The position numbers were made by a program, and so were the translations under genes. Shown here piece by piece: positions 1-38,767 of a stretch of DNA of 38,767 nt. The stretch is from a virus: IMG/VR virus record IMGVR_UViG_3300042376_000610, positions 1 to 38,767 of that record; one strand, written 5' to 3'. The notes beneath the pieces are model-generated. The model was not told the DNA's origin. It saw only the letters and a list, made by a program, of their open reading frames with translations, and searched no databases. Positions within the stretch are counted from its first letter, which is position 1. The number at the start of each line of letters is the position of its first letter.

Positions 1-2501
1 GTGGTGACGGAGATGTTCCCAACTTGTGTAGTGTCTCTAAAAAATTGGAACATCTGGCCATCGCTAGAACGACGGCGGAAGTAACCAACAGGTTGAGCAT
101 CCCGAGAAATAACAAGGGCTGTTGGCTCAATCTGTACACCATCTGTTGTTCCAGATCCGCTACTGATTGCACTGGTCGTCCCAATAAGCACCGTCCCGTT
201 TTGCTGGATCCTCATGCGCTCCGTCGGGCTGCTCGCTCCGTCGGCGGTAGTAGAGAACACTAACCTGCCCGGCATATCGTTGGTGCCGGGAGTGCCGTCT
301 ACGGCGGCAAAGATACGGGCACCAGAAACATTTGCGGATCCATCAGTTCCTTGGAAAACAATGCCACCTAGTTCATCATCGGACTGAACTACAGTGAACC
401 CACCAGAAGTGGTCGAGCGACTCTTTATAAAAACGTGGTTAGAACTAAATGCGTTGTTTGTATAGGTACCAGTATTTGAACTGCCAGATACTTGCAAATT
501 GCCGGTCCCATACGCACTAGACGTGCCAACCAACAACCTGCCGGAGCTGTCGATGCGAGCGCGTTCGGTGCCAGCAATAATTGCCGAGATCGCATTAGCT
601 GCAGGGTTGCCAATACCCGTAGTGTTATTAAACCAAAAACTATAGATAGGCGCAGTGCTGCTGTAACCGTTGCTAACTCTAATTTCTGAGCCGCCGCCGG
701 TAGAGCTAGTGTAATTAAACGTAGCAACGGTGCCGGCGGATGATTGCGCGGCTTGTAACAACGTTGCAGGGCTTGCGGTACCGACCCCTACGTTGCCTGC
801 CGATGTAATCCGCATCCGTTCCGTCGGGCTGCTTGCCCCGTCGGCAGTAGTGGAGAACACTAATCTTCCCGGCATGTCGTTAGTGCCGGGGGTGCCGTCT
901 ACTTCAGTTCGGATCCATGCTGCAATTGGATATGCATTAGAAGCGTTACCAGCAGCACCAGTAAATAGAACTTCACCCAGCACATCTCCACTTTGCACTA
1001 TTGTGTTAGTACCAAGCGAGCCACGGGATTTGGCGAAAGTTAATCTGGGCTTGTCTACGTCATTGGAGAATCGCGCAATCAATAGCTGAGAATTTTCATT
1101 GTTAGTGCCAGCGACTTGCAAATACGCGGAGTCAAGCAGTGATGAGCTAATAGCACTAGACGTGCCAACTAACAACCTGCCGGAGCTGTCGATGCGGGCG
1201 CGTTCAATGTTGCTTGTATTTAACGTAAGCGCGCCTGCTTCAATCGCGCTGATATTTAGGTTGCCAGTACCTCTGTGCAGTAGGTTTGTGTTGCCATTTG
1301 CTCCACCAGAAGTGCGCACAAGTCTTGCGCCGTAATCTGTGTAGGTCGTGTCACCAACTAAATCAATAAAAACAGCTCTATCGCCCGTTGCCCCACCGCC
1401 AAGCTCAAGCGTAACTGCATTAGCATCTTGAGTACCAATTGAAGCATTTCCCCGAACATCTAGGGTCGCGCCAGGACTCGTAGTGCCAATCCCTACGTTG
1501 CCTGCGGAAGTAATGCGGGCGCGTTCGGAGCCATCAATTCTGAAGTCGATAAAACTTGTGGTACCAGAAGAGCCTTCATCAGCTCGTAGGGATAATGTGC
1601 CGTTGTTATTAAGTATTTCAGCGTAAGAAGTGTCAGTTGTGTCCCTTAGTCTTAATGTTGGTAAATCACTAGATAATTCCAGCAATGAGCTAGGGCTACT
1701 AGTCCCCAGACCCAGTCGGCCACTGGAGTCCAGGCGCATGCGTTCGGTGTTATTTGTCCTAAATACAAATGGATGATTGGACCATGTTCCTATTTGTCCT
1801 GCATTTCCCGTAAGCCCCAAAGAGTTAATGCGAACATCAACTCCATTTGTGGTAGCCCTTAATCTCGCTTGAGTATCATCCGCAGTTGCTACATCGAGTT
1901 GAACTGCAGGACTTGCCCCAATTCCAACATTCCCACTCGAATCAACAAACAACCGCCCAGTGCCATTAGTCGAGATGGCTACTTGGTCTGCGCCGGGGGA
2001 GTAGATGCCCGTATTGGGGTCTGATGTAAAACTAATTGATGGGTTTGCAGCAGTACCTGCCGCAAATACACCTGACGTAATGGTATGAGTACCACCGCTG
2101 ATATTAATGAAGTTACCGCTAGTGAAATTTGCAGTGGTACCAGTAACAGTAACACCTGAAATTTGAGTACTAAAAACACCGGATACAAAATTAGCAGTTG
2201 TACCAGATGTCGTTGTTCCCGTTAATGAGGTAAAACTACCGGTCGTATAAGTTGCTGTTGTTCCCTGAAGAGTAGTACCCGTTAACGAAACAAACGTTCC
2301 ACTGGTAAACTGCGCTGTGGTGCCAGTGACAGTAACACCTGAAACTGTTTGTCCTCGTACGGTGTTGCCAGAGATCGTTCCGGTTACTGTTACATTTCCC
2401 GTAAAAGTAGGATTCTGAACTAAGCCAGAAATTGCAACGCTCTTATCAATACCACCATCAGTAAAGGTGATCGTATCAATCTTGATAGTGCCGTACGCCA
2501 T
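1..2501 (-). CDS. Tail fibre protein, C-terminus beyond the left edge
   Basis: The minus-strand frame stays open from an ATG at 2501 to the window edge, about 833 codons with no stop, so the gene is truncated by the window. The N-terminus (MAYGTIKIDTITFTDGG) is followed by TGTT/SGVTVTG repeats (residues about 35-145), a stretch containing SDPNTGIYSPGADQVAIS (about 160-177), then repeated modules of about 100 residues, each with GNVGIGTxSP and ERxRIDSSGRLLVGTSSA. This is the build of cyanophage tail fibres, trimeric beta-rich shafts that bind the host surface. The last visible residues (TTQVGNISVT) resemble the stretch that in such fibres leads into a C-terminal Peptidase_S74 intramolecular chaperone; that the domain follows here is inference. 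The start is preceded only by a weak AAAGAGA. It lies 36 nt after the neighbouring fibre gene and in the same frame, separated by two in-frame stops. Confidence 0.85.
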   Translation of the reverse strand, partial: MAYGTIKIDTITFTDGGIDKSVAISGLVQNPTFTGNVTVTGTISGNTVRGQTVSGVTVTGTTAQFTSGTFVSLTGTTLQGTTATYTTGSFTSLTGTTTSGTTANFVSGVFSTQISGVTVTGTTANFTSGNFINISGGTHTITSGVFAAGTAANPSISFTSDPNTGIYSPGADQVAISTNGTGRLFVDSSGNVGIGASPAVQLDVATADDTQARLRATTNGVDVRINSLGLTGNAGQIGTWSNHPFVFRTNNTERMRLDSSGRLGLGTSSPSSLLELSSDLPTLRLRDTTDTSYAEILNNNGTLSLRADEGSSGTTSFIDFRIDGSERARITSAGNVGIGTTSPGATLDVRGNASIGTQDANAVTLELGGGATGDRAVFIDLVGDTTYTDYGARLVRTSGGANGNTNLLHRGTGNLNISAIEAGALTLNTSNIERARIDSSGRLLVGTSSAISSSLLDSAYLQVAGTNNENSQLLIARFSNDVDKPRLTFAKSRGSLGTNTIVQSGDVLGEVLFTGAAGNASNAYPIAAWIRTEVDGTPGTNDMPGRLVFSTTADGASSPTERMRITSAGNVGVGTASPATLLQAAQSSAGTVATFNYTSSTGGGSEIRVSNGYSSTAPIYSFWFNNTTGIGNPAANAISAIIAGTERARIDSSGRLLVGTSSAYGTGNLQVSGSSNTGTYTNNAFSSNHVFIKSRSTTSGGFTVVQSDDELGGIVFQGTDGSANVSGARIFAAVDGTPGTNDMPGRLVFSTTADGASSPTERMRIQQNGTVLIGTTSAISSGSGTTDGVQIEPTALVISRDAQPVGYFRRRSSDGQMFQFFRDTTQVGNISVT
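211..1206 (-). repeat. Direct DNA repeats within the fibre gene
   Basis: Two near-identical pairs are visible. One is 211-300 versus 811-900 (exactly 600 nt apart), encoding the TMPGRLVFSTTADGASSP-like module. The other is 514-567 versus 1153-1206 (639 nt apart), encoding the ERARIDSSGRLLVGTSSA-like module. They mark recent duplication of shaft modules and are substrates for in-frame recombination that would change fibre length. Confidence 0.75.
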
Positions 2502-2537
2502 TTTGTTGTCTCTTTTTGTTTATTTTAACTGAAAGAA

Positions 2538-4394
2538 TTAAGGCAGAATAACCAATGGTCCCTGGATAATTAAACCGTTTGCAGCACCACCGGAAATAAC
2601 ACCAGAACACACAATGGCAGGTGTTGCGCCAGAAGGAGTTGTAACTGCAAGTGTGCTGCCGGTAAGCGACGTAAATGCCCCGGTATTACCAGTGACCGTA
2701 GCTCCTGAAAGCTGTGATGTAAAAACACCGGACGTATATGTTGCCGTAACCCCTGTTGTCGTTGTTCCTGTTAAAGAAGTAAAACTACCTGTTGTAAAAG
2801 TAGCCGTAATGCCAGTGGTTGTTGTACCCGTTAGAGAAACAAATGTTCCAGTTGTTGCTTGAACGGTCGTTCCGGTAATGGTCGTACCACTAAGTGTTCC
2901 TGTAATTTGTACACCGGACGCAAAGAAACCGGAACCAAGAACGTTCAAATCACCAGATACGGTTGTATTTGTGAACGATAAGTTGGTTGCTTGAAGGGTG
3001 TTAAAGATACCAGTCGTAGCATTGACCGTTGTTCCTGTAATGGTCGTACCACTGAGGTTGACAAAAACACCTGATGTCCCCTGGACGGTATTACCAGTGA
3101 CTGTGGCACCAGAAACACTTGTGGTGAAGACACCTGCAATACCGGTTAGGTTTGTAAAAGCACCCGTGTTGCCAGTAACGGTCAGGCCAGAAACACTTGT
3201 TGTAAAGGTACCAGTGGTTCCAGTGACGGTTGTGAAGTTTGCGCTGTCTCCGGTAACTGTACTTCCACTGAGGTAACTGCTGAACGTACCAGAGATACCA
3301 TTGACAATTGAAAATAAACCCGAAGCACCTGTAATAGTCATGCCTGAAACACGACTATTAAAAACACCAGATACACCGGAAATTATTGTCGCGTTGACGT
3401 TGGTACCAGTAATAGTTGCACCGGAAAAATTGGTGAATGTCCCCGAAACACCTGTGAGTGTTGTGTAGTTTCCAACATCGCCAGTAATAAAAGCCCCTGA
3501 CAACACCTGGGTAAAAACACCCGAGATGCCGCTGATGTTGCCAAAAGATCCCGTATTTCCTGTTACGGTTGCACCAGAAACCCTGGTCGTAAAGGTACCA
3601 GATACACCGGTAATATTCGAGAAACGTGCTGTATCACCTGTAATGGTGGCACCTGAAAGCACGGTTGTGTAGACTCCAGATACACCAGTAACGGTCGTAA
3701 ATTGAGCTGTAGTTCCGGTAATTGTTGTTCCAGAGAGCGTCCCGGTGGCTTGGATACCGTTTGCAAACTGAGCTGTACCAGTAACAGTCAATCCGCTTGC
3801 AACGGAAAGATTACCACTGACGTTAAGGACGGGAGTACCAAGGGTTTGGAATGTACCCGTCGTTGCGGCAACCGTTGTTCCAGTAATTGTTGTACCGCTT
3901 AGCGCAGTAAAGACGCCACTGGTTGCGGATAGATTGTCTCCAGTGATTGTGGCACCGGACAAGGTTTGGTAACGACCACTGGTAAACAAAGCTGTTGTAC
4001 CGGTTGCAGTCGTTGTTGTTACCGTGCCTGCATTAAGGGTTGTCCCCTGGAGGGCTGCACCTGTGATAGTGGCGCCACTGATGGTTCCGCTGACTGTTGC
4101 ATTGTTTTGAACGATGATGCCACTGAACGTTCCAGTGCCAGACGCCGTTACGGTATTAAATGTGCTGCTGCCTGAAACAGATAAGTTACCAGTAATATCA
4201 ATGTTGCCACTAATGGTTTCACCGCTGATATTTGCGTAGTACTGATCAAGATATGAACGAAACTGCGTAAAGGTAATTTTTTTGTTGCGCAGTACAGGAT
4301 CCACCTCAAAAACGTGGACCAGAGTAAGTAGATCCTGCTCGTCAATATCAATCCCGCTGATGGCAGGAAATTCTGAAATCCTACGGTTTGACAC
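2538..4394 (-). CDS. Tail fibre with 26-residue TG-repeat shaft
   Basis: 618 residues. The first 55 (RISEFPAISGIDIDEQDLL, then HVFEVDPVLRNKKITFTQF) form a distinct capsid-proximal or attachment domain of a type seen at the N-terminus of cyanophage fibres. The rest is a low-complexity shaft of SGATITG-x-FTxxTGVSGxF repeats, rich in Thr, Gly, Ser and Val and almost free of charge, as expected for a beta-helix or triple-beta shaft. The C-terminus (SGGAANGLIIQGPLVILP) is a short hydrophobic cap. The start is a GTG at 4394; no ATG is available upstream. A TATAAT box lies 28 nt ahead. Residues 502-569 match residues 54-121 of the downstream fibre, so the two genes share ancestry. Its receptor or assembly partner cannot be told from sequence. 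Confidence 0.85.
   Translation of the reverse strand: MSNRRISEFPAISGIDIDEQDLLTLVHVFEVDPVLRNKKITFTQFRSYLDQYYANISGETISGNIDITGNLSVSGSSTFNTVTASGTGTFSGIIVQNNATVSGTISGATITGAALQGTTLNAGTVTTTTATGTTALFTSGRYQTLSGATITGDNLSATSGVFTALSGTTITGTTVAATTGTFQTLGTPVLNVSGNLSVASGLTVTGTAQFANGIQATGTLSGTTITGTTAQFTTVTGVSGVYTTVLSGATITGDTARFSNITGVSGTFTTRVSGATVTGNTGSFGNISGISGVFTQVLSGAFITGDVGNYTTLTGVSGTFTNFSGATITGTNVNATIISGVSGVFNSRVSGMTITGASGLFSIVNGISGTFSSYLSGSTVTGDSANFTTVTGTTGTFTTSVSGLTVTGNTGAFTNLTGIAGVFTTSVSGATVTGNTVQGTSGVFVNLSGTTITGTTVNATTGIFNTLQATNLSFTNTTVSGDLNVLGSGFFASGVQITGTLSGTTITGTTVQATTGTFVSLTGTTTTGITATFTTGSFTSLTGTTTTGVTATYTSGVFTSQLSGATVTGNTGAFTSLTGSTLAVTTPSGATPAIVCSGVISGGAANGLIIQGPLVILP
3114..3734 (-). repeat. Eight imperfect 78-bp tandem repeats
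   Basis: Residues 221-427 of the fibre form eight consecutive units of 26 residues (one of 25), each beginning SG(A/S/L/M)(T/F)(I/V)TG and ending (V/I)SG(V/T)FTxxV/L. The fixed 78-bp period with drifted sequence indicates an old tandem duplication. Confidence 0.8.
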
Positions 4395-4422
4395 CTACTT
4401 TACTGCGCAATCCTTTGTATCA

Positions 4423-4428
4423 ATTATA
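4423..4428 (-). promoter_or_regulatory. Candidate late promoter box (TATAAT)
   Basis: On the minus strand the sequence reads CCTATAATTGATAC, 28 nt upstream of the fibre GTG at 4394. No -35 match is present. The same (C/T)TATAAT core occurs at comparable distances before three other late genes (15594, 17826 and 34802), which supports a phage promoter element rather than chance. Confidence 0.45.
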
Positions 4429-4439
4429 GGTCTGCTTAT

Positions 4440-4775
4440 TTAGCGCACTTTAATCTCAACACGGGGCAAAACATTGGATAATGCGTTCCAGCTCCACTGA
4501 ATTCCTGTTACAATGCCACAGGAAAGCAGTAGTACCAAAAGGACTTCTGCAACGGTCAAGTTGCGGCGTAAGTAAATAACTTGCGGCGGTTGAGGCGGCT
4601 GCTGTTGTTGAAGGGCAGCTTGCTGAGCAATGGTTTGTTGGATGGCAAGTTCCCTGGCACGAGCCTTCAATTCAGCCAATTGTTCAGGCGTAATTTGACC
4701 TTCCAGGGTCATTTGATTTTGCATCTGCGGAGGCATTGGCATCGGTGGTTGACTAGCGGGAATTTGTTCTTCCAT
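4440..4775 (-). CDS. Small Pro/Gln-rich membrane protein
   Basis: 111 residues from the ATG at 4775; a GTG seven codons upstream (4796) would also work and neither has a clear Shine-Dalgarno. The first 70 residues are rich in Pro, Gln and Met with a helical stretch (PEQLAELKARARELAIQQ). One strong transmembrane helix follows at about residues 74-96 (TVAEVLLVLLLSCGIVTGI), then a short basic tail. It precedes the fibre genes on the same strand. A holin-like or virion-associated membrane role is possible, but no family is recognised and I assign none. Confidence 0.7.
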   Translation of the reverse strand: MEEQIPASQPPMPMPPQMQNQMTLEGQITPEQLAELKARARELAIQQTIAQQAALQQQQPPQPPQVIYLRRNLTVAEVLLVLLLSCGIVTGIQWSWNALSNVLPRVEIKVR

Positions 4776-4827
4776 GGTCACAAATTGTTTTCTCACAGGT
4801 TAGCATCTAAACAAAGCGTGTGAAGGT

Positions 4828-5265
4828 ATGCAGTACGGACTTCGTAAAAGTTTAGAAGATATTGCGCATGAACTAAAAGGAATCAGAAATATCCTTGGTT
4901 CTATGTGGCACTCCCGTTATTCAAACGGAGAGACAGACGTTTTGAGTCCCCAAGCTTTTGCCGATGAGTACATCTCGACAGAAGAGTGTGGCAGACGGCT
5001 TGGCGTCTCAGATCAAACCATCCGTAACTGGATGTCCATTGGCAGGAAGCAACCAGGAAAGGGCTGGGTAGAAGGCATTCATTATGTCAACGTCTCCCCT
5101 GATCCAAAAAAGAAAGCAGTCTTACGAATCCCTTGGAATCAACTGATCCAATCCTTTTCTAAAAATCCAGAGGTTTTGACGGTTGATCTTAACCCTCAAC
5201 GTCAAGATCGCAAACCAATGTACCAAAAAACGTGGGATCCTACTGAGAATGGCGCACCGTTTTAA
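4828..5265 (+). CDS. Helix-turn-helix DNA-binding protein
   Basis: 145 residues. Residues about 50-112 contain an excisionase/MerR-type winged-helix signature: an ISTEECGRRLGVSDQTIRNW recognition-helix region, then GIHYVNVSPDPKKKAVLRIPW, where a wing hairpin and an RxPW-like end are expected. The fold family is small phage and plasmid DNA-binding proteins (Xis or regulator). The same layout recurs in the product of the gene at 12988-13206. It is the first gene of the plus-strand module and diverges from the fibre operon across about 50 nt, so it could regulate that switch; this is inference. GAAGG lies directly against the ATG, too close for a normal ribosome-binding site. Confidence 0.75.
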   Translation: MQYGLRKSLEDIAHELKGIRNILGSMWHSRYSNGETDVLSPQAFADEYISTEECGRRLGVSDQTIRNWMSIGRKQPGKGWVEGIHYVNVSPDPKKKAVLRIPWNQLIQSFSKNPEVLTVDLNPQRQDRKPMYQKTWDPTENGAPF

Positions 5266-5707
5266 TGGTATTGATCTCGATGCAGTAACCGTAGAGAACC
5301 ATGAGGAACTGCTTCCAGAATCTTTGGTCAGGCAAGTGGAGATGTTCTTGCCTCCCAGTGGCTCGTTTGATGACGGATGCCTGCGTCGGTACTTGGAAAA
5401 CTTAAGGAATTATGAAGAAGAAGACGCCAATTCTGGCATGACACTTGCCAATAGGTTGCGTCTTGCTTTCTGTGATTTACAAGCAGATACGATCTGCGGT
5501 AAATTCCCGCAAGCGGAATTACCTCTTAAGCGGAGGTTGCGTTGCGTCGCAGAGTATTTGATCCGCTCTGGAGAATTTGATAAGGTAAGAGATGACTTTG
5601 GTAAGCTCGTCAAAAAACGCGGCGTTCTTGGCAAGTTGGTGGTTATGTACCAGCCGACGCCAAAACTTTTAGAATCACTAAATCGACAAGGGTTACTCGA
5701 AAAATGA
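5249..5707 (+). CDS. Conserved-looking phage protein, function unknown
   Basis: 152 residues from the ATG at 5249 (MAHRFNGIDLDAVTVENHEE). The frame is open to 5183, but the upstream part lies inside the preceding gene and does not look like its own protein. The sequence is acidic and helical at the N-terminus, with a basic C-terminal half (KLVKKRGVLGKLVVMYQPTPKLLESLNRQG). It overlaps the preceding gene by 17 nt and the following start by ATGA, so translation is probably coupled. No domain is recognised. Confidence 0.7.
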   Translation: MAHRFNGIDLDAVTVENHEELLPESLVRQVEMFLPPSGSFDDGCLRRYLENLRNYEEEDANSGMTLANRLRLAFCDLQADTICGKFPQAELPLKRRLRCVAEYLIRSGEFDKVRDDFGKLVKKRGVLGKLVVMYQPTPKLLESLNRQGLLEK

Positions 5708-6087
5708 ACCGACGTGAAAAATTAATTGCTTCTGTGATCGGTCCAGAGCTGGATGAAACAAAAGCAAAGATGCTCGATGCCACGATGAAATTGATTCTCG
5801 GGGATATGGGCGGATTGTACGTAAAGTTCTGGGAATCAGAAGGTCCGGGAGTCATGTGTTTTCAACCAGACTCAGATCGTACAATGTTTTATTTGACACT
5901 CAAAGAGCTTCACGCTGCTCAAGAACAGGAAGAGCGTGACAATAACGGTGATCTGGCTGAGACGTTCCGACGCATCTTGTCGGCAGCACAAAAGATTGAT
6001 CCAACAGAAAAAGCTGGGTATCTCATTAACGATGCGGGTGGTATCCGTTTTCTTGAAATCGATTACAACAAAGTATCTGATCAATGA
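5704..6087 (+). CDS. Phage protein, function unknown
   Basis: 127 residues, starting in an ATGA overlap with the preceding stop and ending in an ATGA overlap with the next gene. It is predicted soluble, mixed alpha/beta, with a hydrophobic core segment (GDMGGLYVKFWESEGPGVMC) and an acidic helix (LKELHAAQEQEERDNNGDLA). No catalytic or metal-binding motif is evident and no family is recognised. The tight packing places it in the same transcript as the Dam-like and dCTP deaminase genes. Confidence 0.7.
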   Translation: MNRREKLIASVIGPELDETKAKMLDATMKLILGDMGGLYVKFWESEGPGVMCFQPDSDRTMFYLTLKELHAAQEQEERDNNGDLAETFRRILSAAQKIDPTEKAGYLINDAGGIRFLEIDYNKVSDQ

Positions 6088-6680
6088 GCAACGAAGGGCT
6101 TCAACGCACATCCAATCGCCGAGAGGGCATTGAGCTGATCACCAGCTCAGACCTAATCATTGCTGCAAATGAGTTGATGGGTGGCATCACATTAGATGTT
6201 GCTAGTTCCAAAGTTGCCAATGAGTATGTCGGCGCTGAGAGCTTTTACACGCCAGCGGATGATGGACTAAATGCGCAGCAGTGGTACGGCAAGGCTTACT
6301 TGTTTCCACCTGCGGGCATGTACTTTTGGGATAAGAAGAATGGACGCTGGAAAAAAACAAGGGCTTCTGCGGTGTCATTGACATCGTCCCATGCCGTGTG
6401 GTTTCGGCGTATGTACCACGCATGGATCTCGGGGGAGATAGAGCAGGGCCTGTATTTCAGCAACTGTCCTGACATGATTCGTTACGAGCCTAAAATCTTT
6501 AGTTTTCCGATGTGCATTTTACGTACACGACCAGTGCTACAGGAGTATGACGGAAAGAAATTTTCGCGTCGCCAGACGTGCACTTCATTTGTCGTCTACC
6601 TACCTCCCACTGATTTAACAGATGATGCTACCCAACGGTTTAAAAACATCTATGAAGATCGCGGACATATTCTCATCTGA
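6084..6680 (+). CDS. Phage Dam-like (N6-adenine MTase family) protein, catalytic motif changed
   Basis: 198 residues with the order of the phage Dam-like N6-adenine methyltransferase family: an N-terminal ITSSDLIIAANELMGGITLDVASS block (the family has LD-PAAS here), FYTPADDGL (54-62), a W-x-G-K segment (67-70), then a central and C-terminal part resembling the family. Active members carry (N/D)PPY after the W-x-G segment. Here the equivalent is LFPPAG (73-78), with no Asp/Asn before PP and no aromatic after, so methyl transfer is doubtful. It may be a degenerate enzyme retaining DNA binding, or my family assignment may be wrong. Starts by ATGA overlap. Confidence 0.5.
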   Translation: MSNEGLQRTSNRREGIELITSSDLIIAANELMGGITLDVASSKVANEYVGAESFYTPADDGLNAQQWYGKAYLFPPAGMYFWDKKNGRWKKTRASAVSLTSSHAVWFRRMYHAWISGEIEQGLYFSNCPDMIRYEPKIFSFPMCILRTRPVLQEYDGKKFSRRQTCTSFVVYLPPTDLTDDATQRFKNIYEDRGHILI

Positions 6681-6713
6681 TCTCTGTATACTGAAGGACG
6701 ATTACAAGGATCT

Positions 6714-7301
6714 ATGAGCGTCCTGGCCGATTGGGAAATCAAAAAACTTGCTGAAGAAGAGGAGATGATCGCTCCCTTCGTTGATCACTTGGTCAGCAAG
6801 GAAGATGGCCGCAAGCTCTTAAGCTATGGTCTCAGCTCATACGGTTACGACATTCGGCTATCCCCTTCCCAATGCCTAATTTTTGGCAAGGTACAAGCTG
6901 GTGATTGCGATCCAAAGAACTTTGACCCTGACATCCTGAAGCCTGCAGATCTTCTGGAGGATGAACGCGGCCAGTACTTCTTGCTCCCTCCGTACGGCTA
7001 TTGTCTTGGTGTTGCGCAAGAACGCCTGAAGCTTCCCAGGGATGTCACTGTTGTTGCAGTAGGTAAATCTACCTATGCACGTTCAGGCATCTTGGTTAAT
7101 ATCACGCCTGCCGAAAGCGGTTGGGAAGGTTACTTGACGTTGGAGATCAGTAACTGCACTGGGCTCTTCAATCGCATCTATGCAAATGAGGGGATCACGC
7201 AACTGCTGTTCTATCGTGGCAACCCCTGTCACACCACGTACCAAGATCGGAAAGGAAAGTATCAAGACCAACCGAATAACGTAGTCTTTTCTCAGGTTTA
7301 A
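6714..7301 (+). CDS. dcd: dCTP deaminase (Dcd)
   Basis: 195 residues, close to the usual length of about 190. The trimeric dUTPase-fold enzyme deaminates dCTP to dUTP, feeding dTMP synthesis for phage DNA replication. Visible family features are LLSYGLSSYGYDIRLS (35-50), the phosphate/active-site loop GKSTYARSG (117-125), ITPAESGWEG (130-139), the catalytic-glutamate segment LTLEISN (E144) and a C-terminal YQDRKGKYQDQPN (176-188) that should close over the active site. Whether it also hydrolyses dUTP, as bifunctional Dcd-Dut enzymes do, cannot be decided. AAGGA sits 5 nt before the ATG. A TATACT box at 6687-6692 could support an extra start of transcription, but no good -35 accompanies it. 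Confidence 0.9.
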   Translation: MSVLADWEIKKLAEEEEMIAPFVDHLVSKEDGRKLLSYGLSSYGYDIRLSPSQCLIFGKVQAGDCDPKNFDPDILKPADLLEDERGQYFLLPPYGYCLGVAQERLKLPRDVTVVAVGKSTYARSGILVNITPAESGWEGYLTLEISNCTGLFNRIYANEGITQLLFYRGNPCHTTYQDRKGKYQDQPNNVVFSQV

Positions 7302-7624
7302 CCAAAGGCTTTACCAAATTGCTCTTTGGGTTTACGGGCGTAGCCAACGGAACCGGCACGCCCACCTGAATCTCCTAAGGTTGCACTCGTTGGCTCACGT
7401 ACTAAAGCACGTTTCTGGTACTCGCCAGCGCTACGGGCAGCCCGCATGAATTTGGCGACTCGGTTTTGATTGCTGTTGACAGATGCTGCTGAACGCCTAT
7501 CGCCTGCATCTACTCGACGCAAGTCTGTGTCATAAGCCTGCTCAGGACGCAAGTCTGAGACTTCAGCTCCAGAGGTACCGGAGTTGATGCCCGGATCGTA
7601 TGTAGGCTTAAATCTGTTGGCCAT
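7298..7624 (-). CDS. Small basic phage protein, unknown
   Basis: 108 residues from the ATG at 7624 (MANRFKPTYDPGINSGTSGA); the frame extends nine codons to a TTG at 7651, a less likely start. It is Arg, Ser and Ala-rich and hydrophilic, with no membrane segment. The C-terminus ends GYARKPKEQFGKAFG. It runs tail-to-tail into dcd with a 4-nt overlap. The composition suggests a disordered or nucleic-acid-contacting virion component, but I recognise no family. Confidence 0.6.
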   Translation of the reverse strand: MANRFKPTYDPGINSGTSGAEVSDLRPEQAYDTDLRRVDAGDRRSAASVNSNQNRVAKFMRAARSAGEYQKRALVREPTSATLGDSGGRAGSVGYARKPKEQFGKAFG

Positions 7625-7662
7625 ATTAACATTGTAGGAGAAGTGAATCAATTAATCCCGTG

Positions 7663-8004
7663 ATGCATTCCGCCGCAAGCTTCCTTGACGCATTTGTACA
7701 GGATGAAGTCAAGTGTCGTTGTTTAGATGAAGAAGATTTTGGTGCACCTCTCGATAACAAGCAAAATGATGTACCCTTGTATGATTCCTACAACAGAGGT
7801 TTAGTCGCATGCGAGCAGGGTCTAGAGCGAAATCCATTGAATCTCGAGGGGGCACGTCCTGGAATGACGGGCTATATCCCTTCGATGGAGGAGGGCTTGG
7901 CAATGGGAGCCTCTCCGAAACCAAAGACTCTGGTACTGGAGCTGGAGGAGCCGGACGAGGAGGAACAAATGCTGTCGGCAAAACGTCGTGGTTTGATCCG
8001 ATAA
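7663..8004 (+). CDS. Acidic phage protein, unknown
   Basis: 113 residues from the ATG at 7663 (a GTG directly before it at 7660 is an alternative). N-terminal HSAASFLDAFVQDEVKCRCLDEEDFG, with the C-terminal part strongly acidic (LELEEPDEEEQMLSAKRRG). It diverges from the minus gene at 7298-7624 and is followed 32 nt later by the DUF3310 gene. A second plus frame (from 7809) overlaps its 3' half; I regard that overlap as non-coding because its translation is Gly/Ser-rich filler. Function unknown. Confidence 0.55.
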   Translation: MHSAASFLDAFVQDEVKCRCLDEEDFGAPLDNKQNDVPLYDSYNRGLVACEQGLERNPLNLEGARPGMTGYIPSMEEGLAMGASPKPKTLVLELEEPDEEEQMLSAKRRGLIR

Positions 8005-8036
8005 AAACTGATTCCGTTTCAGAGAACCAACCCGTG

Positions 8037-8327
8037 ATGGAATGTAAGGATGGTGTCTGCCCGGTACCCTGGGCAACCAAAGAAGAAGCACCTGTCGTTC
8101 TTCCAGATGTAGTAAACCATCCTCCGCATTACACGGAAGGTGGTGGTGTGGAATGTATCGAAGCCATCGAATCCTCTCTTACAACTGAAGAGTATCGTGG
8201 CTACTTAAAGGGTAATATCCAAAAGTACTGCTGGCGAGAGCGTCACAAAGGCGGCACAGAATCACTGAAAAAAGCACAGTGGTATCTAGAGCGCCTTATC
8301 CAGCTTGATGAAGCTCAGAAGGGCTGA
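8037..8327 (+). CDS. DUF3310-family small protein
   Basis: 96 residues from the ATG at 8037. The frame is open back to 7809, but this start gives the length usual for the family. The DUF3310 signature is clear: VNHPPHYTEGG (26-36), ECIEAIES (39-46), YLKGNIQKYCWRERHKGG (56-73) and KKAQWYLERLI (78-88). DUF3310 proteins are widespread in phages, often near nucleotide-metabolism genes, and have been proposed to act as nucleotide kinase-like or accessory proteins, but their activity is not established. Placement downstream of dcd fits. The 3' end overlaps nblA tail-to-tail by 13 nt. Confidence 0.8.
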   Translation: MECKDGVCPVPWATKEEAPVVLPDVVNHPPHYTEGGGVECIEAIESSLTTEEYRGYLKGNIQKYCWRERHKGGTESLKKAQWYLERLIQLDEAQKG

Positions 8328-8620
8328 AGCTCATCTTCATCATCGTCGTACTCGTCGTCATCCATGCAGGCGGCGGCGAGTTCGGCTAATTCCAGATCTG
8401 TCGGAGCATCCCAATCCAATTCAATATTTTCACTTGCCATTAAATCTTTAATAGCACACCACTCCATCATGCGTTGATGGTAAAGGCTAAGCAGGGCGTA
8501 ACGCAGTTCCTCCCAAGTCATCTCTTGCGATTGAAGCTCTGCTTTACGCATGGAAAACTGGAGTTCCAGGGGGAGTTCAAATTCCCGTGGCTCAACTGAA
8601 CGCTCCATCCCACTCTGCAT
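8315..8620 (-). CDS. nblA: NblA-like phycobilisome degradation adaptor
   Basis: 101 residues. Residues 13-61 match the NblA pattern without gaps: FELPLELQFSMRKAELQ, then a short acidic turn, MTWEELRYALLSLY and HQRMMEWCAIKDLM, i.e. the two amphipathic helices of the NblA hairpin with the conserved L-x-x-E-x-QF start and QxMM segment. NblA binds phycobiliproteins and delivers them to Clp protease. Phage copies are a known auxiliary gene in some cyanophages and would free amino acids or alter light harvesting during infection. NblA is normally about 60 residues; here an Ala/Leu linker and an acidic tail (86-97, mostly D/E) are added. An internal ATG at codon 5 is an alternative start. It lies just downstream of the endolysin gene on the minus strand, suggesting late expression. 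Confidence 0.85.
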   Translation of the reverse strand: MQSGMERSVEPREFELPLELQFSMRKAELQSQEMTWEELRYALLSLYHQRMMEWCAIKDLMASENIELDWDAPTDLELAELAAACMDDDEYDDDEDELQPF

Positions 8621-8644
8621 TTGCTTGTTGCAATTATTCTAATC

Positions 8645-9304
8645 CTAGCTAGTGAATAGCAAATCAAGTTCCTGGTCTGGGAAATCGCCCAACTTGTTTT
8701 CATTCACACGAAACGCATTGGCAAACTCTGACAGGATGTAAGGACTGATGCGTTCTTCCAGTTGACGAACTGCACGTACCTCATGGGGAGCGGCGCTGTA
8801 GTTGCGGAAGGCTGTCAGAAGCACTTCAGTGGAAGACCAAGGATTGGCATCGACCTCTTGGAGGAACAGGTTGATCTCTTCCCTGCGGCGGTCCAGAAGG
8901 CCACCAATGACGTTGTGCTCCTCATCACAGATCCAATGGCCCATCTCCTGTGTAGCACCACAGAAGTCCTCTGCCTCGATGCGGTCGATGACGTGGCTGT
9001 ACAGGAAAGGATCCCAGCCGACCGAATGGATGAATGAGATTAAGGCCTGGCGCATGCTGTTGTCCAAACCAAGGTTGAGCTTAGCTAGCTGATTGTCAAT
9101 GACATTGATCTCGTGGAAGAGGTATTCCAGGGCCTTCTCACGAGTACAGCATTGTCCACGCTTGACGGGAGAACCATCGGGATAGAACTGAGTACCAAAC
9201 CCGATGGTGTAGGGATCTTGACCAGTTGTCGGATCGGGGTAGGCTTTTTCGCTATACCCTTCGTATTTGCGGATTAGGTTAACCGCATGCGAAAGATCCG
9301 ACAT
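8645..9304 (-). CDS. Endolysin, GH24 lysozyme
   Basis: 219 residues. The N-terminal T4-type lysozyme (GH24) domain shows the catalytic triad pattern E15 (KYEGY), D24 (YPDPTTG) and T33 (YTIGFGT), then the QALISFIHSVGW-like helix (about 86-97) and GLLDRRREEINLF (134-146), all typical. It cleaves the MurNAc-GlcNAc bond. A C-terminal extension (about 150-219) is unlike T4 lysozyme and may bind wall or have another structural role. No signal peptide is seen, so release would need a holin; two candidate membrane proteins lie at 4440-4775 and 25918-26214. The start codon abuts a perfect hairpin that pairs the AGGAG sequence (see 9304-9327). Confidence 0.88.
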   Translation of the reverse strand: MSDLSHAVNLIRKYEGYSEKAYPDPTTGQDPYTIGFGTQFYPDGSPVKRGQCCTREKALEYLFHEINVIDNQLAKLNLGLDNSMRQALISFIHSVGWDPFLYSHVIDRIEAEDFCGATQEMGHWICDEEHNVIGGLLDRRREEINLFLQEVDANPWSSTEVLLTAFRNYSAAPHEVRAVRQLEERISPYILSEFANAFRVNENKLGDFPDQELDLLFTS

Positions 9305-9327
9305 AGGAGTAACAATTAGTACTCCTA
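9304..9327 (-). promoter_or_regulatory. Hairpin pairing the endolysin Shine-Dalgarno
   Basis: On the minus strand TAGGAGTA, an 8-nt loop (CTAATTGT) and TACTCCTA form a perfect 8-bp inverted repeat. The AGGAG of the 5' arm is the only good Shine-Dalgarno match and is fully paired with CTCCT. The last base of the 3' arm is the A of the endolysin ATG. Folding would mask initiation, so translation could depend on where the transcript begins. Confidence 0.6.
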
Positions 9328-9340
9328 ATATACATAATTT

Positions 9341-9463
9341 TTACTTGCCTTGGCCCCTCATTTTTTTGCGGCCATGATTAGGTAAAGAATTGCGGCCCTG
9401 TCCTTGACGTGTCTTTTTGGGCTTGGACTCAAGTCGCAGTGCGGTTGATTTGGGTTTGGCCAT
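9341..9463 (-). CDS. Small basic protein (40 residues)
   Basis: ATG at 9463, TAA at 9341-9343. The product starts MAKPKSTALRLESKPKKTRQ and ends KKMRGQGK. It is extremely basic (Lys/Arg/Gln/Gly). From memory it resembles the small KTRQGxGxxS...RGQGK proteins recurrent in marine cyanophage structural regions, possibly DNA- or RNA-binding or a minor virion component. No clear Shine-Dalgarno. It sits between the endolysin and an HNH gene on the same strand. Confidence 0.65.
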   Translation of the reverse strand: MAKPKSTALRLESKPKKTRQGQGRNSLPNHGRKKMRGQGK

Positions 9464-9489
9464 ACTGGTGAAGCGTCAGCTCGTGCAGT

Positions 9490-9915
9490 TTAGCGGGGAA
9501 CTGAGCTTCTGGCTCTTCGGTTGGCAGCTTGTTCTTTAGCTGTAGCCCATCGAACATTACCTGGCTCGTAGTGGCCAAGATTATTAATACGATCCAAAGA
9601 AGTACCTTCCGGTCTTATGCCAATTTCGTCAACCAACTCCTGTAAAGAAGTAAAGCGAAATTCAACATTTACATAGTAACCTCGATGTCCAGTCTTGCAG
9701 CGATATTTTGCCTTGTAATAACTTGATCTTGTTCTAAGCATCGCTGGATCATTCTTGACCCCTGTTCCCTTGTTTGTAGGTACTTGACCTTGCTTGGTGC
9801 ACGAACGACATCTCCAAGTGCCGTTTCTTCTACTGTATTGATCAATGCGAATACTTCCTTCGCAAGAGCAAGACTCACAAAGAACATTAACAAAACGACT
9901 GTTGGCGTTGGCCAT
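9490..9915 (-). CDS. HNH homing endonuclease with N-terminal zinc ribbon
   Basis: 141 residues from the ATG at 9915; the frame extends six codons to a TTG. N-terminal cysteines (C13, C16, C18, C36, C39) suggest a zinc ribbon. The C-terminal half has the phage HNH block SLDRINNLGHYEPGNVRWAT (106-125) followed by KEQAANRR, the D-R-I-N-N and N-V-R-W-A-T signature of free-standing phage HNH nucleases. It probably nicks or cuts DNA at a specific site to promote its own spread. The neighbours on both sides are complete, so it is intergenic and not intron-borne. Confidence 0.85.
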   Translation of the reverse strand: MANANSRFVNVLCESCSCEGSIRIDQYSRRNGTWRCRSCTKQGQVPTNKGTGVKNDPAMLRTRSSYYKAKYRCKTGHRGYYVNVEFRFTSLQELVDEIGIRPEGTSLDRINNLGHYEPGNVRWATAKEQAANRRARSSVPR

Positions 9916-9955
9916 TGGGTTCAAGCGACCCAACTATCATACCACTTGACGCTAT

Positions 9956-10255
9956 TTACCATTTTGTTTTATGGCTCCAGTACCTTGCTGACATTTTGTC
10001 AGGGTTAGGATCCTGGGCATTATGCCTAGCGTAATAAGATTTCTTGCGTGCTTTGTCTTTGGCGGTTTGTGGATTTTTACCTGCGCCTTCTACGCCTTGC
10101 TGGCCAAAACGAATGATTTTCTCTTCTCCTCCTTCACAGGCTTTGACCACATGAGATTTGGTTTTATGGCCAGGGGTACGTTGTGGCTTGTTGCAAGGCA
10201 TTGAATCCTTTGCGAGCTTAGCGGCTTTTGCTGCTTTTTTTCGTTTATCTGACAT
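9956..10255 (-). CDS. Small basic phage protein, recurrent marine-phage type
   Basis: 99 residues with Lys/Ala-rich N-terminus (MSDKRKKAAKAAKLAKDSM), a central GHKTKSHVVKACEGGEEKII block, then RKKSYYARHNAQ and a C-terminal MSARYWSHKTKW. The KIIRFGQQG...KSxxARH...MSAxYW pattern recurs, from memory, in uncharacterised small proteins of marine tailed phages. The basic, aromatic-ended composition suggests nucleic-acid binding; function unknown. It ends 40 nt before the HNH gene and starts 6 nt after the large virion protein gene. Confidence 0.7.
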   Translation of the reverse strand: MSDKRKKAAKAAKLAKDSMPCNKPQRTPGHKTKSHVVKACEGGEEKIIRFGQQGVEGAGKNPQTAKDKARKKSYYARHNAQDPNPDKMSARYWSHKTKW

Positions 10256-10261
10256 GTGTTA

Positions 10262-12499
10262 TTAACCGAAGAAAGAGCCAAAGCTGCCAAGAAAATCTTG
10301 AGCAGACGGAGATTTACTAGCTGTTGTCTTGCTACTTCCTATTTTAAAGTATGAGGGCGCACCTTCATCCTCTTCGTCTGCAAAGATGCTGAAATAACTT
10401 TTCTTTGTAGGCAACTCAGGTTCTTTTGCACTGCTGTCTTCAAACATGCTACCGATGGATGACATGGCGGCAAATGGGTCGGACATGTCAGGCATGGAGA
10501 AACCAAATAAACCTTGCATCCCTCCCTTAGTAGCTAACCTGCCGTCTACTTTTCCAAGGTTTTTGTCTTCGTCTGTTGCGTCTGGAAAGAAGTCACGATA
10601 AAACTCAGACTCATTTCCGTTATACCCGGCTTTCTTAAAGATGTTAAAAAGAGCTGTGCCACCGGCTGGTGATTTAGCTTTTTCATCAGTATCCCGCTGA
10701 ATGTAACTAACACCCAATTGTTCTTGCGTAGGCTTAATTTGTTGTTCATTGAGGATGCGAATCTTTTCGCGTATTTCAGAAGCAGGTTCTGTCCTTAAAA
10801 ATTCAGCAAGATAAGCCTTGACTTGATCGGCCGGCGTCTCATTAGGATCCATACCAACACCTTTTAACTGTGTTAGATATTCTTCCGGAAGGTCCTTCAG
10901 GTTTAATTTGTCAACCAGTTCTTGTGTCTTTGTCTCAGCGGAAACAAAGTCTAAGAATACCGGATTACCATACGATGCTTTTTGGTTTTGTAGTGCTGTT
11001 GCTAGGTCCTTTTGAATGAAAGAAGCAAGATCATCTCGTGTATAGGTGTCAGCAACTGGATCATAGCCTTGAGGCTTGCCAATCAATTCGTAATGTAACC
11101 TTGCAAAGTCATCTTTATTGTTGACGTCTAATCCGTATTCATATGCCCACTGTGCCCATGTTTTTCCGTCTTTTACAGCATTAGTAGAGGCTCTATTTTC
11201 CCATGCTCCGTTAACGCTTGCTTTCTGTTGAGCATATAGATTTGCCTTGCTTGTGGCATCTGTACCACTCAGCAATTCAGGATTCAGATAAAACTTAGGA
11301 TCAAATGCTTTACTTGTGGTTTTTGTTGCAAGGTCACTTAAATAGTTATTGGCTTGTTTGTTGGCAAAATCTTTTAATGCACTTGATGCAAGCTGAGTTT
11401 GCAAAACGTTTTGCTCATCTTCTTTCACATCCATATAGCTAACAAATTCCGTGATTGATTTTGATGTATCAAAACGTGGCTTCAAATAATCGTTAATAAA
11501 TTTGTTTGCAAATTCTTGTTCAATCTTGTATGTGGTTGCAGCATCCGTGGGATCTTTAATCTCCTTCATGTTGCGATAACGTTCGGCAAGCGTTTCGTCA
11601 AACCACTTCTGCCAGTTGTATTTAACAGAGGAACCAATCCCTAAACTCTTGTCAAGAGATTTAGAAAGGCTTTGACCAAAACTTGCAAAACCACCGCCGC
11701 CAAGATCGCCAAGAATTGAGTTCTTGATGTCCTGCTTAAAGCCATTGACATCAGGCATACCCATGCCTTGGAACATGGAACTCATCTGCTCTTGTTTAAG
11801 AGTTTTTGAGTATTGGTCCAGGGTTTGCTTGAGGACATCAGCGGAGAGCGCACCAAAGGTTTGTTCCCCTTGGCGGTCAATGTAATCTTGCGTAGAAAGC
11901 TCAACCAAGGAAGTGGGCTGAGCAGACGATGTGCCTAATAAAGTCTCTCGTAAAACTTGACGTTCTCTATCAGTTGGAGGACGCAGTTTTTCTGTGTACT
12001 CGGTAAGCTGTCTTTGTTTACCAGGAAGACCAGCCGGAGAACCAACAAAGCTATAGTCTGCGTGAAGGTAACTATCTAAGTCGGGATATTGTTTGGTGAT
12101 ATCAACGTCTGCAATCTTTTGCCCTGCAAAGGTAACTGCCTTACTTGCTTCTTTCCAGGTCTTAGCTTTATCTGGAACTAAACCAGCGTAAAACTTTGCA
12201 TCAAAGTCAGTAAGATTCTTGCCTTGTTTAGTTGAGTCCCAGGGTTTTATGCCTGCTGCTTTTTCGTAAAATGATTCAATAGTGCCAATGGCATCCGCAT
12301 CGACGATGTCCTTGGACGCAATACCTTTGCTTTGGAGATCTCTATCAATCCCCTCCATCAATGTTTTATAACTTCCTGCAGATCCTTGAAAAGCGTTTAA
12401 GCGCGTAGCAATAAGCTCTGCTGCTTCTTGTTCCTGAGTAGAAGCATCTTCCGCAAGAGCAGGTGTTAAACGCCCGTTGGATACAATAAAACGAATCAT
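10262..12499 (-). CDS. Large probable virion protein, function unknown
   Basis: 745 residues, soluble, mostly helical and rich in Lys, Asp, Gln and Ala. Two related segments are visible: DFDAKFYAGLVPDKAKTWKE (about 98-117) and AFDPKFYLNPELLSGTDATS near the middle. A Gly/Ser-rich linker (GDLGGGGFASFGQSLSKSL) follows a Met-rich stretch. The C-terminal third has acidic low-complexity sequence (ADEEDEGAPSYF). Size, position in the late operon and the lack of enzymatic motifs suggest a tail or internal virion protein. The start overlaps the upstream HNH stop (ATGA), so the two are co-transcribed. Confidence 0.75.
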   Translation of the reverse strand: MIRFIVSNGRLTPALAEDASTQEQEAAELIATRLNAFQGSAGSYKTLMEGIDRDLQSKGIASKDIVDADAIGTIESFYEKAAGIKPWDSTKQGKNLTDFDAKFYAGLVPDKAKTWKEASKAVTFAGQKIADVDITKQYPDLDSYLHADYSFVGSPAGLPGKQRQLTEYTEKLRPPTDRERQVLRETLLGTSSAQPTSLVELSTQDYIDRQGEQTFGALSADVLKQTLDQYSKTLKQEQMSSMFQGMGMPDVNGFKQDIKNSILGDLGGGGFASFGQSLSKSLDKSLGIGSSVKYNWQKWFDETLAERYRNMKEIKDPTDAATTYKIEQEFANKFINDYLKPRFDTSKSITEFVSYMDVKEDEQNVLQTQLASSALKDFANKQANNYLSDLATKTTSKAFDPKFYLNPELLSGTDATSKANLYAQQKASVNGAWENRASTNAVKDGKTWAQWAYEYGLDVNNKDDFARLHYELIGKPQGYDPVADTYTRDDLASFIQKDLATALQNQKASYGNPVFLDFVSAETKTQELVDKLNLKDLPEEYLTQLKGVGMDPNETPADQVKAYLAEFLRTEPASEIREKIRILNEQQIKPTQEQLGVSYIQRDTDEKAKSPAGGTALFNIFKKAGYNGNESEFYRDFFPDATDEDKNLGKVDGRLATKGGMQGLFGFSMPDMSDPFAAMSSIGSMFEDSSAKEPELPTKKSYFSIFADEEDEGAPSYFKIGSSKTTASKSPSAQDFLGSFGSFFG

Positions 12500-12852
12500 G
12501 ATGCTGCTTTATATTCTTGCATGTCAATTAAGTTTACATTCCCTGGTTGCGTCCAGGCTTTTATTGCATCTAACTTGGCTTGATCAAAAAAATCTTGTTG
12601 CTTGTACCAGGTTTCCATATGGGATGAAGCTTTGTTTGCGTTGCAACGGCAACAAGCTGGGATCAAGTTATGTCGATTAGAACACCCTGATTTAAACCGT
12701 GGGATTACGTGGTCAAGACTTGTGGCGTCCTTGCCGCAATAACCACATTTGTAGTCCCAGGCTTGATATATACTTTCTCTGAAACGTTTCTTGGCAAGTT
12801 TTGGAGTTATTTCAACTAGCAGGGCGAGAGGCTCGTGCTGGCTGCAAAACAT
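12496..12852 (-). CDS. HNH endonuclease (McrA-like)
   Basis: 118 residues. Compact HNH fold with zinc cysteines C36-x-x-C39 (YKCGYCGKDATS), the DH pair D47-H48 (LDHVIPRFKSG), N62 (NRHNLIPACCRCN) with C67 or C68 and C70, and a final N73-K74. These are the beta-beta-alpha-metal residues. It could be a free-standing homing enzyme or, since small HNH proteins sometimes aid phage packaging, a terminase accessory; its distance from the terminase genes favours homing. It is the first minus-strand gene left of the plus-strand HTH cassette and overlaps the next gene by ATGA. Confidence 0.85.
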   Translation of the reverse strand: MFCSQHEPLALLVEITPKLAKKRFRESIYQAWDYKCGYCGKDATSLDHVIPRFKSGCSNRHNLIPACCRCNANKASSHMETWYKQQDFFDQAKLDAIKAWTQPGNVNLIDMQEYKAAS

Positions 12853-12935
12853 GCTCTTCGATTGCCGTTAATTCATTTTAAGTTGTCCACACTGTTACAG
12901 GTTTGGGCGTAAAGATAAATTTTAAATAAAGACCC

Positions 12936-12963
12936 TTGACTCCGCGCTGATCTTGTGTATGGT
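12936..12963 (+). promoter_or_regulatory. Sigma-70-type promoter for the HTH cassette
   Basis: TTGACT (12936-12941), 16-nt spacer, TATGGT (12958-12963). Transcription would begin near 12970, about 18 nt before the ATG at 12988. It is the best -35/-10 pair noticed in the window and points toward a single gene followed by a terminator. Confidence 0.5.
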
Positions 12964-12987
12964 AAAAGGGTTGCTACTACCGCCTTC

Positions 12988-13206
12988 ATGGCCTCGCATC
13001 CTGGTTGGGTTTCTGCTCAGAAGCTAGAAGAACTTCTTGGCATTGACCGTAAGACACTCTTCAAGCTCCGCGATGACGGTACCCTTAAGCTTGGTCCCCA
13101 CTATGCGGCATTCCCGGAGACCCGCTCCAGGGATAGCTACCGCTGGAACGTGACGGCAGTACGCAAGCAACTCACAAAAACTGGTATGATGGCAATGGCC
13201 GCCTAG
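12988..13206 (+). CDS. Helix-turn-helix (excisionase-like) protein
   Basis: 72 residues from the ATG at 12988; an in-frame GTG at 12955 lies inside the putative -10 box and is less likely. Sequence: HPGWVSAQKLEELLGIDRKT (HTH), LFKLRDDGTLKLGPHYAAFP (wing), then SYRWNVTAVRKQL. It matches the DNA-binding part of the 4828-5265 product in layout (S-x-x-x-LG-x-x-x-x-T, G-x-HY, P, R-W). Probably a small transcription regulator or recombination-directionality-type binder. The gene is a self-contained promoter-gene-terminator unit, opposite in direction to the surrounding late genes, like a phage moron. Confidence 0.75.
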   Translation: MASHPGWVSAQKLEELLGIDRKTLFKLRDDGTLKLGPHYAAFPETRSRDSYRWNVTAVRKQLTKTGMMAMAA

Positions 13207-13225
13207 GGGACGGCCGGGGGAAAAG

Positions 13226-13257
13226 AAACGGTCCTGTCAGTGATGGGGCCGTTTTTT
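13226..13257 (+). terminator. Rho-independent terminator, probably bidirectional
   Basis: A stem of 28-34 with 46-52 (ACGGTCC / GGGCCGT, counting from 13200), with an 11-nt loop, is followed by TTTTTT (13252-13257). The opposite strand also ends in a T-rich run (TTTCTTTT). It lies between the converging HTH gene and the minus gene ending at 13256, whose stop codon overlaps the T tract, so it can serve both. Confidence 0.8.
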
Positions 13258-14785
13258 ATGGCTTGTAGGGCCTGCCGTCTTTATCAAACATGGTAAAGCC
13301 TTGCATCAAGATAAACTCTGGTGGAACGTTGAATAGCTTCTGCATCATTGGCATCATCATCACGGATTGACAGTTGTAAGGAGGTACATCCATCTGCGCC
13401 AGGGAAAAGTTATTCAACAGGGAGGATTTAATGGATTGCTGTTCACTTTCTGTTTGATCGACAAGGCGTTGTTCCCATGCCGTCATACTTTCTCTCCCAA
13501 CAGGAAAATCAGAAGGCTCTGGTGGAAATGTGTTGTCTGCAAACTTAAGTGCGTAGATATGCTTGCAGTAACGCATCTCATCAAGCAACGGTTCCCAGTT
13601 GTCTGTTAATGAGATAAGCTCTCCTTGCTCAGCAGTATAGTCATTGTATCCAGGTAAGCCTTCTGCCCTGGCGCCTGTAATGCCTGGGTTCGCGGTACTC
13701 CTGATGTAAGTGGCACCAAAGTCAGCGTAGATCCCTGGGTTGTCTCGTGTCGCTTTATTGTCAACGACACTGTCGGCAACATTGTAAGGAAGTTGGAATC
13801 CAGAAGGTGCATAGACCTCCATCTGACGATTGATATTGCCAGGTGTCATGGCACTGTTGTCAATCTCGCCGCCTCTCCTCACTAACTCAAAACGTCCTGG
13901 CTTAACAGAAGATGCGCCACTTCTTGGGAAACGCGTCTTAATGCTCTTCGTGATATCCCGCATGAATGCGTAATCACGGTGCGTAAAATCCTGGCAAGAA
14001 CAACAAAATCGTGCGCCTGTAATGATGTATCGACCAGGGGTAAAACTAATGGGAGATGGCGTTAAGTACTCTTGGTCAGGTGTGACCTGCACAGATCCAG
14101 CCTTACGCAAGGTAAGGATGCCCGTTGTCGGGTTTGTAGCTGTCAGTACAGCTTGTACATAACCATACCGTTTTTGTGTTGTAGGGTCAATCGTGTCCTT
14201 GTCAATAATTTGACCACCTGGAGTGATGACGCGATCTTCGATAATTTCACTGTTCAGTGGAGTGAGCCCCCCTGGTACCCCTGGAACAGCAACATAAAAA
14301 GGCGGAGGAAGCGGGTTGGCTACACTCCAAGATCCCGCAAGCTTTACATACCAATTCTCAGTATCTTCTGTAACCGATTCAATGTAAAGACCGCTTGTTG
14401 TGATGGGATCAACGAGTCGATCACTACGCATGGAACCGGCATAACGCCAGCCAGCCCAATGCATTCCCATCTCTTTGTTCTTGGTCGGGAACCCTACAAA
14501 CGTCCCGGAAATGATTGGTGCAGGGTTTGCAACAGAACTTGGTGTGCCAGATGGAACAGGAATTTGATATTGGAAAGGATATTCGTAGCTGTTGTCGTAG
14601 AAGGTAGCCGTTGCCAACTCATACCCACGACGCCAACGAGACCAGGCTGATTCCCTGTTTGCTGCGTAAATAGAATCTGGTACTGAGCCACGCGAAAACT
14701 CAGTCGTGATCGGCTTTATCCCATTGGGAGCACTGACCACTGACTGAGTGAAATTACCAAAAGAGCTTCCACTCTTTTTGGCCAT
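13256..14785 (-). CDS. Virion protein with a split SWIM-like zinc site
   Basis: 509 residues. N-terminal MAKKSGSSFGNFTQSVVSAP, then beta-rich, Pro/Gly-rich sequence. Residues 261-266 read CCSCQD and residues 407-412 read CKHIYA: exactly the two halves of a SWIM zinc finger (CxC...CxH), but with 142 residues between C264 and C407 instead of the usual short loop. The inserted part contains R-rich and Gly-rich segments. The Met-rich C-terminal end (SVMMMPMMQKLFNV, PPEFILMQGFTMFDKDGRPY) is hydrophobic. Position among structural genes suggests a tail or neck component; SWIM domains bind DNA or protein, so genome contact in the virion is conceivable. No SD before the ATG. Confidence 0.75.
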   Translation of the reverse strand: MAKKSGSSFGNFTQSVVSAPNGIKPITTEFSRGSVPDSIYAANRESAWSRWRRGYELATATFYDNSYEYPFQYQIPVPSGTPSSVANPAPIISGTFVGFPTKNKEMGMHWAGWRYAGSMRSDRLVDPITTSGLYIESVTEDTENWYVKLAGSWSVANPLPPPFYVAVPGVPGGLTPLNSEIIEDRVITPGGQIIDKDTIDPTTQKRYGYVQAVLTATNPTTGILTLRKAGSVQVTPDQEYLTPSPISFTPGRYIITGARFCCSCQDFTHRDYAFMRDITKSIKTRFPRSGASSVKPGRFELVRRGGEIDNSAMTPGNINRQMEVYAPSGFQLPYNVADSVVDNKATRDNPGIYADFGATYIRSTANPGITGARAEGLPGYNDYTAEQGELISLTDNWEPLLDEMRYCKHIYALKFADNTFPPEPSDFPVGRESMTAWEQRLVDQTESEQQSIKSSLLNNFSLAQMDVPPYNCQSVMMMPMMQKLFNVPPEFILMQGFTMFDKDGRPYKP

Positions 14786-14787
14786 GA

Positions 14788-15570
14788 TTAGAAGAAGCCG
14801 CCTTGAGCAACGATGTGAGCGCCAGGGTTGTAGCCAGAGATGTTAGGCCCGTCTGGGAACACACCAACGTAAATACGGTCGCCACGTTCCAGGTAGATAC
14901 CCTTGTTGCGCAGAGGAGCTGTGGAGCCAAGGCCAGCGGTATTGCCTGCTTGTGCCACAGGAGCTGCCAGTTGCGGCATCAGATCCGAACAGTCGACTGT
15001 ACCACTGTTGGCAGGGACTGTCTTGGCAAACAACACACGGTAATCACCTGACGCAGGGATGGGTACCGTCGTTCCACGGGTGTGGTAGAACACGAAGGTG
15101 ACAGCAGGCTGGTAGCCGTAAGCAACACCGTTGTACGTGAAACCACTCGATGTACCACCTGAGTAGTGCAGAGCGGTATTGACGCCCGTCAAGGTCGTTG
15201 CACCGGTGTAGGTGTAGTAACCAACGCCACTGGCCGGTGTGGTTGCAGTGATGACGCCTGTGGTTGTTACATGTACGATCTGTCCACTGACCAGGGAGAT
15301 CACAGTGCCTGAAGTAGAGGCATTGATGATGTAGTCAGGCGAGCGATAGAAGTCGTTACGGCTGATTGTAATCGAATCAACAACGCCACCATTGTTGTTG
15401 TCTTCCTGAATAGCAGCATCCATGTCGACCAGGATCGACGGTGCTTGTCCACCTTGAACAAAAAGGGTATTAGCAGTGGAGCTACCAACCGTCTGTGTGG
15501 TTACTCGAACCGAATCAAATAACGGACGATCGATTAATAGGGGCTGTTTGTTTGTGCTAGTACTCGACAA
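14788..15570 (-). CDS. Probable virion surface/decoration protein
   Basis: 260 residues, rich in Thr, Gly, Val and Ser with few charges, beta-structured throughout, ending LERGDRIYVGVFPDGPNISG...AHIVAQGGFF. The LERGDxIYVG motif resembles, from memory, small structural proteins of cyanophages. The frame has no usable ATG; a TTG at 15570 (TTGTCGAGTACTAGC) gives the N-terminus SSTSTNKQPLLIDRPLFDS, with AGGG upstream. A TATAAT box precedes it by 23 nt. It ends 2 nt before the SWIM-like gene start, so the pair is probably expressed together. Confidence 0.7.
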   Translation of the reverse strand: MSSTSTNKQPLLIDRPLFDSVRVTTQTVGSSTANTLFVQGGQAPSILVDMDAAIQEDNNNGGVVDSITISRNDFYRSPDYIINASTSGTVISLVSGQIVHVTTTGVITATTPASGVGYYTYTGATTLTGVNTALHYSGGTSSGFTYNGVAYGYQPAVTFVFYHTRGTTVPIPASGDYRVLFAKTVPANSGTVDCSDLMPQLAAPVAQAGNTAGLGSTAPLRNKGIYLERGDRIYVGVFPDGPNISGYNPGAHIVAQGGFF

Positions 15571-15593
15571 TGTTCTTTACCCTAGTTGTTTAC

Positions 15594-15599
15594 ATTATA
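15594..15599 (-). promoter_or_regulatory. Candidate late promoter box (TATAAT)
   Basis: Minus strand reads GCTTTATAATGTAAAC, 23 nt ahead of the TTG at 15570. A 5-bp stem (GCTTG/CAAGC) ends directly before it and could be a weak terminator for the upstream gene. No -35 match at normal spacing. Confidence 0.45.
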
Positions 15600-15613
15600 A
15601 AGCTTGTTTTCAA

Positions 15614-16297
15614 TCAAGCGTACGGATTAAGGTAGCTTGACAAGAAATCAAGGGGGCCTGCCATGGTTTGAGGGGAGAGTAGTTGCCCCATCAATTCCTG
15701 CTTCAGGAGATCTTTCATGGACACTTCCTTGGTATTACTGCCGGACATTGCCGCCATAAAACCTTTCAAGAAGTCGTTGCTAGATAAATCTTGCTGTTGC
15801 TGTCCTTGGGACGCTTGGCCTGCAGAAGGCAAGGTGCCATAGCCTTCAGGTATATCTCCTAAAACACGTTGTGCATTTTTAAAGAGATCTCCACCTTCTT
15901 TGAAGCGTGGTAAAGCACTCCTTACAGATGTCCCAAAAGAATCCTTGGAATCTAGCGATACGTTTGGATTTCCACCAAGGACTGTTGCATAAGCACGCCC
16001 AATATCCATTCCAGGCTTAAAGCCACGGTCTTGAAAATATTTCAAGACAGCAGGCATCTGACCGGCTCTTGTCTGAGGTCCAGTAATGCCGTAAAGCTTT
16101 TGTTCGTTCTGCCCGAATTGAATCAGTCCCTTATGGCGACGTCCTGCACCACCAACAATGTTGGGATCCATATTGGGTCCGGATTCTAAAGAAAGGAATC
16201 CGCCAAACTCATAAGGATGCAAACCTAATTGCTGTGCCCCACGGAAGATTGCCATCCGCTCTTCATGGGGAAGGATACCAACGCGTGGAGTAGACAT
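15614..16297 (-). CDS. Lytic transglycosylase-like virion protein
   Basis: 227 residues. Residues 12-65 have the signature of an SLT-type lysozyme-like fold: an N-terminal helix (ERMAIFRGAQQLGLHPYEFG), a candidate catalytic glutamate E38 in LSLESGPNMDPN, and GLIQFGQNEQ (57-66), matching the G-(L/Y)-x-Q-(F/I/L) motif of transglycosylases. The mid region (YATVLGGNPN, 103-112) also fits. The C-terminal half is Gln/Ser-rich and probably flexible. Virion-associated enzymes of this kind open peptidoglycan locally during DNA entry. It is distinct from the GH24 endolysin and the M23 protein. Confidence 0.65.
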   Translation of the reverse strand: MSTPRVGILPHEERMAIFRGAQQLGLHPYEFGGFLSLESGPNMDPNIVGGAGRRHKGLIQFGQNEQKLYGITGPQTRAGQMPAVLKYFQDRGFKPGMDIGRAYATVLGGNPNVSLDSKDSFGTSVRSALPRFKEGGDLFKNAQRVLGDIPEGYGTLPSAGQASQGQQQQDLSSNDFLKGFMAAMSGSNTKEVSMKDLLKQELMGQLLSPQTMAGPLDFLSSYLNPYA

Positions 16298-16310
16298 AAG
16301 AGCCGAAGTT

Positions 16311-16427
16311 TTATTCTCCTACCCAATTTGATTGTGCTTTGAGACCAGGGATAAAGACTGCTTGTACTGCAACAACCAGGCTTAGTTTGGCAGCAAGGCG
16401 CTTAACAAAATTGGGACAAAGGATCAT
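16311..16427 (-). CDS. Possible 38-residue protein with signal-like N-terminus
   Basis: ATG at 16427, TAA at 16311-16313. The product has a positively charged start (K9, R10, K14), a hydrophobic run LSLVVAVQAVFIPGL and a possible cleavage site LKA/QS before a short tail SNWVGE. This looks like a signal peptide or small membrane anchor. There is no Shine-Dalgarno, and the gene fills the only sizeable gap in this operon, so it may be chance. The rest of the 16298-16514 gap holds only an imperfect hairpin at 16446-16478. Confidence 0.3.
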   Translation of the reverse strand: MILCPNFVKRLAAKLSLVVAVQAVFIPGLKAQSNWVGE

Positions 16428-16514
16428 TGGTTTAAAGCAACAACACTGGCCCCCGTGAATCAAAAGATTCGTGTCCAGTTGGATTGGGCTTACATGCGAC
16501 GCAATGCCAATGAA

Positions 16515-17339
16515 TCAAGACTTTGCTTGATTAAGTAAAGCTTGGAACTTCTTCTGCATCTCGGGATCGATATCAATGCCTTGAGCGCCATAGGTAGCAG
16601 AAGGTCCAATGGATTCCACAGCAGGTAAGCCTTGGGGCGTATTGACGCCGGGGGGAGGCGTGAAGATCATCTGCTGGGGCATCTGATAACCAAACCCCTG
16701 AGAAGCAGCTTGTCCTGCCATAGCTCCTTGAATGGCGTCATAACCGGATTGACCGGGCTTGACTTTAGCAGCAAGTGTTGGATTTGCTTTTGCCCACATC
16801 TGCATGCCAATATCTTCTGCAGACTGCACTTGTTCTGCTGTTGCGCCAGGTGCTACGGCTTTCAGACGTGCTGCTTCGTAACGCTGAAGCTCAGGGTCTT
16901 GCGCAGTTAACTGAGCAACACGAGATGCCTCGGATTGATATGCACGTTCTGCAGCGGGAGAATAACCGCTTTGCGGGGAAGAAAAAGAAGTTGCATACCC
17001 AGCATTGCCGCCACTGCCACCACCACCGCCTGCTGCTAAACGTAGCTCGGCATCGCGATAAGATTCCCCATTGGCACTAGGAGGAATTCTACCAATTGCA
17101 GGGCTGGAATAAGGATTCCGTCCTTGCATAAGCTGCCCACCAATGTACTGCAGCTCATTCCAGGCAGCGCGGCCCGCATCAGTATTTTTAGTTGAGGGAA
17201 TAGCTCGCAGTGCTTTATCTAATACTGAACCTGTACGTCCTTGATTAAACAAAACAGCACCCGTGGCCGGTGCTGCAATAAAACGATTTAGTACGCCTCC
17301 CAATCCAGCAAGTTCTTTGCCCATTGCAAAACTAGGCAT
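16515..17339 (-). CDS. Probable virion protein, unknown
   Basis: 274 residues from the ATG at 17339, chosen because GGAGGT lies 4 nt upstream; the frame runs four codons further to an in-gene start without support. Low-complexity Gly/Ser (AAGGGGGSGGNAG), then a helical Glu/Gln/Ala segment (RYEAARLKAVAPGATAEQVQ), then a Pro/Gln/Gly-rich C-terminus (MPQQMIFTPPPGVNTPQGLP). No catalytic motif. Position next to the head-completion-like gene suggests a minor structural protein. It begins 2 nt after the stop of the upstream gene. Confidence 0.75.
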   Translation of the reverse strand: MPSFAMGKELAGLGGVLNRFIAAPATGAVLFNQGRTGSVLDKALRAIPSTKNTDAGRAAWNELQYIGGQLMQGRNPYSSPAIGRIPPSANGESYRDAELRLAAGGGGGSGGNAGYATSFSSPQSGYSPAAERAYQSEASRVAQLTAQDPELQRYEAARLKAVAPGATAEQVQSAEDIGMQMWAKANPTLAAKVKPGQSGYDAIQGAMAGQAASQGFGYQMPQQMIFTPPPGVNTPQGLPAVESIGPSATYGAQGIDIDPEMQKKFQALLNQAKS

Positions 17340-17341
17340 AA

Positions 17342-17803
17342 CTACCTCCAAACCTCATGTAAAAATATGCGAGTGCCGACTGAAACGTCAGCCGGGCCTG
17401 GTAGCGCCTGAATAAACTCAGCGCCTGAACGCTCGTAACGGTAACGAGCTTGGAACGGATCCTTGTAGTTAGGTACGTAAAGGATGCCGGCTAAACGGTT
17501 GGTCTCGTAGAGATAAATCTCATCCCAAACCTTGAGAGCTTCTTTGGCATTACTGGACCGAATTGTACGGTCCACATCACCAACGATGCTTTCTAACCGA
17601 GTGGAGGGCGATGTTGCAACTTCTGTTTTCTTCTCGGCCGTATCACAACGACCAATCTGAATAACAATTTTGTCGTAGAAGTATGAATCCGGAACCGTGT
17701 TCATAGCTTCTTCTAAACGGGCGAAGTCACCCGCCGGCACGGAAACCGTGAAGTAGCCCAGATGATACCGGACCCTACTCTTGTCAAAATCGCTGAGCTG
17801 CAC
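17342..17803 (-). CDS. Probable head-completion or neck protein
   Basis: 153 residues from a GTG at 17803 with GGAAG 5 nt upstream. Sequence features: SRVRYHLGYFTVSVPAGDFA, RLEEAMNTVPDSYFYDKIV, a KVWDEIYLYETNRLAGILYV helix and a C-terminal SGAEFIQALPGPADVSVGTR. The compact alpha/beta layout with an early R-Y-HLGY block resembles cyanophage head-tail connector-type proteins from memory; this is an inference without search. A TATAAT box lies 22 nt ahead, so a transcript probably begins here and continues to the virion genes to the left. Confidence 0.6.
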   Translation of the reverse strand: MQLSDFDKSRVRYHLGYFTVSVPAGDFARLEEAMNTVPDSYFYDKIVIQIGRCDTAEKKTEVATSPSTRLESIVGDVDRTIRSSNAKEALKVWDEIYLYETNRLAGILYVPNYKDPFQARYRYERSGAEFIQALPGPADVSVGTRIFLHEVWR

Positions 17804-17825
17804 AGCTTACTTCCGTATGTTCTCA

Positions 17826-17831
17826 ATTATA
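17826..17831 (-). promoter_or_regulatory. Candidate late promoter box (TATAAT)
   Basis: Minus strand reads TCTATAATTGAGAAC, 22 nt ahead of the GTG at 17803. It shares CTATAATTGA with the box at 4423-4428. No -35 match. Confidence 0.45.
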
Positions 17832-17842
17832 GATGAACTGAA

Positions 17843-18508
17843 TTAACCAAACAGTCCACCTGTGGAAGACGACAACAACTGCTGGAACAATGCGCCAGTC
17901 ATATCATTTTGTTGTGGCTGTACCAGCTCTTTAACAAACCCTCGCATCATTTGTGTTTTTGGATCTTCTTTTGGTTCACCTCTCAGCAAAGAACCAAGAA
18001 GATAACCAGATAGCATCCCTTGGAAATCAGAAGGATTTGATACACTGGTGTTAGCAGTGGACGCACCCTGAGAAAGATCTGCTGCCTCTCCCAGTGATTG
18101 CATATGTCCCAAGCGAATTTGATATTTGTTGTCCCCCGTGGTAAACGTAGAAAGGTTTCCGTAAGCTCCTTGGTTGGCTAGAGGAACGTATTTACCGGCA
18201 CCTTCATAAAAGATTGGAGTACCCTCTGGTAAAGCCCAGTCCTCACCTTTGTGCTGCCTTCCTCCACGGGGGCCGTATTTAGACGTAATGGTAATGCCGG
18301 CCTCAGGATTAAATGTAAATTTTCCTTCTGGCGTTTGGATTAATGCTGGAATTCTCTTCTCACCAATTCGTAATCCACTTAAAGGGGTGCGAATTGTTTC
18401 AGGATTTAAGAAGGCGCCTGTTGCAAGATCTTGTACTTCAACATGCAAGTGCGGCCCAGTTGATCTACCAGTGGAACCAACACGCCCTTTAAACGTAATG
18501 CCAGCCAT
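17843..18508 (-). CDS. Circularly permuted M23-type metallopeptidase
   Basis: 221 residues. M23 (LytM-like) peptidases normally run HxxxD, then a YxHL/GHM segment, then GxTGxSTGPHLHxE. Here the last piece comes first: GSTGRSTGPHLHVEVQDLAT (11-30, zinc ligands H20 and H22, with the usual NP end), and the first piece follows: ITSKYGPRGGRQHKGEDWA (74-92, H86 and D90), then IRLGHMQSL (131-139, H135). All ligands are present, so a working zinc site can be built by circular permutation. The remaining 80 residues are a Gly/Leu-rich tail. It would cleave peptidoglycan crosslinks, probably as a virion component. It follows a strong terminator, so its transcript is separate or depends on read-through. 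Confidence 0.8.
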   Translation of the reverse strand: MAGITFKGRVGSTGRSTGPHLHVEVQDLATGAFLNPETIRTPLSGLRIGEKRIPALIQTPEGKFTFNPEAGITITSKYGPRGGRQHKGEDWALPEGTPIFYEGAGKYVPLANQGAYGNLSTFTTGDNKYQIRLGHMQSLGEAADLSQGASTANTSVSNPSDFQGMLSGYLLGSLLRGEPKEDPKTQMMRGFVKELVQPQQNDMTGALFQQLLSSSTGGLFG

Positions 18509-18536
18509 ATCACGATGATCTTTTATCCTTCATTCT

Positions 18537-18565
18537 AAAATAAAAACCCCCGGTTTCCCAGGGGT
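18537..18565 (-). terminator. Rho-independent terminator
   Basis: Minus strand: ACCCCTGG, GAAA tetraloop, CCGGGGGT, then TTTTATTTT. An 8-bp stem with one G-U pair, a stable GNRA loop and a T tract make this the clearest terminator in the window. It follows the helix-hairpin-helix gene ending at 18586 and precedes the M23 gene. Confidence 0.9.
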
Positions 18566-18585
18566 ATCTCTACAGAAGGAGTTAG

Positions 18586-19014
18586 TTATACACGGATCAA
18601 GTCAGCGGCGAAGACCGCGTCCCAATCAACTCTTTTGATCTGTTTTAGCTGTTCGAGATTGTTAAACCTTTCACCCGATAAGGACATCTGAAGATCTTTA
18701 ATCTCTCGGGCCGTTTTCAATCCGATACCCTTGATATGATCAGCGATCATTTGAGCGGTAGCGCCATTGATATTTAAACGTGTATCAGGAGGAAAGGTAC
18801 GTGGTTCTTCTTGCGCTGCCTTATCTTTTACTTGAAGAGTCTTGACCTTTTTAGTGGCTTCTTCGTCGGGCTCAATCTCAGTTCTGTAAACGGTAAAAAG
18901 GCGACCATCCTGATCTTCGACCATGAACCAATCGCCTTGATCCCATTCGCTAATAACTTTGACGCGAGCACCTGTTTTTTTATGCTGATAAAGCATTGCT
19001 GCCGTGGTTGACAT
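18586..19014 (-). CDS. Helix-hairpin-helix protein with SH3-like N-terminus
   Basis: 142 residues. Residues about 8-48 (YQHKKTGARVKVISEWDQGD, then WFMVEDQDGRLFTVYRTEIEP) look like a small SH3/Tudor barrel. A charged linker (49-78) leads to a ComEA-type helix-hairpin-helix at 80-107 (LNINGATAQMIADHIKGIGL, KTAREIKDL), which binds DNA backbone without sequence preference. A role in DNA handling at the portal or packaging is possible. It lies between the capsid/decoration genes and a terminator, so it is the last gene of that operon. A perfect 10-bp hairpin ends at its start codon, and no Shine-Dalgarno is visible. Confidence 0.75.
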   Translation of the reverse strand: MSTTAAMLYQHKKTGARVKVISEWDQGDWFMVEDQDGRLFTVYRTEIEPDEEATKKVKTLQVKDKAAQEEPRTFPPDTRLNINGATAQMIADHIKGIGLKTAREIKDLQMSLSGERFNNLEQLKQIKRVDWDAVFAADLIRV

Positions 19015-19038
19015 AAGACCAGTGATTAACTGGTCTTA
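19014..19038 (-). promoter_or_regulatory. Perfect hairpin abutting a start codon
   Basis: Minus strand: TAAGACCAGT, loop TAATC, ACTGGTCTTA. It is a perfect 10-bp inverted repeat whose final A is the A of the ATG of the helix-hairpin-helix gene. No T tract follows, so it is not an ordinary terminator. The geometry (stem ending on the start codon) is the same as ahead of the endolysin gene. Confidence 0.55.
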
Positions 19039-19049
19039 GTTTAACTCAA

Positions 19050-19853
19050 TCAGCTAACAGTGCGGCCCAGGAGGTAACCATCAATGTCTTCGTAGCCAGG
19101 AGCCACATCAGGCTGCACGTAGCAGACTTCCACGACCAGGTAACCGGTGCGACCAGCGGACGAATCACCACTGGAGATGTAGAAGCCGCCAGAGGTAGCA
19201 GTGCTGTTTGCAGTTTCCTTAGCAAAGACACGCAGGGTGGTTGCAGAGGTAACAGCGTAGTTCACGTTACCAGCGGTCACACCGGCTGCGCCGGATGCAA
19301 TCAGGAACGGATTGGTGCTGTAAGCAGCGGAACCACCTGCGAAGAAGATTTCACCAGCCTGGGTACCAGACACGGTGGAAGTCAGGTTGGCCTGGATCAC
19401 ACCTTCGCCAATACCGGAGGCAGCAGTGGGGCTACCACCGTTGCTGCGACCGAAGGAGATCACGTTACCAGTGGCGGCATAAACACCAGAGGAAACACGA
19501 CCGTCACCCCAGCCAGAAGCAACGGAGATGGTGGCGCGGTACACATAAGCAGGCAGGGTGCTGCTACCAGAAATCACCATGCCGGTGATGTCGGGACGGG
19601 TGTCGTCCTGGCGATAAGGCGAAGGAACGATCACTGCAGCAGAAGCCACAGCGCCAGCGCCAGAGGTGGCAGTCACAGGGACGTAACCACGCTGCTGGAA
19701 GTAACGGTAGCCAGGAACAGCCAGCACGGAAGTGGGGCCACCCTTGGAACCATCATCGGTACCAGCGTAGTCGGCATCAATGTTCTTGTACCAACCGTTC
19801 AGGGGTTCTGCCCAGTTACCTGGGTAGATTTTCTTAGCGGACAAATAGGTCAT
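19050..19853 (-). CDS. Probable capsid decoration or major structural protein
   Basis: 267 residues, beta-rich, with Gly/Ser/Thr/Ala-rich middle and few charges. N-terminal MTYLSAKKIYPGNWAEPLNG, C-terminal YLVVEVCYVQPDVAPGYEDI, ending DGYLLGRTVS. It follows the major capsid gene by 36 nt, the position where decoration or head-stabilising proteins are commonly encoded; assignment rests on that and on composition. AGGA lies about 9 nt before the ATG. Confidence 0.65.
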   Translation of the reverse strand: MTYLSAKKIYPGNWAEPLNGWYKNIDADYAGTDDGSKGGPTSVLAVPGYRYFQQRGYVPVTATSGAGAVASAAVIVPSPYRQDDTRPDITGMVISGSSTLPAYVYRATISVASGWGDGRVSSGVYAATGNVISFGRSNGGSPTAASGIGEGVIQANLTSTVSGTQAGEIFFAGGSAAYSTNPFLIASGAAGVTAGNVNYAVTSATTLRVFAKETANSTATSGGFYISSGDSSAGRTGYLVVEVCYVQPDVAPGYEDIDGYLLGRTVS

Positions 19854-19889
19854 TTATCTTTTCCTATGTTGAGTGTTTATGTTCAGTTA

Positions 19890-21044
19890 TCAGATAGTGC
19901 CGTCATCTTGCACAAAGCTGTAAGCAGTGGTCACGAAGTCCTTGTTCAGGATCTCGAAACCAGCGTACAGTTGCCAAATCAGGATGATAAAGCGGCTGAA
20001 GTCATCGTTGTTGTTGATGAGCACCTGAGCGTTAGGACCGCCGATACCAACACCAACAGACTGAGGACCGAAGAAGTAACCTTGGGCCACTTCACGGGAT
20101 GCATAGGTGGAGCCACCATCGAAGGAAGCAGACACGTTCTTGGTCGGGAAGTTGGTCGACTCGAAGAACTTGACGCCTTCAAACTGCACACCAGTCGGCA
20201 TCACGGGTTCACCAGCCAGGAAGTAGCCCTGACCAGCTTGGGGACCCATGTAGAAGCTGGCGTTGTTAGGCATCATGGGGTTACCCATGTACATGCCTTG
20301 GCCAGGATTGCCGCTGTAACGAGCAATCTCACGGAAGTCTGGGTCACGACGCAGGTGCATCATGAAGGTGGGATCGCAGATGCAGCGATACAGACCATCA
20401 GCGAAGGTAGGAGTATTGCGCTTACGCAGGTCCTTAACAACGGTCAGAAGGTCGGTACGCACCTGGAACTGCTGCACCTCATTACCATACTCAGTGGAGG
20501 TGTAAGAAACACGACCCTGAGAATCTTTGGTCTTACCACCAGCGAAATAGTAACCGCCTTGGGTGGTGGAAGCAGCGCCATTGGCTTCTGCTTTGGCAAG
20601 TTCGTCAATGAAGACGCGGTCACGCCAACGGCGATAGTCGTCGAGCAGCGTCAGGCTACCGATCGACTGGTGGAACATGTTGAGGTTACCGGTGTCCAGC
20701 AGAAGACGCTGGGCGGTAATCAGAGTTTCACGCGCAATCTTGAAGGTCGAAGGCTGGGTCGGATCACCCGGGTCGGCAGGACCAGTGTATTCCTTAAGCA
20801 CCACCAGGACTTTCTCCTTGGTGATGTTACGGCTGTTAGCGGTACCGATCGTTTGGTCGGCAATACGCTCACGGCTGTCCTTCGTACCAGGGGTACCCCA
20901 GAACTTATAGCGGTCTAACTGAACGGTTTGACCGGGCTGACGGGTGAAGTCATGGACCACCACGGGCTCCACTGCCATTTCAGCAATGTAAGCAGGGTGA
21001 GGACGGTAAAGTTCCGCACCCAGAATCTTTGGAAAGTCGTTCTC
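19890..21044 (-). CDS. Major capsid protein, exon 2
   Basis: 384 codons of a 388-residue product (exon 1, at 21919-21930, supplies four). The first in-frame ATG lies at 20978, but the sequence before it (DFPKILGAELYRPHPAYIAE) is clearly protein, open back to a stop at 21061-21063 and has no start codon, which led to the intron. The mature part has PVVVHDFTRQPGQTVQLDRY, KFWGTPGT, RNITKEKVLVVLKEYTGP and a C-terminal region of capsid type, matching cyanophage major capsid proteins from memory. With a G as last intron base, exon 2 starts at GAG (21044) or AAC (21041); both keep frame. Size, position beside portal and decoration genes and HK97-type length support the call. Confidence 0.85.
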   Translation of the reverse strand, partial: ENDFPKILGAELYRPHPAYIAEMAVEPVVVHDFTRQPGQTVQLDRYKFWGTPGTKDSRERIADQTIGTANSRNITKEKVLVVLKEYTGPADPGDPTQPSTFKIARETLITAQRLLLDTGNLNMFHQSIGSLTLLDDYRRWRDRVFIDELAKAEANGAASTTQGGYYFAGGKTKDSQGRVSYTSTEYGNEVQQFQVRTDLLTVVKDLRKRNTPTFADGLYRCICDPTFMMHLRRDPDFREIARYSGNPGQGMYMGNPMMPNNASFYMGPQAGQGYFLAGEPVMPTGVQFEGVKFFESTNFPTKNVSASFDGGSTYASREVAQGYFFGPQSVGVGIGGPNAQVLINNNDDFSRFIILIWQLYAGFEILNKDFVTTAYSFVQDDGTI

Positions 21045-21266
21045 CTGGTCTCTAGTTTCTTAGAGGGGTGGACTATCTCTTCATCCCTGTGGGATGCCGG
21101 ACGCTAAATCTGGTATTACGTAACAAGAGCGTGTTACACCCAGTAGTCTCTGCACCTTCCAATCACGACTTGATTGGCTTGGCTCAGGATTACCCTCGTC
21201 TTTACGTTAGGGCTTCCCTGAATTCATCCGGTTTGCACCCATCGATTGCTCGGTGGGGTGACAACG

Positions 21267-21295
21267 TTGAGCGTTCAGTTGAGGCATGCTATGCT
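21267..21295 (+). promoter_or_regulatory. Candidate promoter of the intron HNH gene
   Basis: TTGAGC (21267-21272), 17-nt spacer, TATGCT (21290-21295) on the plus strand. Start of transcription would be near 21302, just before the ATG at 21310, giving an almost leaderless message. The element is inside the intron but antisense to it. Confidence 0.45.
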
Positions 21296-21309
21296 TTGGA
21301 AAGCTGTTT

Positions 21310-21864
21310 ATGAACAACATGGATCCAAAACTTGTTCCTGGATTTGGTAACCTTTACTTAACGGAAGAGGGAAAAGCTTTTGAAAAACAACTTGATCCCG
21401 ATAATCAAGAATATTTTCAAGAGATTCCCATTCGTTCAACCAGTGTTTACGACCGCATTTCAGTTCTTGTAGATGGGAAGAGAAAACGTTTTCATCTTCA
21501 TGTCTTGATGGCGGTTGCTTTCTTAGGATTAGATCTTCGTTCACATGGAACTAGTAACTTTTCCTTACAAGTTGATCACAAAGATAATGACAAGAGGAAT
21601 AATCGACTTGACAATCTAGAGATCGTTACCAAACAAGAGAACTTAACAAGAGCCTGGAAGAGCGGTTGTTATAAAAACAATGGCTTTGCCAGTAAAGGAG
21701 CACCGAAGAAATCTTTGAGAAAATTTTCTTCGGAGGATGTGGCTCAGATTAAAGCTTTAAAAGAAGCGGGACTTTCTTATCGAAAGATTGCTGAAAAGTT
21801 TAGCTGTAACCACGGAGCTATTTACCAAATCTTGAAGGGCTATACCTACCAGGATCTGAACTAG
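21310..21864 (+). CDS. HNH homing endonuclease, antisense within the intron
   Basis: 184 residues from the ATG at 21310 (GGAAAG about 6 nt upstream; the frame extends eight codons to 21286, and an ATG at 21319 is another option). Residues 60-110 hold the phage HNH pattern: HLHVLMAVAFLG, QVDHKDNDKRNNRLDNLEIV (D89-H90, N98), TKQEN. The C-terminus (about 147-175, IKALKEAGLSYRKIAEKFSC) is a helix-turn-helix of the type used for DNA recognition by intron-encoded nucleases. It probably cuts intronless capsid alleles so that repair copies the intron. It is transcribed opposite to the intron and capsid gene, unlike most intron-borne nucleases, and needs its own promoter. Confidence 0.9.
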   Translation: MNNMDPKLVPGFGNLYLTEEGKAFEKQLDPDNQEYFQEIPIRSTSVYDRISVLVDGKRKRFHLHVLMAVAFLGLDLRSHGTSNFSLQVDHKDNDKRNNRLDNLEIVTKQENLTRAWKSGCYKNNGFASKGAPKKSLRKFSSEDVAQIKALKEAGLSYRKIAEKFSCNHGAIYQILKGYTYQDLN

Positions 21865-21918
21865 CTATCAATAAACACCTTGGTTTATCCTCCAGTGTCG
21901 ATGTTTTTATCGGGTGAA

Positions 21919-21930
21919 AGATAAAGACAT
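21919..21930 (-). CDS. Major capsid protein, exon 1 (MSLS)
   Basis: ATGTCTTTATCT, four codons, ends at the U of the P1 U-G pair. Without splicing the frame stops four codons later (TAA at 21909-21907). Joined to exon 2 it gives MSLS(E)NDFPKILGAELYRPH, in frame. The start lies 46 nt after the upstream stop at 21977. The Shine-Dalgarno is weak (TAAGACG), and the ATG lies at the loop edge of an AAGAC/GTCTT hairpin. Confidence 0.75.
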
Positions 21931-21976
21931 TTACGTCTTATCTAACACAAATTTTAGCAGGTAGTGAACTTAGATG

Positions 21977-22609
21977 TCACATGTACTGCGTACTAGCGTA
22001 AGGTGTTACGCCATATTTGGCACTTGCCGTGTTGCTAGACCCAGGAGATTCTGGATCAATTGCACCACCTTGACCAAACCCTGGAACACCCATAGAACCA
22101 GGAATCGCGCCAAGAGCAACGCCGCCGAGACCAGCGGTAATTGCTGCGGTAGGTGCTGCAATAACACCTAAACCTCGCTTAAGGCCTGTTTCAATCCCAG
22201 CTCCTGTAACGGAAGGGAGTCCTTGCAAGGCGCCTGCTAATCCCCCGAGGGCAGCGGCACGTTTACTAGAGCCTGCTTTTTGTGCGCGTTCCGCATTGAT
22301 CGCAGCCGCTTTTGCAGCTTCTTCCGCTGTTATTTCCCGCGCAGAGGTTTTTAAAGGAGCGTAGATATTTTGTGAAGCAGTGGTAAGACCGCGAACAGCG
22401 CCTTCGCGGCCAGTATTTACTGCTTTAGCAATGTCTCCTGCATATTTACCGGCAAGAGCCCGAGCACCCAATAAACCCGCACCTGCACCAAGGCCACCGG
22501 CAGCCGCAGCAAGAGCAGCAGATCCAGGATCTTCACTTTGGGAAAGGGCATACCCACCAACGCCTAAAGCAGCGGCAGCAGGTACACCGTATTTAAGAGC
22601 GCCACGCAT
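21977..22609 (-). CDS. Gly/Ala-rich glycine-zipper protein
   Basis: 210 residues. Two hydrophobic Gly/Ala-rich stretches are seen: KYGVPAAAALGVGGYALSQS (N-terminus) and GLGVIAAPTAAITAGLGGVA (near the C-terminus), with Ala/Lys/Glu helical sequence between (ITAEEAAKAAAINAERAQKA). Such glycine-zipper proteins are often virion internal or membrane-interacting proteins. It starts 5 nt after the scaffold-like gene with GGAG 7 nt upstream. It lies between scaffold and capsid genes, so a head-assembly or internal-protein role is likely; family not recognised. Confidence 0.7.
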   Translation of the reverse strand: MRGALKYGVPAAAALGVGGYALSQSEDPGSAALAAAAGGLGAGAGLLGARALAGKYAGDIAKAVNTGREGAVRGLTTASQNIYAPLKTSAREITAEEAAKAAAINAERAQKAGSSKRAAALGGLAGALQGLPSVTGAGIETGLKRGLGVIAAPTAAITAGLGGVALGAIPGSMGVPGFGQGGAIDPESPGSSNTASAKYGVTPYASTQYM

Positions 22610-22613
22610 GGCC

Positions 22614-23579
22614 TCACTCCATCACAAACAGTTTGTTGGCAACAACTTGAGGCTGAGCTTGGTTCAGAAGGCGCCAGGCTTGCGCAGGATCTACATCCAT
22701 TTGCTGCTTGAAGGAACCCCAGAAGTTTTCAGGCTGTTGGGGAGCGGAGGCTGCAGGAGGTGCAGGGAATTGACCCAGGGCTTGGTAAGCAGATGTGGTG
22801 GGATAACCACGGGTCTCCAGTTGAGCCTCATCTTCGTACACAGGGTACGGACCTTCGGGACCGAAGAACTTCAGCGTGTAATCGCTCAGTACATCGGGGT
22901 TGGTCAGGATCTCGTTGTAAGCCAGATTCTCTTGGTGCTCAGCAACAGAGAAGTTGGCATAACGCTGCAGGACATCTTGGGCCTTGCTGCCCCAGGCAAC
23001 AGCGCTATCCAGCATCCCTTCCAGTTGAAGGGCGTAGTTATTTAGGATTGCGGGTGCTTCTACCCCGTACGCGTCTACCACGTGGCGCGTTTCCGGACTC
23101 CACTGGAGCAGATCCGCCACGTCCGCCAAGGATTGAACCGAGTAGGTTTGGGAAGAGTTGGGCGAGGAGATCTGGTTGGGTGACCAGGTCTGCTGAGCCG
23201 ATTGTTGCGTAGCTGGGTTGCTGTACTGCTGGCCGTAATTGGCTGGAGCGTATTGAGTCGTCGGAGACGATTGACCCTGGAACGGGGATTGAACTGGTGC
23301 GCTCAGCAGATTCACCACCTTGTTGAACGCCGACTCCCATGGGTTGCTGCTCGGAGCTTCCGGTTGGGATTGGGGGGCGTACTGCGTAGGGGCTGATTGG
23401 TAATTGGGGGCCACCTGAGGCACCGCTTGGGGGTAACTGGTACCCACTTGATACGCCACTGGAGCCGGGCTCTGTGCCACCTGGTAATTGACCGGGGCTG
23501 GAGCCACGTAGCTGCTTGGAGCCACCGCTGCCGGGACTTGGCTCGTCTGTGGGATCGATTGGACGGTAGCGTCCTGCAT
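22614..23579 (-). CDS. Scaffold-like Pro/Gln-rich assembly protein
   Basis: 321 residues. The first 150 are Pro/Gln/Ala/Ser/Tyr-rich and probably disordered (SQVPAAVAPSSYVAPAPVNY); the rest is helical and acidic (LADVADLLQWSPETRHVVDA, LEGMLDSAVAWGSKAQDVLQ), ending in FVME. Location between portal and capsid genes and the disordered/helical build fit a scaffolding protein, by analogy. AAGGAGA lies 7 nt before the ATG, a strong signal inside the portal frame. The first 542 nt overlap the portal 3' end in another frame, with both frames open. Confidence 0.7.
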   Translation of the reverse strand: MQDATVQSIPQTSQVPAAVAPSSYVAPAPVNYQVAQSPAPVAYQVGTSYPQAVPQVAPNYQSAPTQYAPQSQPEAPSSNPWESAFNKVVNLLSAPVQSPFQGQSSPTTQYAPANYGQQYSNPATQQSAQQTWSPNQISSPNSSQTYSVQSLADVADLLQWSPETRHVVDAYGVEAPAILNNYALQLEGMLDSAVAWGSKAQDVLQRYANFSVAEHQENLAYNEILTNPDVLSDYTLKFFGPEGPYPVYEDEAQLETRGYPTTSAYQALGQFPAPPAASAPQQPENFWGSFKQQMDVDPAQAWRLLNQAQPQVVANKLFVME

Positions 23580-25326
23580 AACTCATCTCCTTTTGTAGAG
23601 CTTCTAAGGTTCGATACAGATATGGAGTTAAATCCAATCTTGGATCCGCAGCCATCGGAAGATCCGGTGCTTGCGGGTGAGGAGTCTGCATCATGCCCCC
23701 CACTAAGCGAGCGAATTGAGAGTATGCACCCTGTAATTCGTTCACCATCCTGAATGGGAACCCAGATAACATCTCGGCCCTTTCCTCATCCGTCTTAGAC
23801 GGGAAGAGGTATTTCAGTGCTTCAATGCTATCAACACCTAACTCCTGAAGGTTGCGTACCACGATGGAGTTGTTAAGGATGTCCTGTGTGGAATCCTCGT
23901 AAACAGGTCCCAACCAACGCCACAAAACAGTGACGTCACCATCTGGAATCAAACCAATGACATTGGGCGGAATCTGTTGCGCTTCCACGCAAGCCATCAT
24001 AAGGCTCTTGAGTTGCTCATTGTATTGTTTCTCTGCTGCTTCATAACCAGCTTCGTCCTCTGGTGAAGCATCTGGCGGTAGATCTACAGGCTTTTCAAGT
24101 CCTGCTGCAGATGCAAGTGTCGCTTTAAATAATTGCTCTTCTTGATAAATAATCAATTCAAAACAACGACACAAACCATGTGTATAAATAGCATTTGCTT
24201 TTTTCTTTGATGTTGCAGCAACACGTCCAAACAATGATTTGTACTCAGTTGCTGTCACACCAGCAGAAATTGATAGTTCGTCTACACCACCAAGGGCAGT
24301 GCGAATCTCTTCTCGATACTGACGAGCAAATGCGTTTTGGTCACCAGTGATTGCATCTGGGACGATATAGCCAACACGATCGTTTGGTTCCAGGTTTGCG
24401 ATGACGCGTGGAACGCGGATCTGACCATCAACACCACGGCTGACAGGATCCGCCTTAAACATCGACCGACTCATCGGTGATGGGCTAGTAAAGCCAGAGT
24501 TTGCAGCAATGGACGGACGCTGGACAATAGCATCTCCCCCTGCCTCCATGAGGTCAGTTTTGGGACGAGACGACAACAGCGTTGGGTTACCGAAGAAGGT
24601 GATATTCTTCCGCATCGTACGCATCATTTCGTCATGCGTACAAATATGATTGGCTAGTGCATCAAATTCACCAGTGCCCTCAGAAGAAAAGCCCTGGGGA
24701 TTATTGATAATCTCAACGCACGGGATAAAGCCAAGACTATTTTTAAACGTTTTGGTATGACCGGTCAGTGCATAGGTCGGCATCTCAAACGACATCTCGG
24801 AATCCGAGTGCGTCTCTTCAATCTCTCTGGGCTTGATTGAAAGCCTGATGTAACGCTTTGCACCAGGACTGCCAGTGCTCAAGCCACCTGTCAGCGATGT
24901 GGTTGCAAGCTGATCACCAAAGCCATTAGCCTTGCGAACCTTATAACTGTAGATGATTACAACTTCGTCAAGCTCACCGTCAACGTTGTAGTACGCACGA
25001 TACTCATGTTCGCGGAAATAATAGAGACGATAGTTTTGTTTTGTAGGGCGGATGTAGAAAAGACCTTTGCCATCACACAGGAAATACTCCCAGATCGAAT
25101 CCAGGCGTGTGTCAAGTTTGTTGTACTTGGCTACACGATCGATAAAGTCTTTGCGCTGGTTGCCAAAGTTATCTTGGGACGGGAAGAATTCAACCCCTTG
25201 GCGAATGCCAAAGAGTTTCATCTGTGCGATATGAGACGCAACAACGCCAGTGTCTACAACAACGTCACTATCTTTGTCGAGATAGGCATTGATGATTTCT
25301 TGAAGCCTGGCTTTAGCGTCTGCCAT
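23038..25326 (-). CDS. Portal protein
   Basis: 762 residues. It is the ring through which DNA enters the head. Family-like features: N-terminal HIAQMKLFGIRQGVEFFPSQ, WEYFLCDGKGLFYIRP and the core segment with AFARQYREEIRTALGGVDEL, ISAGVTATEYKSLFGRVAAT. Beyond about residue 580 the sequence turns into a Gly/Ser/Pro/Gln-rich tail (SPGSGGSKQLRGSSPGQLPG) with an Arg-rich end (RGRRVRGRSTRNPK). That tail is the part overlapping the scaffold-like gene. Large terminase, capsid and scaffold genes are near, supporting the call. If the tail frame is not translated as such, the functional portal would end near residue 585. Confidence 0.85.
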   Translation of the reverse strand: MADAKARLQEIINAYLDKDSDVVVDTGVVASHIAQMKLFGIRQGVEFFPSQDNFGNQRKDFIDRVAKYNKLDTRLDSIWEYFLCDGKGLFYIRPTKQNYRLYYFREHEYRAYYNVDGELDEVVIIYSYKVRKANGFGDQLATTSLTGGLSTGSPGAKRYIRLSIKPREIEETHSDSEMSFEMPTYALTGHTKTFKNSLGFIPCVEIINNPQGFSSEGTGEFDALANHICTHDEMMRTMRKNITFFGNPTLLSSRPKTDLMEAGGDAIVQRPSIAANSGFTSPSPMSRSMFKADPVSRGVDGQIRVPRVIANLEPNDRVGYIVPDAITGDQNAFARQYREEIRTALGGVDELSISAGVTATEYKSLFGRVAATSKKKANAIYTHGLCRCFELIIYQEEQLFKATLASAAGLEKPVDLPPDASPEDEAGYEAAEKQYNEQLKSLMMACVEAQQIPPNVIGLIPDGDVTVLWRWLGPVYEDSTQDILNNSIVVRNLQELGVDSIEALKYLFPSKTDEERAEMLSGFPFRMVNELQGAYSQFARLVGGMMQTPHPQAPDLPMAADPRLDLTPYLYRTLEALQKEMSYAGRYRPIDPTDEPSPGSGGSKQLRGSSPGQLPGGTEPGSSGVSSGYQLPPSGASGGPQLPISPYAVRPPIPTGSSEQQPMGVGVQQGGESAERTSSIPVPGSIVSDDSIRSSQLRPAVQQPSYATIGSADLVTQPDLLAQLFPNLLGSILGGRGGSAPVESGNAPRGRRVRGRSTRNPK

Positions 25327-25359
25327 TATCTATTCTTGTGTTAGTTAAAGCTTAGCAGT

Positions 25360-25713
25360 TCAAGAGACGTATTTAGCATCAAAGTTTGCAGGAGCCGATG
25401 CCTGTAAGCCAAGAGGGTTTGATTTTAAATAGTTTTTAATTTCTTGCCTGAACGAACCTGGCGCCTGATACTTTTTATTGAAACGCAATTCTTCAACTTC
25501 TCGTTGAAACTGATCTTGCGTCATAGGGAAACGAGGATCTTGAAAAGCAGGAATACCCTGAGCAAGCGGTTGTATTTCTACTGGAGCGCCGTAATAAGGC
25601 ATAGGCATTGCTTGAACGGGCTCTCCACGATACACAAGATCATTCAGCGCACCTGCGCTAACCGGAAAATTTCCTGGGGCGCCAGGGACATTAGCCATAC
25701 CGCTGTAACGCAT
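25360..25713 (-). CDS. Small probable virion protein, unknown
   Basis: 117 residues, Pro/Gly/Ala-rich with an N-terminal MRYSGMANVPGAPGNFPVSA and a helical middle (MTQDQFQREVEELRFNKKYQ). No catalytic motif. TAGGTAG precedes the ATG. It is the gene immediately before the portal on the transcript, so a minor head or neck component is plausible. Confidence 0.65.
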   Translation of the reverse strand: MRYSGMANVPGAPGNFPVSAGALNDLVYRGEPVQAMPMPYYGAPVEIQPLAQGIPAFQDPRFPMTQDQFQREVEELRFNKKYQAPGSFRQEIKNYLKSNPLGLQASAPANFDAKYVS

Positions 25714-25738
25714 CTAACTACCTATCGATCTTTTTATT

Positions 25739-25921
25739 TTACTCTTCTATAACCTCGTAGCCAGCAGCGTCATTTACTTTGCTGAGAACAATGCCGTTAC
25801 TGCGTACGTCCCAATTGAGGATATCGCCTTCTTGCCAGCCCAAATCTTCGATCACCTCGTCGGGAAGAACAATATACTGGTCTCCGTTTTCGTCCTCCTG
25901 GACCTCAAGGATGTAGCTCAT
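25739..25921 (-). CDS. AbrB/SpoVT-like swapped-hairpin protein
   Basis: 60 residues. Residues 15-50 show the AbrB/MazE pattern (QYIVLPDEVIEDLGWQEGD, ILNWDVRSNGIVLSKV): beta strand, LP-x-E-V helix, LGW-x-EGD turn, then strands. This fold makes small dimeric DNA-binding proteins (transition regulators, antitoxins). It could autoregulate or serve as an antitoxin, but the neighbours show no toxin nuclease. It begins with an ATGA overlap with the membrane protein gene, so the two are translationally coupled. Acidic C-terminus (YEVIEE). Confidence 0.75.
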   Translation of the reverse strand: MSYILEVQEDENGDQYIVLPDEVIEDLGWQEGDILNWDVRSNGIVLSKVNDAAGYEVIEE

Positions 25922-26214
25922 TTACTGTCAAGCATCTTATCGATCAGTTTATCAAGTTTATTATTAATCTCGCGAAAATTATCATGCATATCTTGAATTT
26001 CTCTTAAGAAGTCAACCTTTAACACATATTCCAATGGCATGCGTTTTAGGTCTTCTTCCAAAACATCAATCCTTCGTTTTTGGGACCCGATGTAACTATA
26101 GGCTTGCTGAACCTGATCGTTGTATCGATTCAAGATTTTAGATGCGGCCCAGCCACCGCCTGTGATGGCCGATATAACGGCTGTCAAGCCGATGGCCAAG
26201 TATTCGGGTCCCAT
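25918..26214 (-). CDS. Membrane protein with coiled coil (possible holin/lysis-type)
   Basis: 98 residues. One N-terminal hydrophobic helix (EYLAIGLTAVISAITGGGWA, about 4-23) with few polar residues and no cleavage site, then a long amphipathic coiled coil (DVLEEDLKRMPLEYVLKVDF and beyond to 98). Single-helix plus coiled-coil layouts occur in holin-associated and spanin-like proteins and in XhlA-type haemolysins, though XhlA has its helix at the C-terminus. Function not decided. It ends in ATGA with the AbrB-like gene and starts just after the 26216-26908 gene. Confidence 0.65.
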   Translation of the reverse strand: MGPEYLAIGLTAVISAITGGGWAASKILNRYNDQVQQAYSYIGSQKRRIDVLEEDLKRMPLEYVLKVDFLREIQDMHDNFREINNKLDKLIDKMLDSK

Positions 26215-26215
26215 G

Positions 26216-26908
26216 TCACACCAGGTCCTTCAAGTAACGGTTAAGAAAAGATTGTGGATCAGCTTTTTGACTATAGAGCCAATTCTTATATGTTTCATCT
26301 TTACGCTTATCCATGATATTAGTAATCTCTGGATTAAAGTCCTCTCTTGCGTTTGCCTCGGGACGAGAAGAGGCATAAGAATAGAAATCCTCTTTAGATA
26401 AACTATTAATACTTGGCCCTTTATTCCAAGTTCCGGCTGCATCTTGGCTGTTAATAAAACCTGTCATGAAATTCAACAGGCCAGAAGAAGAGCGATAAGG
26501 ACGCCCTGCGCCACCTCCTACAGGAGTAGGTTCTCCCCCGTAAAGAGCGTCAAAAGCTTGTTGTCCAACTTTATAACGCCCTTTTTCGATGCCAGTGCGG
26601 ATGTCTTGGTCAGAAACTCCGGCTGCCCTGGCTCGTTCGACAGCGGCCAATCCAATAGAGCCGTAGTTATCTTTGTTGAATTGTTCGAGCTGACCAATCT
26701 GTTGTTGATAGTCTTTATGAACAGACATTGAGTAGGCAGGATCAAATCCTCCTCCCCACGTTTTTGCTTTTTCACCTACGTTATAACCAGAGCTTTGTAA
26801 ACGACTCAGCTCATCTCTGATTTCTTTTTGACTACGTCCGGCGGCAATAGCGCGGTCAATGTCTGCTCGACCTACGCCACCGCTTTGGTTTGTATCTAAC
26901 CAAGACAT
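26216..26908 (-). CDS. Virion-type protein with two internal helical repeats
   Basis: 230 residues. A degenerate repeat is visible: DIDRAIAAGRSQKEIRDELS followed by GYNVGEKAKTW, and later AAVERARAAGVSDQDIRTGI followed by YKVGQQAFDALY. Both have A-x-x-A-G-x-S-x-x-x-I-R then (Y)xVGxxA. The second half is Gly/Pro-linked then helical (SFLNRYLKDLV at the end). Such small helical repeats appear in cyanophage virion proteins, from memory. It lies directly downstream of the large terminase gene. Function unknown. Confidence 0.65.
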   Translation of the reverse strand: MSWLDTNQSGGVGRADIDRAIAAGRSQKEIRDELSRLQSSGYNVGEKAKTWGGGFDPAYSMSVHKDYQQQIGQLEQFNKDNYGSIGLAAVERARAAGVSDQDIRTGIEKGRYKVGQQAFDALYGGEPTPVGGGAGRPYRSSSGLLNFMTGFINSQDAAGTWNKGPSINSLSKEDFYSYASSRPEANAREDFNPEITNIMDKRKDETYKNWLYSQKADPQSFLNRYLKDLV

Positions 26909-26937
26909 CTGTAAATTCTTTTTTCTAATTCTAGGTC

Positions 26938-28464
26938 TTAGTAATCAAGCTGAAGTTGCCCCTTACGCATCAATCCGGTCAACAGGTAAACCAAGGCGTC
27001 AACGCAGTCGTCATGACTGCTGACACCAAAGTTAGTCAACTCTTCAAACATAGCTGTGAAGTTACGAAAACGATTAAAGATAATCTTGCGATCCTCAAAC
27101 ATGCCCATGCAACCACGGAAACGTGCCAGCTTATCGGCGCGGAATCCTTTGACGGCATGCCAGTTCAAGTTGTACAAGCTTTCGTTGGTGAGGCATACAC
27201 GTTTGAAGTCAGCCTCTAGAGATGCCTGGTACGCAACCGCTTCACTCCAGATGTCACACGTGGAATAAGTCGGGAAGTAATGGCCGCCTTCATCTTTGCC
27301 GAGGATTGACCAATCATTTAGCAACTCCTTGAGGGCATCCAGTTTTTCTAGGTTGCCCATGACGCGTAGACGCCTGTAATCAATGATGTGAATCTGATCG
27401 CCAATGCGGCCACCAAGAACCATAACAGTGTAATCATTTTTTTCTTTTGTGCCAACCGAAAGATCAACCCCAATCCCAAGAGCATCAAACTCTGTTGCAA
27501 TCTCCGCCTTAACAATCAGCTCTGGCGCCAACGACAACTCGTTTTGCCTGATGACTTGATTCATGTACTGGAACGAGAAAGCAATTGGAGCTTGTCGTTT
27601 CTTTTCCTTCAAGTAATCCAAGGACCACATCGATGGCCAGTACGACATTTCATCCCCTGTTTTGGGATCATTGATAATTGCGGAAAGAACAATTTGCAAC
27701 CAATTGTTTTGTGGGTTGAAGGTCGTGGCATGAATGTCATCATGTCTAAAGCGCGTACCAAGGCAGATCGCCCGGCCCCCTTCAAACATGGTGGGTGCAA
27801 TCACAGCATTCCAGTTGTCCTGCATCTGTTTCCGGATGTCAGGGTTGGAAATATCTGCAGCAGATTTAATGGCGTCATCGATGATGACCAGATGGGAACG
27901 CTTGGAGGTCACCGAGCCCTTGAGACCTGCAGCGCAAAGTGTAAATTGTTCCTCACCAGTGGTATCAATGCCTGCAAATTTATGGTCAATGGACCAGTAC
28001 TCATTACTGGTGACGTTCTTTAGAAGGCGTACGGTTGGGAAAACTTCTTGGTATCGCTTGCTTTCAATGATGCGTTTAATGGTTGCTGATTTGGAACGCG
28101 CAATATCGACTGTGTACGACAAATACAGGATCTGCAGCGGTAACTTGGCTGCCGTATGAACACCAATGGCCCAAGCGGTAAACAAACCTAAGACTGTTGA
28201 TTTAGCAGAACCACGGGGTGCCAGGAGATCAACGTTTGGTCCTGCAATCTTTCGCAAGCAGCTACTGTCTTCGTTGGTGACAAAGTGACGATGCCATTCT
28301 TTGTGGTGGTCAGCCGGAGGTTTATCTGCTACGTACTCACAAAAAAATCCAAAATCTTCCCTTGCTTTCTCCAGGGATTCAAGATTTCGTGGGATTCGAA
28401 TTTGTTGCCTGCGAGCAGCCGCTTGTGCGTTACGGCGGTATGCAAGATGTTGATACGCAGGCAC
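26938..28464 (-). CDS. terL: Terminase large subunit
   Basis: 508 residues. It is the ATP-driven motor and nuclease that packages DNA. Walker A APRGSAKST (82-90), Walker B HLVIIDDAI (191-199), coupling motif LGTRFR (235-240). The C-terminal RNase H-like nuclease has IGVDLS (D334), an acidic residue near TCDIWSEAV (E408 or D404) and DDCVDALVYLL (D486, D489). Start is GTG at 28464; the only upstream alternatives in frame are non-standard. Portal, probable scaffold and capsid follow in the same direction, as usual. Confidence 0.93.
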   Translation of the reverse strand: MPAYQHLAYRRNAQAAARRQQIRIPRNLESLEKAREDFGFFCEYVADKPPADHHKEWHRHFVTNEDSSCLRKIAGPNVDLLAPRGSAKSTVLGLFTAWAIGVHTAAKLPLQILYLSYTVDIARSKSATIKRIIESKRYQEVFPTVRLLKNVTSNEYWSIDHKFAGIDTTGEEQFTLCAAGLKGSVTSKRSHLVIIDDAIKSAADISNPDIRKQMQDNWNAVIAPTMFEGGRAICLGTRFRHDDIHATTFNPQNNWLQIVLSAIINDPKTGDEMSYWPSMWSLDYLKEKKRQAPIAFSFQYMNQVIRQNELSLAPELIVKAEIATEFDALGIGVDLSVGTKEKNDYTVMVLGGRIGDQIHIIDYRRLRVMGNLEKLDALKELLNDWSILGKDEGGHYFPTYSTCDIWSEAVAYQASLEADFKRVCLTNESLYNLNWHAVKGFRADKLARFRGCMGMFEDRKIIFNRFRNFTAMFEELTNFGVSSHDDCVDALVYLLTGLMRKGQLQLDY

Positions 28465-28494
28465 AAGAAGTATCGTTCAGTGTATTACTGAATA

Positions 28495-28845
28495 CTACCT
28501 CATTCTTTGTCCTTGCTGTCTTTCTTTTGTTCCTGGTACTTCCGAGCTTTGTCCAATGCTGCTTTCCTCTTCTCCTTGTCCGACATTTCGCTGCCGTCCT
28601 CCCTCTTGGCCTCCTTCTTTTTGAAGTGCTCCAGGAGTTCTGGCGGCATCTTGTTTTTGCTCATCTTGTTTATTGGCTTGTAAAGCGGCGATGACTTTTT
28701 CCCCGTCAGCTACCTTATCAATAACGGGTGTGGGACGACGAAAACCAGTTACGCGCTCACGATTCTTTTGAAGTTGGCGAGCAACGTCAAATAATCGTCC
28801 AGCGATATTTTCCCCGTATTGAGGTTTTTGTGCCGGTTGGTTCAT
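28495..28845 (-). CDS. Small hydrophilic protein, C-terminus overlapped by a nested gene
   Basis: 116 residues. The N-terminal 70 (NIAGRLFDVARQLQKNRERV, TGFRRPTPVIDKVADGEKVI) look like a normal helical phage protein. The last 45 are Gly/Gln/Arg-rich (QEGGRQRNVGQGEEESSIGQ) and coincide with a second, more protein-like frame (28500-28664). AAGG is directly against the ATG. It lies between the large terminase and the 28864 gene, so a packaging accessory role is possible. Function unknown. Confidence 0.55.
   Translation of the reverse strand: MNQPAQKPQYGENIAGRLFDVARQLQKNRERVTGFRRPTPVIDKVADGEKVIAALQANKQDEQKQDAARTPGALQKEGGQEGGRQRNVGQGEEESSIGQSSEVPGTKERQQGQRMR
28500..28664 (-). CDS. Nested small basic protein (54 residues)
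   Basis: ATG at 28664, TGA at 28500-28502, lying inside the 28495-28845 gene in another frame. The product (MSKNKMPPELLEHFKKKEAK, then MSDKEKRKAALDKARKYQEQ) is a well-formed highly charged helix with a PPELLEHFK start that recurs, from memory, in small cyanophage proteins. A second ATG at 28649 could also start it. No Shine-Dalgarno is seen; it would be translated by re-initiation or from within the host gene. It is below usual gene-size cut-offs. Confidence 0.6.
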   Translation of the reverse strand: MSKNKMPPELLEHFKKKEAKREDGSEMSDKEKRKAALDKARKYQEQKKDSKDKE

Positions 28846-28863
28846 CCTTCAAGTTTACTTGGT

Positions 28864-29469
28864 CTATTCTTCGAGTTGCATATGAGCCCAGACGCTCATT
28901 GAGGCTTCTTCCAAGGGAACTTCAATTGGATCATCTTTGAAAATGGTAAGAAGCTCACGTATAGCACGATCCGCACCAGCCATAAGCAAGCCCTTGCGAT
29001 CCTTATTGGCCGTGCTCAGTTCAACTTGTGCAATGGTCCCACGCAATTCTTTTTGCATGCCAGCGATACGTGCAACGCCGGCGTCACGTTTAACAATGCC
29101 GTCATCAACGTCCGCACGAAGCTTACGAATATCTTCCTGCATCTCTTCAATTTCATTCAAAAGAACTGCCCTGTGATCAGGCTTGGGATAGTTCTTTTGA
29201 ACCCATAGATCACAACCTGCAATGCTGCCAGTGTAACCAAGGAAGCGGGCGTAAAGATAGCACTCAATTACCGAATAGTTTTCAGAGCAAAAACCCGTGA
29301 ACGCTTCTTCGGTTGGTGCATCAAGATTATCGACCCATTGGCCGAAGATCTCAATATCGATATGCCCTTTGGGACTGATTATAGTCTCGTGCTTCGTCTT
29401 CCTGAGCGAAGCGCTGGGCTTGAGCTGCTGTCTCACGTTGTTGTTCACCAGAGGTTCCAATGGTTGCAC
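28864..29469 (-). CDS. Possible terminase small subunit or packaging protein
   Basis: 201 residues from a GTG at 29469; other GTG codons at 8 and 12 would do, and the first 40 residues overlap the next gene, so the true start may be later. Conserved-looking part: DIEIFGQWVDNLDAPTEEAF, YSVIECYLYARFLGYTGSIA, then a long coiled coil (LNEIEEMQEDIRKLRADVDD) and an acidic C-terminus (SMSVWAHMQLEE). Helical N-domain plus coiled coil next to terL is compatible with a small terminase, but no HTH is certain. Confidence in the function is low. Confidence 0.6.
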   Translation of the reverse strand: MQPLEPLVNNNVRQQLKPSASLRKTKHETIISPKGHIDIEIFGQWVDNLDAPTEEAFTGFCSENYSVIECYLYARFLGYTGSIAGCDLWVQKNYPKPDHRAVLLNEIEEMQEDIRKLRADVDDGIVKRDAGVARIAGMQKELRGTIAQVELSTANKDRKGLLMAGADRAIRELLTIFKDDPIEVPLEEASMSVWAHMQLEE

Positions 29470-29647
29470 GTTGCTGAGCGCCTTCTTCCTTCATCTTTTC
29501 CTTGGTAGAACCAACGGAAACATCTTGGAAAATCTTAACGGCAGACGCAGCTTTACGAGCCTTATCCTCGTCAAACAGTAGATCGTATGGATCAAGATTT
29601 TCGGGTGTCTCCCAATCAGATGGGGTACCCGTATAGGAGGATGTCAT
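29351..29647 (-). CDS. Small acidic/charged protein, unknown
   Basis: 98 residues. An N-terminal SSYTGTPSDWETPENLDPYD, then a highly charged helix (EKMKEEGAQQRATIGTSGEQ, FAQEDEARDYNQSQRAYRY). AGAGG lies 9 nt before the ATG. The start is ATGA-coupled to the preceding small gene, and the 3' end overlaps the start of the 28864 gene by 119 nt. Function not recognised. Confidence 0.6.
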   Translation of the reverse strand: MTSSYTGTPSDWETPENLDPYDLLFDEDKARKAASAVKIFQDVSVGSTKEKMKEEGAQQRATIGTSGEQQRETAAQAQRFAQEDEARDYNQSQRAYRY

Positions 29648-29814
29648 TTTTGAACCTCTTCTTTTTCAGGGCCAAACGCTGACTCGTCTTCCTTGTCCTC
29701 AGGTTTTACCTTGGACTCAAGCTTGTTCTTTGCGTAGCGATAGGCTACGTCTGCAGCCTGCCGATATCGGTTGAGTTCAGCTTGTTCAGTTGAGCCAGCG
29801 TTGTCGCCCTTCAT
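29644..29814 (-). CDS. Small charged protein (56 residues)
   Basis: ATG at 29814, TGA at 29644-29646, which overlaps the next start (ATGA). The product (MKGDNAGSTEQAELNRYRQA, ADVAYRYAKNKLESKVKPED, ending EKEEVQK) is a helical, highly charged protein. Coupled packing with its neighbours and unbroken protein-like composition argue that it is real despite its size. Function unknown. Confidence 0.65.
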   Translation of the reverse strand: MKGDNAGSTEQAELNRYRQAADVAYRYAKNKLESKVKPEDKEDESAFGPEKEEVQK

Positions 29815-29818
29815 GTCA

Positions 29819-30097
29819 TCAGAAATTAGTCATCATGCTGGCGAGACCACCGGCCATGACGTCGCGTTGGCGAGCACGGTTACCTTGAGCAGCCTGACGC
29901 ATCTTGGAACCTTCCAGACGACCGATAAGAGTCTCAAAGTCCTGAAGCTCGGCACGCGACATGCCACCACCGTATTCACGGGAGCCAATGGAATTGATGA
30001 GTTCCGTAGCTTCGGCATCAGTCATGCCTTCAGCAAGGAGCTGTGCTTTGGTGGGGCGGCTGCGATTGCCAGCGGCAGGATTCACGCTGTAAGTCAT
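29819..30097 (-). CDS. Small protein, unknown
   Basis: 92 residues. An N-terminal NPAAGNRSRPTKAQLLAEGM and helical EATELINSIGSREYGGGMSR, ELQDFETLIGRLEGSKMRQA. Ends in MAGGLASMMTNF. AAAGGA lies about 3 nt before the ATG. It precedes the small-gene cluster leading to the large terminase. No catalytic residues evident. Confidence 0.65.
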   Translation of the reverse strand: MTYSVNPAAGNRSRPTKAQLLAEGMTDAEATELINSIGSREYGGGMSRAELQDFETLIGRLEGSKMRQAAQGNRARQRDVMAGGLASMMTNF

Positions 30098-30138
30098 GTG
30101 TCCTTTAAGAGGTATAAAGATATTTTAGTACAAACAAC

Positions 30139-30831
30139 TTAGAAGTTGAATGCACCCATGATGCTAGAGAACATATTTGAACCCCGTTCGATATTGGCAA
30201 TGTTCTTGTAGCCAGCATTAACAATGCCTTGGAGATCTAGCTTTCCTTTTACTTCTGCACCCGTGACAGCAAGATTGTTTTCATTTATGAGTTTTTGGCG
30301 TTCAGTCTGACCAGCTTGGCGGAGCTGCTCAATCTGGCGCTGCATGTCCAGATTAGCTTTATCTAATCCTGCTTCATATTCAAGGTCAGTAACATAACCT
30401 TCGGGCACTTCCGATAAAACATCATTAGTGCCGATACCTCTCTCATTTAGAATGTCTTCAAAAACTTGATGAGTAGCAGCGACATCAGAATCTGCTTTAG
30501 CCTGAGCAGCTGCCGAAGCTGCGGCTTTAAACGTATCCTTGGCACCTGAACCAATTGCTATATCCTTTCCCCGAACTTTTTGTTGAATTTGAGAAAGATT
30601 GGCAGCAGGAACAGCAGCTTGAATCCTAGTAATATCTCCAGCACCAAAAGTCTTACCTACATCAAAAGATTGACCGGCAACCTTAATAGTTCGGCCTCCT
30701 CCGCCAGGGGATGGGCTGCTTACTCCGCGTGATTGATTAGCAGCCTGTGTAGAAAGAGGGTTTTTACCTCTAGCCGTATTCCCTGCTGGACCGCGATCAT
30801 TTTTTTTCGCTGGAGCGTTTTTCTTAGACAT
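30139..30831 (-). CDS. Virion protein, unknown
   Basis: 230 residues. The Lys/Asn/Ser/Gly-rich N-terminus (MSKKNAPAKKNDRGPAGNTA) is probably disordered; the middle has FDVGKTFGAGDITRIQAAVP; the C-terminal half is a long helix (LDKANLDMQRQIEQLRQAGQ). It resembles a flexible-tailed minor structural protein. A TAGGGTG precedes the ATG. The region from here to the right edge is a tandem array of genes on the same strand with short gaps. Confidence 0.65.
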   Translation of the reverse strand: MSKKNAPAKKNDRGPAGNTARGKNPLSTQAANQSRGVSSPSPGGGGRTIKVAGQSFDVGKTFGAGDITRIQAAVPAANLSQIQQKVRGKDIAIGSGAKDTFKAAASAAAQAKADSDVAATHQVFEDILNERGIGTNDVLSEVPEGYVTDLEYEAGLDKANLDMQRQIEQLRQAGQTERQKLINENNLAVTGAEVKGKLDLQGIVNAGYKNIANIERGSNMFSSIMGAFNF

Positions 30832-30837
30832 TTTTGA

Positions 30838-31452
30838 TCACCCTAAAATCATTTGTGCAACAGTATTAGCAGAGCCAGGCCTAAATACTTTAAAGCCACG
30901 AATTCTTTCGCCGCTTTCAGATACCGGCATCGGACCAAATCTTTGCTCCCATTCAATATCACCCGGTGTTTTTGCTTTACCAGATGCAATTAGATCGCTA
31001 CGCACAATATCCGAAAGAGCTTCTGGACTGCGGACGCCAGTTGCTTTAGCAAGATTAATATATTTCTGGAAAGCGTCCTCAGATAGATTTAAACCTTGCT
31101 GCCCATAAGCATAAGAGGCTACATCACGATATGGACCAGACTCAAAATCAATAGGTGTTTTGTAACTTTTTGCTAATCGTTTTTCAATGAAGGGAGAAGC
31201 AAACTTGCCAACATAGCTTTGAAGAAAAGCTTCTTTAGCACCAGGAGAGCCATAGGTTGCGGCTTCTTTTAAGATCGCTTGTTTCTGTGATTTTGTAGGC
31301 TTTATTTGTTTTTCAGCATAGCCACCAAGTAACTCCATGAGCTTTGAAGGCTCATAGGTAGGTACGTCATTTCCTCCGAAAAGACCGCCTAATAATGAGC
31401 CACCTGCGCTAGAGGCGAGGCCAGCTCCAATTGCAGCCAATGGGAAAGCCAT
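30838..31452 (-). CDS. Probable internal/virion protein with glycine-zipper start
   Basis: 204 residues. The N-terminus AAIGAGLASSAGGSLLGGLF is a hydrophobic Gly/Ala zipper able to insert in or contact membranes; the rest is soluble and helical (EKQIKPTKSQKQAILKEAAT, YINLAKATGVRSPEALSDIV), ending RPGSANTVAQMILG. A membrane-interacting ejection role is inferred from the zipper alone. Confidence 0.65.
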   Translation of the reverse strand: MAFPLAAIGAGLASSAGGSLLGGLFGGNDVPTYEPSKLMELLGGYAEKQIKPTKSQKQAILKEAATYGSPGAKEAFLQSYVGKFASPFIEKRLAKSYKTPIDFESGPYRDVASYAYGQQGLNLSEDAFQKYINLAKATGVRSPEALSDIVRSDLIASGKAKTPGDIEWEQRFGPMPVSESGERIRGFKVFRPGSANTVAQMILG

Positions 31453-31500
31453 TTATTTTATAAAACCTTACACGTTATCTGTATTTTAACCGAAATGATT

Positions 31501-31971
31501 TTATACAGGAGAATACGAGAAAGCGCCAAAACTGCCATATTTACCTGCAAGGTCTGGCAGATTAGCCTTAGCCAAAGAAAGCCTGTACGGCCCTATGTTA
31601 TTTGCAACCTGTGCTCCACGAATTGGACCTAATAAAGAACTAGATTGATTCCATTTTTGCGCTAAAATGTCTTTACCAACCCCAGCATCAAACATTGCGT
31701 TTTGAGCCGCAAATTGATTCTGGGCTGCAGCGTTTAAATTCTTTTGTTTAATAGCATCGGCAAATGATTGCGCGGCGTTAAGGCCCATCATCATGCCGCC
31801 CATGTTGCCGAATGCGCCAGTTGCAACATTACCGCCGTAAGAAGGGGCAGCACCACCAAAGCTACCAACATTCAGACCGCCGTAACCGCCAAAGGGATTG
31901 TTTCCTAAATTGGCACCAATAGCGCCAAAAACACCATTGTTATCAACTCCAAAACCACTATTCCAGCTCAT
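31501..31971 (-). CDS. Gly/Asn-rich virion-type protein
   Basis: 156 residues. Low-complexity Gly/Asn/Ser (NPFGGYGGLNVGSFGGAAPS), then helical QSFADAIKQKNLNAAAQNQF. The C-terminus has GPIRGAQVANNIGPYRLSLA. No recognised domain. It ends 4 nt from the next gene on the transcript. Possibly a minor capsid or tail component. Confidence 0.65.
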   Translation of the reverse strand: MSWNSGFGVDNNGVFGAIGANLGNNPFGGYGGLNVGSFGGAAPSYGGNVATGAFGNMGGMMMGLNAAQSFADAIKQKNLNAAAQNQFAAQNAMFDAGVGKDILAQKWNQSSSLLGPIRGAQVANNIGPYRLSLAKANLPDLAGKYGSFGAFSYSPV

Positions 31972-31974
31972 GAT

Positions 31975-32409
31975 TTAAAGGCTCACGTAACTACGATTGG
32001 AAAAAGGAATGGCTCGATCAATACCCCGTTGAATGGTCTGCATGGTCTCGGGAAGGTAATAATGACCAGCAAGACGTGCGTCGCTCATTCTTTGAGGGAA
32101 ATTTACAAAACCAGCAAAAAGGCTGGACTCCATTCCAAGGCGTTGATTCTCTTTTGCAATCTCCCTTTGATACGGGCCAATCACATCAAGCATTTCCTTG
32201 ATGCGTTGTGGATCAGACGCTTGTGAACGCTGTTGCTCAAGCAGGTATGCCATGGCACCAAGATCGCTACCAAATGCATCCTTGTATTGCTGGATGCGAT
32301 CTTTATCAAAGTTTAGAAACCGGCCAGCAACTGGTGTCGGGCTTGGTTGTGCGGCACCAAAACCTGAAACATTTAGTTGACCGTAGCTAGGAGTATTCAT
32401 TGTGATCAC
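31975..32409 (-). CDS. Virion-type protein, unknown
   Basis: 144 residues, mixed composition with FLNFDKDRIQQYKDAFGSDL and MAYLLEQQRSQASDPQRIKE (helical), ending GIDRAIPFSNRSYVSL. It overlaps the 32406 gene stop by 4 nt (ATGA-type overlap), so the two are coupled. No domain seen. The likely initiation codon is ATG at 32400 (MNTPSYGQLNVSGFG) or the upstream codon at 32409. Confidence 0.6.
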   Translation of the reverse strand: MITMNTPSYGQLNVSGFGAAQPSPTPVAGRFLNFDKDRIQQYKDAFGSDLGAMAYLLEQQRSQASDPQRIKEMLDVIGPYQREIAKENQRLGMESSLFAGFVNFPQRMSDARLAGHYYLPETMQTIQRGIDRAIPFSNRSYVSL

Positions 32410-33299
32410 CCAAAGCGAATTTGAGGAGCTTGGATAGTAGAGCCTGCGTACGGATTATTGGTCAATGCTGTTTGCGTTAAACCGTAACTACCAGCTTGTG
32501 CGCCTTGTGCCAGGGAACCGGCAGTGGCTAACACGCCAAGTTGGCCTTGGATATTACCTTGAAGTGCCATTGCTGATTGGTAACGAATGAAATCATTGCG
32601 CTTAGCTTTTTCAATCTCAGGCGCCATTGCCTTGAATTGGTCAACTTGAGCTTGGTTATAGAACTGAGTCAAATCTTTGATGTTGCTTGTGCGGACACCA
32701 AGTTCACGATTCAACATGCTCAAGTCTTGCTCGGTAATCTTACCGCGCATTGCAAGTTGAGTACTGAAGGAGTCACTACCAGTAGTTGGTTCACCAGTAG
32801 CCTTTTGCTTTGCCGACTCAACACCTTTAGCTGCTGCGCCGGGGAGAAGTGCGCCAAGACCCATCAGACCGTAGCCTGCAACCCTAGCAAGAGGATGAGG
32901 TGCCATCGCCAGTCCTGTACCGACAGCGCTCAATGCCCCTGGAGCAAGAGCACCTAAAGCACCTGCAGGACGACCGGCTTCAAGTTCAGAGAGAGCAGTT
33001 GTTGCGCCTGGTACAAGAGAAGCCGCTCCAATCGCAACTGGTGCGTATTTGCCATATTTACCAAGGAATTGCTGAGCAGCTTCTTTGCCTCGACCTATGG
33101 CTTGTCCTGTGGCATCCACCCCTTGCCGAAACGTTTGTCTAGCTTGTTGTTGAAGATCAGTTCGTGGGCCAATCGGTGTTGCGCCACGGGGATTCAATGC
33201 TTCAGGTGGAAGTTCACCAGCCAGTACACGTGCACGAAGGTTCGGATCGTATACTTCTTCTGCGCCAGCTTGCAATAAGGCTAACTGTTCCGGTGTCAT
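32406..33299 (-). CDS. Ala/Gly-rich virion protein with membrane-like centre
   Basis: 297 residues. The central part is strongly hydrophobic (YAPVAIGAASLVPGATTALS, GLAMAPHPLARVAGYGLMGL, GALLPGAAAKG), flanked by soluble helices (LNRELGVRTSNIKDLTQFYN). Such membrane-like, Gly/Ala-rich virion proteins can form the DNA conduit of ejection proteins; that is inference. ATG at 33299 follows a TTTATAA stretch. Confidence 0.65.
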   Translation of the reverse strand: MTPEQLALLQAGAEEVYDPNLRARVLAGELPPEALNPRGATPIGPRTDLQQQARQTFRQGVDATGQAIGRGKEAAQQFLGKYGKYAPVAIGAASLVPGATTALSELEAGRPAGALGALAPGALSAVGTGLAMAPHPLARVAGYGLMGLGALLPGAAAKGVESAKQKATGEPTTGSDSFSTQLAMRGKITEQDLSMLNRELGVRTSNIKDLTQFYNQAQVDQFKAMAPEIEKAKRNDFIRYQSAMALQGNIQGQLGVLATAGSLAQGAQAGSYGLTQTALTNNPYAGSTIQAPQIRFG

Positions 33300-33331
33300 T
33301 TATAAATAGGACCTTATTTAAATAAATTCTA

Positions 33332-34261
33332 TCACTGCATTATTTCATACTGACCGATGGTTGGTAGTTTTTGCTCAGTTGCTTTTGCGGCAAGTGCGGT
33401 GTTAGCTAAGTTGCCTGCGATGATGCCAGCACCAGAACCTAATGCAGCGCCTGCTAAGCCACGCTTGAAGGAACCTCCCAATTTGGGAGCAGTCCGTATC
33501 GCAGCAGCAGCGCCCGCAATACCACCAACAGCCGTGGTAACAGAAGGAATAGTCACTGGATAACCAAGGAGCCGAGCTTCTGGTACGCCTTCTAAGTTCT
33601 CAGGTGTTGCTTTTAGGATGCCAAGGAATCCCTTGTCTTGATAGTAGTTGCGTAGGTAATTGCCGTAGCGTTCAGGTGTTAAGGAGGGAATATCTTTTTG
33701 TGCTTCTTCGTATGCAAGAGGGCGTCCTGTGCGGCCAAGGAAAAAACGTTCAAACAGTTCAGGTACGGGCTGTGTTGTTTCTCTGCGATCTTCTGAACCT
33801 TCACCTGCATACGCTTGAGCAAAACCCTTTGGCCTAAACATTTCACCAGGATTGGCAATGTTGTATGCACCGGCAAGAGCAGTAGCGGGTACAACAATAC
33901 TGGCAGTAATAAGACCTGTCTTTGCGGGTCCCAGGGCTTCGTATGCCTCTTTACCAATGGCAGCCTTGGCGCCTGTCTCCAAGATTGCTAGGGGGTGGTT
34001 ATAACGCCAATAGATGCCGCGTGTTCCGTCATTTGTGACATCAGTCATCAGACGGGTCGCAAAAGCACCTACGGCTTGAACAGGTGTTTCAGAAAGAGAA
34101 ACACCTAACTTTTTAAGGTTTTGGTGGTACTCACCACGAAGACCTGGAGCACTTTTAAGAATCGTTGGATTGCGCTCACCCTGCAAGTAAGCAAGGCGAC
34201 TAGCTTCAGCGCTTTTGCTTGCACCAGTGGAAAGGTCATTGAGTAGCTGCTGGAACCCCAT
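33332..34261 (-). CDS. Virion protein with hydrophobic segments, unknown
   Basis: 309 residues. N-terminal MGFQQLLNDLSTGASKSAEA parallels MSFQRLLS at the start of the neighbouring 34261 gene. The segments KTGLITASIVVPATALAGAY (middle) and GYPVTIPSVTTAVGGIAGAA (near the C-terminus) are membrane-like; the C-terminus ends QKLPTIGQYEIMQ. The start shares a TAATG overlap with the previous stop. Likely part of an internal-protein cassette. Confidence 0.65.
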   Translation of the reverse strand: MGFQQLLNDLSTGASKSAEASRLAYLQGERNPTILKSAPGLRGEYHQNLKKLGVSLSETPVQAVGAFATRLMTDVTNDGTRGIYWRYNHPLAILETGAKAAIGKEAYEALGPAKTGLITASIVVPATALAGAYNIANPGEMFRPKGFAQAYAGEGSEDRRETTQPVPELFERFFLGRTGRPLAYEEAQKDIPSLTPERYGNYLRNYYQDKGFLGILKATPENLEGVPEARLLGYPVTIPSVTTAVGGIAGAAAAIRTAPKLGGSFKRGLAGAALGSGAGIIAGNLANTALAAKATEQKLPTIGQYEIMQ

Positions 34262-34782
34262 TACACCACGCCTCCCATAGTTTGTTGAATTAAAGCTTGA
34301 TCTTCAGGGCTTAAGTATTGAGTCCAGTTATTGCGTTGATTTAAAAGCTGTTGAAAATTTTCAGGGTCAGGCATTCCTGCCATTTGAAAATTAGTGCCAG
34401 GGGATAGGAGCTGTCCTTGTCCCAGGTTATTAACTAAAGCACGTTGCTCAACTTGTTGCGCAATCTGTTGAGATTGTGGTGCCAATGCCTGATTACCGTA
34501 AAGCAAGTTACTTGCAACAAGAGTAGATCCAAGAGATGCTCCAATATTTGCTGTGTTTTCTGCTGCACCCCTGATCCAAGGTGTCTTTACATTACGCGTC
34601 AAAGCACGGGCTGCCATTGTTGCTGGGAAAGCAGCCGCTGCGTCCGCAAGGCCATAGGTCAGTGCTGCGCCAGGGCCTTCAAGCATACCAAATCCCCCGG
34701 CCAGTAAACTGCCGGGGAGAACGGACTTTGCAACGTCACCAGCATTGCGTCCAACAAAACTTAATAACCGCTGGAAAGACAC
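34261..34782 (-). CDS. Virion protein with Gly/Ala hydrophobic stretch, unknown
   Basis: 173 residues from a GTG at 34782 (MSFQRLLSFVGRNAGDVAKS). The middle is Gly/Ala/Leu-rich (LPGSLLAGGFGMLEGPGAAL), then helical and Gln-rich (SQQIAQQVEQRALVNNLGQG). A TATAAT box precedes it by 19 nt, so this may be the first gene of a transcript covering the genes to its left. Shares its start with the 33332 gene (M-x-FQ-x-LL), suggesting paralogy. Confidence 0.65.
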   Translation of the reverse strand: MSFQRLLSFVGRNAGDVAKSVLPGSLLAGGFGMLEGPGAALTYGLADAAAAFPATMAARALTRNVKTPWIRGAAENTANIGASLGSTLVASNLLYGNQALAPQSQQIAQQVEQRALVNNLGQGQLLSPGTNFQMAGMPDPENFQQLLNQRNNWTQYLSPEDQALIQQTMGGVV

Positions 34783-34801
34783 CTATCTACTCTTTTTCTT
34801 T

Positions 34802-34807
34802 ATTATA
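34802..34807 (-). promoter_or_regulatory. Candidate late promoter box (TATAAT)
   Basis: Minus strand reads GTCTATAATAAAG, 19 nt ahead of the GTG at 34782. It shares CTATAAT with the boxes at 4423-4428 and 17826-17831. No -35 match. Confidence 0.4.
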
Positions 34808-34810
34808 GAC

Positions 34811-35368
34811 CTAGGCTTTTTCTGGCTCTTCCTTGTTGTCTTCTTCTGAAGGTTTATTAAGTAGTTGAGCAACAGACTTATTGTCTTCCACCTCATTTAA
34901 TGCACGCTTCTCTGCTGATGCCATCATATAACCCTTGGGATCAGGGTTGGTCATACGTGGCATTGGATTACTTGCGCGCTTATCTGGATTAACGGTCGGA
35001 CTAATGCGATAAGCTTCTACCCACACAGGAGAAAAGCCTGGCTGGTCTTCAGGACGCAAGGCTGTCAAAGCACGCCCTTCATTAAAGTCATAACTTTCGT
35101 TGCGTACAAAACGACCGATGTCAGCAAACACCTCATATTCTTCTGGTGTTTTACCAACAAAATTAAGGCCAGGGTTAAGTCTTAACTTACGTGTTTGAAT
35201 GCGACGCAATAAGTCCGATTGCTCGAATCGACTTGGCATCCACGGTGCGGCACCACTGGATGGCTTAGATGCAAAAGAATCGTCAAAGTTAACTTGACGT
35301 TTTTTAAGAAAAGGATCTTTTGTGTAATCAATATAACGATCTAAAGCTAAGCGATGATCCTTTGCCAT
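34811..35368 (-). CDS. Virion-type protein, unknown
   Basis: 185 residues, soluble and charged: MAKDHRLALDRYIDYTKDPF, LLRRIQTRKLRLNPGLNFVG, YKxS-like mid region and an acidic Glu-rich tail (KPSEEDNKEEPEKA). Begins by a TAATG overlap with the basic small gene upstream. No domain recognised. The charged tail suggests a binding interface with another virion protein. Confidence 0.65.
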   Translation of the reverse strand: MAKDHRLALDRYIDYTKDPFLKKRQVNFDDSFASKPSSGAAPWMPSRFEQSDLLRRIQTRKLRLNPGLNFVGKTPEEYEVFADIGRFVRNESYDFNEGRALTALRPEDQPGFSPVWVEAYRISPTVNPDKRASNPMPRMTNPDPKGYMMASAEKRALNEVEDNKSVAQLLNKPSEEDNKEEPEKA

Positions 35369-35583
35369 TACTTCTTATCTTTACGTTTTTTCAATCCTAC
35401 CAACGTCTGACGAAGCCGTGCTTGTTTCACTGTTTTTTCATCGTACTCATCTGGATTGGATAGCACGTTTTCCTGGAGTTGAGCAGTGGTAATGCCTTTG
35501 CGTTTTGCTTTAGCAGTAAAGGCCCCCTCCTTCATCTCCATGCCTTGAATCCACTTTTTGTCTTTCTTTTTCTTTTCAGTCAT
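35368..35583 (-). CDS. Small Lys-rich phage protein
   Basis: 71 residues. Sequence DKKWIQGMEMKEGAFTAKAK, GITTAQLQENVLSNPDEYD and TVKQARLRQTLVGLKKRKDK. The K-x-I-Q-G/xx-GA-T-x-K and ARLxxTLxGL pattern matches, from memory, a recurrent small basic protein of tailed phages (KGALHxxLGV...ARLAxTLKGL); its role is not established, and DNA or RNA binding is likely. AAAGGGG lies 7 nt ahead of the ATG. Confidence 0.7.
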   Translation of the reverse strand: MTEKKKKDKKWIQGMEMKEGAFTAKAKRKGITTAQLQENVLSNPDEYDEKTVKQARLRQTLVGLKKRKDKK

Positions 35584-35585
35584 AT

Positions 35586-38500
35586 TTAACCCCTTTGGAA
35601 AAATACATTACGTTGTTTGGGCCTCGTAACTTGACTCAGTGGAACCAATTTACCTTGTCTACGAACGAGACGTTCTTGAGGTTGATTAGCTGCAAGTTGA
35701 GCAGCTTCTTGTTGTAAGGTACGTTCATAAAAATCAAGTGTTGGGTTAGGGCTGTACCCACGCTCGTTTAAGGGAGAACCTTCCAGGACACCTGGAATTA
35801 CAGGCTGCCTAGAACCACCGGTAGACGGTACTTGAGGAGCAGCGGAAACACTAGTTGGGCCAGAAGGAAGATTGCGACGTTGTGCTGCCTGATCCATGAG
35901 CTGTCTACCAAACTGCTGTAATTGTCCACCGGTTAGTCCGTAGCGTTGAATGGTTTGGGACTCGGTTAGATTTCCAAGGCCTGCATTAATAATACCAAGA
36001 TTTCCGCTGAGATTTAAAGCACCTGCTTTAACACGTCCACCGGGAGTAAGATTTGCAGCTAATGCAAACCTATTACGTTCTTGTTGTTGACGTGGTGATG
36101 TCGGCTCAAGATCAACTGTTAATTGAGGATCTGTGTATTGATAATTACCAGAAATAACACGTGATGCGGGTCCCATGGCAGGTGCGGCAGGTCCTGTATA
36201 AGGATTTTGTGTCCGCGCAAAAGAACCAATATTCATAGTCGAGACTTGCTGGCGGCCAATAACATTTCCTGTTCTCGGGTCTCTGACAGGAACAGTGCGC
36301 ATGCCTTCACCCGTTTGGGGCGTTGACATTTGATTACGCAAGGCAGTCATTAAATTACCAGTGGGGGTGCCTGCTACCAAGGGTGAGGCCAATACTCCAA
36401 TAGGATTGGAAACCGCGCCAATCATTGAAGATGCCGGGATGTCAAGAGTTTTACCTAACTGCATGACTTTAGATTGAGAAGCCGTATCAACGCGTGGTGT
36501 GTAATAAGAAACACTACCTTTTTCGTATTCATCCGCAATGGTCATTGGATCAACACCCCCGCCGCCGGTTACGTCATATTTTCCGGGAACTGCAACTTTC
36601 TTGCCAGTGGTCTGATAAATGACATAACCACCTCTATTGGTCATGATCTTGCCTTGGTCATCCCTGAGCGGAATTCGCTGTCCAGTATTAGGATCAATTA
36701 AAAATTGTTCACCAAAGACAGGTGTATTTTTCTCTGTCTTAAGTAAATTCATTGCAAAAGTACTTGCTTCCTTATTTAAGCGTTGCGCACCGGTTACTTT
36801 ATCGATATCCGGCTTTAAGAAAGGAAGATCAATCCCTTCATTTTCCATTAACTGTTTATCGAGTTGCTGCGTAATAAATCCTTGGTAATCGTAAGGCTCG
36901 CCAATCTCGGCCAATGTTTTACCCTGCGCTCTTCCAAGTTCCAGAGCTTCTGGATTACGTTCTTGAAGGTAACGTAACTTAGCCGATGGATCATTGAAAT
37001 ATGCATTTTTTGCATCCTCTGCATATTGCTGTAACGTCTGACGCGATAATGTCAAAGGGACGGGAGTTGCATCTGGTGGCGTTTCAAACCCAATGCGCCT
37101 CTCTCTTCCTGTTGTCGGATCTATTTGGATAATAGGAGTACGTTTGAAGCCAATCAGGGGTTGCTCACCAACAACTTCAAGGCCAACAGCGGAATATAAT
37201 TTGCCATCAGAGCCACGGATAACCCCGCCTTCTTGACGCCATTCTGTCAAAGGCAGTGTACTAATTGCATCTGATACATTTGATTCCGCCGTTTCAAAAC
37301 CACCCACAAGTCTTGTTCCTTGTGCACTGAGATCTTCCGAGGTCAAACGTCCACCTTGCCGGTAACCCACGTTTTGAGCGCGAAGTTGACGAGCAAAAGG
37401 CATTTCCGGGTTAGCAACAACGTCAAGGCCTGACGTTTGCTGCCCTTCCGCTGTGCGGCGTAATGGAGTGACAACATCGGAAAAACGTTCCTGACGTTCT
37501 GATCCACCGCGTAATCCCGACATTTGTTGAACAGCGCCTGGGATTTGAGTTGTTCCTTGATTGGTGCGCTCGCGGAAAGATTCTGTTTCAATCAAAAGAT
37601 TGCCAACACCTTCTGTGTCTCCATAATCAGTACCCATTTGAGGACCGCGAGACATGTATTCCGTAGGATCTAAATCAGGAATATCTTCTTCCTGTAAGTA
37701 ATTGCCTGTATTTGGATCATAGGTAAAACCAGCTTGTTCTAACTTTTCTTTTTGTTGCAACTGTTTTAAATTAGTTGTATCTGCGTATGTCAAGCCCTGG
37801 CCGCCAACTGTAGCGGTTTGCAGTTCTTCGACGTTTGCTCCAGTCATTGACGCACGTGCACCACCTGCGATCTCCATCGTTGGGTTGATGCTTACTGCAC
37901 CACCACGAACTTGCGGAGTACGCCCCAAGAACTGAGAAAGTGTTAATTGCTCAGGTGTTGCGTACTTACGCACTAACGCAGGATTTTTAATTGCACCAGC
38001 CTCATAAAGGCGATCCGCATTCTCCGACACGTACTTGTTTAAATAAGTATCACGTGCTTCAACTGGACCAAGGGGGATTACATCAGAAAGTTTGACGGAA
38101 GGGTCCAGGAGCATGTCACGTATTTCACGTGGATATGAAGCCGCAGCCATCGTACGCTCCAAGATTTCGTTAGGCGTGAAGCGGTTAACACCAATACCTT
38201 CGCGTGTGGGGGTATCAGAAAATTGACTTAACTGAACACCACGTCCCTGGCGGACATTGATGCCAGATTTACGTAATTGTCTACCAAGGGCCGGAGAAAC
38301 CTCAAGCTCTCCTGTTAAATCTGCAACGGTACGACCGCCACGTTCATAACGCGAGCCAAGAAATTCTTGGGCCTGACGACCACCTTCTTCAAGTAACTCT
38401 TCAAGTTCCCAAGGATTGCCTGATACAACACCCTGGCGTACTTGTGCGACATTAGCAACTTCAGTTGGAAATTGGTTTGTTAACTCTTGAAGACGCGCTT

Positions 38501-38767
38501 CACGGATAATACGGTCAACATCCTGACTGAATAGCTTAAAACCGTTGACTTGACGTTGTTCGGGAATAACTGACAAATTAGTAATAGCTTGATCAAGACC
38601 GCCGTCTACAGCTTCTGTCGCTTGAACAACAACATTAGGGTTTTGCGTTTGTTGAATTGTTGTTAAATCAACAGTTGACCGAGGAATTGCAGTTGGAGCA
38701 CCCCATGGATCAGCCACTTTTGAAGGAGCAGGTGCTGTTGACCGCAAAGGAGTCTCTTTGACCTTGG
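35586..38767 (-). CDS. Very large virion protein, N-terminus beyond the right edge
   Basis: The frame is open to the window edge (at least 1,059 codons). A TTG at 38747 could be a start, but the frame continues upstream (KVKETPLRSTAPAP) with no stop, so the gene is truncated here. The product is soluble, Gln/Arg/Asn/Thr-rich with many polar segments and no membrane helices: TPLSLSRQTL-like mid region, FITQQLDKQLMENEGIDLPF, GGYVIYQTTGKKVAVPGKYD, and a C-terminus ending RQGKLVPLSQVTRPKQRNVF. Probably a tail or internal virion protein; no enzymatic domain is seen. Its stop lies 2 nt before the small basic gene's start in transcript order. Confidence 0.8.
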   Translation of the reverse strand, partial: KVKETPLRSTAPAPSKVADPWGAPTAIPRSTVDLTTIQQTQNPNVVVQATEAVDGGLDQAITNLSVIPEQRQVNGFKLFSQDVDRIIREARLQELTNQFPTEVANVAQVRQGVVSGNPWELEELLEEGGRQAQEFLGSRYERGGRTVADLTGELEVSPALGRQLRKSGINVRQGRGVQLSQFSDTPTREGIGVNRFTPNEILERTMAAASYPREIRDMLLDPSVKLSDVIPLGPVEARDTYLNKYVSENADRLYEAGAIKNPALVRKYATPEQLTLSQFLGRTPQVRGGAVSINPTMEIAGGARASMTGANVEELQTATVGGQGLTYADTTNLKQLQQKEKLEQAGFTYDPNTGNYLQEEDIPDLDPTEYMSRGPQMGTDYGDTEGVGNLLIETESFRERTNQGTTQIPGAVQQMSGLRGGSERQERFSDVVTPLRRTAEGQQTSGLDVVANPEMPFARQLRAQNVGYRQGGRLTSEDLSAQGTRLVGGFETAESNVSDAISTLPLTEWRQEGGVIRGSDGKLYSAVGLEVVGEQPLIGFKRTPIIQIDPTTGRERRIGFETPPDATPVPLTLSRQTLQQYAEDAKNAYFNDPSAKLRYLQERNPEALELGRAQGKTLAEIGEPYDYQGFITQQLDKQLMENEGIDLPFLKPDIDKVTGAQRLNKEASTFAMNLLKTEKNTPVFGEQFLIDPNTGQRIPLRDDQGKIMTNRGGYVIYQTTGKKVAVPGKYDVTGGGGVDPMTIADEYEKGSVSYYTPRVDTASQSKVMQLGKTLDIPASSMIGAVSNPIGVLASPLVAGTPTGNLMTALRNQMSTPQTGEGMRTVPVRDPRTGNVIGRQQVSTMNIGSFARTQNPYTGPAAPAMGPASRVISGNYQYTDPQLTVDLEPTSPRQQQERNRFALAANLTPGGRVKAGALNLSGNLGIINAGLGNLTESQTIQRYGLTGGQLQQFGRQLMDQAAQRRNLPSGPTSVSAAPQVPSTGGSRQPVIPGVLEGSPLNERGYSPNPTLDFYERTLQQEAAQLAANQPQERLVRRQGKLVPLSQVTRPKQRNVFFQRG

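Follow-up and report, generated by a model that had tools for sequence, protein, structure and literature searches.

Cyanobacterial NblA delivers phycobiliproteins to ClpC (PMC7966870); its N-terminal motif was reported to bind ClpC and its C-terminal motif phycobiliproteins (PMC4103541). Phage-encoded NblA is already known in both freshwater and marine cyanophages, and the phage proteins cause phycobilin loss; moreover, small proteins of a marine cyanopodovirus and myovirus (S-CBP4, S-SCSM1) have been proposed as distant NblA homologues (PMC9602691). The nblA of Ma-LMM01 is expressed early (PMC4103541). A survey from 2017 gives the S-EIV1 group without a listed nblA (PMC5332604, table 2), and in the open literature, which did not extend to Nadel 2019 or the S-EIV1 paper, we found no nblA assigned to this group. 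Here we focused on a small gene in a viral stretch of 38,767 nucleotides (the whole of which is referred to as "the window"), which a sequence-only reading had taken for an nblA auxiliary gene.

Homology of the small ORF to NblA

The ORF was confirmed on the minus strand, with an ATG start and 101 codons for 101 amino acids (Table 1). Because the start that is invariant in all relatives corresponds to Met5 (window 8608), the true protein may be 97 amino acids long and read from this codon. The earlier reading had seen an NblA pattern at residues 13–61 and named an HMM search with the NblA family as a check on it. That search bore the pattern out: the Pfam profile (PF04485) aligned without gaps to residues 15–62 through profile positions 1–48 of 50, and the score of 25.4 bits (E 1.9e-5) barely passed the gathering cut-off of 25. 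In the six-frame translation of the whole record, this ORF was the sole Pfam NblA match (E 4.2e-7). Anabaena NblA (1ojh) was the best phmmer match of the window protein in the whole PDB (E 0.0099), and no match was obtained with it in PHROGs or NCBIfam.

A single-sequence score just above the Pfam cut-off could also arise from a chance likeness between a short helical protein and the NblA profile, and we weighed this against the whole family. IMG/VR was scanned three times and hundreds of relatives were obtained; 193 family ORFs in the fetched loci yielded 94 distinct sequences, with identity down to about 49%. Most relatives scored 17–24 bits against Pfam NblA, which is under the cut-off, yet with E values of at most 6e-4, and NblA was the most shared family in the Pfam scans of diverse members (19/19, best E 1e-5). 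We then aligned the phage family profile by hhalign with a host profile of 51 cyanobacterial NblAs out of sampled genomes. As a result, the two matched at 96.6% (E 5.5e-10) with a score of 50.8, compared with a maximum of 21.6 among 400 column-shuffled controls, and a second, independent pair of alignments gave 97.1% (E 7.8e-11). In the reciprocal direction, the phage profile found matches in 29 of 244 cyanobacterial genomes, nearly all at NblA loci that Pfam identified independently, and in the PDB it placed the NblA structures 1ojh at rank 1 (E 0.0027) and 3cs5 at rank 3 (E 0.25). The reciprocal matches at NblA loci and an hhalign E value of about 1e-10, with shuffled controls far lower, contradict a chance match, to which we assign a practically negligible probability. 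Judged by its sequence, the window ORF is homologous to NblA, the adaptor for phycobilisome degradation. In a tree of 51 columns the phage family formed one separate clade (support 0.998), from which the donor cannot be named.

AlphaFold2 predicted helices at residues 18–32 and 36–63, with pLDDT of about 88–91 across residues 21–60, followed by a third helix at 75–89 and a disordered acidic tail with pLDDT of about 40. A Foldseek search of the predicted structure against PDB and BFVD gave no usable match, which for a two-helix protein this small, and with no positive control, says little.

Two further resemblances were seen in these searches. Over residues 10–44 (window 8489–8593), the family profile has a weak similarity to the N-terminal domain of ClpA, seen with three PDB sequences at E about 1; Pfam scans of family members gave no support for it. 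The likeness could have come about by chance, or it could hint at NblA mimicking a repeat of the Clp N-domain. In addition, NblA matches in two small cyanobacterial genomes (G157:C1:706453-706590 and G193:C1:665048-665182) fall in frames interrupted by several stops, possibly representing decaying nblA or chance.

Table 1. Positions of the NblA-like gene, its parts and its neighbours in the window
Feature	Position	Strand	Basis
NblA-like gene, 101 aa (97 aa from Met5)	8315..8620	-	ORF, Pfam NblA, homologues, invariant Met5
NblA homology domain, residues 15–62, predicted helix-loop-helix	8435..8578	-	Pfam, six-frame search, AlphaFold2
N-terminal box LPLELQF, residues 16–22, counterpart of NblA LSLEQQF	8555..8575	-	alignment; motif role from PMC4103541
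Altered C-terminal end of helix 2, residues 53–62 (E53, W54, A62)	8435..8464	-	alignment
Predicted extra helix, residues 75–89, in the lineage-specific conserved extension	8354..8398	-	AlphaFold2, dN/dS, invariant residues
Acidic low-confidence C-terminal tail ending in LQPF, residues 88–101	8318..8359	-	alignment; pLDDT about 40
Endolysin (phage lysozyme), directly upstream on the same strand	8645..9304	-	PF00959, E 7.5e-18
Convergent DUF3310 gene, overlapping the 3' end of the nblA-like gene by 13 nt	7809..8327	+	PF11753, E 1.8e-17
Conserved TTAGAATAATT in the endolysin-nblA spacer, possible -10 element	8632..8642	-	upstream comparison

Genome setting, synteny and selection

The closest described phage to the window is Synechococcus phage S-EIV1. 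The NblA-like gene closes a late structural/lysis region on its downstream side, as judged from the other minus-strand genes, which include those for terminase, a portal-like virion protein, the major head protein and an M23-type peptidase. The cyanophage structural region proposed from the sequence was thus recovered. The endolysin directly precedes the NblA-like gene in all 102 relatives whose upstream sequence was long enough to tell, with a spacer of 12–67 nt in the relatives listed and 24 nt in the window, and the isolate S-EIV1 has the same pairing of lysozyme and NblA-like gene. The place beside the endolysin, which had been called unusual, is therefore the fixed arrangement of this lineage.

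To see how regularly the gene occurs, 17 large records were picked by a structural gene, independently of the NblA-like gene. It was present in 14 of them; the other three also have no endolysin locus, so they probably do not cover this part of the genome. A sporadic auxiliary gene was rejected on these grounds, and the NblA-like gene seems to belong to the core late-region genes in the S-EIV1-like lineage. Median dN/dS was 0.03–0.04 for the domain and for the whole protein, and 0.06 for the C-terminal extension, i.e. purifying selection, which is strong on the gene as a whole. A spurious ORF is ruled out by these values and the fixed synteny.

We further compared the spacer between the two genes. 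Among 64 distinct upstream sequences, TTAGAATA was found in 38 and TARAATR in 57. TTAGAATAATT occurs once in the window and by count alone is not above chance, and a scan with promoter and terminator consensus sequences remained at chance level. The TTAGAATAATT-like element is perhaps a -10 box. Since it is conserved in most relatives, the NblA-like gene possibly has its own promoter. We infer that the gene is probably expressed late.

The fact that divergent relatives all keep the gene next to the endolysin, with a short spacer, might also mean that the protein is a lysis accessory, which tunes endolysin level or lysis timing, e.g. by bringing endolysin to ClpCP, and that phycobilisomes are uninvolved. 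However, NblA homology indicates antenna proteins, shared late expression could explain the adjacency, and the conserved AT-rich spacer element suggests a promoter of the gene's own. We hold such a role to be very improbable.

Several other features of the window were recorded. Short stretches within 208–1985 share 90–95% DNA identity with tail-fibre regions of the podoviruses S-CBP4, S-CBP3 and S-RIP1, whereas the rest of the window resembles S-EIV1, which suggests that host-recognition genes are exchanged between unrelated cyanophages. Two HNH endonuclease-like genes lie within the late structural region on the minus strand (9490–9933 and 12496–12852), as does a second endolysin-like/M23 metallopeptidase protein (17843–18508, minus strand), whose matching S-EIV1 region is likewise annotated as peptidase M23. 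Three proteins encoded on the minus strand are without any PHROGs family, namely those of 745 aa (10262–12499), 509 aa (13256–14785) and 1053 aa (35586–38747). Moreover, IMGVR_UViG_3300042509_001483 (60550 bases) encodes a 100% identical NblA-like protein at the same coordinates, and the window would seem to be the same phage, or one nearly identical to it, in a shorter assembly.

Conserved box, altered helix 2 and proposed function

Of the 94 distinct members, 93 carry the N-terminal box L-P-L-[EQ]-[LM]-Q-F-x-M-[RK]-K-A-E without exception, and the remaining one is a fragment without this region. Compared with LSLEQQF, the first Gln is replaced by L or M in the phage family (LPL[EQ][LM]QF). 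The hydrophobic two-helix pattern of NblA is retained in the alignment. The C-terminal end of helix 2 differs from that of hosts. At position 53, 45 of 51 hosts have R/K and all 94 phage sequences have E; at position 54, 44 of 51 hosts have E/D and 91 of 94 phage sequences have W; at position 62, 46 of 51 hosts have K/R and the phages have A, E or D. All 11 phage representatives and nearly all 94 phage members show the three changes R/K53 to E, E/D54 to W and K62 to A, and so lack the conserved charged C-terminal motif of canonical NblA. Position 62 of the phage family aligns with Lys53 of Anabaena NblA; this residue and Leu51 were reportedly implicated in phycocyanin binding by Bienert in 2006. 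Behind the domain, E64, D71, P73, T74 and E77 are invariant in the phage-family extension. The flanking extensions described earlier around the NblA domain thus exist and are conserved in relatives.

We favour, with moderate confidence, the interpretation that this is a divergent, phycobilisome-directed proteolysis adaptor of the NblA family and a core lysis-linked gene of the S-EIV1-like lineage. The putative recruitment of host ClpC by the N-terminal box is supported through the conservation of the box. The protein most likely still acts on phycobilisomes, and the dismantling of host antennae by it is plausible. A dimer would then bring phycobiliproteins to degradation, or loosen the rods of the phycobilisome for it, probably at a late stage of infection and near lysis; this would free amino acids for capsid synthesis and let the cell absorb less surplus light before it lyses. 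Given the rewritten C-terminal binding end, together with the added third helix and acidic tail, the contact with the antenna probably differs from that of host NblA and could involve picocyanobacterial pigment proteins or linkers.

The changes that the whole family shows at residues 53, 54 and 62, within the end reported to bind phycobiliproteins, count against action on antennae. They are one ground for the main and serious rival, i.e. a retargeted Clp adaptor, in which the NblA scaffold would still recruit ClpC through its conserved box but carry other cargo, such as a protein of host regulation, defence or the photosystem, via the altered helix 2, the third helix and the tail. The box stays invariant while E53, W54 and A62 replace near-universal host charges, the extension is under purifying selection, and NblA binds ClpC N-terminally and phycobiliproteins C-terminally (PMC4103541). 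On the other hand, the antennae of the host cyanobacterium may differ enough to account for the change, no alternative cargo is known, and ClpC binding is itself putative. We consider retargeting rather unlikely, and give a similarly low probability to its extension to the whole lineage, in which NblA would have become a lysis-module adaptor that retains its ClpC-recruiting end, has a rewritten cargo-binding end and turns the host's Clp protease on a new target as infection ends.

The protein could also act independently of Clp, by inserting itself into phycobilisome rods and disassembling them. A mimicry model of this kind has been described for NblA (PMC4103541), and the retained two-helix pattern would suit it, but the most conserved segment is the reported ClpC-binding box, and we regard purely structural action as quite improbable.

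S-EIV1-like phages are widespread, with hundreds of IMG/VR loci that carry the NblA-like gene and with a cultured representative, and despite this spread and the isolate the gene is labelled hypothetical. If it is directed at phycobilisomes, dismantling of the antenna would count among the core late functions of an entire picocyanophage lineage, and would not be confined to an accessory gene that occurs sporadically in phages of freshwater blooms. Otherwise, the family would offer a natural experiment that separates ClpC recruitment from cargo choice in NblA.

Comparison with known NblA proteins

S-CBP4 and S-SCSM1 are the marine phages in which Nadel 2019 is said to have reported NblA-like proteins. 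The S-CBP4 candidate retains an LTMEQQF box. A tblastn search with the window protein did not recover the NblA-like proteins of these two phages, and Pfam NblA gave no match in the S-SCSM1 and S-TIM5 genomes even at E 10. GenBank lists QFG06501.1 of S-SCSM1 (L179:3352-3516) under the name phycobilisome degradation protein nblA; its sequence is without the LEQQF box and the annotation looks doubtful.

With cyanobacterial NblA (PF04485; 1ojh, 3cs5, 2q8v, 2qdo), the window protein shares a gapless homology of 48–51 residues, the L-x-L-E-x-Q-F box, the LY-x-Q core of helix 2 and the helix-loop-helix, which is predicted here. However, cyanobacterial NblA is a single domain of about 60 aa, whereas the present protein has 101 aa with an extra predicted helix and an acidic tail, and the R/K, E/D and K of the former stand against E53, W54 and A62. 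The experimentally studied NblAs of the freshwater phages Ma-LMM01/MaMV and PaV-LD are likewise phage-encoded NblA-domain proteins, but those of Ma-LMM01 and PaV-LD retain host-like charges, and the Ma-LMM01/MaMV and PaV-LD genes lie in nucleotide-metabolism regions (nrdA/nrdB, thymidine kinase) instead of the late/lysis region. The direct homologue is AHV82245.1 of S-EIV1, a Synechococcus phage from an Arctic lake, with 64% identity over 81 aa; it lies immediately behind the lysozyme gene and is annotated as "hypothetical protein". What we claim as new is a lineage-core, lysis-linked NblA variant.

Follow-up and report, generated by a model that had tools for sequence, protein, structure and literature searches.

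The window analysed here, a stretch of 38,767 nucleotides of viral DNA, is collinear with the structural module of Synechococcus phage S-EIV1, with neighbouring genes in the same order and 39 to 88% identical. Within it, an open reading frame on the minus strand (17843 to 18508) encodes a protein of 221 residues that resembles M23 peptidases. The frame runs unbroken from ATG to TAA, and its ATG is the sole possible start downstream of an in-frame stop. An intrinsic terminator (18546 to 18565, minus strand) lies directly upstream and separates the frame from the upstream gene, and the frame is flanked by phrog_29158 and a helix-hairpin-helix protein. These immediate neighbours are 82 to 88% identical to their S-EIV1 counterparts, and the M23 protein is 30% identical. 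The window also encodes a transglycosylase-like virion protein (15614 to 16297, minus strand) and a separate Phage_lysozyme gene (8645 to 9304).

Several other frames of the window were noted. A 618-residue frame on the minus strand (2538 to 4394) carries degenerate SGATITG/TTITGTT-like repeats and probably encodes a fibre protein, and a dCTP deaminase-like gene (Pfam DCD) lies at 6714 to 7301. Three frames look like HNH endonucleases by sequence appearance (9490 to 9933, 12496 to 12852 and 21286 to 21864), the second of which matches the S-EIV1 HNH nuclease at 64%. A plus-strand frame of 350 residues (19866 to 20918) is open antisense to the major head protein; an open frame is likewise present opposite the S-EIV1 gene, and it is likely a codon-usage shadow.

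In normal M23 proteins the conserved motifs follow each other along the chain as HxxxD, GH and HxH. The first-pass annotation had described the reverse arrangement, HLH before HxxxD before GHM, and both the translation and an alignment to the M23 structure 3slu bear this out: the chain of the window protein reads HxH, HxxxD, GH. The motifs lie exactly where that annotation had placed them. The HLH motif GRSTGPHLHVEV spans G14 to V25 (18434 to 18469) and contains H20 and H22; H86 and D90 are found in QHKGEDW (HKGED, residues 86 to 90, 18239 to 18253) and H135 in LGHM (18104 to 18106). All five residues that it had listed, H20, H22, H86, D90 and H135, are thus present. In LytM (PMC4594094), His210, Asp214 and His293 hold the zinc, and activation of the nucleophile falls to His260 and His291. 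By alignment, H86, D90 and H22 of the window protein correspond to the three ligands, and H135 and H20 to the two activating histidines, which makes up the M23 set of ligand and catalytic residues.

The protein can be divided into four parts, all on the minus strand. Residues 1 to 29 (18422 to 18508; GxVGSTGxSTGPHLHVEV) align in 3slu with what is the C-terminal half of a normal M23 domain and form strands 4 to 11 and 20 to 27 in the predicted model. Residues 30 to 72 (18293 to 18421) are a linker from the old C terminus to the old N terminus, ordered in the model with a pLDDT of 93 to 95. The normally N-terminal half, with TSxYGxR, HxxxD and GH, occupies residues 73 to 146 (18071 to 18292) according to the 3slu and PDB structure alignments and completes the catalytic head. 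It is followed by a C-terminal tail (residues 147 to 221, 17846 to 18070) that is helical, has low pLDDT and behaves as an exchangeable module.

Profile searches supported the assignment to M23. PF01551 (Peptidase_M23) matched the window protein in two stretches with 39.2 bits (Pfam gathering cutoff 28.7; E = 8e-10), the better one placing protein residues 85 to 139 on profile positions 2 to 55. A phmmer search against PDB sequences gave a whole-sequence E value of 7.6e-8 for 3slu, in two complementary pieces whose order is swapped: query residues 62 to 143 matched 3slu 216 to 302, and query residues 7 to 51 matched 3slu 311 to 353. Since these pieces lie only about 8 residues apart in the reference, they are the signature of a circular permutation and not of two unrelated fragments. 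The window protein thus shares with the M23 family (PF01551; LytM, lysostaphin, 3slu/6muk, ShyA) the HxxxD, GH and HxH ligand set and a significant profile score, and it differs from ordinary members in that the HxH half comes first and the HxxxD half second, with new termini and a new linker.

Structure prediction was carried out with AlphaFold2. With 46 relatives, the model of the full protein had a pLDDT of about 95 over residues 21 to 140 and a poorly predicted helical tail; residues 1 to 147 with 53 relatives gave a pLDDT of 91.9 and a pTM of 0.87 (five models, 89 to 92), with a pLDDT of 97 over residues 21 to 30. The head is thus confidently predicted to form one compact domain. A model placing HLH and HxxxD far apart had been named by the first-pass annotation as evidence against a permutation; instead, residues 1 to 147 folded as a single confident domain with an ordered linker. 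When the model was compared with PDB structures, the nine best matches were all M23 enzymes, with Z scores of 5.0 to 6.2, a range below 8 in which a match can reflect a common arrangement. Half of the model superposes on each of these nine structures, since the swapped half is out of reach of a sequential aligner: every alignment covers only the HxxxD half (model residues about 41 to 146 on LytM 185 to 273). This supports the M23 fold assignment without completing it. Foldseek gave no PDB match with E < 0.001, the outcome to be expected when a permuted chain is aligned sequentially, and the fold claim is not based on it. In BFVD, by comparison, matches spanning the whole permuted domain were obtained with A0A510E7V3 (E = 2.5e-6), the P60 internal virion protein (E = 8.6e-4) and S-WAM2. 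The viral structure library also matched S-TIM5 and a tape-measure fragment, and the alignments overall covered 146 to 195 columns. P60 and S-WAM2 were in addition read at the sequence level; S-TIM5, A0A510E7V3 and the tape-measure fragment are structural matches alone.

We then looked at relatives, for which the first-pass annotation had proposed a search, and many proteins with the same permuted order were found. A scan of viral contigs with the window protein returned 20 relatives, 19 over most or all of the length and one, L022, in the tail only. Scans with the S-EIV1, L022 and L021 types returned 45, 72 and 42 relatives, respectively. The merged set comprised 115 distinct sequences, a number that includes an ordinary M23 protein (L002) and three tail-only matches (L062, L064 and L065). 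L002, from a fecal phage, was rejected as a permuted relative because its motifs are in the normal order. The permuted order is common to window-type, L021-type (HAH) and S-EIV1-type (HLD) cyanophage proteins. The S-EIV1 protein AHV82231.1 sits at the same locus, with the same permuted order and the tail in the same position, and differs from the window protein in its HLD motif in place of HLH and in its 30% identity; its record is annotated "peptidase M23 family" and the permutation is unmentioned. L022-type heads (HID) retain the permuted arrangement of HxD, H, D and GH. However, in a profile comparison they did not match the main family significantly (Prob 2.5), and the L022-type group is for this reason considered a probable member, with the S-WAM2 homologue as a structural match.

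The conservation of the motif residues goes beyond chance. In the alignment of 46 relatives, H20, H86, D90 and H135 were invariant; at column 22, window-type and L021-type proteins have His, while those of the S-EIV1 type have Asp, so that activity may differ between subfamilies. Among 53 aligned relatives, Acinetobacter tape-measure proteins included, the only invariant columns were G8, H20, S76, G79, H86, D90, G117 and H135, half of which (4 of 8) coincide with catalytic or ligand residues in M23 enzymes. Both halves of the domain are under purifying selection, with dN/dS values of 0.02 to 0.15 among window-type relatives, in some pairs with synonymous sites saturated. Two fecal contigs, L179 (HCD) and L180 (HLD), encode M23 proteins of normal order that have HxD in place of HxH at the third zinc-ligand site, indicating that the change of ligand and the permutation are two separate things.

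The permuted domain was also found inside larger virion proteins of several phage groups unrelated to one another. We could read the permuted order directly in Acinetobacter and Moraxella phage tape-measure proteins (QZI85290.1 and AKI27967.1 among others), which have HLD or HLH, then HKGID, then LLH. In contrast to the window protein, these domains are embedded in a long tail protein, have a shorter linker and lack the S-EIV1-type tail. The tape-measure scan reported 369 stretches, of which the best 80 were kept. In a scan of bacterial genomes with the tape-measure domain, nine loci, from nine Acinetobacter genomes, were permuted and the other eleven were not; the same scan with the S-EIV1 domain gave no match. 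Moreover, the internal virion proteins of Synechococcus phage P60 (AGA17892.1), S-CBP1 and DSL-LC07 carry at the C terminus a permuted domain in which STGPHLDVK precedes a GIDY-type segment; it differs from the window protein in lying behind a Phage_lysozyme2-like domain. Here the scan reported 160 stretches, and again the best 80 were kept. Pfam and PHROGs did not recognise the P60-type permuted domain as M23, whereas a P60 profile matched the main family across the cut (E = 2.8e-8). In L209 (778 to 3780; phage P60 gp33), a Phage_lysozyme2-like domain and then an unannotated permuted M23 domain were observed in one internal virion protein. In a tree of the two halves set in canonical column order (106 columns), a single origin was not rejected (p-AU = 0.65), and it was likewise not demonstrated. 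Tandem-duplicated M23 intermediates were sought among the loci of the relatives, and none was found.

The tail of the M23 frame (17846 to 18070) is homologous to that of the transglycosylase-like frame at 15614 to 16297 (HMM E = 9.5e-9), and this common segment may be a virion-sorting signal. The head of the latter frame is similar to segments of tape-measure and internal virion proteins; its likeness to a PHROG transglycosylase is weak. Tails and heads appear to be exchanged: the L022 tail is 86% identical to that of the window protein on a different, unrelated-looking head, and in L134 the tail (dN = 0.22 versus the window protein) is far closer than the head (dN = 0.48 to 0.71). We also observed the S-EIV1-type tail on another head with M15/VanY-like motifs (HPxGMAIDVRDW ... 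HDTHVHLAL) in L062 (3427 to 4116), L064 (5233 to 5919) and L065 (5626 to 6315); a Pfam search with L062 gave no match.

Given the structural-gene setting, the tail shared with the transglycosylase-like frame and the separate lysozyme, we infer that the window protein is a virion-borne peptidoglycan endopeptidase, its location following from gene context and its activity from its likeness to M23. The homologous permuted domains inside tape-measure and internal virion proteins lend this reading further support. M23 enzymes are common as endolysins, and some PHROG matches do carry that name; nonetheless, a role as the endolysin, released with a holin when infection ends, seems unlikely, since a Phage_lysozyme gene is already present, the M23 gene lies among structural genes, and the homologous permuted domains belong to tail and internal virion proteins. 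The phage lysozyme at 8645 to 9304 is the likelier endolysin. For the virion-borne M23 enzyme, the helical tail would serve as a sorting or packaging segment that brings it into the particle, and the M23 enzyme and the transglycosylase-like protein would together open the cyanobacterial cell wall during DNA entry.

Other explanations of the motif order were also considered. The idea that the gene is one half of a pair whose partner supplies the missing segments, which the first-pass annotation had raised against its own proposal, was rejected: a search of the record returned the M23 frame as its single M23 place, the neighbours are unrelated, and a terminator and a stop lie upstream. That two truncated, unrelated M23 remnants were fused, or that assembly or a frameshift created the arrangement, is hardly credible, the motif order itself being the only hint of it; the frame is intact, its halves match adjoining parts of one reference, and numerous independent contigs, as well as an isolated, sequenced phage, S-EIV1, show the identical order. 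With a rearranged chain and new termini beside the active site, one could conceive of a domain-swapped dimer or oligomer whose active sites are each completed by the HLH arm of a different subunit. This is very improbable, as the monomer is confidently predicted to be compact with an ordered linker and the permuted domain also sits within long tape-measure proteins. A permuted relic that has lost activity and only binds peptidoglycan or plays a structural part is improbable too. Indeed, HxD replaces HxH in the S-EIV1, P60 and most Acinetobacter types, but it also occurs in M23 proteins of normal order, the window protein keeps all five catalytic and ligand residues, and the invariance of four of them over 53 sequences goes with strong purifying selection.

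Taken together, the swapped halves, the conserved order and the single-domain predicted model agree with the circular permutation proposed by the first-pass annotation. Our best explanation, to which we assign a probability of roughly 85%, is that the window protein has the M23 (lysostaphin/LytM) fold in a truly circularly permuted form and, by inference, is virion-borne. The new opening in the chain would separate the strand bearing the GH histidine from the GxxGxTGxSTGPHLH hairpin, with the old ends joined through the ordered linker of about 40 residues. With the chain reopened and the old ends rejoined in this way, H20, H22, H86, D90 and H135 should come together as the one zinc site typical of M23, which would bind zinc and cleave peptidoglycan at its peptide cross-links in the manner of M23 enzymes.

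Permutation has a precedent among cell-wall hydrolases in the circularly permuted NlpC/P60 enzymes (YaeF/G6R, LRAT-like; PMC6403190), which differ from the window protein in being cysteine enzymes of an unrelated fold. A search of open-access papers found no permuted M23 enzyme; we thus take the permuted M23 form as new, undescribed in that literature as far as we found, within a family that is itself known. We favour, with little more than even confidence, a broader view in which an unrecognised class of permuted M23 domains, possibly of single origin, is the wall-opening domain of virion proteins in S-EIV1-like, P60-like and possibly T4-like cyanophages and in Acinetobacter and Moraxella siphophages. 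In several of its subfamilies, Asp would have replaced His as a zinc ligand, and in S-EIV1-like phages different heads would have been exchanged on a common virion-sorting tail.

Few cell-wall hydrolases have been studied as well as the M23 enzymes, which are also in use as antimicrobials. A natural permutant would mean that the M23 fold tolerates termini beside its active site, and it would provide a different geometry for domain fusion. The permuted family would also be a natural test of the His-to-Asp change at the zinc site. Finally, the permutation would account for the failure of standard profile searches to pick up more than half of the domain, if any of it, in phage tape-measure and internal virion proteins, and it suggests that many phages carry unannotated peptidases.

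Follow-up and report, generated by a model that had tools for sequence, protein, structure and literature searches.

The DNA analysed here, a window of 38,767 nt covering positions 1 to 38,767 of an IMG/VR virus record (IMGVR_UViG_3300042376_000610), is a virus fragment from a freshwater cyanophage related to Synechococcus phage S-EIV1. Its major capsid gene lies on the minus strand and is divided by a group I intron that carries, on the opposite strand, a gene for an HNH endonuclease. The larger part of the capsid gene, exon 2, runs from AAC GAC TTT CCA to the stop codon at 19890–21041, and the encoded protein is 87% identical to the S-EIV1 capsid protein and matches PHROG 1357, the major head protein, at 2.5e-17. 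The joined exons encode MFIDNDFPKILG..., a protein of 387 aa, and in the unspliced RNA translation would stop after five codons, MFIDS; gene callers can be expected to miss or truncate a capsid gene split in this manner. A structure model of the capsid protein has a mean pLDDT of 30, too poor for a fold search. In the S-EIV1 record (KJ410740.1), the capsid gene at 60784–62010 has no capsid annotation, and the locus is shown as an opposite-strand hypothetical protein plus a 3' fragment.

The original prediction held that the capsid frame extends upstream of the ATG at 20978, and this is borne out. Since that ATG opens a 362-aa frame, the gene might be thought to start there, with an untranslated upstream frame and no intron at all. 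However, the 20 codons upstream of it have accumulated many synonymous changes while their protein sequence is kept, and intronless genes, which open with a GTG preceded by a good ribosome-binding site, read through the same 20 codons, so that an internal start is highly improbable.

The borders of the exons are given by alignment with relatives. Among the 80 closest capsid loci taken from IMG/VR, 61 are intronless and 17 contain the intron. The intronless genes read GGAGGATAAAACAAA and then GTG TTC ATT GAT AAC GAC TTT CC, or close variants, with a product beginning MFIDNDFPKILGAEL or close variants; their start, GTG-TTY-ATT-GAT-AAC-GAC, stands just behind GGAGGA. The window reads GGAGGATAAACCAAG, then GTG TTT ATT GAT, followed directly by AGCTAG. 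Because intronless relatives start GTG-TTT-ATT-GAT behind GGAGGA, exon 1 is assigned to 21878–21867 (GTGTTTATTGAT, MFID) and the intron to 21866–21042, a length of 825 nt from AGCUAG to CCAGGAG, all on the minus strand, with exon 2 starting at 21041. The 5' splice site is preceded by U, and the intron ends in G. The ribosome-binding site GGAGGA (21888–21893, minus strand) is kept ahead of the GTG in almost every relative read. The predicted spliced junction is GTGTTTATTGAT/AACGACTTT, that is, GAT/AAC, which would yield MFID-NDFPKILG....

An exon 2 at 21041 was one of two options, 21044 or 21041, offered by the original prediction, and the alignment decides for it. Exon 1 had been read as ATGTCTTTATCT at 21930–21919, with an 11-bp P1 and an intron of 874–877 nt in place of the actual 825 nt. 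The inverted repeat behind this reading does exist, and an MSLS-NDFPKIL junction would be in frame. However, the proposed exon lies about 50 bases too far upstream, within a leader hairpin (AGATAAGAC/GTCTTTATCT, holding ATGTCTTTATCT; 21919–21943, minus strand) that is aligned in both intron-bearing and intronless relatives, and the supposed P1 is this same hairpin, upstream of the ribosome-binding site. In intronless phages, the capsid begins at the GTG after GGAGGA although the region around ATGTCTTTATCT is present in their leaders, and in one of them (L003) the frame opened by the equivalent ATG (ATG TCT GAA TCT TTC ATC CGA TAA) ends before the capsid. Capsid homologues checked for an N-terminal MSLS read MFIDNDFPKIL or close variants. 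The intronless alleles thus refute the upstream exon; a first exon of four codons stands, by coincidence, while the codons named for it, MSLS, give way to MFID.

The leader hairpin sits between the ribosome-binding site and a conserved extended -10-like element, TGCTAAAAT (21951–21959, minus strand), which was located by a consensus scan and has near-identical letters in intron-bearing and intronless relatives. A translation switch through pairing of the ribosome-binding site with an intron 'AUCCU' was considered and rejected, as it found no consistent support in eight pre-mRNAs lacking the endonuclease gene.

As predicted, a group I core is present on the minus strand. The sole Rfam match at the gathering threshold in the window is to RF00028 (Intron_gpI) and covers the full model at 21291–21049 (90.3 bits, E 5e-22). 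The 78 distinct introns collected at the capsid site all begin AGC and end CCAGGAG, and GAU/...GAG, in which U ends exon 1 and G ends the intron, is found in every one; 70 are 821–827 nt long and eight are 271–325 nt. Covariation was evaluated on an alignment (A1) of 54 cores with the named structure, using structures slid by 1–3 columns as the control. Under the named structure, 98.5% of cells are paired, and changes on both sides occur in 16 of 65 pairs, compared with 2–4 in the slid controls. Compensatory changes are found in P7 (UA to CG in eight sequences), P7.2, P9 (21050–21065, minus strand; one pair UA to CG), P6 and the hairpin before P3, while P3, P4 and P5 are almost invariant and therefore provide no independent covariation test of these helices. 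Two extra hairpins, P7.1 and P7.2 (21110–21143, minus strand), are located between P7 and the 3' strand of P3, with five of the six P7.2 pairs changing on both sides, and they suggest an IA-like intron, placed near subgroup IA with IA1 and IA2 not separated. P7.1/P7.2 have a different sequence and a similar shape in two introns (L126 and L216), which look as if they had acquired these hairpins from another intron. Together with the Rfam match, the covariation in P7, P9 and P6 fits the P3–P9 core and P3/P7 pseudoknot of group I introns, and the data support such an intron in the capsid gene behind a first exon of four codons.

The internal guide is proposed to be GUUCAG (21856–21861, minus strand), identical in nearly every intron read, which may pair with exon 1 UUGAU to form a P1 with a single bulge and with exon 2 AAC to form P10. 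Written as UUGAU/GU(U)CAG, P1 needs a bulged U and exhibits no covariation, and one intron variant (L210) lacks the G of the P1 U-G pair. The exon letters are more constant next to the intron: UUGAU is present in 49/49 intron-bearing versus 41/46 intronless alleles, and AAC in 57/57 versus 33/46. Such invariance is what P1 and P10 would require, although the contrast at AAC might also stem from the enzyme's choice of target. Apart from the guide, intron nucleotides 13–19, UCCUGGU (21848–21854, minus strand), are complementary to ACCAGGA at the 3' end (21043–21049, minus strand), and both are near-invariant, including in introns without the endonuclease gene.

The gene on the opposite strand of the intron (21319–21864, plus strand), absent from the original prediction, encodes an HNH and helix-turn-helix endonuclease of 181 aa. 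Its stop codon is 2 nt from the intron 5' end, and the last endonuclease codons are therefore opposite the ribozyme guide region. The protein matches Pfam HNH_3 at 3.4e-10, above the cut-off of that family, HTH_38 at 1.3e-4, below its cut-off, and PHROG 59 at 7.5e-27; the best sequence match among solved structures is the HNH part of I-HmuI (PDB 1U3E, E 1.5e-5), itself a distant one. The HNH motif together with the DNA-binding region fits a putative HNH homing endonuclease of group I introns. A motif scan revealed no relatives in bacterial or archaeal genomes, and deposited phages gave one distant match only, at 29%. The structure model, with a mean pLDDT of 56, is too poor for a fold search. 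Elsewhere in the window, a free-standing HNH endonuclease gene lies at 12496–12852 on the minus strand (Pfam HNH, 5.5e-7), and a small protein at 9490–9933, also minus strand, resembles by eye an HNH/zinc-finger homing endonuclease, with no such Pfam match.

The endonuclease frame is open over 181 codons in 70/70 long introns. Its dN/dS is 0.096, compared with 0.18–2.2 in the other five frames, of which the one at 0.18 is most likely the opposite-strand frame that has its third position on the same bases; diversity at third positions of the endonuclease frame is 0.30, against 0.12 and 0.05. A long sense-strand ORF in the intron was dismissed, being not conserved across introns. The eight short introns have no endonuclease gene and contain a small hairpin in its stead; one of 325 nt (L227) retains the start region of the gene only, and this remnant is a decayed copy.

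The distribution of the intron is patchy. A tree of exon 2 has a total of 25 changes between presence and absence, at least 15 of them on well-supported branches, a count that is inflated by recombination of the capsid gene. A distinct leader, spanning about 120 nt upstream, is common to intron-bearing alleles; the sharing does not extend to exon 2. Between intron-bearing and intronless alleles, upstream Fst reaches 0.44 over the 40 nt nearest the site, 0.28 and 0.15 over the following two blocks, and about 0.01 beyond 120 nt; over the last 80 nt upstream it is 0.36, with a permutation maximum of 0.054. No co-conversion is seen in exon 2, where Fst is at most 0.06 without a rise at the insertion site. 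In nearly all intron alleles, the leader is about 5 nt shorter and lacks a TTCCTGCG-like stretch, and leader length tracks the intron in 12–13 of 13 independent pairs, never in the opposite direction. There are exceptions: a TCC-type stretch occurs in some alleles with the intron and is missing from some without it. Moreover, one intronless capsid gene (L396) has an intron-type leader next to its start, a candidate for precise intron loss or a recombinant, and the linkage is therefore strong rather than absolute. The simplest reading of this pattern would be homing with one-sided co-conversion and a cut upstream.

It is therefore proposed, with a probability of roughly 0.86, that the locus holds a mobile, IA-like, self-splicing intron whose antisense HNH enzyme promotes homing into intronless capsid alleles with co-conversion of the leader. 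The intron interrupts the capsid gene 12 nt from its GTG start, and in the minus-strand capsid transcript it would fold, self-splice and restore MFID-NDFPKILG.... As the HNH gene is on the other DNA strand, the enzyme would come from a different transcript than the capsid. In a co-infection, the enzyme would then cut or nick the capsid allele of the phage that has no intron, probably on the side of the insertion site that faces the leader; in the repair that follows, with the intron-bearing allele as template, the intron would be copied along with about 100 nt of leader. Splicing, endonuclease activity, where the enzyme cuts and when the antisense transcript is made are what we infer here; the fold, the borders, the intact selected gene, the patchy distribution and the one-sided flank linkage were computed directly. 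More tentatively, the antisense placement may itself be functional, in that the endonuclease would be made from the opposite strand before capsid transcription and then silenced when strong late transcription of the capsid gene passes through the intron, the spreading unit being the intron plus approximately 100 nt of leader; this extension is somewhat doubtful.

A real group I intron might also contain an inactive endonuclease, with its patchiness produced only by ordinary recombination of capsid alleles. The capsid region does seem to recombine heavily, and the gene is missing from eight introns. However, the 70/70 open frames and the dN/dS of 0.096 imply that the protein is in use, and plain recombination should act about evenly on both sides of the insertion site whereas the flank linkage is one-sided, which renders this explanation unlikely. 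Another alternative concerns one step only, namely that the distinct leader is an adaptation to splicing or translation beside the intron instead of a co-conversion tract. The association of leader and intron is nearly complete, and the leader adjoins both the splice site and the start codon, so that such adaptation merits some weight. Nevertheless, predictions do not consistently pair the ribosome-binding site with the intron, the intron-type leader of L396 stands without an intron, and leader linkage falls smoothly with distance, and adaptation is accordingly regarded as a possible but less favored account. If homing with leader co-conversion does take place, it would also exchange the region in which translation of the most abundant virion protein begins.

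A capsid intron with an antisense HNH gene is already known from mycobacteriophage LittleE, and the arrangement is uncommon. LittleE has an intron of ~820 bp in the major capsid gene with an antisense HNH gene inside, its splicing has been demonstrated by RT-PCR (PMC3706429; GenBank JF937101), and there, too, U ends exon 1 and G ends the intron. It differs in that the insertion is deep in the capsid gene, that a single phage is concerned, and that its intron stretch has no Rfam match at the gathering score. BLASTP finds no relation between the LittleE and the cyanophage intron HNH proteins, and the combination of capsid intron and antisense HNH has therefore probably arisen twice. A capsid intron is also attributed to lactococcal Tuc2009, as cited in PMC3706429. 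The statement that capsid introns are seldom described holds for cyanophages within the literature searched, while outside cyanophages such introns are known. A search of the open literature, which covers few subscription papers, turned up no description of this capsid intron. With LittleE, the opposite-strand endonuclease gene makes two phage cases, and it poses the question of how an antisense gene can be expressed within a structural operon that is itself transcribed. Population data on this capsid intron are unusually complete: a single cyanophage lineage, most of it uncultured, has intron-bearing, gene-less, decayed and empty alleles, so that sequences by themselves suffice to follow the homing cycle, and the one-sided flank linkage predicts the side on which the enzyme would cut.

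Other known systems share only some of these features. The nearest cores in deposited phages, from Vibrio phage terminase genes and Klebsiella jumbo phages (Alcyoneusvirus), are 71–77% identical over about 165–184 nt and score 75–104 bits with Rfam, but the host genes are other than capsid. The Vibrio terminase introns looked at have no HNH gene annotated inside, and the intron of Klebsiella phage Muenster is near a tRNA cluster and is followed downstream, on its own strand, by an HNH gene. Two Vibrio phage terminase regions (L278 and L282) each have three group I intron matches. In the freshwater cyanophage Pf-WMP3, a group IA2 intron with an HNH homing endonuclease, I-PfoP3I, has been demonstrated to splice (PMC3428280), and thus resembles the present one in its phage type and enzyme class; it differs in residing in the DNA polymerase gene at another insertion site, and the passages found on it describe no antisense gene. 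An endonuclease gene antisense to the ribozyme is also present in Dsq.L2066, a nuclear rDNA L2066 intron (PMC9548176), which differs in being a group IE intron of eukaryotic rDNA with a His-Cys enzyme and a spliceosomal intron inside the gene.

Follow-up and report, generated by a model that had tools for sequence, protein, structure and literature searches.

Known overlapping gene pairs of phages include lambda Rz/Rz1, phiX174 A/B and D/E, and lambda C/Nu3, and a long out-of-frame overlap in the annotation of a large dsDNA phage is often an error. Comparison of these pairs with the locus described here, in which a portal gene and the gene of a probable scaffolding protein (ORF321) overlap in two frames, revealed that (i) Rz/Rz1, A/B, and D/E are likewise same-strand, out-of-frame double-coding pairs with an internal start, but one gene is embedded in the other, whereas the two long genes here overlap by their predicted disordered ends and both encode proteins probably involved in head assembly of a tailed dsDNA phage; (ii) in lambda C/Nu3, the scaffold gene likewise has a ribosome site of its own and begins within the head gene that precedes it, but Nu3 lies in the frame of C and shares its protein sequence, whereas the frames differ here and no protein sequence is shared; and (iii) dsDNA viruses commonly have same-strand overlaps in the +1 relation, with a median length of 14 nt (IQR 8–26) in one survey (PMC8903798), whereas the overlap here measures 506–644 nt among relatives, with selection shown on both frames.

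Among annotated phages, only Synechococcus phage S-EIV1 (KJ410740) is related to the locus when the portal, ORF321, or the head protein is compared. Its genome contains a full ORF321 homologue of 325 aa (reading frame 59287–60264) with the same Shine-Dalgarno sequence and ATG, and the overlap is 554 nt including the stop codon. In the S-EIV1 record, the portal is annotated with its tail (57537–59840), but the second gene begins at an ATG inside its reading frame (59863) and is thus reduced to the last 133 of its 325 codons; because only these codons are annotated, the overlap is undescribed in the record. A literature search, outside which the original S-EIV1 paper lay, found no description of a portal/scaffold overlap.

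Lineage and gene order of the window

The window, that is, the whole stretch of DNA analysed, is a 38.8-kb virus record that affiliates with the widespread cyanophage lineage of S-EIV1 (identity 74.5% for the portal, 69% for ORF321, 84% for the terminase large subunit, and 87% for the head protein). In IMG/VR, the lineage is represented by at least several hundred contigs. A Lake Lanier bacterial MAG (isolate LLD_282; L227, RFNU01000069.1) also carries a contig of the lineage, which is more likely phage DNA binned together with the bacterial genome than a prophage. The gene order on the minus strand of the window is terminase large subunit (TerL), small ORFs, portal, ORF321, ORF210, and head protein, and the major head protein (MCP) gene of the relatives lies 0.2–1.7 kb downstream of ORF321. 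The main features are as follows:

26938–28464, minus strand, TerL (phrog_38, E = 2.1e-75; Pfam Terminase_6C)
23038–25326, minus strand, portal protein gene, 762 codons (core residues 1–583; C-terminal tail residues 584–762)
22614–23579, minus strand, ORF321, 321 aa, with its ATG at 23579 inside the portal gene
23038–23579, minus strand, overlap of 542 nt, very probably dual-coding, ORF321 being in the +1 frame relative to the portal
19890–20978, minus strand, MCP (phrog_1357, E = 2.5e-17), with a group I intron in its 5' part

The intron (RF00028, 90 bits, core 21049–21291; about 821 nt, 21045–21865, minus strand) appears to split the MCP gene near the fifth codon. Inside the intron, on the opposite strand, lies an HNH endonuclease-like ORF (21286–21864, plus strand). 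The intron-free (empty) site, ...GTGTTCATTGATAAC^GACTTTCC..., was found in 166 of the loci compared. In the S-EIV1 record, the head protein gene is annotated by its C-terminal part only, and an antisense CDS (KJ410740 60784–61545, corresponding to window 19866–20918, plus strand) is annotated over the N-terminal part. Only 28 of the 150 relatives compared lack stops in the codon-aligned antisense frame, and this antisense CDS therefore looks spurious.

The internal start of ORF321

ORF calls confirmed the 542-nt overlap at 23038–23579, in two frames, that had been proposed in an earlier note made from the DNA sequence of the window. The strong ribosome site that the same note had placed before the ATG was also recovered, with AAAAGGAG reading from 23594 to 23587 and kept in relatives. 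Two short features define the start region:

23587–23594, minus strand, Shine-Dalgarno sequence AAAAGGAG of ORF321, 7 nt before the ATG
23583–23585, minus strand, TGA in the ORF321 frame, two codons upstream of the ATG

The ATG was present in all 399 loci, which comprise 228 distinct site sequences, and the motif AAAAGGAGATGAG was present in 228 of the 228 distinct relatives among the loci found. The positions of the start and the Shine-Dalgarno sequence were identical in all 228, down to 74% core identity, so that the inner gene has its own translation start in the form of an invariant AAAAGGAG–7 nt–ATG. The TGA was invariant in 121 of 121 sequences and lies within the upstream motif common to the 228. 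Portal codons 578–586 had zero synonymous changes in 121 sequences, whereas most upstream codons vary freely.

Synonymous change was also depressed in one stretch of the portal core:

23580–23841, minus strand, portal-core stretch of 262 nt before the ORF321 start with depressed synonymous change

From codon 496 on, the portal synonymous rate fell from about 0.40 to about 0.1. The stretch contains a near-invariant 23-mer, TTAGGTGTTGATAGCATTGAAGC, and had an RNA fold z score of −2.4. A third gene in this stretch was rejected on the basis of conserved stops in all other frames, and no promoter-like match above chance was found in it.

The portal and the putative scaffold

The 762-aa ORF matched phrog_20475 (head and packaging; virion structural protein) with an E value of 2.4e-275 and, weakly, the portal family phrog_64. 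Its AlphaFold model, built from a shallow alignment and of low confidence (pLDDT 41), gave 18 Foldseek matches in the PDB with E < 1e-3, all of which were portals or portal/tail complexes holding one (top match E = 1.2e-6), the portals of T7 and cyanophage P-SCSP1u being among them. The gene is located between the terminase and head genes. The ORF is the portal, an identity backed by its predicted fold. The C-terminal tail is disordered in the model.

In the AF2 model of ORF321 (pLDDT 50.7 overall), residues 1–150 are mostly disordered, and a linker separates the central helices from a C-terminal helical unit:

23301–23345, minus strand, ORF321 residues 79–93 (NPWESAFNKVVNLLS), conserved helix within the disordered N-terminus (helix predicted at 80–93, low pLDDT)
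22863–23129, minus strand, ORF321 residues 151–239, central helical region including a helix of about 52 residues (pLDDT about 68–88)
22623–22724, minus strand, ORF321 residues 286–319, C-terminal helical unit (pLDDT 45–70)

The rate of portal-synonymous change (SN) in the segment of residues 79–93 was 0.009. Residues F286, W287, F290, W302, R303, K316, and L317 of the C-terminal unit are invariant, and this unit could possibly be a coat-binding domain. Scaffolding proteins of the P22, T7, and lambda types usually have disordered parts, long helices, and a C-terminal helical unit. ORF321 is located between the portal and MCP genes, the position of a scaffold gene. Judged from this position and from its disordered-then-helical architecture, ORF321 is probably the head scaffolding protein.

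Searches of ORF321 against Pfam and PHROG returned only a marginal match to the unnamed phrog_11467, the PDB contained neither a sequence match nor a fold match, and no homologue of known function was found by sequence or fold search. Because it has no such homologue, ORF321 is placed in no named scaffold family. Scaffolds diverge fast, and absent homology leaves a scaffold role possible. The position of the second gene fits the description "scaffold-like" given to it earlier, the architecture predicted by the low-confidence model resembles that of a scaffold, and a sequence homologue of any scaffold was not found. The missing match to a known scaffold would also suit a reading in which the double coding is true and ORF321 is a different head-morphogenesis or virion protein, such as an internal, decoration, or assembly protein. 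We regard this as a minority possibility, against which stand the portal–MCP position, the succession of disordered N-terminus, long central helix, and C-terminal helical unit seen in many scaffolds, and the fact that the distant TerL-related phages Mae-Yong1326-1 and ctsTn925 have, at the corresponding position, a protein that is first Ala/Pro-rich and then looks helical.

Both frames are open in all complete relatives

Relatives were collected in six scans of viral contigs from different lineage starting points and one scan of genome contigs, with the best 80 loci taken from each. The earlier observation that both frames lack stops held in the window and in all 183 complete distinct copies (those not cut by a contig end); an early portal-frame stop occurred in none of these copies, and every one of them had a stop in the third sense frame. 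The overlap length was always 2 mod 3; therefore, every indel was a multiple of three and both frames were kept. No relative without the overlap was found among the best 80 loci of each scan, all of which ended at about 74% core identity, so that these lists may have left out more divergent forms. The TerL-linked distant phages Mae-Yong1326-1, HTVC023P, and ctsTn925 (22–25% identity) have no such overlap, and no homology of their proteins to the portal or ORF321 of the window was detectable.

The open portal frame is not due to chance. With the ORF321 protein fixed, 6.5–10.4 stops were expected in the portal frame when synonymous codons were resampled and 1.9–4.5 when the gene's own codons were permuted, and 0 were observed; the probability of an open portal frame per sequence was 0 (resampled) or 0.002–0.12 (permuted). 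With the portal fixed, 1.7–3.6 (resampled) or 2.9–6.4 (permuted) stops were expected in the ORF321 frame, and again 0 were observed.

Purifying selection acts on both frames

A codon-position substitution analysis with related genomes, as the earlier note had suggested, was performed as an OLGenie-style test on 60 disjoint pairs of relatives, in which sites were classed as non-synonymous or synonymous in each frame; the intervals are bootstraps over these disjoint pairs, and the test is not fully tree-based. In the overlap, the portal frame gave dNN/dSN of 0.64 (0.58–0.71) and dNS/dSS of 0.33 (0.27–0.40), which is not the purely neutral substitution that would have spoken against coding, and the ORF321 frame gave dNN/dNS of 0.36 (0.31–0.41) and dSN/dSS of 0.18 (0.15–0.23). 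The sham controls were approximately neutral: a +1 frame in the portal core gave dNN/dNS of 1.01 (0.94–1.08), and a portal frame in the single-coding C-terminus of ORF321 gave dNN/dSN of 1.97 and dNS/dSS of 1.13 (0.93–1.43). The result was unchanged with only the 34 pairs below 10% divergence. The SN rate drops 5-fold in the overlap, from 0.365 to 0.074. Purifying selection thus acts on both frames across nearly all of the overlap, and sub-regions of portal codons 586–735, for which selection was found in both frames, had dNN/dSN of 0.25–0.75 and dNS/dSS of 0.20–0.31.

The Gly/Ser/Pro-rich character ascribed earlier to the portal tail is present in residues 584–762 (16% G, 16% S, and 14% P), and so is the Arg-rich end, which closes with RGRRVRGRSTRNPK. 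Three segments of the tail differ in their constraint:

23347–23406, minus strand, portal tail residues 641–660 (QLPISPYAVRPPIPTG...), strong portal-frame constraint
23146–23226, minus strand, portal tail residues 701–727 (VQQPSYATIGSADLVTQPDLLAQLFPN), tightest motif of the tail, ORF321 frame relaxed
23041–23121, minus strand, portal residues 736–762, Arg-rich end, positive charge kept

At residues 641–660, the NS rate was 0.081, compared with 0.30 in the single-coding C-terminus of ORF321. Portal codons 701–735 (QPSYATIGSADLVxQPxLLAQLFPN) had dNN/dSN of 0.25 (0.21–0.29), and the ORF321 frame is looser opposite these codons than over codons 586–700. By contrast, codons 736–762 showed no significant amino-acid constraint (dNN/dSN 1.43; dNS/dSS 0.70, 0.44–1.40). 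Selection on the portal tail is therefore borne out for codons 586–735 and not for the last 27 or so, which include the Arg-rich end. The last 35 portal residues have a net charge of +6.7 (5–9), compared with +3.8 ± 2.2 expected as a by-product of ORF321. Because no sequence constraint is shown and the charge is above expectation, the Arg-rich end is, on the comparison of these sequences, kept as charge and not as sequence.

The tail is of low complexity, is disordered in the shallow-alignment model, and is unconstrained in its last 27 codons, as would be expected if ORF321 alone coded in the overlap and the portal effectively ended near residue 585–600, its tail being a stop-free accident. 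This is highly improbable: none of the 183 copies has an earlier portal stop, the ratios for codons 586–735 lie far from the sham values of 1.97 and 1.13, and residues R650, P651, P652, G664, G666, Q668, Q669, P718, and Q723–P726 of the tail are invariant.

The converse, in which the portal alone codes through the overlap, the second gene starts near the portal end at Met193, and the open frame upstream is accidental, agrees with the S-EIV1 record, where a 133-aa CDS (59863–60264) avoids the overlap, and with a start-like codon 133 codons from the ORF end in 174 of 218 relatives. It is disfavoured, and we consider it extremely unlikely, in view of (i) the strong purifying selection on the ORF321 frame in the overlap, with dNN/dNS of 0.36 against 1.01 in the sham; (ii) the invariant Shine-Dalgarno sequence and ATG of ORF321; (iii) the absence of the 2.9–6.4 stops expected with permuted portal codons; and (iv) the location of Met193 inside a conserved helix, with GGAAGGG directly against it and without usable spacing. 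A portal–ORF321 fusion made by ribosomal frameshifting rather than internal initiation is just as improbable: the two frames adjoin with a +1 offset, and ribosomes that changed frame within the overlap would make an uninterrupted fusion, but the invariant TGA before the ATG excludes a fusion by shifts upstream of the ATG, inspection by eye found no conserved slippery site, and a near-perfect Shine-Dalgarno sequence and ATG are invariant.

A model for the shared region and its significance

The locus is very probably a real dual-coding overlap with two starts on one mRNA, the second product being probably a scaffold. Initiation at the portal start would give the complete portal of 762 aa, and initiation at the internal AAAAGGAG...ATG (23579) would give ORF321 in the +1 frame, presumably in larger amounts, as many scaffold copies are needed per head. 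From the sequence data, we infer that both products are translated, that ORF321 serves as a scaffold, and how the amounts of the two compare; linked expression of the two head proteins is likewise plausible. The shared DNA would encode the disordered C-terminal tail of the portal together with the disordered N-terminus of ORF321, the regions in which each protein would be most tolerant of the limits imposed by double coding. The constraint seems to be partly divided along the overlap, with more freedom for ORF321 opposite the most tightly kept portal motif, QPSYATIGSADLVxQPxLLAQLFP. Codon usage, considered for which frame is older, gave −0.03 for the portal frame and −0.20 for the ORF321 frame, with −0.02 and −0.12 for the single-frame shams.

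Once both ends had acquired conserved motifs, either gene would have lost something by moving away, and this alone may suffice to explain why the overlap persists. A more speculative and rather doubtful explanation is that the overlap is kept for a physical or dosage coupling of portal and scaffold, in which the portal tail (PSYATIGSADL..LLAQLFP and the basic end) would bind the scaffold N-terminus in portal-vertex nucleation, and the two genes would evolve as one unit that neither could leave, fixed across a globally spread lineage.

The overlap is fixed in all 228 distinct sequences found and joins two probable head-assembly genes, and space is not obviously short in the 79-kb genome of the isolate S-EIV1. 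It provides a natural data set for two proteins sharing one sequence and suggests that disordered termini can host such sharing. The second gene is shortened in the annotation of S-EIV1, the only isolate, and our reading predicts that the S-EIV1 lineage would use a previously unnoticed scaffold.
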